Under the pieces are notes generated by a model. That model was not told the DNA's origin. It was given only the letters and a program-made list of their open reading frames with translations, and did no database searches. From assembly GCA_947474435.1 (NCBI GenBank), contig CANJII010000003.1, positions 1 to 64,000 of the forward strand: a stretch of DNA of 64,000 nt, written 5' to 3'. Position numbers and translations under genes: made by a program. Positions within the stretch are counted from its first letter, which is position 1; the number at the start of each line of letters is the position of its first letter. This DNA comes from Chitinophagaceae bacterium. Lineage in GTDB: Bacteria > Bacteroidota > Bacteroidia > Chitinophagales > UBA10324. Shown here piece by piece: positions 1-64,000 of the stretch.

Positions 1-357
1 ATCAGCAATGGTAATTGGGAAACTGCAACCCAGTGAATCATAGAACATGTAGTAAAGATTCAGGTAGCCGGTGAATGGAAGCACGAGCGGAGCCATCACC
101 ACCATTTCGTGCAGCTGTGGTCCGCCGCCGATGCCGAAGTAGGTCACATTTTCTTTTGCAATGGTATCCATGTTTGAATCAAACAATATAAATCCGGGAT
201 AACCAAACAGTTCGGTTGTTGTATTCGATGCGTTGAGTGAAATGGTATCGTTGCCGAGTGTGCAGCAATCAATAACCAGCGAATCGCACTGCGGAAGATT
301 TTGTGCATGAATAAAAAACGGAACAGAAAAAAAGAAAGCGAGAAAATATTTTTTCAT
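1..357 (-). CDS. Secreted protein of unknown function, 5' part only
   Basis: The reading frame is open from an ATG at 357 to the window edge (119 codons) and its 3' end lies outside. The product starts MKKYFLAFFFSVPFFIHAQ, a clear Sec signal peptide with cleavage likely after HA. It continues with a Cys-rich stretch (PQCDSLVIDCC) and beta-rich sequence. This layout resembles Bacteroidota secreted proteins that end in a T9SS sorting domain, but that end is not visible, so this is inference. I do not recognise the family. It is divergent from the restriction-modification cassette beginning at 508. Confidence 0.75.
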   Translation of the reverse strand, partial: MKKYFLAFFFSVPFFIHAQNLPQCDSLVIDCCTLGNDTISLNASNTTTELFGYPGFILFDSNMDTIAKENVTYFGIGGGPQLHEMVVMAPLVLPFTGYLNLYYMFYDSLGCSFPITIAD

Positions 358-507
358 GGGGATGAATTTTTATGAAGATGCAAGTTATATAAAACCTGCT
401 TTCTGTTTTTCATTTCTGAATTTCAATCTGCTTAGTTCATCTTTAGATTTTGTATTGATACTTGTACTTACTTAGTACTTGTATTGACTAAATACCTTTT
501 TTAAAGC

Positions 508-915
508 ATGGATGTCCACAGCAAAAAAGTAAGGAGCTATAATATGTCGCGGGTGAAAAGTAAAAACACCAAGCCCGAAATGCTGGTGCGGAAATTTCTT
601 TTTGCGCATGGATACCGTTACACTTTGCACGATAAAAAATTACCCGGCAAGCCCGACATTGTTTTACCGAAGTACCGCACTGTAATATTTGTGCATGGCT
701 GCTTCTGGCACGGACATAAAAACTGCAAGTACTTTACAATACCCAAAACACGCACGGCGTGGTGGAAGAATAAAATTGAACACAACAGTGCAAATGATAA
801 GAAGAATATAAAATTATTGAAGAAAGATAACTGGAAGGTGATTGAAATATGGGAGTGTAAATTGAAAGCACAAAAGCAGCAAACAACTTTATTGAAACTT
901 CTGAAAAGTCTGTAA
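508..915 (+). CDS. vsr: Very short patch repair endonuclease (Vsr)
   Basis: This 135-residue protein is of normal Vsr length. Vsr nicks DNA 5' of the T in T:G mismatches that arise when 5-methylcytosine deaminates at sites methylated by a partner methyltransferase. Asp50 (in PGKPDIVL), His63 and His68 (in FVHGCFWHGH) match the metal and catalytic residues Asp51, His64 and His69 of the E. coli enzyme. The C-terminal IWECKLK is also typical. It is the first gene of a cassette with a C5-methyltransferase and an endonuclease, which makes the repair role coherent: it would protect the genome from mutation at its own methylated sites. The AT-rich spacer before it suggests acquisition together with the cassette. 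Confidence 0.93.
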   Translation: MDVHSKKVRSYNMSRVKSKNTKPEMLVRKFLFAHGYRYTLHDKKLPGKPDIVLPKYRTVIFVHGCFWHGHKNCKYFTIPKTRTAWWKNKIEHNSANDKKNIKLLKKDNWKVIEIWECKLKAQKQQTTLLKLLKSL

Positions 916-949
916 GACTTAATTAAAGTTTTAAACAAAATCGAAAGTT

Positions 950-975
950 CACTTATAGCCGATTGACTCATAGTC
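950..975 (+). promoter_or_regulatory. C-box-like operator of the controller gene
   Basis: Two similar 11-mers lie just upstream of the controller gene: CACTTATAGCC (950-960) and GACTCATAGTC (965-975). The second matches the GACT-N3-AGTC pattern known for controller-protein boxes of type II restriction systems; the first is degenerate. A wider inverted repeat (CGAAAGT at 942-948, ACTTTCG at 987-993) brackets both. The inferred role is binding of the 79-residue controller to its own promoter, to time endonuclease expression. Confidence 0.6.
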
Positions 976-996
976 CAGTCGAAAATACTTTCGGGC

Positions 997-1236
997 ATGA
1001 ACATTAAGGAAAGAATTGGCGCCCGAATAAAAGAGTTGCGCCTCCAACTTGAACTCACTCAGGAAGCATTAGCATTTAAAGCAGAGGTTGACAAAACTTA
1101 TTTTAATGAAGTTGAAAATGCAAAGCGAAACATCGCTGTTATCAATCTTGAAAAAATAATTCTTGCTCTTGATGTGAGTGTGCAGGATTTTTTTGATTCT
1201 GAATTATTCACTTCTAAAAAACGAGGCAAGAAATGA
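997..1236 (+). CDS. Restriction-modification controller protein (XRE-type HTH)
   Basis: This small 79-residue protein consists almost entirely of an XRE/Cro helix-turn-helix domain (about residues 5-65; ARIKELRLQLELTQEALA then FNEVENAKRNIAVINLEKI). The size and fold are those of controller (C) proteins, which autoregulate and then activate the endonuclease gene after entry into a new host. Its stop overlaps the methyltransferase start in an ATGA junction, and GACTnnnAGTC-like boxes lie directly upstream. Together these favour a C protein over an unrelated XRE regulator. The family is certain; the exact regulatory circuit is inferred. Confidence 0.85.
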   Translation: MNIKERIGARIKELRLQLELTQEALAFKAEVDKTYFNEVENAKRNIAVINLEKIILALDVSVQDFFDSELFTSKKRGKK

Positions 1237-2498
1237 ACGGAGCAAGTGAATATGAATTATTGAAGACAACAATTATTGAATCTGTTGGAAAAAAATTTCT
1301 CGTTGCTCTTTACGGACCTGATAATTATCGCGCTGCGGTAATTACACATTATGCTTATTCGAGAAATAGGAAATTAAGAAATACTGCAATTCAATATCTC
1401 AATGAAATCCTTAGAGAGAATGATGAATTCGAAATGCCCGATGTAGTTGCAGAGGAAGCAATTCAAACCTATTTCAATTTCGATGATATTCCTTTTCATA
1501 AACCGAAGAAGCCATCATTTACATTCATTGATTTGTTTGCAGGGATTGGCGGTTTCAGAATTGCAATGCAATCTCTCAATGGTGAATGTGTTTTTTCTTC
1601 TGAGTGGGATGAAGAAGCTCAGAAAACATATTACGCAAACTTTGGAGAAATTCCTTTTGGTGATATAACACAACAAAGAACTAAAGACTGGATTCCAAAA
1701 CAATTTGATGTTTTGTGTGCGGGCTTTCCATGTCAGGCATTTTCAATTGCAGGAAAACGAGGTGGGTTTAATGATACAAGAGGAACATTATTTTTTGATG
1801 TTGCTACTATTATTGAAAAGCATAAACCAAAAGCAATTTTTCTTGAAAATGTAAAAGGGCTTGTAAATCATGATGGCGGAAAAACACTCTCAACAATTCT
1901 CAATGTACTCAGAGAAGATTTAAATTATTATGTACCGAAGCCGCAAATTATAAATGCAAAATATTTTGGTGTTCCTCAAAACAGAGAGAGAATTTATATA
2001 GTTGGTTTCCGACAAGACCAAAAAGTAAATGAATTTGAATACCCTGAATCAAAAGATATAACAAAGAAAATTACTGATGTGTTTGAAGACAAGCCGGTGT
2101 CAAGCAAATATTATTTATCAAATCAATATCTTAATACTTTAATAAAGCACAAAGAAAGGCACGCAAGTAAAGGAAATGGTTTTGGCTATGAAATAATTCC
2201 TCATCACGGTGTTGCAAACGCAATTGTTGTCGGTGGAATGGGAAGAGAAAGAAATTTAGTTGAAGACAATCGTCAAAAGGATTTGACGCCTGTTACACAT
2301 ATTAAAGGCACGGTAAATACACAAGGCATAAGAAGATTAACTCCGCTTGAATGGAAAAGGCTACAAGGTTTTCCTGAAGAGTTTAAGATTAATGCAGTTT
2401 CAGATGCATCACTCTATCGGCAGTTTGGAAATTCAGTTGCCGTTCCGGCAATAAAAGCAACAGCAAAAAATTTACTTGAAAAAATAAATCTTATTTAA
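1233..2498 (+). CDS. DNA (cytosine-5-)-methyltransferase
   Basis: This 421-residue C5-methyltransferase transfers a methyl group from SAM to cytosine in DNA. The motifs are in canonical order: motif I IDLFAGIGG (about 99-107), catalytic motif IV GFPCQ (Cys167), motif VI ENV (205-207), motif VIII QNRERIYIVG, a variable target-recognition region, and motifs IX/X near the C-terminus (RLTPLEWKRLQGFPE and YRQFGNSVAVP). An N-terminal extension of about 95 residues precedes motif I and is not part of the core fold. It overlaps the controller gene by 4 nt and ends 1 nt before the endonuclease gene. Because that neighbour looks HpaII-like, the likely target is CCGG (inference). Confidence 0.95.
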   Translation: MNGASEYELLKTTIIESVGKKFLVALYGPDNYRAAVITHYAYSRNRKLRNTAIQYLNEILRENDEFEMPDVVAEEAIQTYFNFDDIPFHKPKKPSFTFIDLFAGIGGFRIAMQSLNGECVFSSEWDEEAQKTYYANFGEIPFGDITQQRTKDWIPKQFDVLCAGFPCQAFSIAGKRGGFNDTRGTLFFDVATIIEKHKPKAIFLENVKGLVNHDGGKTLSTILNVLREDLNYYVPKPQIINAKYFGVPQNRERIYIVGFRQDQKVNEFEYPESKDITKKITDVFEDKPVSSKYYLSNQYLNTLIKHKERHASKGNGFGYEIIPHHGVANAIVVGGMGRERNLVEDNRQKDLTPVTHIKGTVNTQGIRRLTPLEWKRLQGFPEEFKINAVSDASLYRQFGNSVAVPAIKATAKNLLEKINLI

Positions 2499-2499
2499 T

Positions 2500-3591
2500 A
2501 TGCCAACAACTGGAAATAAAGGTGAGTGGAGTGAAATATATGTTTTACTTAGACTTCTATCGGACTTAAAGTTATTTTCTGCTGATGAAAATCTCAACAA
2601 GACAGATTCATTTCTAAATATTATTAGTATTAAAAGAAATGATAATGGAGAATTCAAATATTTTCCTCAAAGAGGAAATGTAAATGTTATTGATGCTTCA
2701 ACAAATGAGACAATCTTTTCAATTTCAACTTCTGAGTTATCTGTTCTTTCAAAAAAAATATTTAACCAAATAAAAGCAGGGCGTGGTTCTTCTTTTTCAA
2801 TGAGTTCCAGTGTTCAAAATGATTTAAAAGATTTATCAATAAATAAACTTAAGGAGTCTTCGAATAGCAAGGGCGATATAAATATTTATTTACACGACCC
2901 GTCTTGTGGAATTAATACAGAGAAAAAATTCAGCATTAAATCTTTTATCGGAAGCTCTCCAACATTATTCAATGCAAACAAGACAACAAATATTATTTAT
3001 GAAATAAAAAATTCAGAAAACACTCCGCTCACTTCGGGTTTAATTTCAAAAATCAATTCAATTGATACTAATCATAAATACATTGATAGAATTAATGCAA
3101 TAATTTCTAATGATTATAAACTGAAATTTTATGGTTACGAGGATGAAACTTTTTTATTAAATCTAGAACTCATTGATAGCAAGCTTCCTGAAATTTTAGC
3201 TTTTGCAGTTCTTGAAAAATATGCAAATAGAATTTCAAAGATTCCGGAAGTAATAGAAAACCTGAATCTCAAAAACCCAATGAAATACAATTTGAATCTT
3301 GGACACAATTTTTATGAATATCGAATTATAAATTTTTTAGTTGAGGTTTCCTTAGGAATGACTTCGGCTGTAGTTTGGAATGGTGTGCATGATGCTACAG
3401 GAGGTATCATTATTGTCAAAGATGATTCTGAAGTTTTATGCTATCATCTTATTGAGTTCAATAAATTCAAGGCTTATCTTAAAAAGGCTGCACGCCTTGA
3501 TAATCCTTCGGGTAGTAGAATGGGATATGGTGTTATCTATAAAGAAAATGAAAAAACATTTATCAAATTGAATTTTCAAGTCAAGGCTTAA
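2500..3591 (+). CDS. HpaII-family type II restriction endonuclease
   Basis: This 363-residue protein has the N-terminus NKGEWSEIYVLLRLL, which I recognise as the signature of the HpaII endonuclease family (C-CGG cutters). SADENLNK shortly after also fits. The start is the ATG two bases after the methyltransferase stop. Restriction enzymes diverge fast and I cannot point to a proven catalytic triad, so the specificity rests on family resemblance and on the upstream methyltransferase and Vsr. The gene is conspicuously AT-rich, rich in Asn/Lys/Ile/Ser codons, and ends at a strong hairpin terminator. These are signs of an imported cassette. Confidence 0.8.
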   Translation: MPTTGNKGEWSEIYVLLRLLSDLKLFSADENLNKTDSFLNIISIKRNDNGEFKYFPQRGNVNVIDASTNETIFSISTSELSVLSKKIFNQIKAGRGSSFSMSSSVQNDLKDLSINKLKESSNSKGDINIYLHDPSCGINTEKKFSIKSFIGSSPTLFNANKTTNIIYEIKNSENTPLTSGLISKINSIDTNHKYIDRINAIISNDYKLKFYGYEDETFLLNLELIDSKLPEILAFAVLEKYANRISKIPEVIENLNLKNPMKYNLNLGHNFYEYRIINFLVEVSLGMTSAVVWNGVHDATGGIIIVKDDSEVLCYHLIEFNKFKAYLKKAARLDNPSGSRMGYGVIYKENEKTFIKLNFQVKA

Positions 3592-3612
3592 AGACGAAGC
3601 AAAAACAAAAAA

Positions 3613-3641
3613 CCCCGAAGAAAAATCTTCAGGGCTTTTTT
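3613..3641. terminator. Bidirectional intrinsic terminator
   Basis: A hairpin of CCCCGAAGA and TCTTCAGGG (one C-A mismatch, AAA(A) loop) is followed by CTTTTTT on the plus strand and preceded by an A-run that gives a T-run on the minus strand. It sits between the convergent endonuclease gene and the gene ending at 3662 and can serve both. Confidence 0.8.
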
Positions 3642-3661
3642 AATTTCCAAAAACTAAACTG

Positions 3662-4624
3662 TTACACCAACTTCAATCTCACTTCAAGTTTAGCATCAAC
3701 TCCTGTTTCCACTTCCTTAATTCCACCCGCAACAATTCTTCCTGCTAAAGTGCAGGTCCATTTATATTTTCCGGGGTCAAACGATACTAATTTTATTTTT
3801 CCTGTTGCATCAATATTCAGAGTGTGTAACACTGGGTCATTTTGTTTTTGATAAGTAAACACTGCTCCCGTTCCTGCTGCCCCTGTTTCATCAAGCACCA
3901 CATTAATATTCAAACTCGAACTTCCCGGAGGAGAAACCATTTTTAAAACTGTATCAAACACAAAAAGATTTAACAAACCTGCATCACCCCTGCATGCTTT
4001 CAATGAGTCATTATGTATGTCACTCAGTTTATCATTCAAAGCATTATTCGCTAAAATCTTCGATTGTGTTCCCACACCTGTTGTAGTGGCAAGTTTAAAT
4101 TCAGCATACTTATCAGTAAATGCTTTCGCATCATTTTTATATTGCGTCGGAAAAGTATCCGGCATATTCTGATTCACACCTGCAACCACATCAGATAATA
4201 CCACCGTATTATTAAGTATAAAATCATTTCCGTTTCCAACCATGGTCTTTGTGAATTCCCAGTTTTTATTAGCCGCTTTCCGGTAATTGGTCATACCCGC
4301 AATTCCGTACTGGCTTTCTCTTTCTGCCTCCGGAAAAATATCAATGTAACCCTTTAAGTCCTGTTGATTATTCAGGCACTTAGTGTTCAGCACTTCCAAC
4401 TGCACGCGCAGTTGTTCCCCTTTACCGCTCCGCACATCATCATCAGGAAGTGCTTGAGCGTCCGCAAGTTCTTGCTCCAGATCAGTAATCATCTGAGCAA
4501 TGTACTTGCCTTTGTACGCTTTGAATTTTGCAAGATTGGTGTCAAGGTTTCCAATCATGGTTTCTGCAACAGAATAAAATTCTGACTGCATGCAATCGTA
4601 ATTTGGGTCTGGAATGTTTGCCAT
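3662..4624 (-). CDS. Hypothetical protein, unknown family
   Basis: This 320-residue protein starts MANIPDPNYD and has no signal peptide or membrane segment. The first two thirds look helical (Glu/Lys/Gln-rich, for example around DLEQELADAQALPDDD). The C-terminal third has beta-sandwich character: INVVLDETGAAGTGAVFTY then a segment ending in alternating KLEVRLKLV. This suggests a helical domain joined to an Ig- or carboxypeptidase-regulatory-like domain. I do not recognise the family. It stands alone and convergent to the restriction cassette, and its upstream region is the long spacer carrying the phased repeat array. The coding call rests on its length and sharp boundaries. Confidence 0.8.
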   Translation of the reverse strand: MANIPDPNYDCMQSEFYSVAETMIGNLDTNLAKFKAYKGKYIAQMITDLEQELADAQALPDDDVRSGKGEQLRVQLEVLNTKCLNNQQDLKGYIDIFPEAERESQYGIAGMTNYRKAANKNWEFTKTMVGNGNDFILNNTVVLSDVVAGVNQNMPDTFPTQYKNDAKAFTDKYAEFKLATTTGVGTQSKILANNALNDKLSDIHNDSLKACRGDAGLLNLFVFDTVLKMVSPPGSSSLNINVVLDETGAAGTGAVFTYQKQNDPVLHTLNIDATGKIKLVSFDPGKYKWTCTLAGRIVAGGIKEVETGVDAKLEVRLKLV

Positions 4625-4797
4625 TTTGTTGATGGTTTTTTTAGTTAAACAATTTTGTTTTCTTTTCGAATTGAATGTTTAACGCGACCCTGTTTTGCTT
4701 TATTGTATATGATTGAAAAAAAACTCTTTATAGGCTGTCAAACGCCCTGTTTCTTTACAAAACACGCATTTCAGCTCAAAAAGGGCATTTCATGGCA

Positions 4798-5023
4798 TGT
4801 ATAATCCATATCCCCACCATGTATAATTGGTATCCCCTCCTTGTATAATTGGCATCCCTACCTTGTATAATTTATCTTGGCTCGTGTATAATCTGCATCC
4901 CCTTATTGCATAATTAATTTCCGTCCGTGTATATGCAGCACCCCTTACTTGCATAACTCGCATCTTCATATTGCATTATCAGTTTCCCATCCGTGTATTA
5001 TTAATCTTGGTGCTTGTATAATT
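4798..5023 (+). repeat. Phased degenerate tandem array, 11 units of 21-22 bp
   Basis: A TGTATAAT-like core (consensus TGYATWAT) recurs with starts at 4798, 4820, 4842, 4864, 4885, 4907, 4928, 4950, 4972, 4994 and 5015, giving spacings of 22,22,22,21,22,21,22,22,22,21. The segments between cores are C-rich (such as ATCCCC) but diverged, so core and spacing are kept better than the spacers. The spacing equals two DNA helical turns, placing all cores on one face. The array ends just before the OmpA-family gene at 5072. A protein-binding array is one reading; an old, decayed minisatellite is the other. The period is not a multiple of three, so it is not coding. Confidence 0.85.
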
Positions 5024-5044
5024 AATTTCAATACTTATTAATAA

Positions 5045-5052
5045 TACCTTTA
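5045..5052 (+). promoter_or_regulatory. Possible -7 element of the OmpA-family gene
   Basis: TACCTTTA matches the Bacteroidota -7 consensus TAnnTTTG at all but the last base. It lies 19 nt before the first ATG of the gene and immediately downstream of the phased array. No good -33 TTTG was found, so the call is weak. Confidence 0.3.
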
Positions 5053-5071
5053 CTACACACAATAAAAATCA

Positions 5072-5914
5072 ATGCTTATGAAAAAGATATTACTGTTTCT
5101 CACCACCATTATTTCCATCTCCGCATCGGTGCTTGCACAGGATACAGAGGGCACCTTCGACCACCCGATGTTTCCGACCCGCATGACCAATTACATCCGC
5201 ACCGAGTACAGCACCAATTTCGATGCAGCAGATTTTTCCACCACAGCAGGCGGCAACGATGTGGTGACCAAGGAAGGCACCAAAACAATGGTGCGCTACG
5301 ATTTCAATACCGAGTCGGGTGCATCGAAACCAAGTGTGCTGCAGATTCTGCGCAACTATGAAGCCGCTGCAAAAAAAGTGGGCGCTGTAACCGTGTTCCT
5401 CAGTGCCGATGAAGGAATCGGTACCTATAAAATTGTAAAAGATGGTTCGGAAGTGTGGGTGAAAATTGAATGCGGCGGCGATGGCGGCAATGATTTTTAT
5501 TACCTCACGGTGCTGGAGGTGGCTCCGATGGTGCAGGAAATAACTTCAACAGATATTTTATCGGCGCTCACCAAGGACGGGCACATGGCATTGTACATCA
5601 ACTTCGAAACCGGCACGGCAGATATAAAAACAGAATCAATGGTCACCATTGATCAGTTGGTGGAAATGCTGAAAGCAAACCCAACACTCAAAATAAGTAT
5701 TGAAGGTCACACCGATAATGTGGGCACAGCAGCAGCGAATCAAACCCTGTCGGAAAACCGCGCGAAGGCTGTGATGAATGCAATTATTGCCGTGGGTATC
5801 AGCGCGACACAGCTGTCAGCAAAAGGATGGGGCGCTACAAAACCCATTGCCGATAATACCACTGACGATGGCAAGGCAAAAAACCGCCGCGTGGAAATAG
5901 TGAAGGTGAACTGA
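5072..5914 (+). CDS. OmpA-family outer membrane/peptidoglycan-associated protein
   Basis: This 280-residue protein has an N-terminal signal peptide (MKKILLFLTTIISISASVLAQ; the Met at residue 3, position 5078, is an equally good start). An N-terminal domain of about 140 residues follows that I do not recognise. The C-terminal OmpA/MotB domain (about 170-279) has the hallmark IEGHTDNVG, LSENRAKAV and KNRRVEIV, which in this family bind the meso-diaminopimelate of peptidoglycan. The likely place is the periplasmic face of the outer membrane. Its codons are more GC-rich than the flanking spacers. The phased repeat array lies directly upstream. Confidence 0.9.
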   Translation: MLMKKILLFLTTIISISASVLAQDTEGTFDHPMFPTRMTNYIRTEYSTNFDAADFSTTAGGNDVVTKEGTKTMVRYDFNTESGASKPSVLQILRNYEAAAKKVGAVTVFLSADEGIGTYKIVKDGSEVWVKIECGGDGGNDFYYLTVLEVAPMVQEITSTDILSALTKDGHMALYINFETGTADIKTESMVTIDQLVEMLKANPTLKISIEGHTDNVGTAAANQTLSENRAKAVMNAIIAVGISATQLSAKGWGATKPIADNTTDDGKAKNRRVEIVKVN

Positions 5915-6048
5915 ATGAGGACTGTTACACTTATGAACAGGATTTCTGCAAATAGACTACCTTTGGAAACGCTATTCAACCGGAACATTCCCAATTATAG
6001 TCACACCAATTTTTCTTTCATCGTTTTCACACTTTAAAAACCAAAGTC

Positions 6049-6297
6049 ATGGCACGCGAATTAAAACGGAACACTTTAAAAGATGGATTTTACATTGAGG
6101 TATGTTCCATGGGCTCGCGCCAGGGTGGAATCAGGATTGCTTCTGAAACATTTGAAGAGATGATGCGGCAACAAGAAAATTATAAAGCCAATAAGTATGT
6201 GATAATATGGGGTGAGCACAAAGAGGGTAAATGGTTGCATGAAAAAAAATTACCTGCCGAACCTACAGCACCCAAGCAGAAGAAGGTGACTGCCTGA
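6049..6297 (+). CDS. Small hypothetical protein
   Basis: This 82-residue protein begins MARELKRNTLKDGFYIEVCS and is hydrophilic and basic, with a Lys/Pro-rich tail (LPAEPTAPKQKKVTA). It has no signal peptide or membrane segment. The ATG follows a clean AT-rich leader. It stands alone between the OmpA-family gene and a long spacer. I do not recognise the family; amino-acid composition and good codon use support real coding. Confidence 0.6.
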   Translation: MARELKRNTLKDGFYIEVCSMGSRQGGIRIASETFEEMMRQQENYKANKYVIIWGEHKEGKWLHEKKLPAEPTAPKQKKVTA

Positions 6298-6957
6298 AAT
6301 TATTTTTTATTAAATAAGGTTGCAGGTTTTACAGTTGCGTATGTTTTGAATTGTTTTAGCATTCAATTCTTTTTTTACTTGATTGCAACCAATTGTTTTC
6401 TGTACAGTATTCGCAGTACTGATCACAAAATTTATTTTTATGCGACTGATGGCGGTTTCGTTTTCAGGAAAGTGCGCTTGCTCTTAGAGATATTTGTTAA
6501 TTATAGAGAAAGAAACAATTCTTGCGGTCTGATACATCGGTTTCTTTTAATGAAATTTATTTCTCTGTCAGTTAAAGGTAAAATTCTTGCTGCATGATAG
6601 TGATATTACCTGCAAAGAAACCTTTCTCCATTCAGTACCAACGGTTTTCATGCCGGGAGTAATGTAAGTGCATGGGTAGAAACCCAATTCAAGGGAGTTC
6701 AACCCTGCTTTCCGATTGGTTGACTCTATTTTACTTAACATAATATCAGGTTTTTTGTTTATAAATATTTTTACGAAATTTATGTAAACTTTCGTAAAAG
6801 CATATGGTAACAATTTGATTATAAATGGACTATATAAATTTTGTAAAAAATTCATTATCAACTATTTGAATGTTGATAACTCCCAAAAACCATTTTCGGA
6901 ACCCAAAAGTAAAGAAACCCGCCCCGAAATCTTAACAACCTAAAAAAGGGGAATAAT
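6298..6957. other. Non-coding spacer of 660 bp
   Basis: No convincing gene is seen. Open frames on both strands give low-complexity or Cys/Phe-rich translations without a sensible start context. The stretch is AT-rich, with poly-T tracts near 6370 and 6750. The one structured element noticed is the inverted repeat at 6769-6799. Confidence 0.55.
6769..6799. promoter_or_regulatory. Perfect 10-bp inverted repeat, possible operator
   Basis: TTTTACGAAA and TTTCGTAAAA are perfect inverted arms separated by 11 nt (TTTATGTAAAC). No T-run follows, so it is not a terminator. It lies about 160 nt upstream of the fibronectin-III-like gene, where it could bind a dimeric regulator or form a cruciform. The role is inferred only. 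Confidence 0.4.
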
Positions 6958-7593
6958 ATGAAGAAGATAATCTTCTTTTTTTTAATGCCGGTTAGCTTAA
7001 AACTGGCAAAGTACACCGATGAGAAACTGATTGTTTTCATCAACAATGTACTCATTTCTATAATAGCCAATGCGGCCATCTTTGTTAACACTCAGGCATT
7101 ACTGCCCGCTATGAAAACGGCGATAAAAAATTTCTCGGATGCCTGTGCAGCAGTAAAAAATGGACCTGCCGGATCGGCTGCCGCCAAGGATGCGCTCCGG
7201 CTGCAGTTGGAAACGCTGATTAACCAAATGGCTGTTTCATGCTGGACAGAATCAGTTAACAGCATTGATACTTTTAAGAAAAGCGGATTCAACACCCGCA
7301 AACCTTTTGAGCACATTCTATCGCTTTTAACACCTGTGAAGTTATTGCTGAAACAATGCAGCTTTCCAAATTCGTTGCAACTTACTTTTAAAGCTGTTGA
7401 ACATGCAGTGTACTACAAAATCCGAGTAATGCTCACCGATGGAACTGTGGTAGCTGAATTGACCACCACTGATTCCCGCAAAACAATTATCACTGATTTG
7501 AAAAGAGGTGAACATTACTTTGTGCAGGTTTCGGCTTGTTCTGCAAAAATTCAGAGCGAGTGGAGTTCAAAAGTAGATGCTATTTGCGCCTAA
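6958..7593 (+). CDS. Fibronectin type III-like domain protein
   Basis: This 211-residue protein has a mostly helical N-terminal region (about 20-110: KTAIKNFSDACAAVKNG, KDALRLQLETLINQMA). The C-terminal fibronectin-III-like beta domain (about 125-211) ends YFVQVSACSAKIQSEWSS, matching the usual end of FN3 domains. Bacteroidota genomes commonly carry one-domain proteins of this layout and length whose role is unknown. The very start (MKKIIFFFLMP) is hydrophobic but is not followed by a normal cleavage site, so secretion is doubtful. A strong terminator lies 90 bp downstream. Confidence 0.8.
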   Translation: MKKIIFFFLMPVSLKLAKYTDEKLIVFINNVLISIIANAAIFVNTQALLPAMKTAIKNFSDACAAVKNGPAGSAAAKDALRLQLETLINQMAVSCWTESVNSIDTFKKSGFNTRKPFEHILSLLTPVKLLLKQCSFPNSLQLTFKAVEHAVYYKIRVMLTDGTVVAELTTTDSRKTIITDLKRGEHYFVQVSACSAKIQSEWSSKVDAICA

Positions 7594-7685
7594 GTAGTTT
7601 CGGGTTTCGAATTTGTAGTTACGCGTTTTGGATTATTGCTCCTAACCCGCAACCCAAAACTAACTAACCCACAAATGAAAAAGAA

Positions 7686-7716
7686 GGTCCTTGCAGCAAT
7701 GCAGGGACTTTTTTTT
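7686..7716 (+). terminator. Intrinsic terminator
   Basis: The arms GTCCTTGC and GCAGGGAC form an 8-bp stem (one G-T pair) with loop AGCAAT, followed by eight T residues. It is well placed to end the transcript of the fibronectin-III-like gene. Confidence 0.9.
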
Positions 7717-7785
7717 GCGGCGTAGAAATTGCCTTAGTGTATCTGGGTTTAATAAGTTAAGTGTAAGTTATTGATTAATGGAAGG

Positions 7786-7815
7786 CCCTCCGTAGAAATA
7801 TGGGGGGTTTTTTTT
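7786..7815 (+). terminator. Second terminator-like hairpin
   Basis: CCCTCC pairs with GGGGGG (one T-G pair) across a loop of about 10 nt and is followed by a run of eight T. Only about 70 bp separate it from the preceding terminator, so it is either a back-up or the end of a short RNA from 7717 onwards. Confidence 0.7.
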
Positions 7816-7899
7816 ATCGAAGAATAACATTTACTTAACGGAAAGTTTAATTGTTAGTAATAGCAGTAGCCGAAGTTTGCAATACAAATACAAATTACC

Positions 7900-7998
7900 A
7901 TGTCAAGTTTAATTTTAGTGTGCACCATTTTCGTGATTCTGTTCTGCTATATCGGAATCAGTGTTGCAGCACACAACAAGAAAAGCAAGAACCACTAA
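7900..7998 (+). CDS. Candidate 32-residue single-span membrane peptide
   Basis: ATG to TAA encodes MSSLILVCTIFVILFCYIGI, then SVAAHNKKSKNH: one transmembrane helix (about 3-24) and a short basic tail, giving a probable N-out/C-in topology. It is isolated between two terminator-like hairpins (7786-7815 and 8016-8049), so it would form its own transcript. A TTG at 7851 and GAAGTTTG at 7872-7879 resemble a -33/-7 pair spaced 18 nt. Small subunits of transporters and regulatory membrane peptides look like this, but no family is recognised. Confidence 0.5.
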   Translation: MSSLILVCTIFVILFCYIGISVAAHNKKSKNH

Positions 7999-8015
7999 TC
8001 GTATAATGGTTAATT

Positions 8016-8049
8016 GAGAAGGGTGGTTTTCGTCCCTCCCCTTCTTTTT
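8016..8049 (+). terminator. Intrinsic terminator after the small membrane ORF
   Basis: GAGAAGGG pairs with CCCCTTCT around a short loop, followed by TTTTT. It begins 18 nt after the stop of the 32-residue ORF, which supports that ORF being transcribed as a unit. Confidence 0.7.
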
Positions 8050-8081
8050 AATATCCAGTAGTGGATGAGTTTTTTCCACTT

Positions 8082-8097
8082 TGTTTCACGGGAAACA
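8082..8097. promoter_or_regulatory. parS-like site, copy 1
   Basis: TGTTTCACGGGAAACA matches the broadly conserved ParB-binding site TGTTTCACGTGAAACA at 15 of 16 positions. The arms TGTTTC/GAAACA are perfect and the centre is ACGG instead of ACGT. An identical 16-mer lies at 8777-8792 with unrelated flanks. The inferred role is chromosome-segregation centromere, bound by ParB. Confidence 0.65.
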
Positions 8098-8348
8098 TTT
8101 TTACAGGAATTTGTCGATCAATTAATTAGCGAGAGCATTATGCCTTCCTTATCCTCCCTATCTTGAATTAGGCACTTCCCTAACCCTCCTTACTAGGAGG
8201 GAATAATACTAAGAATATTCAAGTTCCAGATTTTAAAAAAATGACTCTGGTTATAATTCAGGTTGAAATTTAATAACCGTAACGCATTCCCCTCTATAAT
8301 GATGGGTTAGGTGGTTCATCCCGGACCTAAAAGTAGGGAGGTGTGAAA
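8098..8348. other. Spacer with REP-like hairpin
   Basis: No gene is seen. CCCTCCT (8184-8190) and AGGAGGG (8195-8201) form a perfect 7-bp hairpin. It is embedded in sequence of the CCCTAACCCTCC type, a pattern I associate with dispersed palindromic repeats in Bacteroidota intergenic DNA. A related AGTAGGGAGGTG sits just downstream of the ybeY stop. Confidence 0.45.
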
Positions 8349-8771
8349 TTAACGGCTTTCCCAAAGATTCAAATAGAAGTCTTCTTTGGAGCGCATGATT
8401 TTTTGATGAGCTGGTTTCTTGTCTTTATAGCCACATAAATGAAGCAGGCCATGAAAGATAACTCTGTTCATCTCTTTTTCTATGGGTTGTTTAAAGGCCT
8501 GAGCATTTTCCTTCACGCGATCCATAGAAATAAAAACATCGCCGGAAATTTCAGCGTGTTCTGAATAATCGAAGGTAATAATATCAGTCAATGTATTGTG
8601 CTTGAGGTACTGCATGTTGAGATTCAGGAGATAATCATCGGTGCAAAATATATAATGCAGGTCGCCAATTTCGTGTTCCTCGGAATAGGCGAGGAGCTGA
8701 ATAAATTCAGATAGCTTTTTAGTATTCTTTAATTTGAATGATGGAAGGAGGGAATGAAACTCAATGGGCAT
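8349..8771 (-). CDS. ybeY: Endoribonuclease YbeY (rRNA maturation factor)
   Basis: This 140-residue metalloprotein (UPF0054) acts in 16S rRNA 3'-end maturation and ribosome quality control. The active-site motif HGLLHLCGY carries His107 and His111. The third zinc ligand of the usual H-x3-H-x5-H pattern falls on Asp117 (GYKDK), a form I recall as normal in Bacteroidota homologues; His122 is nearby. The sequence SGDVFISMDRV before it is also typical. It is the last gene of a unit with the RsbW-like ATPase and DUF4175 gene. A 27-nt gap containing a parS-like site separates it from its upstream neighbour. Confidence 0.93.
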   Translation of the reverse strand: MPIEFHSLLPSFKLKNTKKLSEFIQLLAYSEEHEIGDLHYIFCTDDYLLNLNMQYLKHNTLTDIITFDYSEHAEISGDVFISMDRVKENAQAFKQPIEKEMNRVIFHGLLHLCGYKDKKPAHQKIMRSKEDFYLNLWESR

Positions 8772-8776
8772 ATTAA

Positions 8777-8792
8777 TGTTTCACGGGAAACA
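8777..8792. promoter_or_regulatory. parS-like site, copy 2
   Basis: This is the same 16-mer, TGTTTCACGGGAAACA, as at 8082-8097, 695 bp away. It fills most of the 27-nt gap between the RsbW-like gene and ybeY. Flanks differ between copies while the 16-mer is exact, which argues for selection on the site itself rather than recent duplication. Confidence 0.65.
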
Positions 8793-8798
8793 TATTGA

Positions 8799-9209
8799 TT
8801 AAATACTAAAGCGGATAGCCACTTTGCTGCCGTTATCACTGAATTCAACACTATCGGCAAGCGCTTTCATGAGGAAAATACCGCGACCAGTAATCTTCTC
8901 GATATTAGCGGGATCAGTAGGATCGGCAACATTGTTAAAATCGAATCCTGTTCCCTGGTCTTTCACAGTGAAAATAACTTCGCTATCTTTTTTATCAACC
9001 CGGAGCAAAACAGATTTAGAAACATCGTTTTTGTTTCCGAGTTCAATGGCATTTTTAACAGCTTCGCTAACAGCCACAAGCATATTGTTTCTGATATCTT
9101 CATTCAATCCGAGTGTTGAACCGATATCGTCTATCATGGCTTCCACCCTGTGCATACTGTCGATGCGGGAGGGTAATTCTATTTCGGCATGTTTCATTTC
9201 CGTAATCAT
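8799..9209 (-). CDS. RsbW-like ATP-binding protein (anti-sigma factor kinase family)
   Basis: This 136-residue protein is a single GHKL/HATPase domain. The N-box SEAVKNAIELGN has Glu49 and Asn53, the G1 box is DQGTGFD (84-90), and the G2 box is GRGIFLMKAL (108-117). The family includes RsbW/SpoIIAB kinases that sequester sigma factors and phosphorylate anti-anti-sigma partners. No anti-anti-sigma gene is visible here, so its partner is unknown. It lies 17 nt after the DUF4175 gene and upstream of ybeY, a gene order I recall in other Bacteroidota. Confidence 0.88.
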   Translation of the reverse strand: MITEMKHAEIELPSRIDSMHRVEAMIDDIGSTLGLNEDIRNNMLVAVSEAVKNAIELGNKNDVSKSVLLRVDKKDSEVIFTVKDQGTGFDFNNVADPTDPANIEKITGRGIFLMKALADSVEFSDNGSKVAIRFSI

Positions 9210-9226
9210 AAGAGAACAAATGTAAT

Positions 9227-12200
9227 TTACTTCGATAAAGTTTTAAAGTAGTCTTCCACTAAACTTTTGTAAAAGGGTTGCAGGTCTGGCGAAACGGTTT
9301 TGTACAATTCCAGCTCCGCTTGTTTCTTTTTCAGGTATTCTTCCAGTGAAGGAGGGACTGGGCGCGACATTTCGTTTCCACTTTGCGATTCGCGCTTGTT
9401 ATCCTGGTCGCGTTCACGCTCGGCATTTTCAGCATCCAGCAATTTGTTTAGTATTTCCTGTTGGCGCTTTAGTGTTTCGGGTGTCAGCTGCTTGTTAAGC
9501 AATTCTTTTTCGGTTTGCTCCATTTGATTTTGTAATTCACCAAGGTTTCCCATAGAGCCTTTTCCATCCTTATTCATTTGGTCATTTAACTGCCGAAGCA
9601 TTTCGCGAATGGCGCCTTGTTGTTGAGCCAATTTCGCGGCCTCTTCACTTGGCAAACCTCCTGAACCTTCTCCGGGCTTCTGTCCCGGCTTGTCGCCAGG
9701 CTTTTTACCGTTCTTCATTTTCTCACCCAGCTCACTCATTTTATCATTGAGCTGTTTTTGCATTTGTCCCATTGAACCTGGTTTTGGCTTGGAACCGCCC
9801 GGTTTTTTACACATGGCGTTTCCGGGTTTGGCATTAGCCATTTGCTGCTGCATCTGCTGCATAACTTCATCAAACATCAGTGCCAGATTATTGATATCAG
9901 TCATAATGAATTGCTGATTGGAGGCTGCAACATTTGGCTGACGGGCTTCAAGATTTGAAATGGAAAAATCCTGATTCTTTTTAATGTCAGCAATTTGTTC
10001 ATTGGCAAATTGCTTTATCTGAAATACTTTCTTACTCAGTTCCTGAATACTGTCTTCCACCATTTTAAAATCGGCCTGCAAATCTTTCTGATCCTTCATA
10101 ATCTGAAGGTACTTGGGATTGTAAATGTTTGTGGTTTTGGTTTGTTCAATCAGGTCTTCCTGTTCGAAAGAAATTTTAATCAGATTATCCAATATCTGCC
10201 TGATGGCCTGCATATCCAGTTCGGCCTGTTCTTCTTCAGCGCTTTGCATGGCGGCATCCATTTTATCAGCCAATTGTTTCATTTTGTCGGCAGCGCTCTT
10301 TTGACTCTTAGATGCTTTGCTGTTGCTTTTCTTCTGTAACTCGCTGCCAGCTTGCTTTTGGTCGCTTTCAATGGATTCTTCATCTGACTTTGAATCAGGC
10401 ATATCAGTTGGATCATCCAGTTCCTTATTCAAAGAATCCAATTTCTCTAAATCTTTTTCAACATCATCAAACTTTTTGTTAAGGTCATCCTGCTTTTTAT
10501 TCAGGTCTTCAGGTGATTCCTTTTTATTTTCTGTATCCTTGCTCAATTCATCCTGCTCTTTGGAAAGTTCTTTCAACTTATCTGAAGTTGCTTCCATTTT
10601 CTGTTCGAACTCCATCTTTTTGAATAACGAAAGCATTCGGTCTAATTCTTTTTGAAGTTCCTCATTATCAGCCTTCTGATCCTTCAATTTGTCCATTGCA
10701 TCGTCCTTATCCATTTTCTCCATCATCTCTTTTAATTTATCGAGCATGGATTTCATTTCTGGTGTAAGCACCTGATTGGCAAGGTCCTGCAGCTGCTTTT
10801 GTTTTTCTTTCAGTTCAGGTGAAAAGTTTTCAAATTGATTTTGCTGTGCTGCATTTTCGTTCATTTTCTGCTTCACATTTTCAACATCCTTCATTACTTG
10901 TTTTTGCTTTTCAAGTAAATCATCCATTTTCTTTTTGTCCTCCCAGTTCAAATCTTTCTTCTGCATTAATTCATCACTCAGCTTTTGCAATTCATCTGTA
11001 ATTTTTTGCGCTGATGAGAGGGAAGACTGCAGTTTTTCTTTTATGTCGTCGTTATTATTTTCAGTTTGATTTTCAAGGTCTTTCAATGAGGGCATTTGGT
11101 AAACCATCGCCTGTGAACGGGAAGATTTACTGCCATTAACTTCATCATTGTCCCAGACTTCAAAAAAATAATCAACACGATCACCCGGCTTTAACTGAAT
11201 GCTTGATACATCCCATACATAAGAGAAATGATCGTTTTTGTCTTTCGAAATCTGAATTGGAATTGATTGCAGATTACTCTTTCCTGAATCTTCGTGCTGA
11301 ATCTGAAATTCGAGTTGCAGTTTATTCAAACCATAATCATCTGAGGCATCACCTGCGAAATACATTATTTGATGCTCAGTGCTATCCTGCATCTGTGCTA
11401 CAGTAATTTGAGGATATAAATCGGGCATTACTGTTACAATATATTTTACAGAGTCGGCATTGTTCAATTGATTACCTGACAATAAAAGTGTGTAAGGAAA
11501 ATCTTTCATCATTCTTCGCTGAAATAAAAACGAACCGCTTCCTTCATTGCGTGCAGAAGAAGTAGAGTCAGCTAACCGGAAAGAAATAGTTGAAGTATTC
11601 TTCGAAAAAAAACGCCACTTGATTCGTGTGCCTTGCGGAACCACAAGGTCGCCGATGTTTTGCATGGATTCGTTTTTCCGACCGATGTATGCGGGATATT
11701 CCAATGCAGTTTCGAATTTCAGAATAACCGGCTTGGGCAATACTTCAATTTTATAATCTCTGGAATTAAACCCACCTGCACTCAAGTTAAAATTAACAGA
11801 TGATTGAAGACGAGAAAATTTATAAACGAAAGTGTTTTTATTTTTCTTTTCCAATTTGTAAGGATAACCTTCGTACTGAACAAACACTTCATCCGGAAGA
11901 GCATTGCCATTGACTTTCACGAGCAGTTCATAATCTTCGAACTGAACAGCGGTCAAATTTTTATTCTGAATAACGAATTGGAACGGAGCAAGTTTTTCAA
12001 AAGCAGTTTGGTTGTGTATGAGTCGTGAAGCGCTGTCGCGTAAAATATTTGGAGCAGCAAATAAAATAAAAACCAGCACCAGCAGGGGAGGAACAAGAAA
12101 TCGTAAATACTTTCGGTTGCTGCTGTATTGAACGGCGGATGTAAATGGAACGGGTTTTAATTGTGCCGCTTTCTGGTTTATGCTTGCTTCAATCAACGAA

Positions 12201-12577
12201 GCATCGCGCACCGATAATGATTGTTCACGCAACTGTAAAATATTCAATAATCTATCCTGTACTTCACTGAAATGATTGCCGACAATTCGGGCAGCTTCTT
12301 CATGCGAAATAATTTTTCCTAAACGGAAGTAATGAATCAACGGAAGTATAACCAATCGTAATAACACGATGAACGAAGTGGCTAATAAACTCCAGAAGAG
12401 AATCGTACGAACAGTGGTTCCGAAATAAAAATAATATTCAGAAACCGCAGCAACTAAGAATGCGCCAATTAGCAAGCCGCCCGAGAGTATAGCGCCGCGC
12501 ACCAACCGGTTCATGTAGTACTTACGGATGAAGGCATCGAGCTTGAGGATGAGTAAACTATATGCGCTTTGGTTCAT
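9227..12577 (-). CDS. DUF4175 family large membrane-anchored protein
   Basis: This protein has 1116 residues. Two transmembrane helices lie near the N-terminus (about 27-50 and 58-80, GAILSGGLLIGAFLVAAVSE and TILFWSLLATSFIVLL) and a third near 160-178. A beta-rich periplasmic-type region follows (about 200-500). A very long charged coiled-coil region comes next (about 510-860), rich in Lys, Glu, Gln, Asp and Met, then a Gly/Pro/Lys low-complexity stretch (GKKPGDKPGQKPGEGSGG) and a conserved-looking end. This is the layout of the DUF4175 family, which is widespread in Bacteroidota and of unknown function. It is the first gene of the unit with the RsbW-like ATPase and ybeY. Confidence 0.88.
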   Translation of the reverse strand: MNQSAYSLLILKLDAFIRKYYMNRLVRGAILSGGLLIGAFLVAAVSEYYFYFGTTVRTILFWSLLATSFIVLLRLVILPLIHYFRLGKIISHEEAARIVGNHFSEVQDRLLNILQLREQSLSVRDASLIEASINQKAAQLKPVPFTSAVQYSSNRKYLRFLVPPLLVLVFILFAAPNILRDSASRLIHNQTAFEKLAPFQFVIQNKNLTAVQFEDYELLVKVNGNALPDEVFVQYEGYPYKLEKKNKNTFVYKFSRLQSSVNFNLSAGGFNSRDYKIEVLPKPVILKFETALEYPAYIGRKNESMQNIGDLVVPQGTRIKWRFFSKNTSTISFRLADSTSSARNEGSGSFLFQRRMMKDFPYTLLLSGNQLNNADSVKYIVTVMPDLYPQITVAQMQDSTEHQIMYFAGDASDDYGLNKLQLEFQIQHEDSGKSNLQSIPIQISKDKNDHFSYVWDVSSIQLKPGDRVDYFFEVWDNDEVNGSKSSRSQAMVYQMPSLKDLENQTENNNDDIKEKLQSSLSSAQKITDELQKLSDELMQKKDLNWEDKKKMDDLLEKQKQVMKDVENVKQKMNENAAQQNQFENFSPELKEKQKQLQDLANQVLTPEMKSMLDKLKEMMEKMDKDDAMDKLKDQKADNEELQKELDRMLSLFKKMEFEQKMEATSDKLKELSKEQDELSKDTENKKESPEDLNKKQDDLNKKFDDVEKDLEKLDSLNKELDDPTDMPDSKSDEESIESDQKQAGSELQKKSNSKASKSQKSAADKMKQLADKMDAAMQSAEEEQAELDMQAIRQILDNLIKISFEQEDLIEQTKTTNIYNPKYLQIMKDQKDLQADFKMVEDSIQELSKKVFQIKQFANEQIADIKKNQDFSISNLEARQPNVAASNQQFIMTDINNLALMFDEVMQQMQQQMANAKPGNAMCKKPGGSKPKPGSMGQMQKQLNDKMSELGEKMKNGKKPGDKPGQKPGEGSGGLPSEEAAKLAQQQGAIREMLRQLNDQMNKDGKGSMGNLGELQNQMEQTEKELLNKQLTPETLKRQQEILNKLLDAENAERERDQDNKRESQSGNEMSRPVPPSLEEYLKKKQAELELYKTVSPDLQPFYKSLVEDYFKTLSK

Positions 12578-12761
12578 GATGTAAATGTAGTGTTCTCTGT
12601 AAACAAAAATTGTGCAGAGTTATTGTGCTTGTAAGAAGATTAAAAATAGGTGCTGCGAAATTGTATGCAAAACAATTTACCGACAACAATCAGGAGATGT
12701 TGGTGAATTAAATTTTCCATAAAACACAACTGCGCGTTGCTTTCTATTATTGCACCCAATT

Positions 12762-13460
12762 ATGAATGCAAAGTACAAACACATTTTCTTCGACCTCGAC
12801 CATACACTTTGGGATTTTGAAAGCAACTCACACGAAACTCTTTTAGATTTATTTGAAGAATATTCAGTGCTGAAAACAAGCATTGACGATAAGCATCATT
12901 TCATCAACCGATACTATCATCACAACGAAATTTACTGGGAACAATTCAGAAAAGGAGAGTTGAGTCGAGAAGAATTACGGCACATCCGGTTTCGTACTAC
13001 ACTCAATGAATTTAATATTTACAATGAAGAACTGGTGCAGCAATTAGCTGTTGCTTACTTGGAAATTCTTCCAACGAAAACAAATTTGTTTCACGATACC
13101 CTTGAAGTGCTGGACTATCTTGTTACAAAATATTCGTTGCACATAATCACCAATGGTTTTGAAGAAATTCAATTTAAAAAAATAGTGAACACCGGCATCG
13201 GAAAATATTTCAAGTATATCATTACATCTGAGGCAGCGGGAAGTCAGAAACCCAATCCAGCCATCTTTAATTTCGCCATGCAGCTAACCAATGCCGAAAT
13301 AAAAAACAGTTTGTTTGTTGGTGATAGTATTGAAGCTGACATCAACGGTGCAAAAGCTGTTGGAATGGATTATGTTTTTTATAACCCGAAGAAAATTCCG
13401 CAAGAAGAAGATTTGATGTATGAAATTTCATCACTGAGTGAATTGAAAAACCTTTTATAG
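12762..13460 (+). CDS. yjjG: YjjG family HAD phosphatase (noncanonical pyrimidine nucleotidase)
   Basis: This 232-residue HAD hydrolase dephosphorylates nucleoside monophosphates; YjjG members clear modified pyrimidine nucleotides. Motif I is FFDLDHTLWDFE (nucleophile Asp), motif II is in IITNGF, motif III Lys is in GSQKPNP, and motif IV is FVGDSIEADINGA. The ATG at 12762 is chosen over an in-frame TTG four codons upstream because family members begin just before the YKHIFFDLDHT stretch. It is divergent from the DUF4175 gene and convergent with infB, sharing a bidirectional terminator. Confidence 0.9.
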   Translation: MNAKYKHIFFDLDHTLWDFESNSHETLLDLFEEYSVLKTSIDDKHHFINRYYHHNEIYWEQFRKGELSREELRHIRFRTTLNEFNIYNEELVQQLAVAYLEILPTKTNLFHDTLEVLDYLVTKYSLHIITNGFEEIQFKKIVNTGIGKYFKYIITSEAAGSQKPNPAIFNFAMQLTNAEIKNSLFVGDSIEADINGAKAVGMDYVFYNPKKIPQEEDLMYEISSLSELKNLL

Positions 13461-13493
13461 TTCGGAGTTTTTTTCTTCCGCATTTATTAAATA

Positions 13494-13524
13494 AAAAAGC
13501 AGTCCGAATCCGAACTGCTTTTCA
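13494..13524. terminator. Bidirectional intrinsic terminator
   Basis: AAAAGCAGT and ACTGCTTTT form a perfect 9-bp stem around CCGAATCCGA, with A-run and T-run on either side. It lies between the convergent yjjG-like and infB genes and can serve both. Confidence 0.85.
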
Positions 13525-13549
13525 TTTCATTTTTCTTTCTAAAAAATTA

Positions 13550-16500
13550 TCACAGCGTCCGCTTCACTTCCACTTCCTCATATCCCTCAATCACATCACC
13601 GGTTTTTATATCGTTGTAATTTTTGATGGTGATGCCACACTCAAATCCCGTGGCCACATCTTTCACATCATCTTTAAATCGCTTGAGCGAGCCAAGTTCT
13701 CCCGTGAAAATCACGATGCCATCACGAACAATGTGAATCTTGTTGTGCCGGTTAATTTTTCCATCTGTTACAAAACAGCCGGCCACAGCACCCACTTTCG
13801 GAATCTTAAATACATCACGCACTTCAACATTGCATACCGCGCGCTCTTCCACTTTTGGTTCCAACATACCCTCCATCGCACCCTTGATTTCTTCAATGGC
13901 ATCGTAGATGATGGAGTACAAACGGATTTCAATATTTTCTTTCTCAGCCAATTTACGGGCTTGTAACGATGGCCGAACCTGGAACCCGATGATGATGGCA
14001 TCTGATGCTGAAGCAAGCAACACATCCGATTCTGTAATTTGTCCCACTGCACGATACACCACATTCACATGCACTTCGGCAACCGATAATTTTTGTAATG
14101 AATCTGTCAATGCTTCCACCGAACCATCAAAGTCGGCCTTGATAATTACATTCAATTCTTTGAAGTTACCCAGTGCTAATCGGCGGCCAATTTCATCAAG
14201 CGTAATATGTTTCTTGGTTCTGATTCCCTGCTCGCGCAAAATTTGTGATCGCTTGGTTGCTACTTGTTTTGCTTCCTGTTCATCTTCGAACGCACGAACT
14301 TTTTCACCGGCTTGCGGCGCACCATCCAATCCTAAAACTAAAACCGGAGTAGCGGGTGGAGCAACTGTAATTTTATTTCCGCGCTCATCATACATTGCCT
14401 TCACTCTTCCTGAATTTGCGCCGGCAACAATAATATCACCGTGTCGAAGAGTTCCTTCCTGCACCAAAACTGTTGATACATACCCACGGCCTTTATCTAA
14501 AGATGCTTCAATTACAGAACCGATTGCGGGCTTATCAGGATTTGCTTTCAATTCCAACACATCGGCCTCAATCAAAATTTTCTCTAACAACAACTGAACA
14601 TTGGTTCCACCCTTTGCCGATATTTCCTGCGACTGAAATTTTCCACCCCAATCTTCCACCAGAATATTCATGTTCGCTAGCTGACTACGCACTTTTTCAG
14701 CATCAGCACCCGGCTTATCCATTTTATTAAAAGCAAAAATCATTGGAACACCAGCCGCTTGCGCGTGACTTATTGCCTCCTTTGTTTGTGGCATCACACT
14801 ATCATCTGCTGCAATTACAATAACTACAATGTCAGTAATTTTTGCTCCTCGTGCACGCATAGCTGTAAACGCTTCGTGACCTGGAGTATCGAGGAAAGTA
14901 ATTTTTCTTTTATCTGCGAGCTCCACTTCATAAGCACCAATGTGCTGAGTGATTCCACCTTTTTCTCCTGCTACCACATTCGCGCTTCTGATATAATCTA
15001 AGAGCGAAGTTTTACCATGATCCACATGTCCCATGATGGTAACGATTGGCGGGCGAGGTTTTAAATCTTCAGGCTCATCCACAAACTCTTCCTGTTCTTC
15101 CTGCGCTTCAACACCAATGAACTCGGCTTCAAAACCAAATTCATGTGTCACCAATTCAATAATCTCGGCATCCAATCGTTGGTTGATGGAAACAAAGATT
15201 CCGAGGTTCATGCAATTTTTTATAACATCAGTAACAGAAACGCTCAGCAAACTTGCTAACTCAGAAACAGAAATAAATTCGGTGAGCTGAATTTTTTTTG
15301 CTCCTCCCTCAACATTCATTTCTTCAGCCGCAACATCTCTCTTCAGTTTGCGCAATTTTGTTTTCGCACCCTTACCACCCTTCACTCCGTGCTGACCAAG
15401 GCGAGAAAGTGTTGCTTTAATTTTATCCTGAATTTCTTTCTGAGAAACTTCTTGCGGTACATCCGGTGGTTTAACACCACGGTTACGATCGCTTCTTCCT
15501 CTGTCGCTTCCACCTCTGTTATCAGTTCCGCGGTTGTTATCGCGACGCGGTGGTTGCGATGTTGGCGGAGTGAATGGTCGGCGCTCACCAGGCTTTGGTG
15601 GAGGCGCGGTTCCTGTTCCGCTGCCACTTGCGCTTGGTGCAGGCTTATTGGTTGGTCCTTGTTCTGAACTATAAATTCTTTTACGCTTCCGTTTTTCGCG
15701 GTCGCCTTTTATAATATCTGAGTAATCAGGTTTCTTATCTTTTACCGAACCCAAATCAATTTTACCCATAATTACAGGACCCGATAAAACTGAGAATTGT
15801 GTTTTGCGTGTAGGTTGATTCGGATCTTCGGGTGTTGTAGAATCAGGAACAGATGCTGTTGGTTCAACAGGGGGCTCTTTCGTTTCAGGTGGTTCCGGTT
15901 TTGGAGCTTCAGCAACCGGTGGCTCAACCGGTTTTACATCTTCAACCTCGGGAACATCTTCTTTCTTCTTGCCTTTTTTAGCAGCAACTTTTGGGGCTGC
16001 TTTTTTCTTTCCGCGATCATCAGGAGGCAACTCAACAGGCAAATCAATCTTGCCTATAATTTTTGGCCCCTCAACTTTATCTGCCTTGCCACGCTTAATA
16101 ATTTTTTCTGCGGGCTTTTCTTCTTCTTTTTCTTTCTCTTCTTTTTTCTCTACCGGTTTTTCTGCAATCTTCTCTGTCTTTTTCTCCGCAACTTTTTCTA
16201 TCGGTTTCTCAATTACTTTCTCAACAACTTTTTCCTGAACAACCTCTTTCGGAGCAACTTTCTTTTCTGCAAAAGGCTCTTCAGCTTTTTTCTTTTCAGC
16301 AGGTTTTACAGTTGCTGATTTAGAATTCTTAATTAAAACTTCTTCGGCCTGATCTTCTTTTTCTTTCGAAATTTGTGCGGCGCGCACTTCTTTCTCCTCT
16401 ATTTTATCTTTTGCCGGAGCGTTGGCTGCTTTTATTCCCAGGCTGATTTTATCGGCCTGAATTTTTTCGGTTTTATCTTTTTGAAATTCATGCAGCAATG

Positions 16501-16651
16501 CCTCGTACATCTCATTGGTAATTTTGGTGGTTGGTTTATTTTCCACCTTAAAACCTTTGGCGTTCAAATGATCAATGAGGTGATTTAAACCCACATTGAG
16601 TTCACGAGCTACTGCTGCTATCCGTTTTTCTCCGGTTGTTGTTTCTGACAT
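13550..16651 (-). CDS. infB: Translation initiation factor IF-2
   Basis: This 1033-residue GTPase delivers fMet-tRNA to the 30S subunit and promotes subunit joining. A short IF2_N region comes first, then a long Lys/Glu/Pro-rich and Arg/Gly-rich linker (about 60-410). The core G domain has G1 [10 protein letters not shown]3 DTPGHEAF and G4 NKMDKPGAD, and is followed by domains II-IV ending [12 protein letters not shown]. The low-complexity linker is typical of Bacteroidota IF-2 and creates several long open frames on the opposite strand that are not genes. It is the last gene of the rimP-nusA-infB operon, with 9 nt between nusA and infB. Confidence 0.98.
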
Positions 16652-16660
16652 TCAGTTTTA

Positions 16661-17923
16661 TTATTCTGCTTTTTTCTTTTCGTCATCAAACTCTGTTTTC
16701 AGAATCCGGATAACTTCTTTTACTGTTTCTTCTTCTAAATCAGAGCGGCGCACTAATTCATCAGCATTCAATTCCAACACACTTCTTGCAGTGTCGCAAC
16801 CAATTGCTTTTAATTCATCAATGATCCAACTCTCAATCTCATCTGAAAATTCATCTAAATCAATATCAAAATCTTCACCTTCTTCCATTGTATCGCGGAA
16901 CACATCAATGCTCAAACCTGTAATGCGACCAGCCAATCGAATGTTCACACCACCACGCCCAATTGCCAATGAAACCTGATCGGGTTTCAAGTAAACCGAC
17001 ACGCTTTTTTTCTCCTCATTAATTTCCATTGAAGTGATTTTCGCAGGAGTTAATGCGCGTGCAATCATCAACTGAATATTATTAGTGTAGTTGATGATGT
17101 CAATGTTTTCATTTTTTAATTCACGAACAATACCATGTATGCGCGAACCCTTCATTCCAACACAGGCTCCAACGGGATCAATGCGATCATCATAAGACTC
17201 AACGGCAACTTTTGCTCTTTCACCCGGCTCGCGAACAATTTTTTTTATGGTGATTAAGCCATCAAATATTTCAGGAACTTCCTGCTCCAATAATTTTGCA
17301 AGGAACGATGGATCAGTGCGCGACAGGATAATCATCGGCGCATTATTTTTTAATTCAACTGATTTTAAAACTGCACGAACATTATCACCCTTCTTAAAAA
17401 AGTCGGCAGGTATTTGTTCGGTCTTTGGAAGAATCAATTCATTTCCTTCATCGTCAATCAACAAAGTTTCCCGCTTCCAGGTTTGATACACTTCACCACT
17501 GATAATTTCACCAATACGGTCTGAATATTTTTTGAAGAGCTCATCTTTTTCCAATTCAGAAACACGACCAGCCAAGGTTTGGCGAGCAGATAAAATTGCA
17601 CGACGACCGAAAGAGGCCATCTTCACTTCTTCAATAGCCTCTTCACCCACCTGAAAATCGGGCTCAATTAATTGGGCATCAGAAAGCGAAATTTGTTTTA
17701 CAGGATCTTCAACTGCGCCATCGGCAACAATTTCTCTGCGGTGCCATATTTCCAAATCACCTTTCTCGGTGTTTACAATGATGTCAAAGTTTTCATCCGA
17801 CAAATGTTTTTTGCGGATAAGCGTGCGGAATACATCTTCCAGCACCTTCATCATGGTTGGGCGGTCAATGTTTTTTTGCTCTTTGAATTCTGAAAATGAT
17901 TCAATCAGCTCAATGTTGTTCAT
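16661..17923 (-). CDS. nusA: Transcription termination/antitermination protein NusA
   Basis: This 420-residue RNA-polymerase-binding factor controls pausing, termination and antitermination. The N-terminal polymerase-binding domain starts NNIELIESFSEFK. An S1 domain (about 130-200) follows, then tandem KH domains with GVCVGMKGSRIHGIVREL-type signature (seen here as GACVGMKGSRIHGIV) and SLAIGRGGVNIRLA. A helical C-terminal segment (LNADELVRRSDLEEETV) ends the protein. The length matches Bacteroidota NusA, which lacks the long acidic repeats of E. coli. It lies 17 nt after rimP. Confidence 0.98.
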   Translation of the reverse strand: MNNIELIESFSEFKEQKNIDRPTMMKVLEDVFRTLIRKKHLSDENFDIIVNTEKGDLEIWHRREIVADGAVEDPVKQISLSDAQLIEPDFQVGEEAIEEVKMASFGRRAILSARQTLAGRVSELEKDELFKKYSDRIGEIISGEVYQTWKRETLLIDDEGNELILPKTEQIPADFFKKGDNVRAVLKSVELKNNAPMIILSRTDPSFLAKLLEQEVPEIFDGLITIKKIVREPGERAKVAVESYDDRIDPVGACVGMKGSRIHGIVRELKNENIDIINYTNNIQLMIARALTPAKITSMEINEEKKSVSVYLKPDQVSLAIGRGGVNIRLAGRITGLSIDVFRDTMEEGEDFDIDLDEFSDEIESWIIDELKAIGCDTARSVLELNADELVRRSDLEEETVKEVIRILKTEFDDEKKKAE

Positions 17924-17940
17924 GGTTTTCGAACTGTGTT

Positions 17941-18405
17941 TTAAAATGTAACAACCAATGCGGTTGATTTAATTTGAGTAAAAGGAATTTCAATTTGTCC
18001 GGTCACTGTTTCAATTTTCTTTTCAGTTTTTGTTGTTTCGAGCACGATGCGCGTGTCGCTCACTTCAATCATTTTTCCATTCTTCGTTTGCCCTTCGGTA
18101 GTGATGACAATCACTTTTCGCCCGATGTATTTTTTGTACTGCCTCCACACTTTAAACGGATTTCCCATTCCCGGGCTTCCCAATTCGAGCGAGTAATTAT
18201 CTGAAAACGGAAACTCTGCATTCAGTTCCGATTCCAGCAGGCGACTCAGCTTCACGCAGTTTTCAATGGTGAATCCGTTGTCGGCGTCCACTGCAACTTG
18301 CACCCGCCCGTTTTGCACTTTGCACTCCACCAAGAACCAGTCGTGCAGGTGCAGTTCGGGTTCCAAAATGGCTGTAATCTTATTTTGAAGCTCTGAGTTG
18401 TTCAT
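17941..18405 (-). CDS. rimP: Ribosome maturation factor RimP
   Basis: This 154-residue protein is needed for 30S subunit maturation. The N-terminal domain has VDADNGFTIENCVKLSR and the signature YSLELGSPGMGNPF, and a C-terminal SH3-like domain begins near residue 85. It is the first gene of the rimP-nusA-infB operon. A terminator-like hairpin with a six-T tract ends only 3 nt before its ATG, and a consensus -7 element sits about 40 nt upstream, so the leader is short and almost wholly structured (see the regulatory entries). Confidence 0.95.
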   Translation of the reverse strand: MNNSELQNKITAILEPELHLHDWFLVECKVQNGRVQVAVDADNGFTIENCVKLSRLLESELNAEFPFSDNYSLELGSPGMGNPFKVWRQYKKYIGRKVIVITTEGQTKNGKMIEVSDTRIVLETTKTEKKIETVTGQIEIPFTQIKSTALVVTF

Positions 18406-18413
18406 AATAAAAA

Positions 18414-18430
18414 AGGGGACAATGTCCCCT
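18414..18430 (-). promoter_or_regulatory. Terminator-like hairpin in the rimP leader
   Basis: On the coding strand AGGGGAC-ATT-GTCCCCT is a perfect 7-bp GC-rich stem with a 3-nt loop. It is followed directly by TTTTTTATT and the rimP ATG. The T-run exists only in the rimP direction, and no gene upstream on this strand needs a terminator. It therefore looks like an attenuator or a translation-modulating structure for rimP-nusA-infB. NusA-linked autoregulation is known in other bacteria; here it is inference. Confidence 0.65.
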
Positions 18431-18446
18431 CATCACTAATCCGCCG

Positions 18447-18454
18447 CAAATGTA
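18447..18454 (-). promoter_or_regulatory. Promoter -7 element of the rimP operon
   Basis: TACATTTG on the minus strand is a perfect match to the Bacteroidota TAnnTTTG element. No strong -33 TTTG is seen 19-21 nt upstream. Transcription would start near 18441, about 10 nt before the leader hairpin. Confidence 0.6.
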
Positions 18455-18496
18455 ATCACACAATGTTGATAAAGAAAAAAATGTTTGGATGTAAAA

Positions 18497-18522
18497 ACGC
18501 AGGGTTCTGAAGACATTAATCC
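18497..18522. repeat. Dispersed 26-bp repeat, copy 1
   Basis: A 26-bp stretch starting ACGCAGGGTTCTGA recurs at 42475-42500 with 23 of 26 bases the same by eye. Both copies lie between divergent genes. The function is unknown. Confidence 0.5.
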
Positions 18523-18543
18523 ACTTATCGATAAAATCAAAAA

Positions 18544-18574
18544 TTTGCAAACCCCAATCCCAATCTTATATTTG
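18544..18574 (+). promoter_or_regulatory. Promoter of the TetR regulator gene
   Basis: TTTG at 18544-18547 and TATATTTG at 18567-18574 are separated by 19 nt. Both match the Bacteroidota -33/-7 consensus exactly. The expected start lies about 6 nt later, inside the operator, giving a leader of roughly 15 nt. Confidence 0.8.
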
Positions 18575-18594
18575 CCTAACGACCGTTAGTTAGG
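18575..18594. promoter_or_regulatory. TetR-type operator overlapping the transcription start
   Basis: CTAACG-AC-CGTTAG (18576-18589) is a perfect 6-bp inverted repeat. A second overlapping one, CCTAAC...GTTAGG, spans 18575-18594. It fills the whole space between the -7 element and the ATG of the TetR gene, the classic place for an autorepressor site. No copy is seen before paaA, so control of paa would be by read-through from this promoter. Confidence 0.75.
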
Positions 18595-19176
18595 ATGGCA
18601 ACAGCAATTATCAAAAACAGAAAGCAACAGATTCATCTCACAGCGAAAAACTTATTTCGCGAGCGGGGATATGCCGCCACATCCATGCGGCACATTGCAG
18701 CAGAATTGGGAATTGAAGCAGCGAGTTTATACAGCCACATAAAATCAAAAGAAGAAATTTTACAACTCATTTGTTTTGAACTGGCAGAGCAGTTTTTAAA
18801 ATCGTCTGATGAACTTCAGAAGAAAAAACTTCCGGCGAAAGAATTATTCAAGCAAGCTGTAACAGAACACATTCGCATCATTACACAAAACATGGATTCG
18901 TCAGTGGTGTTTCTGCACGAGTGGCGACACCTGAGCGAACCATTTCTTTCTGATTTTAAACTGATGCGCAAGCGATACGAAAATTTTTACAAGAACATTT
19001 TAAAAGCAGGAGCAGAAGAAAAAAAATTTCAAATACGGGATGAGAAACTGACTTTGTTCGTCATCTTCTCGGCAATGAATGGCATCTATGAATGGTTTAC
19101 ACCAAAAGGAAAATTGCAGCCGGAAGAAATTGCGGAGCAAATGGTGGAAGTTTTTTTAAACGGAATACTTAAGTGA
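18595..19176 (+). CDS. TetR family regulator, probable regulator of phenylacetate genes
   Basis: This 193-residue protein has an N-terminal TetR DNA-binding domain (about 8-55: IHLTAKNLFRERGYAATSMR then HIAAELGIEAASLYSHI) and an all-helical ligand domain. The Arg-Gly-Tyr/Phe and SLYSHIKSKEEIL signatures are typical. It lies 106 nt upstream of paaA on the same strand, so phenylacetyl-CoA or a related CoA ester is a plausible ligand, as in PaaR-type regulators (inference). The promoter and palindromic operator are exceptionally clear. Its TGA overlaps an iterated GATTTGAA-type repeat. Confidence 0.9.
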   Translation: MATAIIKNRKQQIHLTAKNLFRERGYAATSMRHIAAELGIEAASLYSHIKSKEEILQLICFELAEQFLKSSDELQKKKLPAKELFKQAVTEHIRIITQNMDSSVVFLHEWRHLSEPFLSDFKLMRKRYENFYKNILKAGAEEKKFQIRDEKLTLFVIFSAMNGIYEWFTPKGKLQPEEIAEQMVEVFLNGILK

Positions 19177-19216
19177 TTTGAAGATTTGAAAATGCAATAC
19201 AAACGATAAAAATTTT

Positions 19217-19261
19217 CGCGTCTGTTCTCTTCTCCTTAGGGGAAGAGTTAGAGATGGGGCT
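19217..19261 (+). repeat. REP-like 45-bp repeat, upstream copy
   Basis: The segment runs from CGCG through CTTCTCCTTAGGGGAAG to GATGGGGCT. It recurs inverted at 21419-21463 with about 42 of 45 bases shared. It contains a short hairpin (CCTTAGG) and sits in the 106-nt gap between the TetR gene and paaA. The two copies bracket paaABC. Confidence 0.75.
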
Positions 19262-19282
19262 AACAATTAAAATTCACACACC

Positions 19283-20269
19283 ATGTACGGAGGAGGATAT
19301 ATTCAGGAAGAAAAACAGGAGGCAACATCACCGATTGATGATTCACAAAAACTCGCTGAGTTTGAAGCGCGCATTGATCGTGGCGAAAAAATTGAACCGC
19401 ATGATTGGATGCCCGCTGATTATCGCAAGCAGCTCATTCGCATGATTGAGCAACACGCGCACAGCGAAGTGATTGGCGCTTTGCCCGAAGGCACATGGAT
19501 TACACGCGCCCCGGGATTTCGTCGCAAGCTCGCGCTTATTGCAAAAGTGCAAGACGAAATCGGTCACGCGCATTTGTTGTACAGCGCTGCTGAAACACTC
19601 GGCAAATCGCGCGAGCAAATGATTAATGATTTGCTCACCGGAAAATCAAAGTACAGTAATGTGTTTAACTATCCGGCGAAAACATGGGCCGATGTAACAG
19701 TTATTGGTTTTCTGATTGATGCCGGCGCCATTGTAAATCAGGTGGCGAATTCAAAAGGTTCGTATGGTCCATACTGTCGCGCACTCGAGCGCATTTGTTA
19801 CGAAGAATCTTTTCACCTGAAACAAGGTCACGATGCATTTATCACATTGGCAACCGGAACAAAGGCGCAACACGATATGCTGCAGGATGCGCTCAACCGC
19901 TGGTGGAAACCCATCATGCACTTTCACGGACCACCTGATAAAATTTCGGAACACACGGCGAAGCTGATGCGATGGAAAGTGAAAATGGCAACCAACGATG
20001 ATATGCGAAATCAGTTTCTGGATATGTATGTGCCGAAAATTCTGGAAATTGGTATCACCATTCCCGACCCGAACCTGAAGAAGAACGAAGCAACCGGACA
20101 ATGGGAATTCAGCGACCCCGACTGGGATGAATTTAAGCGCGTGATAAATGGCGACGGTCCTTGCAATGCTGAGCGCCTCGCTGTTCGCCAGTATGTTGAA
20201 GAACATGGCAAGTGGGTGCGTACCGCCATGATGAATCCGAATCAAAAAGTTGTAATTCCATTTGCATGA
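19283..20269 (+). CDS. paaA: 1,2-phenylacetyl-CoA epoxidase, catalytic subunit PaaA
   Basis: This 328-residue catalytic diiron subunit of the multicomponent epoxidase converts phenylacetyl-CoA to the ring-1,2-epoxide with O2 and NADPH. Two ExxH iron-binding motifs are visible: EIGH (Glu92-His95) and ESFH (Glu175-His178), each in a helix of ferritin-like type. Length and the [19 protein letters not shown] region match the family. It overlaps paaB by 4 nt (ATGA), indicating translational coupling. The whole order paaABCD follows the E. coli arrangement. Confidence 0.96.
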
Positions 20270-20664
20270 GCAAGATACCTTTAAACACTCCGGTGCTCGA
20301 CCCGCGCATTAAGCGTGTTGATTTAGAAAGCACTTACGGCACCACTGCCATCGGCGAAAATGAACACTGGATTTCGTGGGAAGTTTTTCACCAGAAGAAA
20401 CGCGGCGACCAGCATGTGCATGTGGGCATTGTGCATGCGCCCGATGCACAACTCGCGCTGTTGTTTGCCAAAGAACAATTCGGTAGGCGATTGGCTTGCG
20501 TGAATTTGTGGGTGACAAAATCATCCGACATTTTTTCGTTCAGTTATGATGATGAAGATATTTTCGACAATGCCACTGCTCCCGAAAAACAATATCGTGA
20601 AGCATCAGGATTCAGAGTGATGGAAAAAATTAATCGTTATAAAAAAAGTAAACAGAAAGCATAA
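20266..20664 (+). CDS. paaB: 1,2-phenylacetyl-CoA epoxidase subunit PaaB
   Basis: This 132-residue small non-catalytic subunit bridges PaaAC heterodimers. The start is taken as the ATG that overlaps the paaA stop (ATGA), giving [21 protein letters not shown] longer frame upstream merely shadows the end of paa[21 protein letters not shown] and [16 protein letters not shown] are typical of PaaB, and the length is usual for Bacteroidota copies, which carry a C-terminal extension beyond the E. coli protein of about 95 residues. The gap to paaC is 3 nt. Confidence 0.94.
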
Positions 20665-20667
20665 ACT

Positions 20668-21417
20668 ATGGAAGCGATAAAAAATTTATTGTTCAGAATG
20701 GCGGACGACGAATTGATATACGGTCACCGTATGAGTGAGTGGACGGGCATGGGACCCATTATGGAAGAAGACATTGCGTACTCATCCATGGCGCAGGATA
20801 AAATCGGTCACGCGCTGGCGAATTATTCTATTCTTGAAAAAGAATTTCAGACAGCGATTCCCGACAAGCTCGCTTTTTTCAGAAAGGAAAATGAACTAAT
20901 GAATTCCCAGTTGGTGGAGTTATCGAATCACGAATATGATTTCAGTCTGGTGCGGCATTTTTTGTTCGACCATGCTGATTTCATCCGGTACGAAATGCTT
21001 TCAACTTCATCGTTTGTGCCACTCGCACAGCTTTCGAAAAAAATAAAAGGCGAATTAAAATATCATGTACTGCATGCTGATACCTGGCTCACGCGATTAG
21101 GAAATGCAACCGAAGAAAGTCATGCGCGCATGCAAAGTGCATTGAATGAATTGTGGAATTATGCACTCGGAATTTTTGAACCATCAGATTACGAAGCGCA
21201 GTTAATTGCAGAAAAAATATTCGATGGCGAAAAAGTGTTACAGCGGAAGTGGATGGAAAAAATTTCGCCCATCATTGAAAAAGCAAATCTGAAAATTCCT
21301 TCATCATCAACTCCTGTTTATGGTGGAAGAAAAGGTTACCACACCGACCAGTTGCAACCACTGTTAACTGAAATGGCGGAAGTGATAAGCAGTGAAGCGG
21401 AGGGAACAGAATGGTAA
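20668..21417 (+). CDS. paaC: 1,2-phenylacetyl-CoA epoxidase, structural subunit PaaC
   Basis: This 249-residue ferritin-like partner of PaaA structures the catalytic subunit but does not carry the active diiron centre in studied enzymes. In keeping with that, the region homologous to the first ExxH reads DKIGH, with Asp for Glu. LIYGHRMSEWTGMGP, VRHFLFDHADFIRYEML and HADTWLTRLG fit the family. Two bases after its stop begins a REP-like repeat that separates it from paaD. Confidence 0.94.
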   Translation: MEAIKNLLFRMADDELIYGHRMSEWTGMGPIMEEDIAYSSMAQDKIGHALANYSILEKEFQTAIPDKLAFFRKENELMNSQLVELSNHEYDFSLVRHFLFDHADFIRYEMLSTSSFVPLAQLSKKIKGELKYHVLHADTWLTRLGNATEESHARMQSALNELWNYALGIFEPSDYEAQLIAEKIFDGEKVLQRKWMEKISPIIEKANLKIPSSSTPVYGGRKGYHTDQLQPLLTEMAEVISSEAEGTEW

Positions 21418-21418
21418 A

Positions 21419-21463
21419 AGCCCCATCTCTAACTCTTCCCCAAAGGGGAAGAGAACAGTCGCG
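21419..21463 (-). repeat. REP-like 45-bp repeat, inverted downstream copy
   Basis: This is the inverted partner of the repeat at 19217-19261. Its CTTCCCCAAAGGGGAAG core forms a longer hairpin than in the other copy. It starts 2 nt after the paaC stop, so in the paa mRNA the two copies could pair with each other across paaABC. Confidence 0.75.
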
Positions 21464-21482
21464 ATTACATTGACACGATAAT

Positions 21483-22016
21483 ATGAATTCATCAATCAAT
21501 ACAAATGCAGAAGAAACTAAAGCTTCCCCTCAGGGGAGGTTTGGTGGGGCTGCAATTTATAAATCGCTTGAAGAAGTGATGGACCCTGAGATTCCAACTC
21601 TATCGGTAATTGATATGGGAATGATTACGGGCGTGGAAGAAACCTCTACAGGTGTGCGCGTGAAAATGATTCCGACTTTCACGGCTTGTCCTGCCATTTA
21701 TGTGATTAAAGATTCGATTCAGAAAAAAGTGGAATCGCTTGGTTATGACAATGTGGAAGTGCAACTCGATGATTCAATTATATGGGACAGCGACCGCATC
21801 ACTCCCAATGGAAAAATATTGCTGGAAAATTTTGGACTCGGCACTCCGCAGCGCCACTGCGGTAATTTCGGGATGGAAGAAATTGTGCACAGCAAGTGCC
21901 CGCATTGCGGCAGCGAAGACACTACCATGAATTCTATTTTCGGAAGCACCCTCTGCCGCAGCACACATTTTTGTTTTTCGTGCAAGCAGGCATTTGAACG
22001 GTTTAAACCGGTTTAG
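21483..22016 (+). CDS. paaD: Phenylacetate degradation protein PaaD
   Basis: This 177-residue MIP18/DUF59-family protein is needed for assembly of the epoxidase, probably in metal-centre or Fe-S handling. The DUF59 part has YKSLEEVMDPEIPTLSVIDMG; the C-terminal zinc-ribbon-like part has Cys139, Cys142, Cys158, Cys164 and Cys167. Residues 14-24 (ASPQGRFGGAA) are encoded by a REP-like sequence (21523-21551) related to the 45-bp repeats around paaABC, so the N-terminus appears lengthened by repeat DNA. No paaE reductase follows; the electron donor must be encoded elsewhere. Confidence 0.93.
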   Translation: MNSSINTNAEETKASPQGRFGGAAIYKSLEEVMDPEIPTLSVIDMGMITGVEETSTGVRVKMIPTFTACPAIYVIKDSIQKKVESLGYDNVEVQLDDSIIWDSDRITPNGKILLENFGLGTPQRHCGNFGMEEIVHSKCPHCGSEDTTMNSIFGSTLCRSTHFCFSCKQAFERFKPV

Positions 22017-22085
22017 TTATAAGTTGACTGGTTGATTAGTTATTTGAATACAGTGTAACACTCCTTTTTATTTTACATTTATAAA

Positions 22086-23102
22086 ATGAAAATCAACTTC
22101 AGTTTTTTATCCGTTGCTTTCTTTATTTTATTTTCTGTTGAAAAAATAGCTGCGCAAAACCTTGTGCCTAATCCGAGTTTTGAGGATACCGTGAGTTGCC
22201 CTACTTCTTTTGATGAAATTAATTTGTCTACAGGTTGGAGTGCATTCTGCCAATCGCCCGATTACTTCAATTCATGTAATGATGGTATAGTTGATTTACC
22301 TTCAAATATTTTTGGATATCAATCTGCGCGGACTGGTAATGCCTGTTCTGGATTTAGTGCTTTTGATGTAGCATCAACCTCTAACCTAAGAGAATGTTTG
22401 GGAATACAATTGAATCAGCAATTGATTATCGGACAAAAATATTTTGTTTCATTCTTTTTAAATAGAGCAGTAAAAAACATACAGGAGATTAATGTAGGAT
22501 GTAATAAAATAGGGGTTAAATTTTCTACTGTTTTATATTCTGCTCTCAATTCTATTCCGATTGACAATACCTCACAGGTTTATTCTGATTCAATTATTTC
22601 TTATACATTAAACTGGATAAAAGTATCAGGGTCTTTTATTTCAGACTCTGGGTATAATTATTTAAGCATTGGGAATTTTTTTAGTGACTCTCTAATTTCA
22701 TTTATCAAATACGATAACAATGCGGTATTTGCTTATTACTACATTGATGATGTTTGTGTTTCTCCCGATTCGCTTGAATGTGATTTGAATCCTGAAGGCA
22801 TTTATAATTTACCGCAACAGCAAATCGCGATCTATCCCAACCCCGCCACCGAGCAATTGATAATTACTCTCTCATCTTCTTTTTTTAATGGTGTTCGTGA
22901 ACTGCCGTTTGATAATGGACAATTGATAATTAAAGGAATTGAATTGTTTGATTTGGTTGGAAGAAAAATGATGAATGATGAGTTGTTGGCGGATAATTCC
23001 AATCATTATTCCCTCAACACAAAAAATTTTCCACGCGGATATTATTTCATCCGCATTCATACTTCCGAAGGAATGATTAATCGGAAGATTGTTTTGCAGT
23101 AG
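22086..23102 (+). CDS. Secreted protein with T9SS type A sorting domain
   Basis: This 338-residue protein has a signal peptide (about 1-23, ending EKIAAQ). It continues NLVPNPSFEDTVSCPTSFD, a carbohydrate-binding/jelly-roll-like opening often seen in Bacteroidota surface proteins. A beta-rich body follows, then a C-terminal sorting domain (about 248-338: IYPNPATEQLIITL ... GYYFIRIHTSEGMINRKIVL). It is therefore likely exported by T9SS and cell-surface-attached or released. The sorting domain contains an in-frame stretch of about 22 residues bounded by a 13-bp direct repeat (22854-22866 and 22920-22932). The specific function is unknown. Confidence 0.88.
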   Translation: MKINFSFLSVAFFILFSVEKIAAQNLVPNPSFEDTVSCPTSFDEINLSTGWSAFCQSPDYFNSCNDGIVDLPSNIFGYQSARTGNACSGFSAFDVASTSNLRECLGIQLNQQLIIGQKYFVSFFLNRAVKNIQEINVGCNKIGVKFSTVLYSALNSIPIDNTSQVYSDSIISYTLNWIKVSGSFISDSGYNYLSIGNFFSDSLISFIKYDNNAVFAYYYIDDVCVSPDSLECDLNPEGIYNLPQQQIAIYPNPATEQLIITLSSSFFNGVRELPFDNGQLIIKGIELFDLVGRKMMNDELLADNSNHYSLNTKNFPRGYYFIRIHTSEGMINRKIVLQ

Positions 23103-23137
23103 TTGTCGAAGGTTGGCGAATGATGGAATTTCTTTAA

Positions 23138-23866
23138 CTAAAAATTACTGACCGAGCAGTTTATAAAGAGGGTATCACTACTTTGGTAAGATGTAAACTG
23201 CAGATTGCAAAATTCCATTTTTATATTTCCATTATTGTTGCTCACATACACTTTACCTCCCGCAGAACAAAACCAGTTTTTCGAATTCATGAGGATAATA
23301 ATTTCTGCCTCCGAGTTGTTGTTTGGATCTTAGTCCTCCACATTATAAACACCGGTTTGGGGTGCTTTACATTCTGAAAAATTAATAAACACATCACCCG
23401 CTGAAAAATAACCGTCCATATAAAATTCATCTGAGTTATCACACAGGGTATCAACCCAACTAAAATCGGCATCTGGATAGTTTCCATTCGAAAACTGAAT
23501 ACGGTTATGGGTAAGCGGACAAGGTGCCACCGGATCAATCATCACAATTTTGGTTGATACATAATCGCTTTCACAACCATTCGGGGTTGTATATTTAAAA
23601 TAAATGGTTCCGGAGTCATTAAATCCGATGGTCGGAAGCGCAATAGACTGTGAATAGTCACCATTAAAAGTAGCCCTGCTCCAAAAATATCCTGCGCCTT
23701 CAATAGCCGGTACTGATAATTGAATATCGGTTCCTATTGGCACCGGTGAATTACTGGTGATTTGTGGTGTGGCTAAAGATACGGTTTCGCACAATTCATC
23801 TTTTTTAACACAGCTGAATTGGATTAGCACGATAAATAAAAGGAAATTCAGTTTCGTAATTTTCAT
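23138..23866 (-). pseudogene. Lipoprotein gene interrupted by an in-frame stop
   Basis: The first part (23866 to 23330, 178 residues) starts MKITKLNFLLFIVLIQFSCV with a lipobox Cys at residue 19, then Ig/PKD-like sequence (SVPAIEGAGYFWSRATFNG). A TAA at 23332-23330 ends the frame, but the same frame continues for 63 sense codons to a TAG at 23140-23138. The continuation is protein-like (NWFCSAGGKVYVSNNNGNI, KMEFCNLQF, SDTLFINCSVSNF). By inference the intact protein had about 242 residues and a single nonsense change split it. Whether the short form still works is unknown; a sequencing error is the other explanation. Confidence 0.7.
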
Positions 23867-23927
23867 TAATCCAATTGTTTTTTTAAAATCACTTTTTGTT
23901 CAATAGAAAACACTGAAAAATAAATTC

Positions 23928-25226
23928 TTATTCCAACATTTTTTCCAGTTTGTTAATTCTTGATCCTTTCAACAAAAAATAATACCCCGAAAATTTTTGT
24001 TGTTTGTAATGTATCTTCAATTCATCAGTATTCGAGAAAATATGGATACGGGCTGATGGCTCGATTTTTTTTACTGCATCAGAAAATTCCTTTCCTACTA
24101 ACCATATTTCTTTTAATGGAATAGTTGAGAGTTGTTTCAATATCAGTTCATGTTCTGTTGCTGAATATTGGCCTAACTCAGCCATATCGCCCAACACAAC
24201 AATTTTATTTGTAACCGGAAACTCAGCAAAATTTTCGAGTGCTAATTTCATACTGCTTGGATTGGCATTGTATGCATCCAGAATAAATGAATTCCCATCC
24301 TTCAATTGTTGCTGCGAACGATTGTTGGCTGGTTTATAATTTTCAATTGCTTTTTTAATTTTTTCTTTTGGCACTTTAAATTGATAACCGATTGCAGCAG
24401 CCGCCAGAATGTTTTCAATGTTGTACTTCCCCACTAATTGTGTTTGAGCTTCAAACAATTCACCATCATTAAATTCAAGTTTTACTTTCAGGTAAGGAAA
24501 AGAATTTAAAAATTCAGCTTTCACACAAGCAGATAAATGATTTCCATAAATAATCCTTTTCATGCTTTTCGAATACTCAATCAAATCTTCCTGATAAGCA
24601 GAAACAAAGGCAGTTGAATTATTCGATTTTAAAAACTCATATACTTCACCGTTTCCTTTTCGAACACCTTCTATGCTTCCATAACCTTCAAGGTGATCTT
24701 TCCCGTTGTTAGTGATCACTCCAAAATCAGGCTCGGCAATTTCACATAAAAATTTATTTTCATTGAGATGATTGGCGCCTAATTCTATCACCACCATTTC
24801 AGCATTTGGAGGAATTGAAAGCAGTGTAAGTGGAACTCCGATATGATTATTCAGGTTTCCCTGCGTGCAAAAAGTTTTAAATGCTAACGACAATACTGCA
24901 TAAACTAATTCCTTGGTTGTTGTTTTTCCATTGCTTCCGGTTATTGCAATTACAGGACAGTTGAATTGCCGGCGATGATGTTTAGCTAATTCCTGAAGAG
25001 TATTTAGAACATCATTTACTAAAATAGTTTTACCCTCAATATTGAAATTCTCTTCATCAATTACCGCAGCAATTGCTCCTTGTTCAATGGCCTGTTTAAC
25101 AAAACTGTTTGCATTGAAATTCGGACCTCTTAAAGCGAAGAAAATACATCCCTTAATAATCTTACGGGTATCAGTGCAAATTCCGGTTGACGAATTATAT
25201 AAACGATAAAGTTCTTGAATTGACAT
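23928..25226 (-). CDS. murF: UDP-N-acetylmuramoyl-tripeptide--D-alanyl-D-alanine ligase (MurF)
   Basis: This 432-residue Mur ligase adds D-Ala-D-Ala to UDP-MurNAc-tripeptide, the last cytoplasmic step of peptidoglycan precursor synthesis. It shows the N-terminal UDP-binding part (STGICTDTRKIIKGCIFFALRG), the ATP loop ITGSNGKTTTKEL, the central ELGANHLNE and NNGKDHLEGYGS, and the C-terminal DAYNANPSSM and VVLGDMAELG. Length is normal. It lies downstream of gldJ on the same strand, but a terminator separates them. The gldJ-murF neighbourhood is one I recall from gliding flavobacteria. Confidence 0.96.
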   Translation of the reverse strand: MSIQELYRLYNSSTGICTDTRKIIKGCIFFALRGPNFNANSFVKQAIEQGAIAAVIDEENFNIEGKTILVNDVLNTLQELAKHHRRQFNCPVIAITGSNGKTTTKELVYAVLSLAFKTFCTQGNLNNHIGVPLTLLSIPPNAEMVVIELGANHLNENKFLCEIAEPDFGVITNNGKDHLEGYGSIEGVRKGNGEVYEFLKSNNSTAFVSAYQEDLIEYSKSMKRIIYGNHLSACVKAEFLNSFPYLKVKLEFNDGELFEAQTQLVGKYNIENILAAAAIGYQFKVPKEKIKKAIENYKPANNRSQQQLKDGNSFILDAYNANPSSMKLALENFAEFPVTNKIVVLGDMAELGQYSATEHELILKQLSTIPLKEIWLVGKEFSDAVKKIEPSARIHIFSNTDELKIHYKQQKFSGYYFLLKGSRINKLEKMLE

Positions 25227-25251
25227 TAATCAGATTTGGCCTAAAAGTAAA

Positions 25252-25279
25252 AGTCCCCTCCGATAATTCGGAGAGGACT
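25252..25279 (-). terminator. Intrinsic terminator after gldJ
   Basis: AGTCC and CTCCGA pair with TCGGAG and GGACT across a TAAT loop (one internal mismatch), followed on the minus strand by TTTTACTTTT. It lies between the gldJ stop and the murF start. Confidence 0.8.
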
Positions 25280-25301
25280 CTACTTGTTTTTTACAGCAAC
25301 T

Positions 25302-26810
25302 CTACTTATTTGCTTTTTTATACCCTTTGCTATCCAATTTTTTCTTGCTTTTAACTTTAAAGTAATTTCCTGCCTTGGTTTCATTTCCCATTGGGCTACC
25401 CAATCGGGCCATCGCACAACGGAATCCAAGAGTTGCCAGGTTTTGATTTTCATCTAAGTAACGGCGGGTGCCGGGAGACATCCAATATGCACGATCAGAC
25501 CATGAACCACCTTTATAAACTCTTGCTTTATTATTAATTAAAGAAGATACTCCGTATTGATATTCATTCCATGAAGAACTATCGCCATCCAGGTAATCAA
25601 TCACATTTGATTTTTTGTAATTCAGGCGATTAATGTTTTCCTGTTCTGAAACCGGAATTTTAACAACCCGACCAAGTGAATCTTTGTCAACATGGGCAAA
25701 ATCTTCATCCAGACTATCTTTATCATAAACATTCCCACGGAATGAATTAAAATCAACATCATCATAAAAAGTATATGGGCGATAGACATCCATTACCCAC
25801 TCACTTACATTACCAGCCATGTTAAATAAACCAAAATCATTTGGCATGTATGAATAGATAGGAGCAGTAATATCAGCAGCATCATTCAGCCCGCCTGCAA
25901 TACCCATATTGTCGCCACGATCGCGTTTGTAGTTGGCTAAGAAATCTCCTTGCCATGAACCATGTTTTGAATCGCGAAGCACATCATTATTCCATGGATA
26001 AATTTTTCTGTCAGTAATAGTTTCTTCACCTGCATAAGGATTATTTCCAATTAACGCGAGCGAAGCATATTCCCATTCTGCTTCGGTAGGTAAGCGGTAC
26101 TCTGGCAATAGAATACCATCTTCTATTCTTACTTTTCTTCTTCCGGTTCCGTTCGGGCTTAAATCTTTCAGGTTTTTATTCACCATTCCTTCATACTGAC
26201 CAACTATATATGCGCCTGTATTAAAATTATCCTGACCAATTTGATTGTTGTTTTTATCAAGCACGCCTTTATCAACCATGATTCCTTCGTTTACGCGATC
26301 GGTTCTCCATTTGCAGTATTCATTTGCTTGAACCCAAGTAACTCCAACTACAGGATAAAAATCATAAGCAGGATAACGGAAATAATATTCAACATATGGT
26401 TCGTGATAGGCTAACTCCCTGCGCCAAGAAAGACTATCAGGAAGAGCATTACGATAAACTTCAGGAAAATCTGCGCCAAAAACACGATTCACCCAATACA
26501 GATATTCGCGGTAATGAACATTGGCAACTTCGGTTTCGTCCATGTAAAACGAAGAAACCGAAACTGTGCGCGGAATATTATCATTGCTATAAAGCACATT
26601 CTGCTCGGTCATTCCCATTGCGTACCTACCCCCTTGAATCAATACAAGGTTAGGTCCGGTTTGTTGTCCTCTGAATTTCAGTGAAACCTGAAAACCGCCC
26701 CATTTTGAGTCGTTGTAATTCCAACCGGTAGTTGCTGATTTGTCTTTTTTGCAAGAGGCTAAAAACAAAGCACCGATTGCAACGATTACTAAAGGAATTC
26801 TTTTAAGCAT
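25302..26810 (-). CDS. gldJ: Gliding motility/T9SS lipoprotein GldJ
   Basis: This 502-residue lipoprotein has the FGE/sulfatase-modifying-factor fold. The ATG at 26810 gives MLKRIPLVIVAIGALFLASC with the lipobox Cys at residue 20; the frame opens further upstream only at a TTG. After SATTGWNYNDSKWGGFQV, recalled from GldJ proteins, come LVLIQGGRYAMG, VGVTWVQANEYCKWR, RLPTEAEWEYA and AGNVSEWVMD. GldJ stabilises GldK and is required for gliding and T9SS secretion in Flavobacterium. The FGE-like catalytic chemistry is not expected. The neighbours porU, porV and murF support GldJ over GldK. Confidence 0.9.
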   Translation of the reverse strand: MLKRIPLVIVAIGALFLASCKKDKSATTGWNYNDSKWGGFQVSLKFRGQQTGPNLVLIQGGRYAMGMTEQNVLYSNDNIPRTVSVSSFYMDETEVANVHYREYLYWVNRVFGADFPEVYRNALPDSLSWRRELAYHEPYVEYYFRYPAYDFYPVVGVTWVQANEYCKWRTDRVNEGIMVDKGVLDKNNNQIGQDNFNTGAYIVGQYEGMVNKNLKDLSPNGTGRRKVRIEDGILLPEYRLPTEAEWEYASLALIGNNPYAGEETITDRKIYPWNNDVLRDSKHGSWQGDFLANYKRDRGDNMGIAGGLNDAADITAPIYSYMPNDFGLFNMAGNVSEWVMDVYRPYTFYDDVDFNSFRGNVYDKDSLDEDFAHVDKDSLGRVVKIPVSEQENINRLNYKKSNVIDYLDGDSSSWNEYQYGVSSLINNKARVYKGGSWSDRAYWMSPGTRRYLDENQNLATLGFRCAMARLGSPMGNETKAGNYFKVKSKKKLDSKGYKKANK

Positions 26811-26846
26811 CTGATTGAATTTGGATGGATTAAAATTGGTTAAACG

Positions 26847-26876
26847 CAAATGTAGCTAAAGTATTGTTTCATCAAA
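26847..26876 (-). promoter_or_regulatory. gldJ promoter
   Basis: TTTG (26873-26876) and TACATTTG (26847-26854) on the minus strand are spaced 18 nt, close to the Bacteroidota consensus. The -33 part overlaps the last codons of the upstream porP/sprF-like gene, so gldJ can be expressed separately from it. Confidence 0.6.
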
Positions 26877-27861
26877 GTATATCGGGGCATTCAGTATATC
26901 TCTTTTGTCGTCTTTCTTTCTCTCTGTTTTTTTGATCGCCAAGATTTACTGTTATCGAAATTTCATGAGTACCACCGCTGTTTCCCCTTAATTCCGAAGT
27001 TGTGATGTCGTAACTATATGCGGTTTTAAAAACGCCTTTTTTCACTCCGAAAATTAATGATAAGGCATCAGGGTTTTTGATGGTATATCTGTAGTTTAAA
27101 CCTGCAATCAGCACTCCTGCACCGGTCATAATTCCACCATTAATTTGTCTGAATCTTCCTTGTTGCACGAATAGAAAATTGGGTGCAAAGAATGATTTTG
27201 AGCGCTTGTTCTTTTTAAACTCATAACCAAAATGCAATGCAAAGCGAACAGGCAGATTGGATTTATCACCGGTGTAAAATGAAATATTTGGTTGAGTGAG
27301 ATGTTTAATCCCTAATCCGAAAAACAATTTTTTACTGAACACCAAAAACCCGGCGCCAAAATCAACAAAACTTTTTGTTTGAACAGAAGGGCTAAATTCA
27401 CCCGTAGAATTAGTAACAGTAACTGAATTCTGATCAATCATATCTGTAAAAATGAAATTAGCGTAATCAATTTTCAGTTGAGAATAAGAGGTGCTGAATC
27501 CGGCCTTTAAAGCATAGTTTTTATTCATTTTAAACTGATAGGAATAAAAACCAGTGAATTGTAAATTAGTATAAAGTCCGTTTCCCTGTTCATCTGAAAA
27601 AGCAGATAACCCTATTCCACTATTTATTTTTTCAATGTCCTGATCATACGAAACCGAATAGGTCGTATATGCATTGTTTAACGATGGCCATTCATTTCTA
27701 AAGTTGGCAATAAATCTTGGCCCGATTCCAACACCTACAAATGCAGGATTGAGATGCAGAGGATTATTCAGAAACTGACTGAACTCTGCATCCTGTGCTT
27801 TTGTTGTTTCACAAAATGTTAGGATGATGGACAAAATTAAGAGGTGTTTAATGTGGCGCAA
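26872..27861 (-). CDS. PorP/SprF family T9SS outer membrane protein
   Basis: This 329-residue protein has a signal peptide (RHIKHLLILSIILTFCETTKAQ) and then DAEFSQFLNNPLHLNPAFVG, the opening that defines the PorP/SprF family. A beta-barrel-like remainder follows with SYDQDIEKINSGIGLSAFSD and NGGIMTGAGVLIAGLNYRYT. Members help attach or secrete T9SS partner adhesins; the partner is often a large neighbouring gene but none is seen here. The start appears to be TTG, since no in-frame ATG precedes the signal peptide. It is divergent from porU. Confidence 0.9.
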   Translation of the reverse strand: MRHIKHLLILSIILTFCETTKAQDAEFSQFLNNPLHLNPAFVGVGIGPRFIANFRNEWPSLNNAYTTYSVSYDQDIEKINSGIGLSAFSDEQGNGLYTNLQFTGFYSYQFKMNKNYALKAGFSTSYSQLKIDYANFIFTDMIDQNSVTVTNSTGEFSPSVQTKSFVDFGAGFLVFSKKLFFGLGIKHLTQPNISFYTGDKSNLPVRFALHFGYEFKKNKRSKSFFAPNFLFVQQGRFRQINGGIMTGAGVLIAGLNYRYTIKNPDALSLIFGVKKGVFKTAYSYDITTSELRGNSGGTHEISITVNLGDQKNREKERRQKRYTECPDIL

Positions 27862-27977
27862 CCGAATTAAGAATTTATTTTTTGAAACAACGCAATATCA
27901 CTTCTTTTATTCCGTTGTGCAACAAAAATCTTAAATCCGGAAGACCGTTTATACATTTAAACCTCCAATTTTGTTTC

Positions 27978-30900
27978 ATGAAAAAAGGCTTTTTTTTATT
28001 ATTCTCAATTTTCTTGCTAAATGGTTCTCTTGAATCTTCAGCGCAAACTATTACTTCACCGGTAATTATTTTGAATTGGGTTGATACAAGTAAGCAAGTG
28101 GAATTACCTGATTTGAAAAAACACGATACTTATTATTTCAGTGGTGCACAATATGATTTATCCCGTACCGGAATCATTCCTCTTTATACTACAACCATAA
28201 AACTTCCTTTGAACACATCACCTGAAATTAAAATTATAAATACAGTTTATGAAACAGCACCCGGAAATATTGCGATTGAATTTCCTTTGGATATAAGGCC
28301 GACTTATTATTTTATCGGTTATGAAAAGGAAAAACCAGTAGCAGATATTTATGTTCCGGCATTGAGGAAAAATAATTTCGCAGGAAGTTATGAGCGGTTA
28401 AAATCTTTTCAATTGGAATATTCTTTTTCAAATGAGAATTCTCAAAAAGATTTAAGAGGCGGAACAGGGGGAACTTATACAAGTAATTCAGTTTTAGCAA
28501 ACGGAGATTTTTATAAAATAGGGGTGAGTAATGATGGTGTTTATAAAATTGATAAATCATTTCTTACCTCACTCGGCGTAAATGTTGGTTCGTTAAATCC
28601 AAAGCATTTAAAAATTTATTTTTCAGGAGCAGGTATGTTGCCCGAAAATAACAATGCAATAAGAACGGATGATTGGAAAGAAATAGCAATAACAGTAGCG
28701 GGTGAGGGGGATGGGAAATTTGATGATCAGGATTATATTTTATTCTATGGTCAAAGCCCCAATAGATGGAAGCTTGATACAACTACAAATTTGTTTTATC
28801 ATCTCCAGCATTTGTATTCAGATTACACCTATTATTTTTTAACAGTTGCCTCAACGAATGGAAAAAGAATTTCAACCTTACCCACAGAAACTTCTGCGCC
28901 AACTCAAACATTCAGCTACTTCGATGATTTTTCGTATCATGAAGCGGATTCTGCTAATTTATTATTAAGCGGAAGAGATTGGTATGGCGAATCATTTAAA
29001 TATGAATTATCACAAAATTTCAGTTTTAGTTTTCCAAATCATTTAATTGAGACATCAGCACAGCTGAAGGCAGCTGTGGCTTCTCATACAATTTTTGGAC
29101 AAGGCAATCGAGATTTTAATATAAGCATTAATGGAAGCTCAATTGGAATAATTGCAGTGCCTGAAACCTGTGGCGATTATACTTGTCCGGTTGCTGTGGC
29201 TAAATTTCAATCATTTCCGTTCATTCCAAATTCAGATCAGCTGAATGTGAATCTTGCATATAGTAGTAATGCTGATGATGCCAATGGTTGGTTAAATTAT
29301 TTAGAGTTGAATGTTAAGCGTTCACTTATGATGAGCGGAGACATAATGCCTTTCAGGGTTGTTGCATCAGCTGGCACAGGAAATATTTCTAAGTTTGATA
29401 TTAATTCTGCGTCGAATATTTCTGTTTGGGATGTTACGAATCCATGGTTAGTAAAACAGATTTCTTTAGCTGATAATGGCAGCATAAAATCTTTTGTTGC
29501 AAGCACCGATACCTTACATGAATATGTTTCATTCAACGGAAATTCATATCTGACACCAACCAATAACGGAAAAGTAAAAAATCAAAACCTTCATTCAAAT
29601 CAATCTGCAGATTATGTAATTGTTACACCGGACAATTTAAAATCGAGCGCCGATGAATTAGCAGAATTTCACAGAACAAACAGCAATTTAAAGGTTCGTG
29701 TTGTTACAACGGATCAGATTTATAATGAGTTTGGCGGGGGTATTGGTGACCCATCTTCTATTCGCGATTATATGAAAATGTTGTATGACAGAGCAAATGG
29801 TGACACCACCATAATGCCGAAATATCTTTTGTTATTTGGCGATGGTTCTTTTGATTATAAAAACAGAATTGCAAATAACACGAACCTGGTTCCAACATTT
29901 GAAAGCTATGAATCATTAAGCCCGATAAGTTCTTTTAATACCGATGATTTCTTTGGGTTCTTAGATGACAATGAGGGTGGAAACATGCTTGCCAACAATT
30001 TAAAAATGGATATTGCTGTAGGGCGCATTCCGGCAAAAAATGAAACAGAAGCTGTAGATGTTGTGAATAAAATAAAATTTTATAAATCGGCAGCGTCCCT
30101 TGGTCCGTGGCAAAATGTTTTAACTTTTTGTGCCGACGATGAAGATGGTAATACACATATAAATGATGCTGATGCTATAGCAAACTATGTTTCAACCAAT
30201 AATCCTGAATTCAATATTGATAAAATTTATTTAGATGCTTTTCAACAAATTTCTACCCCTGGTGGGGCGAGATATCCAGATGTAAATACCGCAATCAGTA
30301 ATCGGATATATGCTGGTACTCTTATATTTAATTATATGGGACACGGTGGTTATACCGGATTAGCACATGAACGGATTTTAAGTAATGTTGATTTTGATGG
30401 TTGGACAAACATGTGCAAACTACCCTTATTCATAACAGCAACTTGCGACTTCAGCAATTTTGATGATGCTGAAATTGTATCGGCCGGAGAACGATTATTA
30501 TTAAATCCGAATGGCGGAGCAATAGGTTTGGTTACAACTGTGCGATTGGTTTATTCCTATGCTAATTATGATTTGAACCTGAATTTTATGAAACAGATTT
30601 TCAGGGTGATTAATGATAAACCAATTTCAGTAGGTGAATCGTTGCGCATTGGAAAAAACAATGTAACATCAGATGCAACCAACAATCGAAAGTTCACTTT
30701 GCTTGGCGACCCTGCTATTTCATTAATCAATTCATCTAATCAGGTTTTAACTTCAACTATAAAAACACATCCGGTTAATAGTATTCCCGACACATTAAAA
30801 GCATTGGAAAAAATTACCATCACCGGGTTCATTGCTGATAAAAACGGAACAAAAATTTCAACTTACAATGGAATTGTTTATCCCATAGTTTTTGACAAGG

Positions 30901-31859
30901 CAGTTATCTATCAAACGCAGCATAATGATCCGGGAAGTCCGATTAAACAATTTCTGTTACAAAAAAATGCAATCTTCAATGGCAAGGCGAGTGTGAAGAA
31001 TGGTGATTTTACTTTTACTTTTATTGTGCCAAAGGATATATCGTATCAATATGGTTTTGGTAAATTAAGTTACTACGCACAGGATGGCAGCTCGAGTGCA
31101 AGCGGATATAAAAAAGATGTTGTAGTGGGAGGTTCTGCAGATAGTTTTGATTTAGATAACACAGGCCCGCACATAGATATTTATATGAATGACGAAAAAT
31201 TTGTTTTCGGTGGAATGACTGATGAGAATCCAACTTTGTATATTAAGCTAAAAGACGAGAGTGGAATTAACACAGTGGGAAATGGAATTGGTCACGATGT
31301 AACAGGTGTAAGAGATGAAGATTCGAAAAACACTTTTGTATTGAATGAGTTTTATGAAGCCAACCTTGATGATTATCAATCGGGAACTATTCGTTACCCG
31401 TTAAAAAGTTTGACAGAAGGCAGGCATAACATTAATGTAAAGGCTTGGGATGTTTATAATAATTCAAATGACAGTTATACTGAATTTATTGTTGCCTCAT
31501 CAGCACGGGCGGCTCTTTCACATGTGTTGAATTATCCAAATCCGTTTACCACTCAAACAGAATTTATGTTTGAACACAATCTTTCTACCGGAATGTTACA
31601 AGCTAAAATTGAAATTTATTCAGTGAGTGGTAAGCTTGTAAAAACCATTCAAGAAACCATTGAAAACATTAGCAGCGATGGAGTTGCATGTATGGGAGAA
31701 ACTAATTCAGGATCCTATCGTGTAAACGGTATTATTTGGGACGGAACCGATGATTTTGGCGACCCAATTGGAAAAGGAGTTTATGTTTACCGCGTAAGCA
31801 TAAAAAACGATTCAGGACTAAAAGCAAATACCTTTGAAAAATTAGTACTTTTAAAATAA
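27978..31859 (+). CDS. porU: Type IX secretion system sortase PorU
   Basis: This 1293-residue gingipain-like (C25) cysteine protease removes C-terminal sorting domains and attaches T9SS cargo at the cell surface. The ATG at 27978 gives a signal peptide MKKGFFLLFSIFLLNGSLES before SAQ. The catalytic His is in FNYMGHGGYTGLAHE and the Cys in LFITATCDFSNFD. The C-terminus has a FlgD-like Ig domain (YPNPFTTQTEFMFEHNLS ... WDGTDDFGDPIGKGVYVYRV). It is followed 25 nt later by porV, its partner in the attachment complex. Length and order match Bacteroidota porUV loci. Confidence 0.95.
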   Translation: MKKGFFLLFSIFLLNGSLESSAQTITSPVIILNWVDTSKQVELPDLKKHDTYYFSGAQYDLSRTGIIPLYTTTIKLPLNTSPEIKIINTVYETAPGNIAIEFPLDIRPTYYFIGYEKEKPVADIYVPALRKNNFAGSYERLKSFQLEYSFSNENSQKDLRGGTGGTYTSNSVLANGDFYKIGVSNDGVYKIDKSFLTSLGVNVGSLNPKHLKIYFSGAGMLPENNNAIRTDDWKEIAITVAGEGDGKFDDQDYILFYGQSPNRWKLDTTTNLFYHLQHLYSDYTYYFLTVASTNGKRISTLPTETSAPTQTFSYFDDFSYHEADSANLLLSGRDWYGESFKYELSQNFSFSFPNHLIETSAQLKAAVASHTIFGQGNRDFNISINGSSIGIIAVPETCGDYTCPVAVAKFQSFPFIPNSDQLNVNLAYSSNADDANGWLNYLELNVKRSLMMSGDIMPFRVVASAGTGNISKFDINSASNISVWDVTNPWLVKQISLADNGSIKSFVASTDTLHEYVSFNGNSYLTPTNNGKVKNQNLHSNQSADYVIVTPDNLKSSADELAEFHRTNSNLKVRVVTTDQIYNEFGGGIGDPSSIRDYMKMLYDRANGDTTIMPKYLLLFGDGSFDYKNRIANNTNLVPTFESYESLSPISSFNTDDFFGFLDDNEGGNMLANNLKMDIAVGRIPAKNETEAVDVVNKIKFYKSAASLGPWQNVLTFCADDEDGNTHINDADAIANYVSTNNPEFNIDKIYLDAFQQISTPGGARYPDVNTAISNRIYAGTLIFNYMGHGGYTGLAHERILSNVDFDGWTNMCKLPLFITATCDFSNFDDAEIVSAGERLLLNPNGGAIGLVTTVRLVYSYANYDLNLNFMKQIFRVINDKPISVGESLRIGKNNVTSDATNNRKFTLLGDPAISLINSSNQVLTSTIKTHPVNSIPDTLKALEKITITGFIADKNGTKISTYNGIVYPIVFDKAVIYQTQHNDPGSPIKQFLLQKNAIFNGKASVKNGDFTFTFIVPKDISYQYGFGKLSYYAQDGSSSASGYKKDVVVGGSADSFDLDNTGPHIDIYMNDEKFVFGGMTDENPTLYIKLKDESGINTVGNGIGHDVTGVRDEDSKNTFVLNEFYEANLDDYQSGTIRYPLKSLTEGRHNINVKAWDVYNNSNDSYTEFIVASSARAALSHVLNYPNPFTTQTEFMFEHNLSTGMLQAKIEIYSVSGKLVKTIQETIENISSDGVACMGETNSGSYRVNGIIWDGTDDFGDPIGKGVYVYRVSIKNDSGLKANTFEKLVLLK

Positions 31860-31884
31860 CTTTGAACCTTAAGAAAACACCAAG

Positions 31885-33060
31885 ATGAAATTAAGTTCTC
31901 TAAAAAATTTGTTATGCGTAACACTATGTATGGCAAATTGTATCCCCGTCTTCGCTCAAATTTCCACTAATGAGTTAGACGGAAGAATTAATACCATAAA
32001 TACATCAGTGCCTTTTCTTCGCATTGATCCAGATGCACGATCAGGTGCAATGGGCGATGTTGGTATTGCCATTTCAGGTGATGCAAATTCTATTTACTGG
32101 AACACAGCAAAAATTCCATTTGCTGAAAAGAATACAGCTCTTTCAGTTACTTATACTCCATGGCTAAAAGAATTGGTAAATGATATTTTTCTGGCTGATA
32201 TTTCTGCTTATAAAAAATTAGATGAAAATCAAGGCATTACGGCTTCGCTTCGTTATTTTTCTCTAGGCAGTATCACCTTTACAAACATCAGAGGAGATGT
32301 AATAGGAAACTTTAATCCACGGGAGTTTACTTTTACAGGAGGTTATGCAAGAAAGATTGCCGAAAATTTTTCAACCGGTGTTAATCTTTCCTACATTTAT
32401 TCAAACCTTGCTGCCGGTCAAAGTGTAAATGGAATATCAATTAAACCTGGAACGGCTGCCGCAGCCGATATTTCATTCTTATATCATAAAGACGCTAAAT
32501 TCGGAAAGACAAAAGGCAACTATAATATTGGACTAACAATCTCAAATATTGGAAATAAAATTACCTACACCCAATCAGCCGACACGAAGGATTTTATCCC
32601 TACAAATATGGGTTTAGGGGCTGGCGTGAATTTTAAATTTGATGATTATAATTCACTCTTGATTGCAGGAGAAATAAATAAGCTCTTGGTTCCGACCCCT
32701 GATAGTGCCGGGCTTTTCAGATCTAAAAGCGTACCATCAGGTATTATTGGTTCTTTTTCTGATGCACCGGGCGGAGGCAAGGAAGAGTTTCATGAATTAA
32801 TGTTTTCTGCCGGAACTGAATACTGGTATAAAAATCAATTTGCTGTGCGCGCAGGTTATTTTAATGAGCACTCCACTAAAGGAAACAGAAAATATATAAC
32901 TGCAGGTGTTGGAATCAAGTACAATGTTTTCGGATTAAATTTCTCTTATCTTATCCCCACCAGCAATCAAAAAAACCCATTGGATAATACGCTTCGGTTT
33001 AGTTTGATGTTTGAGTTTGATAAAACAAAAACAACTAAAACAGCACCTACCACCGAATAA
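31885..33060 (+). CDS. porV: Type IX secretion system outer membrane protein PorV
   Basis: This 391-residue FadL/OmpP1-like beta-barrel shuttles cargo from the translocon SprA to the PorU sortase. A signal peptide ends at VFAQ. The mature start includes VPFLRIDPDARSGAMGDVGI, the family signature, and the C-terminal strand ends LRFSLMFEFDK with a Lys/Thr tail. It is co-directional with porU. The ispF gene begins at the next base after its stop. Confidence 0.95.
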   Translation: MKLSSLKNLLCVTLCMANCIPVFAQISTNELDGRINTINTSVPFLRIDPDARSGAMGDVGIAISGDANSIYWNTAKIPFAEKNTALSVTYTPWLKELVNDIFLADISAYKKLDENQGITASLRYFSLGSITFTNIRGDVIGNFNPREFTFTGGYARKIAENFSTGVNLSYIYSNLAAGQSVNGISIKPGTAAAADISFLYHKDAKFGKTKGNYNIGLTISNIGNKITYTQSADTKDFIPTNMGLGAGVNFKFDDYNSLLIAGEINKLLVPTPDSAGLFRSKSVPSGIIGSFSDAPGGGKEEFHELMFSAGTEYWYKNQFAVRAGYFNEHSTKGNRKYITAGVGIKYNVFGLNFSYLIPTSNQKNPLDNTLRFSLMFEFDKTKTTKTAPTTE

Positions 33061-33540
33061 ATGAATATCAGAGTAGGTTATGGTTTTGATGTTCATCAGT
33101 TAAAAGAAGGGCGCCCCTGTATACTCGGGGGCGTTTTAATTTCAAGCAACATTGGCCCGGATGGCCATTCCGATGCCGATGTTTTAATTCATGCAATATG
33201 CGATGCACTTCTTGGAGCCGCTAATCTTCGCGACATTGGATTTCATTTTCCGAATACTGATGACCGATTTAAAAATATTGACAGTAAAATTTTATTATCA
33301 GAAGTAGTAAAATTTTTAACCGATAAAAATTATAGAATAGGAAATGTGGATGCAACAATTGTATTGGAAAAACCAAAAGTAAATCCGCATATACCGGCCA
33401 TGCAGAAAGTTCTTTCTTCTATTATGAATATTGATGAAGATGCAATTTCAATAAAAGCTACTACTAACGAATTGCTTGGTTATGTTGGAAGAGAAGAAGG
33501 GGTGAATGCTTCTGCTGTTGTTTTGATTTATAAAGATTGA
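33061..33540 (+). CDS. ispF: 2-C-methyl-D-erythritol 2,4-cyclodiphosphate synthase (IspF)
   Basis: This 159-residue enzyme forms the cyclodiphosphate in the MEP isoprenoid pathway. The zinc ligands Asp10, His12 and His44 are present in GYGFDVHQL and DADVLIHAICDALLGA; IKATTNELLGYVGREEG is the C-terminal signature. The start codon directly follows the porV stop codon, so it is probably co-transcribed and translationally coupled. Confidence 0.97.
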   Translation: MNIRVGYGFDVHQLKEGRPCILGGVLISSNIGPDGHSDADVLIHAICDALLGAANLRDIGFHFPNTDDRFKNIDSKILLSEVVKFLTDKNYRIGNVDATIVLEKPKVNPHIPAMQKVLSSIMNIDEDAISIKATTNELLGYVGREEGVNASAVVLIYKD

Positions 33541-33592
33541 TTTATAAGGTGTTGTAAATAATTCATTGGCTTTTCGATTCAGCAGATGCGAT

Positions 33593-33600
33593 TATTTTTG
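33593..33600 (+). promoter_or_regulatory. Promoter -7 element of purE
   Basis: TATTTTTG matches TAnnTTTG exactly, 19 nt before the purE ATG. No good -33 was found at the usual distance. Confidence 0.5.
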
Positions 33601-33619
33601 CCTCAAAAAAATTTATTCC

Positions 33620-34138
33620 ATGTCGAATTTTAAAGTAGGAATTGTTATGGGTTCTGATTCGGACCTTGAAGTGATGAAGGAAGCCGCGGTGATATTTGAA
33701 TCATTTGGTGTTCCATATACTATCACTGTAATGTCGGCACACCGCACACCAGAACGCGCTGCAGAATTTGCAAGTAACGCACATATAAATGGTTACGGAA
33801 TAATTATAGCCGGAGCCGGAGCAGCAGCACATTTAGCAGGAGTAATGGCTTCACTCACTCACCTGCCGGTAATTGGTGTTCCTGTTTTAGCAAAAAGTTT
33901 AGCTGGTATGGATTCATTATATTCCACTGTTCAAATGCCTCCCGGGATTCCCGTTGCAACTGTTGCAATCAACGGGGCACAAAATGCAGGATTGCTTGCG
34001 GTTCAGATTTTGGCTTTGAGTGATGTATCGCTGGCTGAAAAAATGATAGCCTATAAAAAGAAGTTGGGGGATACAGTAAATGCGAAAGCAGAAAAACTGG
34101 AGAAGATTGGGTATAAAAAATATTTAGAAGAGAAATAA
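33620..34138 (+). CDS. purE: N5-carboxyaminoimidazole ribonucleotide mutase (PurE)
   Basis: This 172-residue class I PurE converts N5-CAIR to CAIR in purine synthesis. The ATG at 33620 gives MSNFKVGIVMGSDSDLEVMK; a longer frame upstream lacks a sensible N-terminus and covers the promoter. The motifs GSDSDLEVM, SAHRTPER, GAGAAAHLAGV and LDSLYSTVQMPPGIP (seen as MDSLYSTVQMPPGIP) are complete. A strong terminator follows. Confidence 0.96.
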   Translation: MSNFKVGIVMGSDSDLEVMKEAAVIFESFGVPYTITVMSAHRTPERAAEFASNAHINGYGIIIAGAGAAAHLAGVMASLTHLPVIGVPVLAKSLAGMDSLYSTVQMPPGIPVATVAINGAQNAGLLAVQILALSDVSLAEKMIAYKKKLGDTVNAKAEKLEKIGYKKYLEEK

Positions 34139-34185
34139 AATTAAATGGTTAAGACGCAACCGTTCAGCTCAAAAAAAGAAACCCC

Positions 34186-34218
34186 AAAGAGCTGTCCAAT
34201 ATTTGGACAGCTCTTTTT
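34186..34218 (+). terminator. Strong intrinsic terminator after purE
   Basis: AAAGAGCTGTCCAA and TTGGACAGCTCTTT form a near-perfect 14-bp stem with a 3-nt loop, then TTTTT. The symmetrical A/T flanks allow function in both directions. Confidence 0.92.
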
Positions 34219-34281
34219 GTTTTAGTAAGTTACAATTGTCTTTCTCCCTCGTATTTTCGCTCCTGAAAATTTTAGCATTGC

Positions 34282-37200
34282 ATGAAGCCGACGGAAGTTT
34301 ATAAACCAAAAAATAAAATCAGAATTGTGACTGCTGCATCGCTGTTCGATGGGCACGATGCTGCGATAAATATTATGCGCCGAATTATTCAGGCGAGCGG
34401 TGCAGAGGTGATTCACCTGGGGCACGACCGGAGTGTGAAAGAAATTGTGGACTGCGCCATTCAGGAAGATGCACAGGCGATTGCGATTACGAGTTACCAG
34501 GGCGGGCACAATGAGTTTTTTAAATACATGCACGACATGCTGAAGGAAAATGGTTGTGTTCATATAAAAATCTTCGGCGGCGGTGGCGGTACTATTCTTC
34601 CTTCTGAAATTTCTGACTTACATGATTATGGCATCACACGAATTTATCATCCTGATGATGGTCGTTCAATGGGATTGCAGGGAATGATTAATGATTTGTT
34701 ACAACAGTGTGATTTCGCAACGGGGGAAATATTGAACGGAGAAATAAAGCATTTAGATGCAAAGCATCCGCATTCGATTGCGCGATTGATTTCTTCAGCA
34801 GAAAATTTTCCGGATGTGGCGAAGCCCGCACTGGCTGAAATTCATCAGAAAGCAAAAGCAGTTAAGACACCAATACTTGGAATCACGGGAACAGGTGGCG
34901 CAGGAAAATCTTCGCTGGTTGATGAACTCGTTCGCCGTTTTCTAATTGACTTTAAAGACAAAACGATTGCAATAATTTCTGTTGACCCATCGAAACGGAA
35001 AACCGGCGGTGCATTGCTCGGCGACAGAATCCGGATGAACAGCATTAACAATCCACGGGTGTATATGCGCTCGCTTGCCACACGACAATCGAATCTTGCG
35101 CTATCGAAATATGTGAAGGAAGCATTGGATATTGTGAAAGCTGCGGGTTACGATTTAATCATTCTTGAAACTTCGGGCATAGGTCAGAGCGATACTGAAA
35201 TCACTGACCACAGCGATGTGAGTTTGTATGTGATGACTCCTGAATATGGTGCGGCATCGCAACTGGAAAAAATTGACATGCTCGATTTTGCCGACATCAT
35301 TGCACTCAACAAATTCGATAAGCGCGGCGCGCTCGATGCCATTCGCGATGTGAAAAAACAATACAAGCGCAATCATCAGCTCTTCGAAATTGCGGATGAA
35401 AAAATTCCGGTGTTCGGAACCATCGCTTCGCAGTTCAACGACCCGGGCATGAACAGTTTGTATCGTGCGGTGATGGATAAAATTGCGGAGAAAACTTCTT
35501 CCAAACTTTCTTCTCACTTCGAATCTTCAGAGGAGATGAGCGAAAAAATTTACATAATCCCTCCTGCGCGCATTCGATACCTCAGTGAAATTTCGGAGAA
35601 CAATCGCGCGTATGACAAGTGGAGTTTGAACCAAAGTAAAATCGCTCAAGAGCTTCATAGCATCCGCCAAACCATTGACACACTTTCTTCTTCAAAAATT
35701 TCAGATAAGGAAAAACTGAAAAAACAGTTGGAAGAATTGTATGCTGAAAATGATTTGCGTTTAGATGGACAAGTTAAAAAACTGATTGCCGAATGGAAAA
35801 AGAAATGCGACAACTATCGCAATGAATATTATGTGTACCAGGTGCGCGGCAAGGACATCAAAATAAAAACACACACCGAATCACTTTCGCATTTACAAAT
35901 TGCAAAAGTTGCTGTTCCGCGATTTGAATCGTGGGGCGAAATTGTGCGCTGGGTAATGCAGGAAAATTTCCCCGGTGAATTTCCTTATACCGCAGGTGTG
36001 TTTCCGTTCAAGCGCGAAGGCGAAGACCCTGCGCGCATGTTCGCCGGCGAAGGCGGACCTGAAAGAACCAACCGCCGCTTTCATTATGTGTCTCAAGGAC
36101 TTCCTGCAAAAAGATTGTCAACTGCTTTTGATTCTGTAACACTTTATGGTCGCGACCCCGAATATCGTCCCGATATTTATGGCAAGGTGGGCAACAGCGG
36201 CGTGAGCATTTGTTGCCTCGACGATGCAAAAAAATTATACAGCGGTTTTCATCTCAGCGACCCGAAGACTTCGGTGAGCATGACCATCAATGGGCCGGCT
36301 GCCATCATCACTTCATTCTTTATGAATGCAGCCATTGACCAGCAGTGCGAATTGTATATCAAGGAACACGGAATGGAAGATGAAGTCAATAAAAAAATTG
36401 ACAAAATTTTCAAAGACAAAAAACTTCAAAGACCAAAATACCAGGGCGAATTACCCGAAGGCAACGACGGACTCGGACTCATGCTGCTTGGTGTAACAGG
36501 TGAAGATGTATTACTAAAAGATGTTTACGAAAAAATAAAAACGCAAACCCTCGCTGCCGTTCGCGGCACGGTGCAGGCAGATATTCTGAAAGAAGATCAG
36601 GCGCAGAACACCTGCATTTTCTCTACTGAATTTTCACTGCGCTTAATGGGCGATGTGCAGGAATATTTTATCAAACACAAAGTCCGCAATTTTTATTCGG
36701 TGTCCATCAGCGGTTACCACATTGCTGAAGCAGGTGCTAATCCTATTTCGCAGCTCGCGTTCACACTTGCCAATGGTTTTACTTATGTAGAATATTATTT
36801 GAGCCGCGGAATGAGCATTGACGATTTTGCGCCCAACCTTTCTTTCTTTTTCTCCAATGGCATTGACCCAGAGTATGCTGTCATCGGCAGAGTAGCGCGC
36901 AAAATATGGGCGAAGGCAATGAAGCTGAAGTATGGCGCAAACGAGCGCTCGCAGATGCTCAAGTATCACATACAAACCAGCGGACGCTCACTGCACGCGC
37001 AGGAAATTGACTTCAACGACATACGCACCACCCTGCAGGCGCTCTATGCCATTTACGATAACTGCAATTCGCTTCACACCAATGCTTATGACGAAGCCAT
37101 TACCACGCCCACCGAAGAAAGTGTGCGCCGCGCCATGGCAATTCAGCTCATCATCAACAAAGAACTAGGGCAGGCGAAAAATGAAAACCCGCTGCAGGGC

Positions 37201-37662
37201 AGTTTCATTATCGAAGAACTGACCGAACTGGTGGAAGATGCAGTGCTCGCCGAGTTCGACCGCATAACCGAGCGCGGCGGAGTGCTCGGCGCCATGGAAA
37301 CCATGTATCAGCGCGGAAAAATTCAGGAAGAGAGTTTGTATTACGAAACCCTCAAGCACACCGGCGAATTCCCCATCATCGGTGTCAATACTTTCCTCAG
37401 TTCAAAGGGTTCGCCCACCATTCTTCCCAAAGAAGTCATTCGCGCCACCACCGAAGAAAAAGAATACCAGATAGAAATGCTCCGCAACCTGCACACCTTC
37501 CACTCCGCAAAATCAGAGGCGCTGCTCAAAGATTTACAACACGCCGCCGTGCAGAATAAAAACATGTTCGCGCACCTCATGGAAGTAAGCAAGCACTGCT
37601 CCCTCGGGCAAATTACTTCTGCGCTGTTTGAAGTGGGCGGGCAGTATAGACGCAATATGTAA
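34282..37662 (+). CDS. icmF: Fused isobutyryl-CoA mutase IcmF (B12-dependent)
   Basis: This 1126-residue protein interconverts isobutyryl-CoA and n-butyryl-CoA using adenosylcobalamin. Domain order is that of IcmF: an N-terminal B12-binding domain (about 10-145, with [13 protein letters not shown], His25 as cobalt ligand), a MeaB-like GTPase chaperone (about 195-420; P-loop [12 protein letters not shown] and base-recognition NKFDKRG), a linker, and the mutase TIM barrel (about 560-1110; [30 protein letters not shown]). Methylmalonyl-CoA mutase is excluded by the fused G domain and order. It stands alone. The 3' half is noticeably more GC-rich than most neighbours. Confidence 0.95.
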
Positions 37663-37666
37663 CAGT

Positions 37667-37703
37667 TGATTTGAAGATTTAGTGATTTGAAAATTTGAAG
37701 ATG
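37667..37703 (+). repeat. Iterated GATTTGAA repeat
   Basis: Directly after the icmF stop, GATTTGAA and close variants (AATTTGAA) are repeated about four times with 8-14 nt spacing. A similar stretch, TGATTTGAAGATTTGAAAAT, overlaps the stop of the TetR gene at 19174-19194. The repeat provides the start context of the small gene at 37701. Confidence 0.6.
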
Positions 37704-37955
37704 AAGAAGAAACGGAAAGAGAATGAAAAGAAATTCGGAAACTGGACTGTAACAGATTTAGGAAGAATTTATTTTTTTGAAGTGAAAGGAAGAAAAGGGT
37801 GGAAAGCCCGTTATGTGAAAGAAGTGGATGCAAATGAAAATACTTTGAAATTTTTTCAGGAAATTTACAATGAGAAAAATGTGTTGGTTGAAGTGCACGA
37901 GAAATTCCCGATTGATAATGGACATAAAAAAATAAAACAAAATGGAAATCACTAA
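37701..37955 (+). CDS. Small basic hypothetical protein (first of an overlapping pair)
   Basis: This 84-residue, very basic protein (KKKRKENEKKFGNW ... NGHKKIKQNGNH) contains an aromatic core TDLGRIYFFEVKGRKGWKAR. The ATG at 37701 is preferred to an in-frame TTG two codons upstream. Its last 14 bases overlap the next gene, so the two are likely co-translated. There is no signal peptide. The family is not recognised; the arrangement resembles compact two-gene units such as toxin-antitoxin pairs, which is only a suggestion. Confidence 0.55.
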   Translation: MKKKRKENEKKFGNWTVTDLGRIYFFEVKGRKGWKARYVKEVDANENTLKFFQEIYNEKNVLVEVHEKFPIDNGHKKIKQNGNH

Positions 37956-38202
37956 AGACAAAGTCGCAAAAAAAATGTTGGGCTACATGAAGCGGAAAAT
38001 TTCATTAACTGAATTAGTGGATTGGGCAGAGCGCGCTGTGATGGATGGAAAATTTAAATCATGTGAAGAAAAAATATTGCGTGATGTTACAGGGCGGCTT
38101 GGTGTGGCAGATGTAAAAACATTTGGCTTAAGCTGGGAAGATTGTGATTCGCTGATGAAAAAACTCGGATATAAAATAAAGATTAATGCCATTGCAGCAT
38201 AG
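37942..38202 (+). CDS. Small hypothetical protein (second of an overlapping pair)
   Basis: This 86-residue helical protein includes KMLGYMKRKISLTELVDWAE and LGVADVKTFGLSWEDCDSLM. I recall similar stand-alone small proteins (about 80-90 residues with LVDWAE and WEDC motifs) in several phyla without an assigned function. It starts inside the 3' end of the upstream small gene (14-nt overlap) and is followed 27 nt later by a T9SS cargo gene. Confidence 0.65.
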   Translation: MEITKDKVAKKMLGYMKRKISLTELVDWAERAVMDGKFKSCEEKILRDVTGRLGVADVKTFGLSWEDCDSLMKKLGYKIKINAIAA

Positions 38203-38229
38203 GAAATCTCCTCTCACAAAAAATTTTTT

Positions 38230-39141
38230 ATGAAAAAATTTCTTCTTGTTTTCTTCCTGATTTTTTCATTGAGTAAATCAAAAGCGCAAGTGACTTATCA
38301 TTTCCCTCATCAAAATGCAGAGTGGGGGCAGTTTGAAGGAATGTGGGGAAATGGATTTAATGGTGGAACAGTTTTTTATTTTGTAGATGGTGATACATCT
38401 TTAAATTCAAACAACTATATAAAAATAAATAGAAAGGCATTCTGGTCTTTAACAGACACTTTTATTTCAAGATACACTTATTTGAGAGAAGATTCAACAG
38501 GAAAAGTTTTTGTGTTTGATGGTACAGAAAAATTATTGTATGATATGAATTCATCAGTTGGTGATACTATTCATGTCTATTCATTTTTTGATTTAAATTC
38601 ATTTTCAGATGTTATTGTTGACAGCATTTCTTCAATTCAATTAGGAAATGAAACACGAAAAATATTTTATTTATCTACTATCTACTTCAATATTGGTGGA
38701 GGAGGTGGAAATAATAATTCAGACCCATTAATTTGGATTGAAGGGATTGGAAGCAATGCGGGAATTTTTTTTCCAGCAGGCGGAGTTGCAGTTGATGAAG
38801 TTTTTTGGCTTACTTGTTTTACAGAAAATGATACATTAAAATATTCTTCCGGTCCTGATTGCAATTTGATTTTGGGAACAATTGAAATTGATAAGAATTT
38901 TGATTTTACTATTTATCCCAATCCCTTCACCGAAGATTTTCAATTAAGTATTACAGGTGCAGAAACAGATGTTGAGGTCAGCATTTACAACATCATCGTT
39001 CAGCAACAAGCGCACCTCACCATCAGCCAAAGCAAGAGCATCTATCAAACCCTTTCGCTCCACAATTATTCAGCAGGAGTTTACCTTGTAAGCATCACCA
39101 TAAACGGGCAGCGCTTTATGCGAAAGGTGGTGAAGAGCTGA
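38230..39141 (+). CDS. Secreted protein with T9SS type A sorting domain
   Basis: This 303-residue protein has a signal peptide (KKFLLVFFLIFSLSKSKAQ). A body with acidic/aromatic beta repeats (NAEWGQFEGMWGNGFNGGTV) contains a Gly-Asn-rich loop (NIGGGGGNNNSDPLIW). The sorting domain spans about 226-303 (FTIYPNPFTEDFQLSITG ... SAGVYLVSITINGQRFMRKV). It is likely T9SS cargo displayed at the cell surface. I recall similar bodies in many Bacteroidota cargo proteins but know no function. Confidence 0.87.
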   Translation: MKKFLLVFFLIFSLSKSKAQVTYHFPHQNAEWGQFEGMWGNGFNGGTVFYFVDGDTSLNSNNYIKINRKAFWSLTDTFISRYTYLREDSTGKVFVFDGTEKLLYDMNSSVGDTIHVYSFFDLNSFSDVIVDSISSIQLGNETRKIFYLSTIYFNIGGGGGNNNSDPLIWIEGIGSNAGIFFPAGGVAVDEVFWLTCFTENDTLKYSSGPDCNLILGTIEIDKNFDFTIYPNPFTEDFQLSITGAETDVEVSIYNIIVQQQAHLTISQSKSIYQTLSLHNYSAGVYLVSITINGQRFMRKVVKS

Positions 39142-39225
39142 TTTACTCCTTCTCATCTTTTTGATTTTAGTTGCACTCATGAATGCTTCGCATTTGAAGA
39201 TGAATACAGCTGAATCATTCAGGGT

Positions 39226-40356
39226 TTATAACTCCTCTTTCTTCATTTTATAAATCACATTTCTTTTTTTCAATTCATTGATCATGAAATGAAAATGAGT
39301 TTCTTCTTCGCCTAAATATTCAGGGGGATTAATTCCTGAGCGCGAATAATTTTTTTCAAGCAATAATCGAACTGCTGCTGTACAAGTGAACCCTGTGGTG
39401 CGCGCCATGGATGATGTTTGGGTTGCATTATCATATTGGTCAAACAAATCGTAGGTGTAACGGATATTTTTTCCGCTTTCATTTCCTTCAACTGTTACAC
39501 GCATCACGGTGAATTCTTCTTCACCGGCTTTATACTTCCATTGCGGCAACATAATCGCAGCAGCAACATCAATGGGGCGAATGGATTTTCCTTTCACTGA
39601 AATTTCTTCTTCGCTGAAAAATCCCATGTCGCACAGCATTTCCATTGCTTTGCGATGACCGGGATAGCGCAGCGTTTTTTCTTTCATGTTTTTAATCTTC
39701 ATTGTTTTCAGAATGCTGCGCAAGCCATCTGAATTAAATGATTCGAGTGTTCCGATATTTTCGAAGTGAATGAATTCTGGTTCGGTAAGTGCGGGTCGTG
39801 TAACAGTTTCGAAATTCTCCACCAACCGTGCAGGTCTGGTATATTCTTCAATCACATCAATGGGAGAGAAGGGCGCTTTGTATTGAAACGGCAATTTGCG
39901 TTCGAAGGGCAAACCACCAACCAGGCATTCAAAGTTTTCAATCTTCATTCGTTGGTTGTGATACCCGAGAATGATGTTATCCATGCCCGGCGCAACACCG
40001 CAATCAACAATGGCTGTTACACTGTTTTGTTTTGCCAAATCATCTAACAGAAAAGCATCTTCGGGAAAGAATGAAATATCAACGACTTGCTTTTTGTTTT
40101 TTAAAATAGTTTTTAAAGTTTCGAAACCCATGAAGCCCGGAACCGCACCCACCACACAATCGGCATCAGCAATTAATTTTTTGATTTCATTTTCATCAGC
40201 AAGGTTTGCTTTCTGTGTTTGAATGTTCGTGCTATTTTTCAGTTGAGATAAACTTTCGTCGCTGATATCAGCGGACATTACATTATAATCTGTTGCCAAA
40301 TCTTTTGCAATGGTGCGACCCACCATGCCGGCACCGAGTACTACAATTTTTTTCAT
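39226..40356 (-). CDS. Saccharopine dehydrogenase-like NAD(P)-dependent oxidoreductase
   Basis: This 376-residue protein starts at the ATG at 40356 (MKKIVVLGAGMVGRTIAKDL), placing the Rossmann GxGxxG at residues 8-13; a longer frame adds only MHHINFL. The LYS9-like C-terminal domain follows, with DCGVAPGMDNIILGYH and GGLPFERKLPFQYKAPFSP. The family covers saccharopine dehydrogenase (glutamate-forming) and lysine 6-dehydrogenase, so a role in lysine catabolism is likely but the substrate is not proven. It is followed by no lysine genes here. It lies 78 nt after murA on the same strand. Confidence 0.88.
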   Translation of the reverse strand: MKKIVVLGAGMVGRTIAKDLATDYNVMSADISDESLSQLKNSTNIQTQKANLADENEIKKLIADADCVVGAVPGFMGFETLKTILKNKKQVVDISFFPEDAFLLDDLAKQNSVTAIVDCGVAPGMDNIILGYHNQRMKIENFECLVGGLPFERKLPFQYKAPFSPIDVIEEYTRPARLVENFETVTRPALTEPEFIHFENIGTLESFNSDGLRSILKTMKIKNMKEKTLRYPGHRKAMEMLCDMGFFSEEEISVKGKSIRPIDVAAAIMLPQWKYKAGEEEFTVMRVTVEGNESGKNIRYTYDLFDQYDNATQTSSMARTTGFTCTAAVRLLLEKNYSRSGINPPEYLGEEETHFHFMINELKKRNVIYKMKKEEL

Positions 40357-40434
40357 TAGAAAATTTATGTGGTGCAAACAAAATTATTTTCATGCAAATA
40401 CTTTGCATTCATTGAAAATAAGTTCAGCACCAAA

Positions 40435-41742
40435 TCAGATCCGCTTAATTTTTGCTCCCAGTTTATTTAACCGCACATCAATATTCTGATAACCGCGATC
40501 AATCTGATTGATGTTGTTGATGATGCTTTTTCCTTCAGCACTCATGGCTGCAATCAACAATGCAACACCTGCGCGTATATCAGGGCTCGTCATGCTGATT
40601 CCACGCAATGGAAATTGTCGGTTCAATCCAATCACGGCAGCGCGATGCGGGTCGCATAAAATTATCTGCGCACCCATCTCAATTAATTTATCAACGAAGA
40701 ACAAACGGCTCTCAAACATTTTCTGATGAATGAGCACAGTGCCTTTTGCCTGTGTGGCTGTAACCAGAAGAACAGAAAGTAAATCAGGAGTAAGACCTGG
40801 CCATATTGCATCGGCAATGGTCATCACACTTCCATCAATAAAAGTTTGAATTTTATAGGATGATTGTTCAGGAACATAAATATCATCACCATGAATTTCC
40901 ATTTCAATTCCAAGCTTGCGAAATGCATCGGGAATCAATCCGAGTTGTTCGGGTTGTGCATTTTTAATGGTCAGTTCGCTTTGCGTCATCGCCGCCATGC
41001 CTATGAAACTTCCCACTTCAATCATATCGCTCAACATGCGGTGCTCTGTTCCGCCAAGCGATTGCACACCGTGAATGGTTAAGAGATTGGAACCGATGCC
41101 TTCAATTTTTCCACCCATGCGCACAATCATTTTGCAGAGTTGCTGCAGGTAGGGTTCGCATGCCGCATTGAAAATGGTGGTGGTTCCTTTTGCGAGTGAT
41201 GCCGCCATAATAATGTTGGCAGTACCTGTAACAGATGCTTCGTCGAGCAACATGTAAGCGCCCGTTAACTGCGAAGCATCAATGGTGAAATTATTTTCCT
41301 TGTTATCGAAATTAAATTTCGCACCAAGTTTTTCGAAACCGATGAAGTGTGTGTCTAATCTTCTTCTTCCGATTTTATCGCCGCCGGGTTTTGGAATAAA
41401 TGCTTTTTTAAATCGTGCGAGCAGCGGGCCAATCATCATCACCGAACCACGAAGGCGCGCCGCTTTCTTCGCGTAGTCGTCGGTGTTCATGTAATCGAGA
41501 TTGATATTATCCGCGCGGAACGAATAAGTGTCTTCGTTCTGTTTGCGAATCTCCACTCCGAAATCGCGGAGCAAATCAATCAGCATATTCACATCCACAA
41601 TGTTCGGGATGTTACTGATGGTCACAGTTTCGCTGGTGAGCAGTGTGGCGCATAAAATCTGCAGCGCTTCATTCTTGGCTCCTTGTGGTGTTATTTCTCC
41701 CTTGAGTTTGTAACCGCCGGTTACTTCAAATGCATCAGGCAT
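40435..41742 (-). CDS. murA: UDP-N-acetylglucosamine 1-carboxyvinyltransferase (MurA)
   Basis: This 435-residue EPSP-synthase-fold enzyme transfers enolpyruvate from PEP to UDP-GlcNAc, the first committed peptidoglycan step. Lys23 and Asn24 (in GAKNEALQ) are present and RLRGSVMMIGPLLAR is typical. The active-site loop reads PGGDKIGRRRLDTH: Asp122 replaces the Cys (Cys115 in E. coli) that fosfomycin alkylates, so the enzyme is predicted to be fosfomycin-insensitive, as known for Asp variants in other phyla. In other Bacteroidota I recall murA beside the DUF4290 gene; here a block of other genes lies between. Confidence 0.97.
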   Translation of the reverse strand: MPDAFEVTGGYKLKGEITPQGAKNEALQILCATLLTSETVTISNIPNIVDVNMLIDLLRDFGVEIRKQNEDTYSFRADNINLDYMNTDDYAKKAARLRGSVMMIGPLLARFKKAFIPKPGGDKIGRRRLDTHFIGFEKLGAKFNFDNKENNFTIDASQLTGAYMLLDEASVTGTANIIMAASLAKGTTTIFNAACEPYLQQLCKMIVRMGGKIEGIGSNLLTIHGVQSLGGTEHRMLSDMIEVGSFIGMAAMTQSELTIKNAQPEQLGLIPDAFRKLGIEMEIHGDDIYVPEQSSYKIQTFIDGSVMTIADAIWPGLTPDLLSVLLVTATQAKGTVLIHQKMFESRLFFVDKLIEMGAQIILCDPHRAAVIGLNRQFPLRGISMTSPDIRAGVALLIAAMSAEGKSIINNINQIDRGYQNIDVRLNKLGAKIKRI

Positions 41743-41911
41743 GTGGTGAATGGTGAATCGTAAATTGTGAATACGATTTCGCGTTCGAAGATGAACTGAT
41801 ATTTCACATGAACTATTTTGTGTGTGAAAAATTTATTCACGAAGAAAGGAGGGAGTGAACAGAAATATTATTCACCGCAGAGGCGCGGAGAAAAACTTTT
41901 CTTCTGTGAAT

Positions 41912-42232
41912 TTATTTTTTTCTTTCCTTCCTGTAAGGTAAAATCATTTTAATAAACCCACGATAGTAACTATCTGCTTTATACCATCGATCAACAATCT
42001 GACCATAGTGGCTGCATGAATTATTATAACATTTAACATACGCATTGTCTTGCCTGAAATTATCAAACTGAAGTGCGTATCCTTTGCAATGCGGACACTC
42101 TTCATCAACAAATAAAATGGCGAACCAATTGTCATCATCATCTTCTGTATAGTTTTCATAAATTTCTTTTACCTCCTTCGGAGAATATTTATCTACATCC
42201 TCTTCCGTTTTTATATTTTCTATTGTCAGCAT
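41912..42232 (-). CDS. Small hypothetical protein with a zinc-binding-like Cys cluster
   Basis: From the ATG at 42232 the protein has 106 residues: MLTIENIKTEEDVDKYSPKE, an acidic stretch (YTEDDDDNWFAI), then a Cys-rich region ECPHCKG ... KCYNNSCSHYGQ with CxxC and CxxxxC pairs that could bind zinc, and a basic end. The frame is open back to a TTG at 42511, but that extension translates to a Phe/Lys/Ser-rich stretch without domain features, so the short form is preferred. The family is not recognised. It belongs to the AT-rich block between murA and the DUF4290 gene. Confidence 0.65.
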   Translation of the reverse strand: MLTIENIKTEEDVDKYSPKEVKEIYENYTEDDDDNWFAILFVDEECPHCKGYALQFDNFRQDNAYVKCYNNSCSHYGQIVDRWYKADSYYRGFIKMILPYRKERKK

Positions 42233-42474
42233 GCTTAATTGAGCAATTGAAATTGAACTGCAACTTAAGAAGTAATTTTTTATTCCAGTGGAAGAGTTTT
42301 CAATCTTTTTCCAACTAAAGTCAAAAAAAAATAGTTTGAAATAAAAATCTTGCAGGTACTTTGATTCGATAAAAACTTTTCCAAGGTTTAGAACATTGGA
42401 AAAGTTAAAGAGCGCTGAAAATTTTTTTAGCGGGTGCTTTTTGTTTTTAATTATTTTGTGAGCTGATAATAAAT

Positions 42475-42500
42475 ACGCAGGGTTCTGATTACAGTAATCC
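42475..42500. repeat. Dispersed 26-bp repeat, copy 2
   Basis: This is the partner of 18497-18522, sharing the first 14 bases ACGCAGGGTTCTGA and 23 of 26 overall. It lies in the divergent spacer upstream of the small membrane protein gene at 42540. Confidence 0.5.
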
Positions 42501-42539
42501 TGCTGAGACAAACAGCAACAAACTAAAAAATGAAAAATT

Positions 42540-42854
42540 ATGGAAACACAAAAAACAAAACCTTCAATTGAAAGAATTATTGAAAGGACAATTGGCTATG
42601 TTCTTTTATCCGCACCACTGGTAAGTGTAATATTTTTATTTATTTACTTGGCTTTTGGACATTCAGAGGGTGACAATTATTGGACAGGGTATGCTTTTTT
42701 ACAGGGTGGACTACAACACGGTTATAATGAACATGGAGAATATAATGCTGGAGTAGTTGGATTTGGGGGAGCTGCATATACATCTGCTCTACCTTTCTAT
42801 TTTGGATTAATGGCTTTAGCAGGTGCATATTTAATTAAAGACAGTAAAAAATAA
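42540..42854 (+). CDS. Small membrane protein, unknown function
   Basis: This 104-residue protein has two transmembrane helices (about 18-40, TIGYVLLSAPLVSVIFLFIY, and about 82-98, LPFYFGLMALAGAYLI) joined by a Gly/Tyr/Asn-rich loop (GLQHGYNEHGEYNAGVVGFG). It has no cleavable signal peptide. It lies 58 nt upstream of the HEYVH protein gene in the same direction, which may indicate a shared transcript. The family is not recognised. Confidence 0.7.
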   Translation: METQKTKPSIERIIERTIGYVLLSAPLVSVIFLFIYLAFGHSEGDNYWTGYAFLQGGLQHGYNEHGEYNAGVVGFGGAAYTSALPFYFGLMALAGAYLIKDSKK

Positions 42855-42912
42855 CTTTTGTATGTCATTGATTTCACTTTCTTTTTAATAAAAAACTAAA
42901 GTGGTGAAAAAC

Positions 42913-44286
42913 ATGAAGCAACTGAAAAAACCAAGAGACTCCACGACCAAATTGGACAAAAAGATGGAATATCAAATAAATTATGCTTCAAGTGTTGGGC
43001 TTTATAAACCTTCATTTTTTCAAATGAAAGTTGACACCATATTTTCTTTGAAGAAACTTACTGATTTGAGTGATGAAGTTCTTTCAGTTTACCTTCATGA
43101 GTATGTCCATTATCTACAAGATATTTCTACAACATTCGGATTAATGAATGCTTCATGGGTTGTTGAATACATGAAATATTCAGCGGAAAAAATTCGGAAG
43201 AATTATGAAGAAAAATTTCCTGTTCCTCTTCCAATTGTAAAAGAAGATTATCATAAAGTTTATGAAAATAATTTAATCATGAATGTTTACGCCGGAACAA
43301 ACATTCGCTTGACTGAATTAGTGATTACAGAAATTGAAAGAGAAATATTTAATGTTTCAATTGATGGAGTTAATAAACCTTTACCAAAAGTTAAGATTCA
43401 TTTTAAAGATAGCTATGGTAGCTCAACCAGTTTTTTTTTTGGTGCTACTTGTGTAATAGAAAGCATGGCTTTTTTAATTGAAACAAATTGTTGTGGTGAA
43501 TTATTCGGTGCATCAACTATTCCTTACAAGTCAGCGCAAGCAGTTGCAGAGTTTGGCTATCCAGAATTTAGTGCAAGCGCGTTAAATATTATAGCACTTT
43601 GCGATGCGTCTCTTTTTGCATTTCATCCGGGTGATTTTTTTGTTAGCTGCTTAAGAGATATGCAGAAAAAAAACTGGTTGCCCAAAGAGCCCGAAGAGGT
43701 TTATGATTACGCGAATACATTTAGTAAAACTTTTCTAAATGTTGCCTATGATGGAGCAAATGATTTGGAGCAGTTGTATGAGCAGTTTTCAAAAAATGCC
43801 GTTAAAGAATTACAAGGATATTTTACAATTGACTTATTTAACGACACTAAAAAATGGATAGAAATAATTGTTGATTCTGCTTTCAAAATAAGAAAAGAAA
43901 ATCCATACATCTTTTTAGAATTAGCCACTTCTGGTAATCCAAGAAACAATAAAGTTTTTACAAAGCTAATTCGTGAATTAGGGACTCCGCTTGTTTTGAA
44001 TAGTAATGGAGAGGGAACCTTTTATCATCCAAAGGAGAATGAATACAATTTTTATCCATATGCTTTAGCGGCAGTGAGCGAGGTGTTTTCAATGCTAACT
44101 ACAAGAAGAAGTTCTTGTTCGTTATATGGGTTTTGTAAAGAATCTTCACTATTACAAAATATACCGGATTATACTGATGAACGATGTCGTATTTCTCCTT
44201 GGAAAAAAGTTACTGATGACCCGCTTTGCCCTTATGGGCAAATTTGGAAAATGTGGGATTTGGCAGAAAGAACTCCTGATTTATAA
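42913..44286 (+). CDS. Putative zinc metallopeptidase-like protein (HEYVH), unknown family
   Basis: The protein has about 457 residues; in-frame starts exist at GTG 42901, ATG 42913 and ATG 42964, the last just before the well-formed MEYQINYASSVGLYKP. The helix SDEVLSVYLHEYVHYLQDIS contains HExxH, the zinc-binding motif of gluzincin-type peptidases. A third ligand cannot be assigned; Glu residues in later helices (CVIESMAFLIE) are candidates. A Cys cluster lies near the C-terminus (SSCSLYGFC, DERCRI, DPLCPYG). There is no signal peptide, so it would act in the cytoplasm. It is AT-rich, in an accessory block with a membrane protein and a Cys-cluster protein. I do not recognise the family. Confidence 0.75.
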   Translation: MKQLKKPRDSTTKLDKKMEYQINYASSVGLYKPSFFQMKVDTIFSLKKLTDLSDEVLSVYLHEYVHYLQDISTTFGLMNASWVVEYMKYSAEKIRKNYEEKFPVPLPIVKEDYHKVYENNLIMNVYAGTNIRLTELVITEIEREIFNVSIDGVNKPLPKVKIHFKDSYGSSTSFFFGATCVIESMAFLIETNCCGELFGASTIPYKSAQAVAEFGYPEFSASALNIIALCDASLFAFHPGDFFVSCLRDMQKKNWLPKEPEEVYDYANTFSKTFLNVAYDGANDLEQLYEQFSKNAVKELQGYFTIDLFNDTKKWIEIIVDSAFKIRKENPYIFLELATSGNPRNNKVFTKLIRELGTPLVLNSNGEGTFYHPKENEYNFYPYALAAVSEVFSMLTTRRSSCSLYGFCKESSLLQNIPDYTDERCRISPWKKVTDDPLCPYGQIWKMWDLAERTPDL

Positions 44287-44347
44287 ATTATTGTTTTTGT
44301 AAGAGCAAATGAGTGCGTCAGCCGCGTGAGTGATTGCAGTGGAAATC

Positions 44348-44419
44348 ATTTTTTTTTGTAATCAAAAAAAAATATTGAAACGGAAAGCACGACAGCATTT
44401 TTTTGTATTCAAAAAAATG
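44348..44419. repeat. Twin homopolymer hairpins
   Basis: A-T9-G-TAAT-C-A9-T (44348-44373) and CA-T7... read as CATTTTTTTG-TATT-CAAAAAAATG (44396-44419) are two perfect inverted repeats made almost only of T and A runs. They are separated by CGGAAAGCACGACAG-type sequence. They follow the HEYVH gene and may act as its terminator. The surrounding CGTGAGTGATTGCAGTGGAA-type sequence looks like a dispersed Bacteroidota repeat. Confidence 0.6.
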
Positions 44420-44455
44420 GTGGCACGCCCAACACTTCGCCATCCTTCGACAATA

Positions 44456-44477
44456 CTTCGACAAGCTCAGTGTGACA
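44456..44477. repeat. Dispersed repeat with CTTCGACAAGCTCAG, copy 1
   Basis: A 22-bp stretch beginning CTTCGACAAGCTCAG and ending GTGACA recurs at 50380-50401 with two differences. It lies at the very 3' end of the DUF4290 gene's downstream spacer. I recall this motif as one of the commonest intergenic repeats in Bacteroidota genomes. Confidence 0.65.
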
Positions 44478-44479
44478 GA

Positions 44480-45148
44480 TTATCTCTTCCTTCTGAATGA
44501 CTGATGTTTCTGATTGCCGCCGCCGCTGCGTGCAGGTTTTACAAATCCTTTTTTGCGGAATGATTTTTCGCGACCGGTTTTTTCTTTGAGCGGCGCACCT
44601 TTGATATTGTCGAGATTGAAATCATCACCGATTTGTAACTGACCGCCACTGATAATATCGAGGTCGTTTTTTATAACATCGTCGCTGACATGCTGGTTGT
44701 CGTTCCATTGCAGGTGAACGAGTTTCATGTAGTAAGCAACAGTTTCGGCAGCGCTTTTTTTCTTTTCGGGATCGGCTACATCGTCCTTAATTTTTTCGAG
44801 CAGGCGCTCCAGATTTTTTCCGTAGTTGCGATACTTGATTTTATTTTTCGGATAAGCGAGCGGTGCCACGCGCAAATCTTTTTCGGTGGGCGGATCGGGC
44901 ATGGGATACGGCGAATCAACATCGAGCTTGTACCGGGTCATGATGTGCAGGTGATCCCACAACTTCATTTTATACTCTTCAATGTTTCGAAACTGCGGGG
45001 TGCTGTTGCTCATGATATTGATGAGCGCATTGGCAGCCGCATTGCGCTGATCGCGATCCTTAATTGTTAAAAGATGCTCAGCTAATTTTTGTGTGATGCG
45101 TCCATACTCCGGAATTTCCATCTTCGGACGCTGTGTATTGTATTCCAT
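44480..45148 (-). CDS. DUF4290 family protein
   Basis: This 222-residue protein starts at the ATG at 45148 (MEYNTQRPKMEIPEYGRITQ); the frame opens seven codons earlier but the family begins with MEYNT. Helical sequence follows (KLAEHLLTIKDRDQRNAAANA), then HLHIMTRYKLDVDSPYPMPD and a basic, disordered tail (REKSFRKKGFVKPARSGGG) with nucleic-acid-binding character. The family is Bacteroidota-specific and of unknown function. It is usually next to murA, as I recall; here the two are separated by about 2.7 kb of AT-rich accessory genes. Confidence 0.9.
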   Translation of the reverse strand: MEYNTQRPKMEIPEYGRITQKLAEHLLTIKDRDQRNAAANALINIMSNSTPQFRNIEEYKMKLWDHLHIMTRYKLDVDSPYPMPDPPTEKDLRVAPLAYPKNKIKYRNYGKNLERLLEKIKDDVADPEKKKSAAETVAYYMKLVHLQWNDNQHVSDDVIKNDLDIISGGQLQIGDDFNLDNIKGAPLKEKTGREKSFRKKGFVKPARSGGGNQKHQSFRRKR

Positions 45149-45279
45149 ATTTGATTGGAGAAGTGACAAATGTAAGAGGTAATGAGTTATTTACTAAATG
45201 TTATTGTGAAGGAGGGAAATTAAGGGTGTAACAGCAATGTCAGATTTACTTTCGAAATTAGCGCGCGTTAAAAAACAAA

Positions 45280-45855
45280 ATGAAAGTCGGGCTTTTCTTT
45301 GGTTCGTTTAATCCTGTTCACATCGGTCATTTGGTGATTGCCAATTTTATGGCGGAGAATACCGATTTGCAAAAAGTGTGGTTTGTGGTGAGTCCGCACA
45401 ATCCGTTGAAGGAAAAGAAAAGTTTATTGAAAGATGCCGACCGGTTGCACCTGGTTCGTTTGGCAACCGAAGAGAACACGAAATTTAAAGTGAGTGATAT
45501 TGAATTCAAATTGCCGCAACCATCGTACACCATTCACACGCTGACTTATCTGAAAGAAAAATTTCCGCAACACGGGTTTGTTTTAATCATGGGTTCTGAT
45601 AATCTGGAATCACTTGAGAAGTGGAAGAACTTCGAAATCATTTTGCGCGACTATGAAATTTATGTTTACAGCAGAACTGAAAAACTAAAAACTCCACTGG
45701 CAAATCACGCGCATGTGAAAATATTTGAAGTGCCGGTGATGGATATTTCTTCATCTGAAATCAGAAAATTAATCAGTGAAAAAAAATCGGTCCGCTATCT
45801 TCTTCCTGAAATTGTGTATGAAGAAATTAAGACCAGAAAGTTTTATCGGAAGTGA
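45280..45855 (+). CDS. nadD: Nicotinate-nucleotide adenylyltransferase (NadD)
   Basis: This 191-residue enzyme adenylates nicotinate mononucleotide in NAD synthesis. The nucleotidyltransferase motif GLFFGSFNPVHIGH is at 4-17 and the ISSSEIRKLI-type signature appears as ISSSEIRKLISEKKSVRYLL. VSPHNPLKEKKSLL and LIMGSDNLESLEKWKN are typical. Divergent from the DUF4290 gene. Confidence 0.96.
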   Translation: MKVGLFFGSFNPVHIGHLVIANFMAENTDLQKVWFVVSPHNPLKEKKSLLKDADRLHLVRLATEENTKFKVSDIEFKLPQPSYTIHTLTYLKEKFPQHGFVLIMGSDNLESLEKWKNFEIILRDYEIYVYSRTEKLKTPLANHAHVKIFEVPVMDISSSEIRKLISEKKSVRYLLPEIVYEEIKTRKFYRK

Positions 45856-45995
45856 AAATTTATTTACTAATCATTTTCTTTTTTCCAAACACTCATCGTT
45901 CCGGATTTTTTCAAGTGAAGTCTTAACAATTATTATTGTACAGAATAAATGATAGCATACTTTCGTTATTCATAAAAATCAAAATCAACCAACAC

Positions 45996-47648
45996 ATGCG
46001 CACATTAAAAAGATGGACACTTGTTCTTGCGCTCTCTCTCTCAGTTTTAATTCCACTTGCATTTGTAACCGATAACCTGTTTGAGGTTTCAAAGAACCTG
46101 GACATTTTCGCCACACTTTACAAAGAGGTCAACACCTATTATGTAGATGATATTGATCCATCAAAATTTATGCGAACCGGCATTGATGCCATGCTCAATT
46201 CGCTTGACCCTTTTACCAACTACATTTCCGAGGCAGAGATTGAAGGATTCCGTTTTCAAACCACAGGAAAATACGGTGGCATTGGTGCTACCATTCGCAA
46301 GTCGGGAGATTACTTGGCAGTAGCAGAACCATACGAAGGTTTCGCAGCATACAAAGCCGGATTAATGGCCGGTGATGTGATTTTAGAAATTGACGGAAAG
46401 AGCACCAAAGGAAAAACAACCGACGAAGCAAGTAAGGTTTTAAAAGGTTCGCCCGGCACAACAATAAAATTATTGATTCAGCGCCCCGGAGATAAAAACA
46501 CCATGCTGAAAGAATTTCCGAGAGAAGAAATAAAAATAAATTCTGTGCCTTATCACGGAATGCTGAACAATGAAATCGGATACATAAGATTATCGCAGTT
46601 CACCGAACAGTGCGGAAAAGATGTGGCCGATGCAGTGAAAGATTTAAAAAGCAAAAATGATTTGAAAGGAATTGTTTTCGATTTGCGTGGTAACCCCGGA
46701 GGTTTATTAAACGAAGCAGTGAACATTGTGAATGTGTTTGTTGATAAAGGGCAAAAGGTGGTGAGCACCAAAGGAAAAGTAGCCGAGTGGGACAAAGAAT
46801 ACAAAGCATTGAACGAAGCCGTTGATACAAAAATTCCGGTAGTTGTTTTAGTGAACAGCGGTTCAGCTTCAGCATCAGAAATTGTAAGTGGCGCCTTTCA
46901 GGATTTAGATAGAGGAGTAGTAGTTGGACAAAAAACTTATGGAAAGGGATTAGTACAATCGACCCGACAATTAAGTTACGGAACGCAATTGAAAGTAACC
47001 ACCGCACATTATTTTACTCCATCAGGAAGATGCATTCAGGCATTGGATTATGCTCACCGAAATGAAGATGGCAGCGTAGGAAAAATTGCGGACTCATTAA
47101 AAACTCCTTTCAAAACAAAAGTTGGAAGAACCGTTTATGATGGTGGTGGAGTTGACCCTGATATTTTATTGGATGCACCGAAGTACAGTCCCATTTCAAA
47201 AAGTCTGATAGAGAAAAATTTGATTTTTGATTTCGCTACTCAGTATCGTCAGCAGCACGATTCAATCGTAAAAGCAAAGGAATATAAACTGAGTGATGCA
47301 GATTGGAATTCATTTTCGTTGTATCTCAAAGACAAGGAATATGATTACTCTACAAAAACTGAGGATGCATTAAAAGCATTGCAGAAAAATGCAGAGAGCG
47401 AAAAATATTTCGATGCTATACAAGCCGATTATGATTTAATAAAAAATAAAATCAGTCACGATAAAGAACACGACTTGCAAAAGAACAAGGAGGAACTGGT
47501 GAAATTGCTGGAGCAGGAAATTGTAAGCCGTTATTATTATCAGAATGGAAGAATCATGAATGCATTGAACAATGATTCGGAAATTTTAAAAGCGATTGAT
47601 ATTTTAAATAATAAAGAACTTTATAATTCAACCTTAACAGCTAAGTAA
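45996..47648 (+). CDS. S41 family carboxy-terminal processing peptidase
   Basis: This 550-residue protease starts at the ATG at 45996 (MRTLKRWTLVLALSLSVLIP), an N-terminal signal/anchor; an upstream TTG start is less likely. A tail-specific N-domain is followed by a PDZ domain (about 75-160, GIGATIRKSGDYLAVAEP ... GLMAGDVILEIDGKS), then the S41 core with Ser in VVLVNSGSASASEIVSGA and Lys in VVGQKTYGKGLVQ. A Lys-rich C-terminal extension of about 150 residues follows. It probably cleaves periplasmic proteins near their C-termini; the substrate is unknown. A strong terminator follows. Confidence 0.93.
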   Translation: MRTLKRWTLVLALSLSVLIPLAFVTDNLFEVSKNLDIFATLYKEVNTYYVDDIDPSKFMRTGIDAMLNSLDPFTNYISEAEIEGFRFQTTGKYGGIGATIRKSGDYLAVAEPYEGFAAYKAGLMAGDVILEIDGKSTKGKTTDEASKVLKGSPGTTIKLLIQRPGDKNTMLKEFPREEIKINSVPYHGMLNNEIGYIRLSQFTEQCGKDVADAVKDLKSKNDLKGIVFDLRGNPGGLLNEAVNIVNVFVDKGQKVVSTKGKVAEWDKEYKALNEAVDTKIPVVVLVNSGSASASEIVSGAFQDLDRGVVVGQKTYGKGLVQSTRQLSYGTQLKVTTAHYFTPSGRCIQALDYAHRNEDGSVGKIADSLKTPFKTKVGRTVYDGGGVDPDILLDAPKYSPISKSLIEKNLIFDFATQYRQQHDSIVKAKEYKLSDADWNSFSLYLKDKEYDYSTKTEDALKALQKNAESEKYFDAIQADYDLIKNKISHDKEHDLQKNKEELVKLLEQEIVSRYYYQNGRIMNALNNDSEILKAIDILNNKELYNSTLTAK

Positions 47649-47670
47649 ATTTTTTATTTATAAAAGAATA

Positions 47671-47707
47671 AACAGGTCATTCGTAAACCGAATGACCTGT
47701 TTTTTTT
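47671..47707 (+). terminator. Strong intrinsic terminator
   Basis: AACAGGTCATTCG and CGAATGACCTGTT form a perfect 13-bp stem around TAAAC, followed by a run of T. It ends the S41 protease transcript. Confidence 0.93.
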
Positions 47708-47817
47708 GTTTCGCTTTCTGAATTTACCCTGCCGATTGTTATTCGTAAAAAATATCTCAGTTTAATAATGCTAAAATTATAAATAGAATAAGTTTATTAT
47801 TATAAATGAAAAACAGA

Positions 47818-48948
47818 TTACAACTGTATGCTCAGTAACGAAGAAACATAATCGGCATTTGCCCAGTGAGTAGTAAGAAAAACACCCATACTTATTTTGT
47901 GCTTTTTGTTTTCACCAAAACTATAAATGGTGTGATTCACACCAAGTTTCTGATAGAGTGCAGTTCCTGATAACAGAATTTGCTTTGTTTGATAAGCCAT
48001 CAAAAGTGTAAACGAAACCGGCCCCCATTCCATTTCATCCTGAATGAACGGAGCAAAACCAATTGACTGTTGTTTGTAATCAGTCCCGATTTTTTGTTCC
48101 TGTAAAAAATGCAAATTGGCTGAACTGAAAAAGGTTTCAATTCCAACCGAAAATTTATTCCATTTTCCAACATATTTTCCCAATCCTGTTTCATTAATCA
48201 GAATGGGATAGATGGGGCCATCAGGAATAAAAATTTCATACAAACCAATTCCACCACGAACAGTCAATACCAATGATTTTAGCTTTTGAATATGCAGGGA
48301 GTCAAAATTGAACGATTCATTTTCTAAAGCTGAAAATGAATATTGAATCCCAAAATCTAATGTCGGTATATTGATTCCTAAATTCGGAAGACGAACATCT
48401 CCGGTAGATGAATGAGTGAATGAAGAGCCAATTACCAAACCAATTTTAGGTGAAACCTTTACCTTCAAACTCAAACCAAGTGTTGAAGTATTATTTATTG
48501 CAGAAGCAATTACATTATTCGTTGGGTTTGATGTGGCATCAAAATGTTTTGTGAGCAAGGCAAGCCCGACTCCGCCTTTTAACCACAATTGAAAATTATT
48601 TTTTCCCGCCAACCGGAATTGAACATTTGGAACGATGTAATATGCTTTCCCTAAAACAGTATTGTTTCCAAAATATGTAAACCCTGCAGCAATTCCCCAC
48701 TTCGGATAATTTAACATACGCTGCCATTCTTTATTTCCTTCGCTTTGCCATTGTAAATTTAATTCTGCCGAAAACGAATTTTGCTCAACTGCCGGCTTAA
48801 AATTCTGAGTGTGTTTAAAAATTTTTCCATGCTTGAATAGCGGCTCAACTTCAAAAGTATAATGTTGAATTTTTAAATGCTGTGCAAACAACATTGAAAA
48901 TTTTATTGAAAAGAGCAGCAGTAGAAAAAATGTTTTTGAAAAATTCAT
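47818..48948 (-). CDS. Acyloxyacyl hydrolase / PagL-like lipid A 3-O-deacylase
   Basis: This 376-residue protein has a signal peptide (NFSKTFFLLLLFSIKFSMLFAQ) and a beta-barrel-like body. The segment SSFTHSSTGDVRLPNLGIN resembles the PagL active site, where His and Ser (H-x-S) followed by NxG form the catalytic centre; here His-Ser-Ser is kept. Known PagL proteins are about 150-190 residues; this one is longer, with a second strand-rich half (about 220-376), a layout I recall in Bacteroidota. The likely role is outer membrane lipid A remodelling. Directly upstream is a trmB remnant. Confidence 0.8.
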   Translation of the reverse strand: MNFSKTFFLLLLFSIKFSMLFAQHLKIQHYTFEVEPLFKHGKIFKHTQNFKPAVEQNSFSAELNLQWQSEGNKEWQRMLNYPKWGIAAGFTYFGNNTVLGKAYYIVPNVQFRLAGKNNFQLWLKGGVGLALLTKHFDATSNPTNNVIASAINNTSTLGLSLKVKVSPKIGLVIGSSFTHSSTGDVRLPNLGINIPTLDFGIQYSFSALENESFNFDSLHIQKLKSLVLTVRGGIGLYEIFIPDGPIYPILINETGLGKYVGKWNKFSVGIETFFSSANLHFLQEQKIGTDYKQQSIGFAPFIQDEMEWGPVSFTLLMAYQTKQILLSGTALYQKLGVNHTIYSFGENKKHKISMGVFLTTHWANADYVSSLLSIQL

Positions 48949-48968
48949 CCTTCACAAAACTAATTTAT

Positions 48969-49094
48969 TCAGGGGTTACAGGATTTTTGTTTTGAAAAAA
49001 CCTCGTTCAATTTCCCCTTCATCGCCGTTGCCTTCTGAAAAACATTGGTGAATGTTTCCATTTCGGCAAAGTGTTTCAGTTTGTTTTTTCCCAT
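48969..49094 (-). pseudogene. trmB: Remnant of trmB (tRNA guanine-N7 methyltransferase), N-terminal 41 codons
   Basis: An ATG at 49094 opens a 41-codon frame reading MGKNKLKHFAEMETFTNVFQ and then MKGKLNEVFS. That is the distinctive N-terminus of Bacteroidota TrmB, which in full is about 220 residues and continues with a SAM-binding ELGCGKGEY segment. Here the frame stops after SKQKSCNP and no such segment appears in any frame before the next gene at 48948. So this looks like the 5' end left after deletion of the rest. The intact trmB may exist elsewhere. Confidence 0.65.
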
Positions 49095-49134
49095 GGAGAA
49101 ATTTTATTCCGACAAAGAAATCTGGAACAGAAAA

Positions 49135-50442
49135 TTACTTTATTCCATATTTCTCTTTATAAATCTCATACAAATCTTTTTGCTTGTTATCGAGATTTAT
49201 TTCTCTGCCTTGAATGAATGCGTAAATGATGTTGTTGGTTTTCATGTCGAGAATATCTCCGTCGCTAACAATAATGTTTGCATCTTTTCCTTCAGCTAAA
49301 GTTCCTGTTGTGTTATCAATGCCGAGAATGTGCGCGGCATTTGAAGTGATATACATCAGCGCCTCTTCAGGTGTCATGCTTCCGTAAGCCACTGCTTCTC
49401 CGGCGAGAAAAGGAAGATTTCGTTGCTGCCAGAAACCATCCATGCTCAAACAAAAATCAACGCCTGCTTTTTTCAGCAATGCCGGAGTTTTGTAGGGCAA
49501 ATCATAATCTTCATCATCGCTACCGGGCAACGATTGAATTCGTCCGAGAATTACTGACACATGATTCGCAACTAAAATATCAGGGCACTTCCATGCTTCG
49601 CTTCCGCCAACAATCACACAATTCATGTTGAATGATTTTGCGAAGAGCACTGCGGCAGTTATTTCTTTCACACCATCGGCATGAATAAATAATTTTTTCT
49701 TTCCATCGAACAAACGGCGCATTGCTTCGAACTTAAGATTTGCAGTTTCATGTGTAACAGTTTGCGCATATGCTTTTGCTTCATCAAAAAAGTTACGGAT
49801 GTTTTGAACTTCATCAGCATAATGTTCATTCACACCAATGCGTCCACCGTCTTCATTAAAATGATACGAGTAGAACGAAGGAAAATTTAAGTGAATGCTT
49901 TCGTCGGTTTTGTATTGTGCATCTTCCCAGTTCCACGCATCCAGTTGCACAATTGATGATGAGCCGGAAATAATTCCACCTTGTGGAACAACCTGCGCCA
50001 ATAAAATTCCATTGCTTCGAACAGTGGCAATCACTTTCGAATCAGTATTGTAAGCAATGATGCTTCGGATGTTCGGATTAAACTCGCCGACTTCAAAAGC
50101 ATCGAGTGTGGCGCGCGCGGCTTCAATTTCATTCAGCCCGAGGTTAGTGTTACAGGCAATCAATCCGGGATACACATGCTTTCCGGCGATGTTTATGATT
50201 TTCGCATTTGATTTTTCCAATCGAATGGTTCGTGCATCAGCCACGAAAGTGATTTTGCCATTTTCAAAACCGATGGCCGAGTTTTCAATCATTTCACCAT
50301 TGCCAAGATGCGCAATGCCATTCATCAGAATGATTAATGAATCCTGCTTCGGTGCAACTGGGATTGTTTGCGCATTGTTCTTCGACAAGCTCAGAGTGAC
50401 AACAATTAATGAGAGGAGTATTGAAGAAAATATTTTTTTCAT
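49135..50442 (-). CDS. Secreted amidohydrolase-like protein lacking the HxH metal site
   Basis: This 435-residue protein has a signal peptide (MKKIFSSILLSLIVVTLSLS then KNNAQ). The amidohydrolase fold is evident from DSLIILMNGIAHLGNGEMIE, the composite-domain KITFVADARTI, and the C-terminal ALMYITSNAAHILGIDNTTG and GTLAEGKDANIIVSDGD. But the HxH after PGLI that binds metal is CNTN here (Asn98, Asn100), so hydrolytic activity is doubtful. Part of the signal peptide is encoded by a dispersed 22-bp repeat. Its usual partner, a double amidohydrolase, follows upstream on the same strand but is split off by a toxin-antitoxin pair. Confidence 0.85.
   Translation of the reverse strand: MKKIFSSILLSLIVVTLSLSKNNAQTIPVAPKQDSLIILMNGIAHLGNGEMIENSAIGFENGKITFVADARTIRLEKSNAKIINIAGKHVYPGLIACNTNLGLNEIEAARATLDAFEVGEFNPNIRSIIAYNTDSKVIATVRSNGILLAQVVPQGGIISGSSSIVQLDAWNWEDAQYKTDESIHLNFPSFYSYHFNEDGGRIGVNEHYADEVQNIRNFFDEAKAYAQTVTHETANLKFEAMRRLFDGKKKLFIHADGVKEITAAVLFAKSFNMNCVIVGGSEAWKCPDILVANHVSVILGRIQSLPGSDDEDYDLPYKTPALLKKAGVDFCLSMDGFWQQRNLPFLAGEAVAYGSMTPEEALMYITSNAAHILGIDNTTGTLAEGKDANIIVSDGDILDMKTNNIIYAFIQGREINLDNKQKDLYEIYKEKYGIK
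50380..50401. repeat. Dispersed repeat with CTTCGACAAGCTCAG, copy 2, inside a coding sequence
   Basis: This second copy of the 22-bp repeat at 44456-44477 lies in frame within the signal peptide of the amidohydrolase-like gene. Read on the minus strand it encodes VVTLSLSK. Confidence 0.65.
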
Positions 50443-50454
50443 TTCGTTATTTTT

Positions 50455-50781
50455 TTAAGGCACCATTTTTAAAATCCGCTCAAGTTCATTGAGTGAGATG
50501 TCGGCTTTTTCTGATTTATCATAAATGGAGGTGAGATAAACATTTTGCCTGGTAATTTTTACATAGGTAATAACTCTTGCGCCGCCCGACTTGCCTTTTC
50601 CTTTTGAAGAAATGGCTAAACGAATTTTATAAAAGTTACTCCCGATAGCATTTCCTTGAGTTGGGTTTTCTTCAAGCGATTCAATTAATTCTTTCAGCTC
50701 TTTTTTAAGCGAGGGATATTTTTTGGCAAGCCGTTTTGCCTGACTATCGAAAAGCGAAATGGTAGATATACTAAAGCTCAT
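50455..50781 (-). CDS. RelE/ParE-type toxin of a type II toxin-antitoxin pair
   Basis: This 108-residue protein belongs to the RelE-like fold: FDSQAKRLAKKYPSLKKEL helices, then the central IRLAISSKGKGKSGGARVIT and the strand VYLTSIYDKSEKADIS. The KGKSGGARVI segment is typical of RelE/HigB mRNA-interferase toxins. The start overlaps the antitoxin gene by 11 nt, which links their translation. The mRNA-cleavage activity is inferred from family. The pair sits between two amidohydrolase genes that are otherwise neighbours. Confidence 0.85.
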   Translation of the reverse strand: MSFSISTISLFDSQAKRLAKKYPSLKKELKELIESLEENPTQGNAIGSNFYKIRLAISSKGKGKSGGARVITYVKITRQNVYLTSIYDKSEKADISLNELERILKMVP

Positions 50782-50983
50782 CCAATAATTCTTTAGCCGG
50801 TCTCGCTTTTATTTTTCCTTCTTCAATCAATCGCAATTCAACCACCGCTTGCTTTAACTCCTGTAAAATTTGTTTTTTAGTTGGCTCTTTTTCTGCTTCA
50901 ATTTTTTTTACGAACCCAAGATTATTAACAAGCTCCATAAAAAAATCTGCCTTACTGTCTTTTATATCTAAAACTACTTTCAT
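50771..50983 (-). CDS. Antitoxin of the RelE-type pair
   Basis: This 70-residue protein (MKVVLDIKDSKADFFMELVN) has a strand-helix start and a long charged helix (KKQILQELKQAVVELRLIEE) ending PAKELLDEL. It lacks a clear helix-turn-helix, so DNA binding, if any, would be by the N-terminal segment. The form matches short antitoxins found next to RelE-like toxins in Bacteroidota and Cyanobacteria. It is first in the operon, before the toxin, as is usual. Confidence 0.8.
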   Translation of the reverse strand: MKVVLDIKDSKADFFMELVNNLGFVKKIEAEKEPTKKQILQELKQAVVELRLIEEGKIKARPAKELLDEL

Positions 50984-50999
50984 GATTCTGAATTTAAAG

Positions 51000-51007
51000 C
51001 AAAGTTA
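51000..51007 (-). promoter_or_regulatory. Promoter -7 element of the toxin-antitoxin pair
   Basis: TAACTTTG on the minus strand matches TAnnTTTG exactly, 16 nt before the antitoxin ATG. No -33 TTTG was found at the normal distance. Confidence 0.55.
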
Positions 51008-51039
51008 TATTTTAAGAGAGTAAGTTTTAAATCAAAAAA

Positions 51040-54000
51040 TCATTGTGCACCAATCTGACTTCCATCGCAAAGCCTGTCGCAATCATACAGCAAATTGAAA
51101 TTTTGATTTAACTCTTGAGGGCGCTCACCATTTTTAATTGCTTCAATCATTTTATTAATCAATCGCGTGCGTTCAACTTTTATGAAGTCGCGCTTTTGCT
51201 GGTCGAGTTGCAAACTGAAAAAACAAATTCCATCTACGAAAGTGTATTCGGGTTTTGCATAAATGCTCAGCGGATTATTGTTCCACAAAACAAGGTCGGC
51301 ATCTTTACCAACTTTAATGCTTCCGGCTTTATCATCAACATGCAACATTTTTGCGGGGTTGAGTGTGCAGAGTTTCCACGATTCAATTTCGCTGAGCCCG
51401 CCATACTTAATTGACTTCGCAGCTTCCTGATTCAGGCGGCGCGCCATTTCTGCATCATCAGAATTTATTGCAGTCACTACTCCCGCTTTTGTAAGTATTG
51501 CTGCATTGTATGGAATGGCATCGTACACTTCATACTTGTATGCCCACCAATCAGAAAACGAAGAAGCATAAACTCCGTGCGCTTTCATCTTGTCGGCAAC
51601 TTTGTATCCTTCCAAAATGTGTGTGAAAGTGTTCATCTGAAAGTGCATGCTGTCGGCAACATGCATCAGCATATTTATTTCGCTCTGCACATACGAGTGA
51701 CAAGTGATGTGTCTTTTTGAATTTAGAATTTCTACGAGCGCATCCAATTCTAGATCGCGACGCGGTGCAGTGAGTGTTGTTTTATTTTTTGCAGCAGTTG
51801 AATTCCATTTATCCCAATCACTTTGATACTCACGCGCGCGAATAAATGCATCGAACATTGTTTGCTCCACACCCATTCGTGTTTGCGGAAAGCGAACGGT
51901 GTTGCGGTCGCCCCAGTTTGATTGCTTCACATTTTCTCCGAGTGCAAATTTTATGAAGCCCGTCCAACCCGCGAATTTTAGTTGCTCCGGCGCATAACCC
52001 CAGCGAAGTTTTATCAATTGAGTTTGTCCGCCGATTGAATTTGCAGAGCCGTGTAATAAATGAGATGCAGTAACACCTCCAGCGAGGTTGCGATAAATAT
52101 TTATGTCTTCCGAACTCACCACATCACCAATGCGAACTTCAGCTGTAACAGATTGCGTTCCTTCATTCACTCCCTGCGAAATGGCAATGTGCGAATGTTC
52201 ATCAATAATTCCTGAAGTCAGAAATTTTCCGGTCGCATCAATCACCCGAGCATTCGCCGGAGCAGAAATATTTTTTCCGACTTGCTGAATTTTTCCGTTG
52301 CTGATTAACACATCGGTGTTTTCTAAATTTCCTTCTGCTTCATTCGTCCACACGGCTGCGTTTTTGAAGAGAACAGTTTCCTGTTTCGGAATGGTATCCC
52401 AGCCATAAGCGCAGAAAGGATAAATCACATTTCCGAAAGCGGGTTTCTTGTTTTTATTTTTTGAAGAATCGTTTTTCGACTGCACATCACCTGTCCTTGT
52501 TGCAGTCCATACAACTTCTTTTCCTAGAGGGTCAAGACCTTTTCCGGAAAAATTTTCTCCTTCAATAAATCCATTGAGCCGATACAATTGTTTTGAAGAA
52601 TCTTTCGGCATGGCAAACGAAAGCGAAATCAGATTATCGTTGAGCGAAAATTTTACATCGGCTTTTGTTGAATCATGAAACTGCAATTGGGTAGAGTTGG
52701 AAGAAGGATTTTCAATGGTGAGTTTTATTGCTCCCATTCTGTTCAATGTGAAATCATAAGTTCCTTTCAGCGATGAAAGTTGTTCATCATTCACACGATA
52801 CATTTTTCCTTTCACCCAATTCTGATAAATGATATTTTCATCATTGAAGATGGAATCAGAACAAATAATAAAATTCGCGAGCTTACCTTTTTCCAATGAA
52901 CCTAAATTATTCAGTTCGCCTGAAAGCTGCGCCGGTGTGTATGTGAGTGCCTTGAGTGCATCCGATGCCCTCAACCCATAAGCAATCGCCTTATGAAGAT
53001 TTTTCCAGAAGGCATCATCGCTGCATCCTTGTTTTGTAATGCAGAAATTTATTCCTGCATTGTTGATTCGAAAAAGATTTGCAGGTGCTTGCTCCCAATT
53101 CATTAATTCAGAAAGCGAAATCAAATCAGCATCATTCGGATCATTTACATTGTATGGTTTGGGAAAATTGATGGGAATGATGAGTGCATCACCCGTTGCT
53201 TTTATTTCATCGAGTCGTTTGTATTCATCACCCGTTCCCTTGATAATAAATTTTATTCCGAACTCATCACCGATTTTATCTGCGCGCAAAACACTGAGGT
53301 CATTATCCACCTGAAAAATTTGTGGAAGCGATAATTGATTGTTCAATGCCTCGAGCGAAATATTTTTTTCTTCGTTGTTGCCGCCGGATTTATACCACTG
53401 CGCATCATAAAATGTTTGCCGCAACAAAGCAATGCTGCCCATGAGTGATGAAGGATAATCCTGTGTGCTTGTGCCTTTATTGAAAGAATAAAACGAAGCA
53501 ACATTTCCGTGCAACAACATTTCATTATCACTTTCATTTCCTGCGAGCACCATCGCACCGGTACCGCGCATGATTCCATCCATGTGATGAGTGACCACTG
53601 CACCGAAACCAAGCGATCGCAAATTCTCCGCTTGCTTTTCATCTCCTTGAAAAAAATCGGCGCCATTCACTTCCGGCATAATTGCCTGATTCCAATTGTA
53701 CGCGCCTGATTTGTTACTGAGAAATTGTGGTCCGCGCTCATTTGGTCGAGATTCTGTTTTTGCCATTCCATAGTTGCTGAACAAATCAATGAACGACGGA
53801 TAAATAAATTTCCCCTTGCAATCAATCACTGTTACACCGGCGGGAACTGAAACAGTATTTCCAACCGCAACAATTTTTCCATCGTGAATCAGCAAGGTCG
53901 CATCGTTCAAAAATGTTTTGTAATCAACAGCAATGGTAGCGTGCGTGAATGCATAATTTCCTTCGCGCTCATCGTGTGTTCCGTTTACGGGAAATGTTTG

Positions 54001-54087
54001 CTGCGCGAAAGCGTTGTTGGTGAAAGCACCAACAACGGCTAAAAAGTAAATGGTGAAAAAGAGAGGGGCAAAAATTGTTTTCTTCAT
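51040..54087 (-). CDS. Secreted double amidohydrolase, N-terminal half metal-site-less
   Basis: The protein has 1015 residues from the ATG at 54087, which begins a clear signal peptide (MKKTIFAPLFFTIYFLAVVG); a longer frame upstream lacks one. Two amidohydrolase domains lie in tandem. The first (about 40-460) has PSFIDLFSNYG where HxH is expected, so it seems inactive. The second (about 560-990) keeps the site: GIIDEHSHIAIS and later HVADSMHFQMNTFTHILEG, ITCHSYVQSE and AINSDDAEMARRLN. It is probably a periplasmic imidazolonepropionase- or dipeptidase-like hydrolase of unknown substrate. It pairs with the smaller amidohydrolase at 49135-50442. Confidence 0.87.
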   Translation of the reverse strand: MKKTIFAPLFFTIYFLAVVGAFTNNAFAQQTFPVNGTHDEREGNYAFTHATIAVDYKTFLNDATLLIHDGKIVAVGNTVSVPAGVTVIDCKGKFIYPSFIDLFSNYGMAKTESRPNERGPQFLSNKSGAYNWNQAIMPEVNGADFFQGDEKQAENLRSLGFGAVVTHHMDGIMRGTGAMVLAGNESDNEMLLHGNVASFYSFNKGTSTQDYPSSLMGSIALLRQTFYDAQWYKSGGNNEEKNISLEALNNQLSLPQIFQVDNDLSVLRADKIGDEFGIKFIIKGTGDEYKRLDEIKATGDALIIPINFPKPYNVNDPNDADLISLSELMNWEQAPANLFRINNAGINFCITKQGCSDDAFWKNLHKAIAYGLRASDALKALTYTPAQLSGELNNLGSLEKGKLANFIICSDSIFNDENIIYQNWVKGKMYRVNDEQLSSLKGTYDFTLNRMGAIKLTIENPSSNSTQLQFHDSTKADVKFSLNDNLISLSFAMPKDSSKQLYRLNGFIEGENFSGKGLDPLGKEVVWTATRTGDVQSKNDSSKNKNKKPAFGNVIYPFCAYGWDTIPKQETVLFKNAAVWTNEAEGNLENTDVLISNGKIQQVGKNISAPANARVIDATGKFLTSGIIDEHSHIAISQGVNEGTQSVTAEVRIGDVVSSEDINIYRNLAGGVTASHLLHGSANSIGGQTQLIKLRWGYAPEQLKFAGWTGFIKFALGENVKQSNWGDRNTVRFPQTRMGVEQTMFDAFIRAREYQSDWDKWNSTAAKNKTTLTAPRRDLELDALVEILNSKRHITCHSYVQSEINMLMHVADSMHFQMNTFTHILEGYKVADKMKAHGVYASSFSDWWAYKYEVYDAIPYNAAILTKAGVVTAINSDDAEMARRLNQEAAKSIKYGGLSEIESWKLCTLNPAKMLHVDDKAGSIKVGKDADLVLWNNNPLSIYAKPEYTFVDGICFFSLQLDQQKRDFIKVERTRLINKMIEAIKNGERPQELNQNFNLLYDCDRLCDGSQIGAQ

Positions 54088-54119
54088 CGAATGTTTTTTT
54101 CGGGGAGCGAAAAGTAAGA

Positions 54120-54152
54120 TTTGAAATGGAATGTTTAATGATTTTACATTCG
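54120..54152 (+). promoter_or_regulatory. Promoter of the alpha/beta hydrolase gene
   Basis: TTTG (54120-54123), a 21-nt spacer, and TACATTCG (54145-54152, one mismatch to TAnnTTTG), 11 nt before the ATG. The spacing suits Bacteroidota sigma factor. Confidence 0.4.
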
Positions 54153-54163
54153 CCTTTCTCATT

Positions 54164-54964
54164 ATGGAAAAAACAATACAACACTTAGATTCAAACATCA
54201 GCTATTCCGTTGAAGGTGCAGGCGAAACACTTGTGTTGCTACACGGTTTTTGTGAAGACAAAAATATATGGAACGAATTTAAGCGGCCACTTCTATCAAA
54301 TACAAAAATCATTTGTATTGATTTACCCGGATTCGGAAAATCATTGCCGGGAAAAAATCATTCATCAATTGAGTTGAGGGCTGAAGCAGTGCTTGCCGTT
54401 TTGAATAAAGAACAAATTGAAAAATGTTATTTACTTGGACATTCCATGGGTGGTTATGTAGCTCTTTCATTTGCTGAAAAATATTCTGGCAGATTAAAAG
54501 GTATCGGGCTATTTCACAGTTCATGTTTTGCAGATGATGAATTGAAAAAAGAAACCAGGAAAAAAGTAGCGGAGTTTGTTTTAAAAAACGGAAGCCGCGC
54601 TTTTGCCGATCAACTGTTTCCAACTTTGTTTGCACCTGAGTTTGCAGAAAACCACAAAGCATTAATTTCTGCATTGGAAGAAAAAGCTGCAACCATTCCC
54701 GAACAATCAATAGCTAACTCATCATTGGCGATGGCTGAAAGAAAAGATTTATCAATAATTCTAAAACAAACTATTCTACCTGTTCTATTAATTATCGGAG
54801 CAAAGGATTTAGCCATTCCGCTTGAACGAAGTTTGATGATGGCTCATCTGCCAAACTCAGCAATAATTTGTTTGCTCGAACAAAGCGCCCACATGGGAAT
54901 GCTGGAGGAGCCTGTTAAATCTATAATGGCAATACTAAACTGGATGAAATTACTAAAGGGCTGA
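54164..54964 (+). CDS. Alpha/beta hydrolase
   Basis: This 266-residue protein starts at ATG 54164 (MEKTIQHLDSNISYSVEG). The oxyanion-hole motif LLHGFCEDKNIW, the nucleophile elbow LLGHSMGGYVAL (Ser), the acid region VLLIIGAKDLAIPLE (Asp) and the catalytic His in EQSAHMGMLEEP are all present, so the enzyme looks active. There is no signal peptide, so it is cytoplasmic. The family (MenH/BioH-like esterases) does not fix the substrate. Divergent from the double amidohydrolase. Confidence 0.92.
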   Translation: MEKTIQHLDSNISYSVEGAGETLVLLHGFCEDKNIWNEFKRPLLSNTKIICIDLPGFGKSLPGKNHSSIELRAEAVLAVLNKEQIEKCYLLGHSMGGYVALSFAEKYSGRLKGIGLFHSSCFADDELKKETRKKVAEFVLKNGSRAFADQLFPTLFAPEFAENHKALISALEEKAATIPEQSIANSSLAMAERKDLSIILKQTILPVLLIIGAKDLAIPLERSLMMAHLPNSAIICLLEQSAHMGMLEEPVKSIMAILNWMKLLKG

Positions 54965-55093
54965 TTCATCGGATACTAATGAATAATCAATTCAGTCATT
55001 ACTTTCTTCTGTTCAGCGCAATTAATTGTTAGAAAATCTTAATTCTTAAATATATTAGTCGCGTTAATTTTAAATAGGTTATACAAAAACTGA

Positions 55094-56725
55094 ATGAAAA
55101 TCTGGGGGGTGATTTTATTTATTTTATGGTTTAGTTTTAAAAGCTATGCACAAAACACTCCTGTAGTAACACATATTCCTTCAAGCGTTGGCGATTCAAC
55201 AGGCATTGCATTATTAATTCATTTTCCAGACTCAGCCAGATATGATACTTGTGGAGCACCCATTGCTATTTTGGTTGCGGGTGGAGGCGGTTCAACCGGC
55301 ATTATTTATAATTATCCTGCTGTCATTTCTTACTTTGGCTTCATTCAGGTTTTCTTTAATTTTCCGGGTGGCGGAATTAACCCAATAGTAAGTGGCGGGA
55401 CTTATGATTTGCGAGGTCCAAATTGTATAAATGCCTTTAAAGATGTAATAAAATTTTGCAGTGGAGAAATTGCAGATAACGATGGAAAATATTTAAGCGA
55501 GTTAATACCCATAACACCAAACTATCAGAATGTAGGGTTGGTTGGTGGTTCAAACGGAGGAAACATTTCTCTTGCTGTAGCAGGAATTTATGGCAACCAA
55601 TTGCCCGGATTAAAATGGATTTGTAATTGGGAAACTCCGGTTGGTGATGGAAATATTTTAGCTGACATGGGCAACACAAATTTTGGAGGACTATTAACAA
55701 CTAACCTAGCTTATAACGATACCACAGGAGCATTTGATTATTCGAAACTGAAATACTGCGATACATTGTATTTTAATTACAATGCGAACTTTGATACACT
55801 TGCCGGATTTTATTACGATAATGATAATAACAACAGTCCGAATGATGTGGTTGACTACAAACTGGAACCATTAATTTATGGAACAGGGGTGAACACAAAG
55901 GCAAATTACAGCCAGAAAATTATTGAACTTGGTTATTCAATGGGATTAATTCCAAACCCAAAACCCTTTTATATACCAACACTTCAGGAATCAAAAGATT
56001 TCTGGAAATGGCGCAACGGTGAAAACTGGATAGACTCTATCTCTATTAAGCGACCTGATATGTTATTTATGGTAACTTCAAAAGATCATGATCATTACAT
56101 TAATTCGCCTGATCATCCCGGCGTATTAAATCAATACTCGAAATTTTTAAACACGAGCTTAAACATTGTTCGGCTTAATCCCGACAAAACATATTTGGAA
56201 TATGTTCTTGATTCTGTTTATCCCGGATTGCCTGATAATACCTGCTTCACTGTTTATGATCATTTAAGTATTCGTTCAGTTATGGTTCCGGATAGCGTTG
56301 ATCAGAAATTATTATATGCTGCCGGTGCTTGTGAACTGGCCGATAGAAGTATTCGTGGCGATTATCGCCTTCAGTTAGATTCTGTTTATGATAATTGTAT
56401 TCCATTTATTCCGGAAATTATTGACACCACAAACGACACCACTTCAACAGGACAAATAAGTGTGGAAATTATAAAGTCGAAAATTTATCCGAACCCTGCT
56501 GCTGATTTCACAACTCTTTCAATTTATACAGGTTATGCAGTAAACATATATTTACAATTGACAGATGTTACCGGACGAATAATTTATAATGAGAAATTAA
56601 ATTCATTGAAATCGGAATCAATGGATTTCCTCATCAATACTTCTGAATTGGAAAATGGAATTTATTTTCTGATGCTTCAACGAAACGAAAAAACAGAAGC
56701 GTTGAAATTGGAAGTGTTGCACTAA
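55094..56725 (+). CDS. Secreted alpha/beta-hydrolase-like protein with T9SS sorting domain
   Basis: This 543-residue protein has a signal peptide (KIWGVILFILWFSFKSYAQ). The middle has an oxyanion-like IAILVAGGGGSTG and a nucleophile-elbow-like LVGGSNGGNISLAVAG, as in alpha/beta hydrolases (Ser in GGSNGG), plus a His-rich SKDHDHYINSPDHPG that may hold the catalytic His. The sorting domain is at the C-terminus (SKIYPNPAADFTTLSIYT ... LENGIYFLMLQRNEKTEALK). The likely role is an extracellular esterase or peptidase-like hydrolase exported by T9SS (inference). Its stop overlaps the end of hpt by 4 nt, convergent. Confidence 0.85.
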   Translation: MKIWGVILFILWFSFKSYAQNTPVVTHIPSSVGDSTGIALLIHFPDSARYDTCGAPIAILVAGGGGSTGIIYNYPAVISYFGFIQVFFNFPGGGINPIVSGGTYDLRGPNCINAFKDVIKFCSGEIADNDGKYLSELIPITPNYQNVGLVGGSNGGNISLAVAGIYGNQLPGLKWICNWETPVGDGNILADMGNTNFGGLLTTNLAYNDTTGAFDYSKLKYCDTLYFNYNANFDTLAGFYYDNDNNNSPNDVVDYKLEPLIYGTGVNTKANYSQKIIELGYSMGLIPNPKPFYIPTLQESKDFWKWRNGENWIDSISIKRPDMLFMVTSKDHDHYINSPDHPGVLNQYSKFLNTSLNIVRLNPDKTYLEYVLDSVYPGLPDNTCFTVYDHLSIRSVMVPDSVDQKLLYAAGACELADRSIRGDYRLQLDSVYDNCIPFIPEIIDTTNDTTSTGQISVEIIKSKIYPNPAADFTTLSIYTGYAVNIYLQLTDVTGRIIYNEKLNSLKSESMDFLINTSELENGIYFLMLQRNEKTEALKLEVLH

Positions 56726-57258
56726 CACAACTGATATATTGCCGGAAGGTTTCTTCCATAGCCATCATAATCCAATCCATATCCAACTAAAAAATCATTG
56801 GGAACTTCGAAGCAACTGTATGAAACTTTTATGTCATGCTTCAATGCGGCAGGTTTAAATAACAGCGCTGATATTAAAATTTCTTTTGGCTGAAATCCTT
56901 TTAACACGGGCAAAAATTCATTTAATGTTTTTCCGGTGTCAACTATGTCTTCTATAATAATTACAGTGCGGTCTTTAATATTTATATCCAAGCCAACTAA
57001 AGTTTTTACTTGCCCTGTTGATTGTGTGCCTTGATATGATGCGAGTTTTACAAATGAAATTTCACTCGGAATATTTACCTGCTTCATTAAATCGGCGGCG
57101 AACATAAATGAGCCATTGAGTATGGCCAGGAAAATCGGTTTCTCCTCTGCAAATCGTTCGTTAATTTTTTCGGCCAGATCTTTTACTCTTTGTTGAATGG
57201 TTTCAGCAGAAATATAAGTTCTGAATTTTTTATCGAGTACCTGAATGGTTTCTTCCAT
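56722..57258 (-). CDS. hpt: Hypoxanthine phosphoribosyltransferase
   Basis: This 178-residue salvage enzyme converts hypoxanthine (and guanine) with PRPP to IMP/GMP. The PRPP-binding motif VIIIEDIVDTGKTL is complete; FLAILNGSFMFAADLM and the C-terminal VPNDFLVGYGLDYDGYGRNLP are typical. It overlaps the convergent T9SS cargo gene by 4 nt with no room for a separate terminator. Confidence 0.96.
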   Translation of the reverse strand: MEETIQVLDKKFRTYISAETIQQRVKDLAEKINERFAEEKPIFLAILNGSFMFAADLMKQVNIPSEISFVKLASYQGTQSTGQVKTLVGLDINIKDRTVIIIEDIVDTGKTLNEFLPVLKGFQPKEILISALLFKPAALKHDIKVSYSCFEVPNDFLVGYGLDYDGYGRNLPAIYQLC

Positions 57259-57322
57259 GCGGTAAATATAAAAGCGCAGAATATTTCATGTTAAAAATCT
57301 TGACGAGAATAATGAAAGAAAA

Positions 57323-58513
57323 TTATTTCACTTTTAATTTATCGCCAACGCTCAGTGCATTACTCTGCAAATTGTTGAGTTGCTTTAATTGGTCAACAGT
57401 AAGATTATACATTTTTGAAATGGCATAAAGCGTATCTCCTTTTTTCACTAGATACATATTTTCTGCTAAAGAATCAGTATGATAAGATGTCAATTCTTTT
57501 TGAATCACTTTTTGTTTGGTGCGAAGTTTAGGGGGAGAAATACGATCGCTGCGCAAATTCAATATCTCACCTGCCTCAGGCTCAGTGCCCATTATCATTT
57601 TATTTTTTTCATACAAGTATAAAAGTTGCATGCCATGCATTTGCGAAATCTCAAACATGGTTTCGTCTTCTTTCACTGTGTGGTAAGCTAAATCGCCATT
57701 GCGGTGTTTCGGTTGCAGATACAAACGATCGCCCGGGTGCACTTTTGTTTTTGAAGTCATGTCATTGTACTTCAATAACCGTTTCATTCCTAATTCATAT
57801 TCCGAAGCAATCTTCTGTAAAGTTTCTCCCAGCTTTAGTTCAATGCATTTTATGTTGTTAAAAAAATAAACCCTGCCATGTTGGGGGTCGCTTACCAAAT
57901 CAGAAACGATTGCATCGGTTTCAGGATCCTGATTTTGAATTTTACAAATTGCATTGGTACTGTCAAGGCTGTTTGAATTTGCAGTATAGTTTGCATCTAA
58001 TCCCAACAAATCGTATTGCTGCAAATTATTATTCTCAATTGCTGTAATTAATATTTCAGCATACTTCGGATTGGTGGCATAGCCACATGCTTTCAATCCC
58101 TTTGCCCATCCCTTGTAATCAGAAATATCCAATTGAAACAAACATGCATAACGGGGTTTGTTTTTTAAAAAATTACTGTGGTCTTTAAACGATTGATCGG
58201 GCGAATCATATTTTCTGAAACATTCATTTGGTGCATCATCATCAAAATGATAAGTATCACCGGTCCAATCCTCATGGCATTTTATTCCGAAATGATTATT
58301 TGCAATAGTTGCAAGTGAACTTCTGCCGGCTTCTGTTTCTATTATACCCTGACCAATTGTTATGCTGGCTGGAACACCGGTGCGCTTCATTTCAGCAATC
58401 GCCAATTCCTTGTAATTGTTTATGTAATTAATTACCCGCTGCTGATAAGTATCCTGAGCAGAAACTTTCAGTGCAGAAATAAAAATTAAAAAAAGGCAAA
58501 CTGTTCTCTTCAT
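57323..58513 (-). CDS. Secreted N-acetylglucosaminidase with LysM domains
   Basis: This 396-residue protein has a signal peptide (KRTVCLFLIFISALKVSAQ). The glucosaminidase (GH73-type) domain covers about 25-165 with GVPASITIGQGIIETEAGRS (catalytic Glu) and NNHFGIKCHEDWTGDTYHFD. Three LysM-like segments follow (about 205-260, 265-315 and 348-396, the last LVKKGDTLYAISKMYNLTV) and bind peptidoglycan. The role is cell-wall hydrolysis during growth or division. It lies 64 nt upstream of hpt on the same strand, so co-transcription is possible. Confidence 0.93.
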   Translation of the reverse strand: MKRTVCLFLIFISALKVSAQDTYQQRVINYINNYKELAIAEMKRTGVPASITIGQGIIETEAGRSSLATIANNHFGIKCHEDWTGDTYHFDDDAPNECFRKYDSPDQSFKDHSNFLKNKPRYACLFQLDISDYKGWAKGLKACGYATNPKYAEILITAIENNNLQQYDLLGLDANYTANSNSLDSTNAICKIQNQDPETDAIVSDLVSDPQHGRVYFFNNIKCIELKLGETLQKIASEYELGMKRLLKYNDMTSKTKVHPGDRLYLQPKHRNGDLAYHTVKEDETMFEISQMHGMQLLYLYEKNKMIMGTEPEAGEILNLRSDRISPPKLRTKQKVIQKELTSYHTDSLAENMYLVKKGDTLYAISKMYNLTVDQLKQLNNLQSNALSVGDKLKVK

Positions 58514-58615
58514 TGCAAAATAATTAACGACAATGTTCCGAAATTCTTTTATATCAAAACAATTTGAAAACCAACGAAGAAATTTGTTTTGTTTAAGAAA
58601 AGAAACAGAATAAAA

Positions 58616-61600
58616 TTATAAGTCGACAACCTGTGGAAGGGCAATTTTATTCTCCTTTACAAAATTGCACCAATGACAATCTTCTTTTCCGCAGCCATCT
58701 GAGAACTCCAGATTTTTTATTCGGGCGTAAGTTTCTTTCACCTGATTTTTTACAAACTCAATGGCATCCTTTGTCACCACAATTTTTTCTTTTACAAAAA
58801 CATTTTTCTTTTCGTCCTTCTCTACAAAATCCAGTTCGCCACTCAGCATATTCCACTTTTCTATTATGAAATTATCGAGCAGAATTTTATAGAAAACTAT
58901 TTGTCGCCAGTAGTCGCCGCCAATCGGATTTTTTTCATCGGGCGGAAGAAATTTTTCTTTTCCGTATTGCACGCTTCCGGTTTTGTAATCCACCACATTC
59001 ACATCGGCTCCTGTAAATTCAATCTTATCTAATTTTCCGTTTACAGGCACACCATCCACTTCAATATTTCGGATGGCATATTCTGTCACCACTACTTTGT
59101 TCCACGAGTTGATGTATTGATTATAATATTCAGGCAGAATTTGTTTGCCGTGCAACATTCTGTTTGTGTATTGTTTTTCGGTGAACGAATCTTTCTGCCG
59201 ACTCATTTCAAAACTGAAATCATTCAGCACATCATCAATGGATGGAAATTTTTTCTCAGCTGAATCGCGCATCTTCACAAACAAACGATTGAGCGCCCAG
59301 TGCACTGCATTACCAAAAGCCATTGAATCATTCTTGGCAAACGGCACATTCAATATCCGCTCGAAGTAATAAGAGATCGGACACTCTAAATATTTATTCA
59401 AAGCTGAAACGCTCATCGAAAAATTCTCAACTTTCGATTGAATAAAATCACGATCGAATAATTCGATGTGGGGCTTTTCATTTTTCAAAAGCAAGGTCAT
59501 TCCCATATCAAATAATTCTTCGGCCTCCACTTTTGATTTGGTAATTTCTATTCCGGTTCCGGCCATTACTTCGGCTACAAATTGCGATGCGGCTAATTTT
59601 TTTCCTTCGTTGTTAGTTTCAGCAAACGAGATGTTTAAATATTCTTTTGCTCTTGTCATTGCCACATAAAATAATCGTCGCAGTCCTTCAATTTTGTTAT
59701 CGTCTTTTGTAAATGTGAGTGTATCGGGCAATGAATAATTGCTTCCGCCACCTCCGGCGCTTTCCCATTTGTCAGCAGTGCACCCAATCAAAAACACATG
59801 TTGAAATTCCAATCCCTTGGCTGAGTGTGCGGTTATAAAATTTACTCCGTCTTCTCTGAAAACAGTTTTGTTCACCGGCAAGCCCAATTCATTTTTTTCC
59901 ATCTGCTCAATCATCTCGATGAACTGCGCGATCTTTATTCTCGGATGTTTGGCGCTTTCAGCTTTCAGAAAATCAAAGAAAGTAGTGAGCACCTGCATCA
60001 GCCATATTTTTTCATCGCTCTTTAAAATGTGTTGAAGCAAGCCGCTGTCGTTCAGTATTTCTTCGAACAACATTTGTAAGGTGAGATTGCCGGCATTCTT
60101 CAACCAGTTGGTTATATTTTTTTCGAACTTCGATAAAGCTTCAGGGTCTTTTAATTTTATCTGAGAAAGAGAATTGCGATCGGCTAAAATTTCGCGCCAC
60201 TTGTTATTTATTCTTTTTCCCCCTGCAAAAGCTGCCACCGCCGAAATATCATGCGGATGAATATGAAAAAAATGAAAGTGCATGAGTTGAAATAATAAAT
60301 ACTCACCACTGTGTGGCCGGCGCATTTCTTCATCTAAATATTTCAGTGTGGTTAAAATATTTTGAATCATTGGCAGATCAAGAATGTTTATCTTCTTGCG
60401 CACTTGATATGGAATATTTTTTTTCTCAAACAACTGAATCAGATTTTCCGCTTGTGCGTGTCGGTGATATATGACAGCTACATCGTTCAATGGAAATCCC
60501 TGTTCCTGCAATGCTTCAATCTGTTTTATAATTCCGGCTTGTTCCTGCGCTTGGTTTGGATACTGAATAATTTTTGGCGACACCTTCGATTCGGTCATTG
60601 CCGGATGACTTGCCGTTAGTGTTTTATCCAAATCAGGAATTTTATGAATGAGTCGCTCCTGGTTGTTATCAATTAAAACTTTTGATGCATCCAATATTTT
60701 CTGATTGCTACGATAATTTTCAGTGAGTACAATTGATTTTATATCGGCTCGATTGGCTTCATAAAAATCCATAATGTTTTTTACTCTCGCCCCTTGAAAT
60801 TCATAAATACTCTGATCATCGTCACCAACAGTAAAACAATTCGGCTTGTCCCAATAGTTAGTGAGTTGTTTTAATATTTCATTTTGAGAACCATTGGTAT
60901 CCTGAAATTCATCAACCAGAAAATATAGGTAGCGCTCCTGATAGTTGCGTAGCATGTTTTCATTTACAGCAAACGCTTTTACCACCCACAAAATCATATC
61001 GCTGTAATCATACCGATTTTGGGCCAGAATTTTTTTCTGATACACTGGAAATAATTCTGCTGCAGCGCGCAGTGTTTCCATTTTCTTTTTCGCTTCTTCT
61101 ATTGCATCTTTTTTTACATCGCCTTTTTTTATTCCGCGCGGTCCGTTATCGCGCTTGTAAATAAATTCATCGCGGGTTGGCAAATCATTTATGTAATCAT
61201 CAATGCTTTTCAGAATTTTTTCTGTTGACCAGTCTTCTTCCTTCATCATTCTGAAAAGTGAGTTCAAACGCTTCACTTCAAAATAAATATCTCCCTTCAA
61301 TCTTCTGATACTATTGGTTGGCGGTAATTCATCAATGATAGATTGCAGCAAAGAAATATTTTCTAAATCCGAAATCGGTTCCAGAATTCTTTTTCCGAAG
61401 TAATCGAGATTAGATTGAATCACCTCGTTACAAAATGCATGGAAGGTGTAAATGTTTACACGATAAGCAGTTGGACCGATAATTTTCATGAGCCGCTGAC
61501 GCATAGCGATAGTGCCCGCATCAGTATAAGTAAGGCATAAAATATTTTGTGGTGCAGTATCAGTTTGTGTTAAAATATTTCCGATTCGTGCTGCAATGAT

Positions 61601-61732
61601 TTGTGTTTTTCCGGTTCCGGGCCCCGCAACTACTAATACCGGCCCATCAATCTGATCAACAGCTTCGCGCTGCGCATTGTTTAATTCGTTCAATGCTTTT
61701 TCAAATGCAGCCGATTGAAATTTATCTGTCAT
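58616..61732 (-). CDS. UvrD/PcrA-type helicase fused to a PD-(D/E)XK nuclease
   Basis: This 1038-residue superfamily 1A helicase has motif I VVAGPGTGKTQIIAARIG, motif II DEFQDTNGS and the late motif ITAHSAKGLEFQHVFL. A RecB-like nuclease follows at the C-terminus (about 760-1030): GKLDKIEF and VVDYKTG carry the D...ExK-type site. Cys in LECPISYYFE and three Cys in DGCGKEDCHWCNF suggest a Fe-S cluster as in AddB/Cas4-like nucleases. This helicase-plus-nuclease layout is that of bacterial DNA-end-processing enzymes; a role in repair is likely. It is not joined to another subunit gene here. Confidence 0.93.
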   Translation of the reverse strand: MTDKFQSAAFEKALNELNNAQREAVDQIDGPVLVVAGPGTGKTQIIAARIGNILTQTDTAPQNILCLTYTDAGTIAMRQRLMKIIGPTAYRVNIYTFHAFCNEVIQSNLDYFGKRILEPISDLENISLLQSIIDELPPTNSIRRLKGDIYFEVKRLNSLFRMMKEEDWSTEKILKSIDDYINDLPTRDEFIYKRDNGPRGIKKGDVKKDAIEEAKKKMETLRAAAELFPVYQKKILAQNRYDYSDMILWVVKAFAVNENMLRNYQERYLYFLVDEFQDTNGSQNEILKQLTNYWDKPNCFTVGDDDQSIYEFQGARVKNIMDFYEANRADIKSIVLTENYRSNQKILDASKVLIDNNQERLIHKIPDLDKTLTASHPAMTESKVSPKIIQYPNQAQEQAGIIKQIEALQEQGFPLNDVAVIYHRHAQAENLIQLFEKKNIPYQVRKKINILDLPMIQNILTTLKYLDEEMRRPHSGEYLLFQLMHFHFFHIHPHDISAVAAFAGGKRINNKWREILADRNSLSQIKLKDPEALSKFEKNITNWLKNAGNLTLQMLFEEILNDSGLLQHILKSDEKIWLMQVLTTFFDFLKAESAKHPRIKIAQFIEMIEQMEKNELGLPVNKTVFREDGVNFITAHSAKGLEFQHVFLIGCTADKWESAGGGGSNYSLPDTLTFTKDDNKIEGLRRLFYVAMTRAKEYLNISFAETNNEGKKLAASQFVAEVMAGTGIEITKSKVEAEELFDMGMTLLLKNEKPHIELFDRDFIQSKVENFSMSVSALNKYLECPISYYFERILNVPFAKNDSMAFGNAVHWALNRLFVKMRDSAEKKFPSIDDVLNDFSFEMSRQKDSFTEKQYTNRMLHGKQILPEYYNQYINSWNKVVVTEYAIRNIEVDGVPVNGKLDKIEFTGADVNVVDYKTGSVQYGKEKFLPPDEKNPIGGDYWRQIVFYKILLDNFIIEKWNMLSGELDFVEKDEKKNVFVKEKIVVTKDAIEFVKNQVKETYARIKNLEFSDGCGKEDCHWCNFVKENKIALPQVVDL

Positions 61733-61848
61733 GGAATGAATGTAGAAATGATAAAGGAAAAATTATAAAATGTTTTCGGAAGTAATTTTTCTCGAAGATT
61801 TTCACACGGTGAAAACGGAGAGAAATTCACACTGAGCTTAGAGTTCGC

Positions 61849-62394
61849 TTATTTCAATAATGAATAAATCGCCGAGTCTAAAAATTTTCCATCATAGAAA
61901 TAATTCTCTCTGAAATAAGCTTCTCGAACAAAATTATTTTTCTCCAATAATTTTATTGAGGCAATGTTTTCAGGATTCACATTGGCTTCAACGGAATGCA
62001 ATTTCAAATCAGTAAAACCATAATTTAAAACAGCAGTCATAGCTTCCTGCATAATTCCCTTCTGATGAAAATCTGCATGAAGCATGTATCCTATTTCGCT
62101 TCGTTCGTTTTCCAATTGTAATTTCCAGAAGCAAATTGTTCCGAGCAATCTTGAATCACCTTTCAATGTAATTCCCCAATTGATTCCTTCATTTTTTATC
62201 CTATTGTCTTCAAAAACCTGAATCAGTTTTTCGGCATCTTCAATTGTTTGCGCTCTGGGTCGATCAAGGTATTTCATCATTCGCTCATCAGACCGGAGAA
62301 TGAATAAATCCTTTGCATCACTCAATTCAATTTTCCGCAATAGCAATCGCTCATTAGTAATTGTTGGGAATGGATTAAAGTTTGGAGTTAACAT
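61849..62394 (-). CDS. GNAT family N-acetyltransferase (RimJ/RimL-like)
   Basis: This 181-residue protein opens with ITNERLLLRKIELSDAKDLF and has the acetyl-CoA-binding HADFHQKGIMQEAMTAVLNY (Gln/Arg-x-x-Gly position altered to QKGIMQ) and SVEANVNPENIASIKLLEKN, the RimJ/RimL pattern. It acetylates an amino group of unknown target. It is first in a run of minus-strand genes going down to the helicase. Confidence 0.92.
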   Translation of the reverse strand: MLTPNFNPFPTITNERLLLRKIELSDAKDLFILRSDERMMKYLDRPRAQTIEDAEKLIQVFEDNRIKNEGINWGITLKGDSRLLGTICFWKLQLENERSEIGYMLHADFHQKGIMQEAMTAVLNYGFTDLKLHSVEANVNPENIASIKLLEKNNFVREAYFRENYFYDGKFLDSAIYSLLK

Positions 62395-62418
62395 TATTCT
62401 TACAAGCTATTAAACCAC

Positions 62419-62790
62419 TTAGCTCTTCTTTAAAAAATCCATTGATCTTCTTCGCAGCCAGATTGAAACATAGGCAATGGTTCCTGCTGCATCAAATATG
62501 ATGTCGAGCCATTCAAAATGTCGAGTGGTTGTATACTCATTCTGAATAATTTCAATTGCAGTTCCGAATAAAACACAAATGAAGAAAACAATAACAGATT
62601 TTAAAATGAATGAATTACCCGACTTCCAGGAATAAAAAATCAAGAGCGCAAGTATGAAATAAAAAAATAAATGAATCCATTTGTCAACAAACAACAAATG
62701 AAATAAATCATAATCCGGAAGATCGTTCGCGGGCATCAGCGAGAGATAGGAAATTATCCCTGCCCATATCAAAGGAAACAGCCAGCGCAT
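62419..62790 (-). CDS. VanZ family membrane protein
   Basis: This 123-residue protein has four transmembrane segments (starting LFPLIWAGIISYLSLMP) and the VanZ features DKWIHLFFYFILALLIF, GTAIEIIQ and RHFEWLDIIFDAAGTIAYVS. The family's function is unclear apart from weak glycopeptide resistance in one case. It lies between gcvH and GNAT genes; gcvH-VanZ next to sprA is an order I recall in gliding Bacteroidota. Confidence 0.92.
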   Translation of the reverse strand: MRWLFPLIWAGIISYLSLMPANDLPDYDLFHLLFVDKWIHLFFYFILALLIFYSWKSGNSFILKSVIVFFICVLFGTAIEIIQNEYTTTRHFEWLDIIFDAAGTIAYVSIWLRRRSMDFLKKS

Positions 62791-62803
62791 TTGGTTTTTA
62801 AAA

Positions 62804-63184
62804 TTAATGACCTACTAATGCAGCATATGCAGCGGCATCCATCAACTGATTGGCGTCAGCAGGATTACTCATTTTAACTTTCACCATCCAGCCTCTTGCA
62901 TATGCATCTTGATTAACTAATTCAGGATTGGCGTTTAAGTCAGCATTGAGTTCGAGTATTGTTCCGGCAACGGGAAGAAATAAATCGCTTACAGTTTTTA
63001 CTGCTTCTACAGTTCCAAAAACTTCTTCGGCCTTCAAAGTTTTTCCTATAGTGTTTACATCCACATAAACAATATCACCCAATTCGCTTTGTGCGAAATC
63101 GGTGATGCCAATTACTGCTGTGTCGCCTTCCACACGAACCCATTCGTGATCTTTAGTGTAACGGAGATTGTCAGGAAAATTCAT
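62804..63184 (-). CDS. gcvH: Glycine cleavage system H protein
   Basis: This 126-residue lipoyl carrier shuttles the aminomethyl group between the P and T proteins. The lipoylation Lys lies in [39 protein letters not shown] and [18 protein letters not shown] are typical. The P, T and L genes are not in this window. It is followed 13 nt later by the VanZ gene. Confidence 0.97.
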
Positions 63185-63266
63185 TGAATAAATTTTTTGA
63201 GGGCGGAAAAATAATATCTGAATGCGGAAACTCTAATGAGAAATTATTTTAACTTTTTTACCAATT

Positions 63267-63303
63267 AAAAAAAGAGCACATCATTTAAGAGAATGTGCTC
63301 TTT
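63267..63303 (-). terminator. Intrinsic terminator after sprA
   Basis: AAAGAGCACAT and ATGTGCTCTTT form an 11-bp stem; on the minus strand it is followed by TTTTTTT. It lies between sprA and gcvH, so gcvH has its own promoter. Confidence 0.88.
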
Positions 63304-63319
63304 GTGTATTGTTTTAAAA

Positions 63320-64000
63320 TTATTGTGCAAGCGTAAATCGAATTGTTACACCTGCATTGGTATATCGAATAGGATATGATGCTGATGTGGCTGGTATGCT
63401 GTATCTTTTATCAACAAACAAACGAATGTTTAACCGGCTGCTTACCATGTATTCAGCTGATGGCGCAATGCTGATGGTTTTCATTCCCTGAGTTGGTGTG
63501 CTTACCGCCTGATCTAATTTGTAGTTTGTTGTTATGTTGTTTGAAACAGAAACATCGCACTTCAGATTCAAATCATTTTTCAATCGTTTTTTCTTCCCTT
63601 TAATTTTAAAAGGGATTGGTGCATTTTTCCATTTGTAACCAAGACCAATAGTAATTTCAGATGTGCGCGATTCCACCAATTGATAATCGAGAAAACTCAT
63701 TTGTAGATTTCTTCCTTTTTTATATTCAAACTTTGTGCTCAGGTTATTTTTCCATTGTGCATCAACTCCAATTAAAGGAGAAAACTGTTCGGTTATGCCT
63801 ATACTTGGAATATCGTAATAGCTGATGAAGTTTCCGGAAACAGAATCAATTTGACTTGGAATATTTATTCCATTTTTATTTTCACCATTAAAATCAAGAG
63901 CAGAGCTGAATGAATTTATGGTAAGTGTTGAAGTATAACCGTGAGAAATATTCAGTGAGTTCCAGATTTTATGAGCCCATTTCATTTTTGTTAAACCATT
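63320..64000 (-). CDS. sprA: Cell surface protein/T9SS translocon SprA, C-terminal end
   Basis: The frame is open from the window edge through 227 codons and ends TNAGVTIRFTLAQ. The segment reading NGLTKMKWAHKIWNSLNISHG, with the internal Met not being the true start, matches the far C-terminal barrel strands of SprA, the 36-strand outer membrane channel of T9SS (about 2300-2500 residues in full). RKGRNLQMSFLDYQLVESRT and TIGLGYKWKNAPIPF are further matches. Position next to gcvH and VanZ supports it. Confidence 0.9.
   Translation of the reverse strand, partial: NGLTKMKWAHKIWNSLNISHGYTSTLTINSFSSALDFNGENKNGINIPSQIDSVSGNFISYYDIPSIGITEQFSPLIGVDAQWKNNLSTKFEYKKGRNLQMSFLDYQLVESRTSEITIGLGYKWKNAPIPFKIKGKKKRLKNDLNLKCDVSVSNNITTNYKLDQAVSTPTQGMKTISIAPSAEYMVSSRLNIRLFVDKRYSIPATSASYPIRYTNAGVTIRFTLAQ

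Follow-up and report, generated by a model that had tools for sequence, protein, structure and literature searches.

In the window, i.e. the whole stretch of 64,000 nucleotides analysed here, a degenerate tandem array separates a gene for an OmpA-domain protein from a divergently oriented orphan gene coding for a protein of 320 amino acids (Table 1). This arrangement raises the question to which of the two genes the array belongs and what it does there.

Table 1. Features around the tandem array, given as positions in the window.
Feature	Position	Strand	Remark
Terminator-like hairpin (CCCGAAGA...TCTTCAGGG)	3614..3634	.	after the 320-aa gene
320-aa orphan gene	3662..4624	-	divergent from the array; arrays are associated with its family
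Gap between array and start codon of the 320-aa gene	4625..4797	-	173 bp; promoter expected here
Degenerate tandem array	4798..5036	.	11 units of 21/22 bp
OmpA-domain gene	5078..5914	+	on the other side of the array; orthologs without arrays

The units of the array start at positions 4798, 4820, 4842, 4864, 4885, 4907, 4928, 4950, 4972, 4994, and 5015, giving unit-to-unit spacings of 22, 22, 22, 21, 22, 21, 22, 22, 22, and 21 bp. Tandem Repeats Finder detected the array unprompted, with a period of 22 and 10.7 copies. The plus-strand unit consensus, TGYATWATYnRYATCCCCnnCn, comprises two conserved blocks with about one helical turn between them. According to the original prediction, the core TGYATWAT occurs 11 times. 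The array and its 21/22-bp spacing were borne out, but the exact core is present in only 9 of the 11 units: the cores of units 7 (TGTATATG) and 8 (TGCATAAC) carry two mismatches and one mismatch, respectively. By itself, TGYATWAT is uninformative, because 17 exact matches on both strands of the 64-kb window stand against 16 expected by chance; the telling feature is that nine exact cores lie inside 225 bp at fixed spacing. The claim that the core is better kept than the rest of the unit held true. Mean pairwise identity of the units is 0.84 in the eight core columns vs 0.43 elsewhere (p = 0.0025 with column order permuted and any 8-column window allowed), and a second conserved spot occurs in the C-rich segment at unit columns 14-15, at a distance of about one turn from the core. 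Its own genome contains one copy of the array, and the five congeners searched contain none.

The array had been assigned to the OmpA-domain gene. Its end lies about 40 bp before the OmpA start codon, closer than to the 320-aa gene, and joint control of both divergent genes is possible in the window's own genome. However, the closest full-length OmpA orthologs, which share 61% (L009), 53% (L010), and 37% (L013) identity, all lack an upstream array, and what array-bearing loci elsewhere have in common is a gene of the 320-aa family. In the five congeners searched, matches cover the common OmpA domain alone, with no full-length copy. With the repeat-finder setting used for the 320-aa family, arrays were detected at 2 of 110 windows around OmpA genes. 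This leaves very little room for the reading that the array governs the OmpA gene.

The 320-aa protein has no match in Pfam. Its AlphaFold2 model (44 homologs, pLDDT 95.8) consists of an N-terminal helical bundle and a C-terminal transthyretin/CnaB-like (CarboxypepD_reg-like) domain; residues 235-320 match transthyretin, CnaB, and carboxypeptidase-regulatory domains with Z scores of about 10-13. For the N-terminal bundle, Foldseek returned no significant match in the PDB, and the best VIA-align Z score of 8.6 is too low to be informative for helical bundles. Members of the family are acidic (median pI 5.1) and contain no recognised DNA-binding domain. Despite its acidic charge, the 320-aa protein is itself a candidate binder of the array. 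A known anti-phage defence protein was discarded as an identity since PADLOC gave no match in the family, and a phage protein since PHROG matches were weak and directed to the C-terminal domain of one homolog. No family members were found on plasmids. The own-genome paralog (L126) and the homolog L131 also have a hairpin at the gene end.

In 392 genomes of the order, a profile search recovered about fifty members of the 320-aa family, for which the surroundings were fetched. The first clear homologs carried 21- or 22-bp arrays upstream, with different unit sequences. Using one repeat-finder setting and calling arrays of at least 120 bp with a period of 15-48 within 800 bp, we detected an upstream array in 35 of 52 family members of the order, compared to a downstream array in 2 of 49 (within 800 bp; Fisher p 5e-12) and an array in 2 of 169 distal windows of the same loci (Fisher p 2e-25); these p-values overstate independence because the loci are related, though the arrays span several genera and extend outside the order. 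The corresponding count for own-genome windows was 1 of 216. Every upstream period was 21, 22, or doubled (42-44), though 15-48 was allowed. Among the 32 arrays analysed for their layout, the median number of units is 10.2 (IQR 9.0-11.4), and 55-577 bp separate the array end from the start codon. In 1.05 Mb of the own genome, intergenic arrays of this kind with about ten units were present only at the two family genes in the sample. A second, phylum-wide profile search extended the family to three genomes beyond the order and to a third own-genome copy, and 5 of 6 further testable members from this set had 21-bp arrays upstream.

TGYATWAT had also been put forward as the motif by which relatives could be recognised. 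Here the prediction did not hold, since the core is not conserved in other arrays; what is conserved is spacing and position. As a universal motif, TGYATWAT was rejected: a triple-core search of 396 genomes returned four others and the reversed control one genome, and in the four others one match was coding and the remainder had unrelated spacers. Viral contigs gave no real match.

Several repeats of other kinds were recorded during the survey. L089 (9051-9410) contains a 21-bp array of 17 near-identical units (97% matches) between yidC and a dihydropyrimidinase-like gene, with no family gene near. In genome G040, a degenerate array with a 42-bp period (2 x 21) lies upstream of a type I restriction operon (L091 454-772, i.e. 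L177 7454-7772). In another genome, a few 21/22-bp units follow lysS (L045 1482-1956) beside a 159-bp repeat of 2.6 copies, which contains GGGGTTGCACCCCGGGCTACAAACACACGGCACC and has the look of a dispersed element. A dispersed repeat of about 210 bp (TTCTTTTGGCTTGAACCAAAAGAA...TTTTTTAACGCCAAAATTCACAAGGCCG) occurs near family genes at L130 (4043-4261), L140, L143, L148, L159, and L133; these loci belong to one genus, and the repeat sometimes forms direct repeats on either side of the gene.

Each array has a private unit composed of conserved blocks and short hypervariable blocks. Fourier spectra of the conservation per unit column in 32 arrays showed a power of 0.286 for the second, 10.5-bp harmonic vs 0.099 ± 0.016 when the columns were permuted (0 of 2000). 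Harmonic 1 was raised as well, and harmonic 2 exceeded harmonic 1 in 23 of the 32 arrays and harmonic 3 in 26. Were smoothness the sole cause, harmonic 1 would be the larger one. For the window array, harmonic 1 is slightly larger than harmonic 2. Between-species mismatches peaked at 10.75 bp in the pair L131/L134 and at 10.5 bp in the pair L132/L134, with p-values at 10.5 bp of 0.008 and 0.006, respectively, and of 0.08 in the third alignable pair. The conservation period over 32 homologous loci, together with mismatch peaks at 10.5-10.75 bp in two of the three pairs, agrees with the original view of a phased array on one face of the DNA as opposed to a neutral minisatellite. The two half-units are less alike than expected by chance (p 8e-5) and the units contain no dyad symmetry, which means that the two blocks are different sequences and that the units are arranged head to tail.

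Tandem arrays of this appearance can also arise by replication slippage. Similarity among units and local homogenisation are what slippage yields, and the array sequences of distant loci are unrelated, as a neutral and now decaying minisatellite would have it. Such an origin is nevertheless very unlikely, as neither the strong preference for one side and one gene nor the strict 21/22-bp period, the constant copy number, and the 10.5-bp conservation would be expected of neutral repeats. The length of the unit invites further explanations, since 21 bp corresponds to two helical turns and likewise to seven codons: the arrays might curve the DNA irrespective of sequence, form a structured leader in the RNA, or encode a heptad repeat. 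Some arrays do fold better as RNA than their shuffles (9 of 32 and 7 of 32 with z < -2), but the mean z values are merely -1.1 and -0.4, and Rfam gave no match in ten family loci. Period-3 conservation is not raised in the 32 arrays, which excludes coding, and with it coding heptads, as a general cause; moreover, several arrays have a period of 22 bp. Base composition shows no 10.5-bp period and the second harmonic of A/T content is below chance, ruling out phased A-tract bending as a general cause. Taken together, explanations by curvature, RNA structure, or coding retain only a minimal probability.

Similar arrays accompany a family of short fn3-domain proteins, where 21/22-bp arrays were found upstream in 9 of 14 and downstream in 0 of 14 cases under a slightly wider criterion. 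The fn3 gene at 6958-7593 of the window belongs to this family, and this copy has no array. Some fn3-family arrays (loci L179-L193) carry internal inverted repeats, and the 10.5-bp conservation signal was absent from the seven fn3-family arrays that could be measured.

Arrays and genes are inherited together. The similarity of array consensus sequences tracks protein similarity (Mantel rho 0.20, p 0.001), i.e., related members keep related units whereas distant members do not. An array-plus-gene cassette with 86-89% nucleotide identity recurs in three unrelated contexts, two in G003 and one in G002. On the array side, the homology breaks off close to the distal array end; on the other side it does so at or near the terminator-like hairpin, which in the two G003 copies lies just before the point where the homology stops. 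The own-genome copy on contig C82 (L126) and its counterpart in the congener G003 (L127) are 97% identical over the cassette, with 0 of 209 mismatches in the array and 24 of 942 in the gene, compared to roughly 78-82% identity of the flanking genes; the housekeeping DNA around the cassette diverges by about one fifth. The recurrence in unrelated contexts and the contrast between conserved cassettes and diverged flanks indicate that the unit moves, array and gene together. Between L126 and L127, the 577-bp leader has 0 mismatches, and divergence rises to 2.5% in the gene and 22% in the 3' flank. Such a gradient hints at a recent event of transfer or conversion that proceeded from the array side. 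Gene content varies at the window locus, a hotspot where the congener G003 has other cargo between the same flanks. A Vsr endonuclease, a C5-methyltransferase, and an HpaII-type restriction enzyme are encoded at 508-3591 of the window as part of this hotspot, and a gene for a small Xre-type protein lies at about 997-1236 on the plus strand, directly before that for the C5-methyltransferase.

The same observations could mean that the array is one end of a mobile array-gene cassette, serving or left behind by insertion, recombination, or copying, and that its binder would act in mobility and not in regulation. Recurrence of the cassette, twice within one genome, the 97% identity against diverged flanking genes, and the hotspot nature of the window locus all speak for it. 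However, where the ends were examined by eye, they showed neither terminal inverted repeats nor target-site duplications, and the loci have no recombinase or transposase gene as a conserved neighbour. We consider a role of the array in mobility improbable.

The reading we favour, with moderate confidence, is that the array acts in cis on the divergent 320-aa gene, from a position upstream of it, and that it exemplifies a cassette of array and gene which occurs across the Bacteroidota. In the 173-bp gap of the window locus there is no perfect Bacteroidota promoter consensus and no good match to it. Across the family, four perfect promoter matches (TTTG / TAnnTTTG) lie between array and gene vs 0.28 expected from shuffles. 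This excess suggests that the array is probably an upstream control element of the orphan gene. We infer that a protein binds the array, that it does so cooperatively, and that binding affects transcription. Each array would then offer about ten head-to-tail binding sites of two helical turns, and within every site two unlike contact blocks, separated by one turn, would lie on one face of the DNA. The putative binder would be a protein with sequence specificity that contacts two consecutive major grooves in each unit, its copies lining up next to one another along the array, and the resulting regular nucleoprotein segment upstream of the promoter may set the expression of the orphan gene. One regulator shared by all loci is unlikely, since the array sequences are specific to a locus or a subfamily; as for a conserved neighbouring regulator, small Xre or LuxR-type HTH genes adjoin only about 10 of 50 loci. 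What counts against a regulatory function is that about a third of the family members have no array by our detector, that at three loci the array is located downstream or at a distance, that harmonic 2 is not the stronger one in the window array, whose gap also holds no good promoter match, that the seven fn3-family arrays give no 10.5-bp signal, and that the encoded protein is acidic and has no recognised DNA-binding domain.

A more far-reaching proposal, which we regard as tentative and rather unlikely as a whole, is that of a portable unit in which an orphan helical-bundle/Ig-like gene is joined to a private array of about ten sites, the geometry being fixed throughout the phylum and the sequence being rewritten in concert at each locus. 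If this is true, each cassette would be its own recognition system, used for example to identify itself or for a private autoregulation in which the encoded protein, or else a partner, is the regulator. The conservation of geometry, but not of letters, over the phylum implies that searches by sequence similarity would miss such elements. The arrays also provide a handle on two functionally uncharacterised families of the Bacteroidota, the 320-aa family and the short fn3 family, and pose the question of which protein reads an array whose sequence differs from locus to locus.

Among known systems, AraC/XylS operators resemble the arrays at the level of the unit. AraC/XylS half-sites recur as direct repeats at intervals of about 21 bp, and each contains two unlike boxes separated by one turn; a monomer contacts both boxes with its two HTH motifs, and normally there are two half-sites. 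The arrays share the 10.5-bp conservation, the unlike half-units, and the lack of a dyad, but they have about ten units rather than two and no AraC gene is conserved at the loci; an AraC/XylS protein encoded at a distance is a possible binder. Iterons of plasmids of the R6K, RK2, and P1 type are direct repeats of about 17-22 bp at two-turn spacing, their sequence is private to each replicon, and a protein with two domains reads each unit in two consecutive grooves. Phasing of direct repeats at two turns is likewise found here, with periods of 21/22 in all upstream arrays. In contrast to iterons, the arrays belong to chromosomal cassettes with about ten units and an orphan helical-bundle/Ig-like partner gene. 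Membership among the iterons fails because no Rep gene is present, either among the window neighbours (Pfam) or conserved at family loci.

The parC and tubC centromeres of type II and III partition systems are tandem repeats upstream of an operon, and the protein that wraps the array represses the promoter (PMC5016525). Tandem repeats at one place upstream of a coding unit are common to both, and a layout of about ten one-face direct repeats upstream of a gene, as in these plasmid centromeres (PMC5016525), would fit a site of anchoring or partition-like function at which a protein assembles into a filament, as on parC or sopC, with no role in gene expression. This is improbable, given that no ParM, ParR, TubZ, TubR, or ParA gene is conserved at the loci or recurs nearby, on account of which membership fails here as well, and given that several arrays are present per chromosome. 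Moreover, where the parC/tubC operon encodes a filament NTPase and a centromere-binding protein, the partner of the arrays is one acidic helical-bundle/transthyretin-like protein.

We found no description of such an array class in the open-access literature, an absence that speaks only weakly for novelty. Within the Bacteroidota, the nearest and only relative that turned up there is BrickBuilt of Porphyromonas gingivalis, yet it is a different element. BrickBuilt is a minisatellite-MITE in which a 23-bp unit forms an intergenic tandem array of up to about 23 copies with reported promoter activity; one sequence is present at 19 loci of the genome, with a leader and a tail with inverted ends and without a fixed partner gene (PMC4596501). 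Like BrickBuilt, the arrays described here are intergenic tandem arrays of the Bacteroidota with a unit that is partly conserved and partly not (PMC4596501). Unlike at the inverted-repeat ends of BrickBuilt, no inverted repeats were found flanking the window array, which is single-copy, and the arrays of the 320-aa family have 21/22-bp units whose sequences differ between loci.
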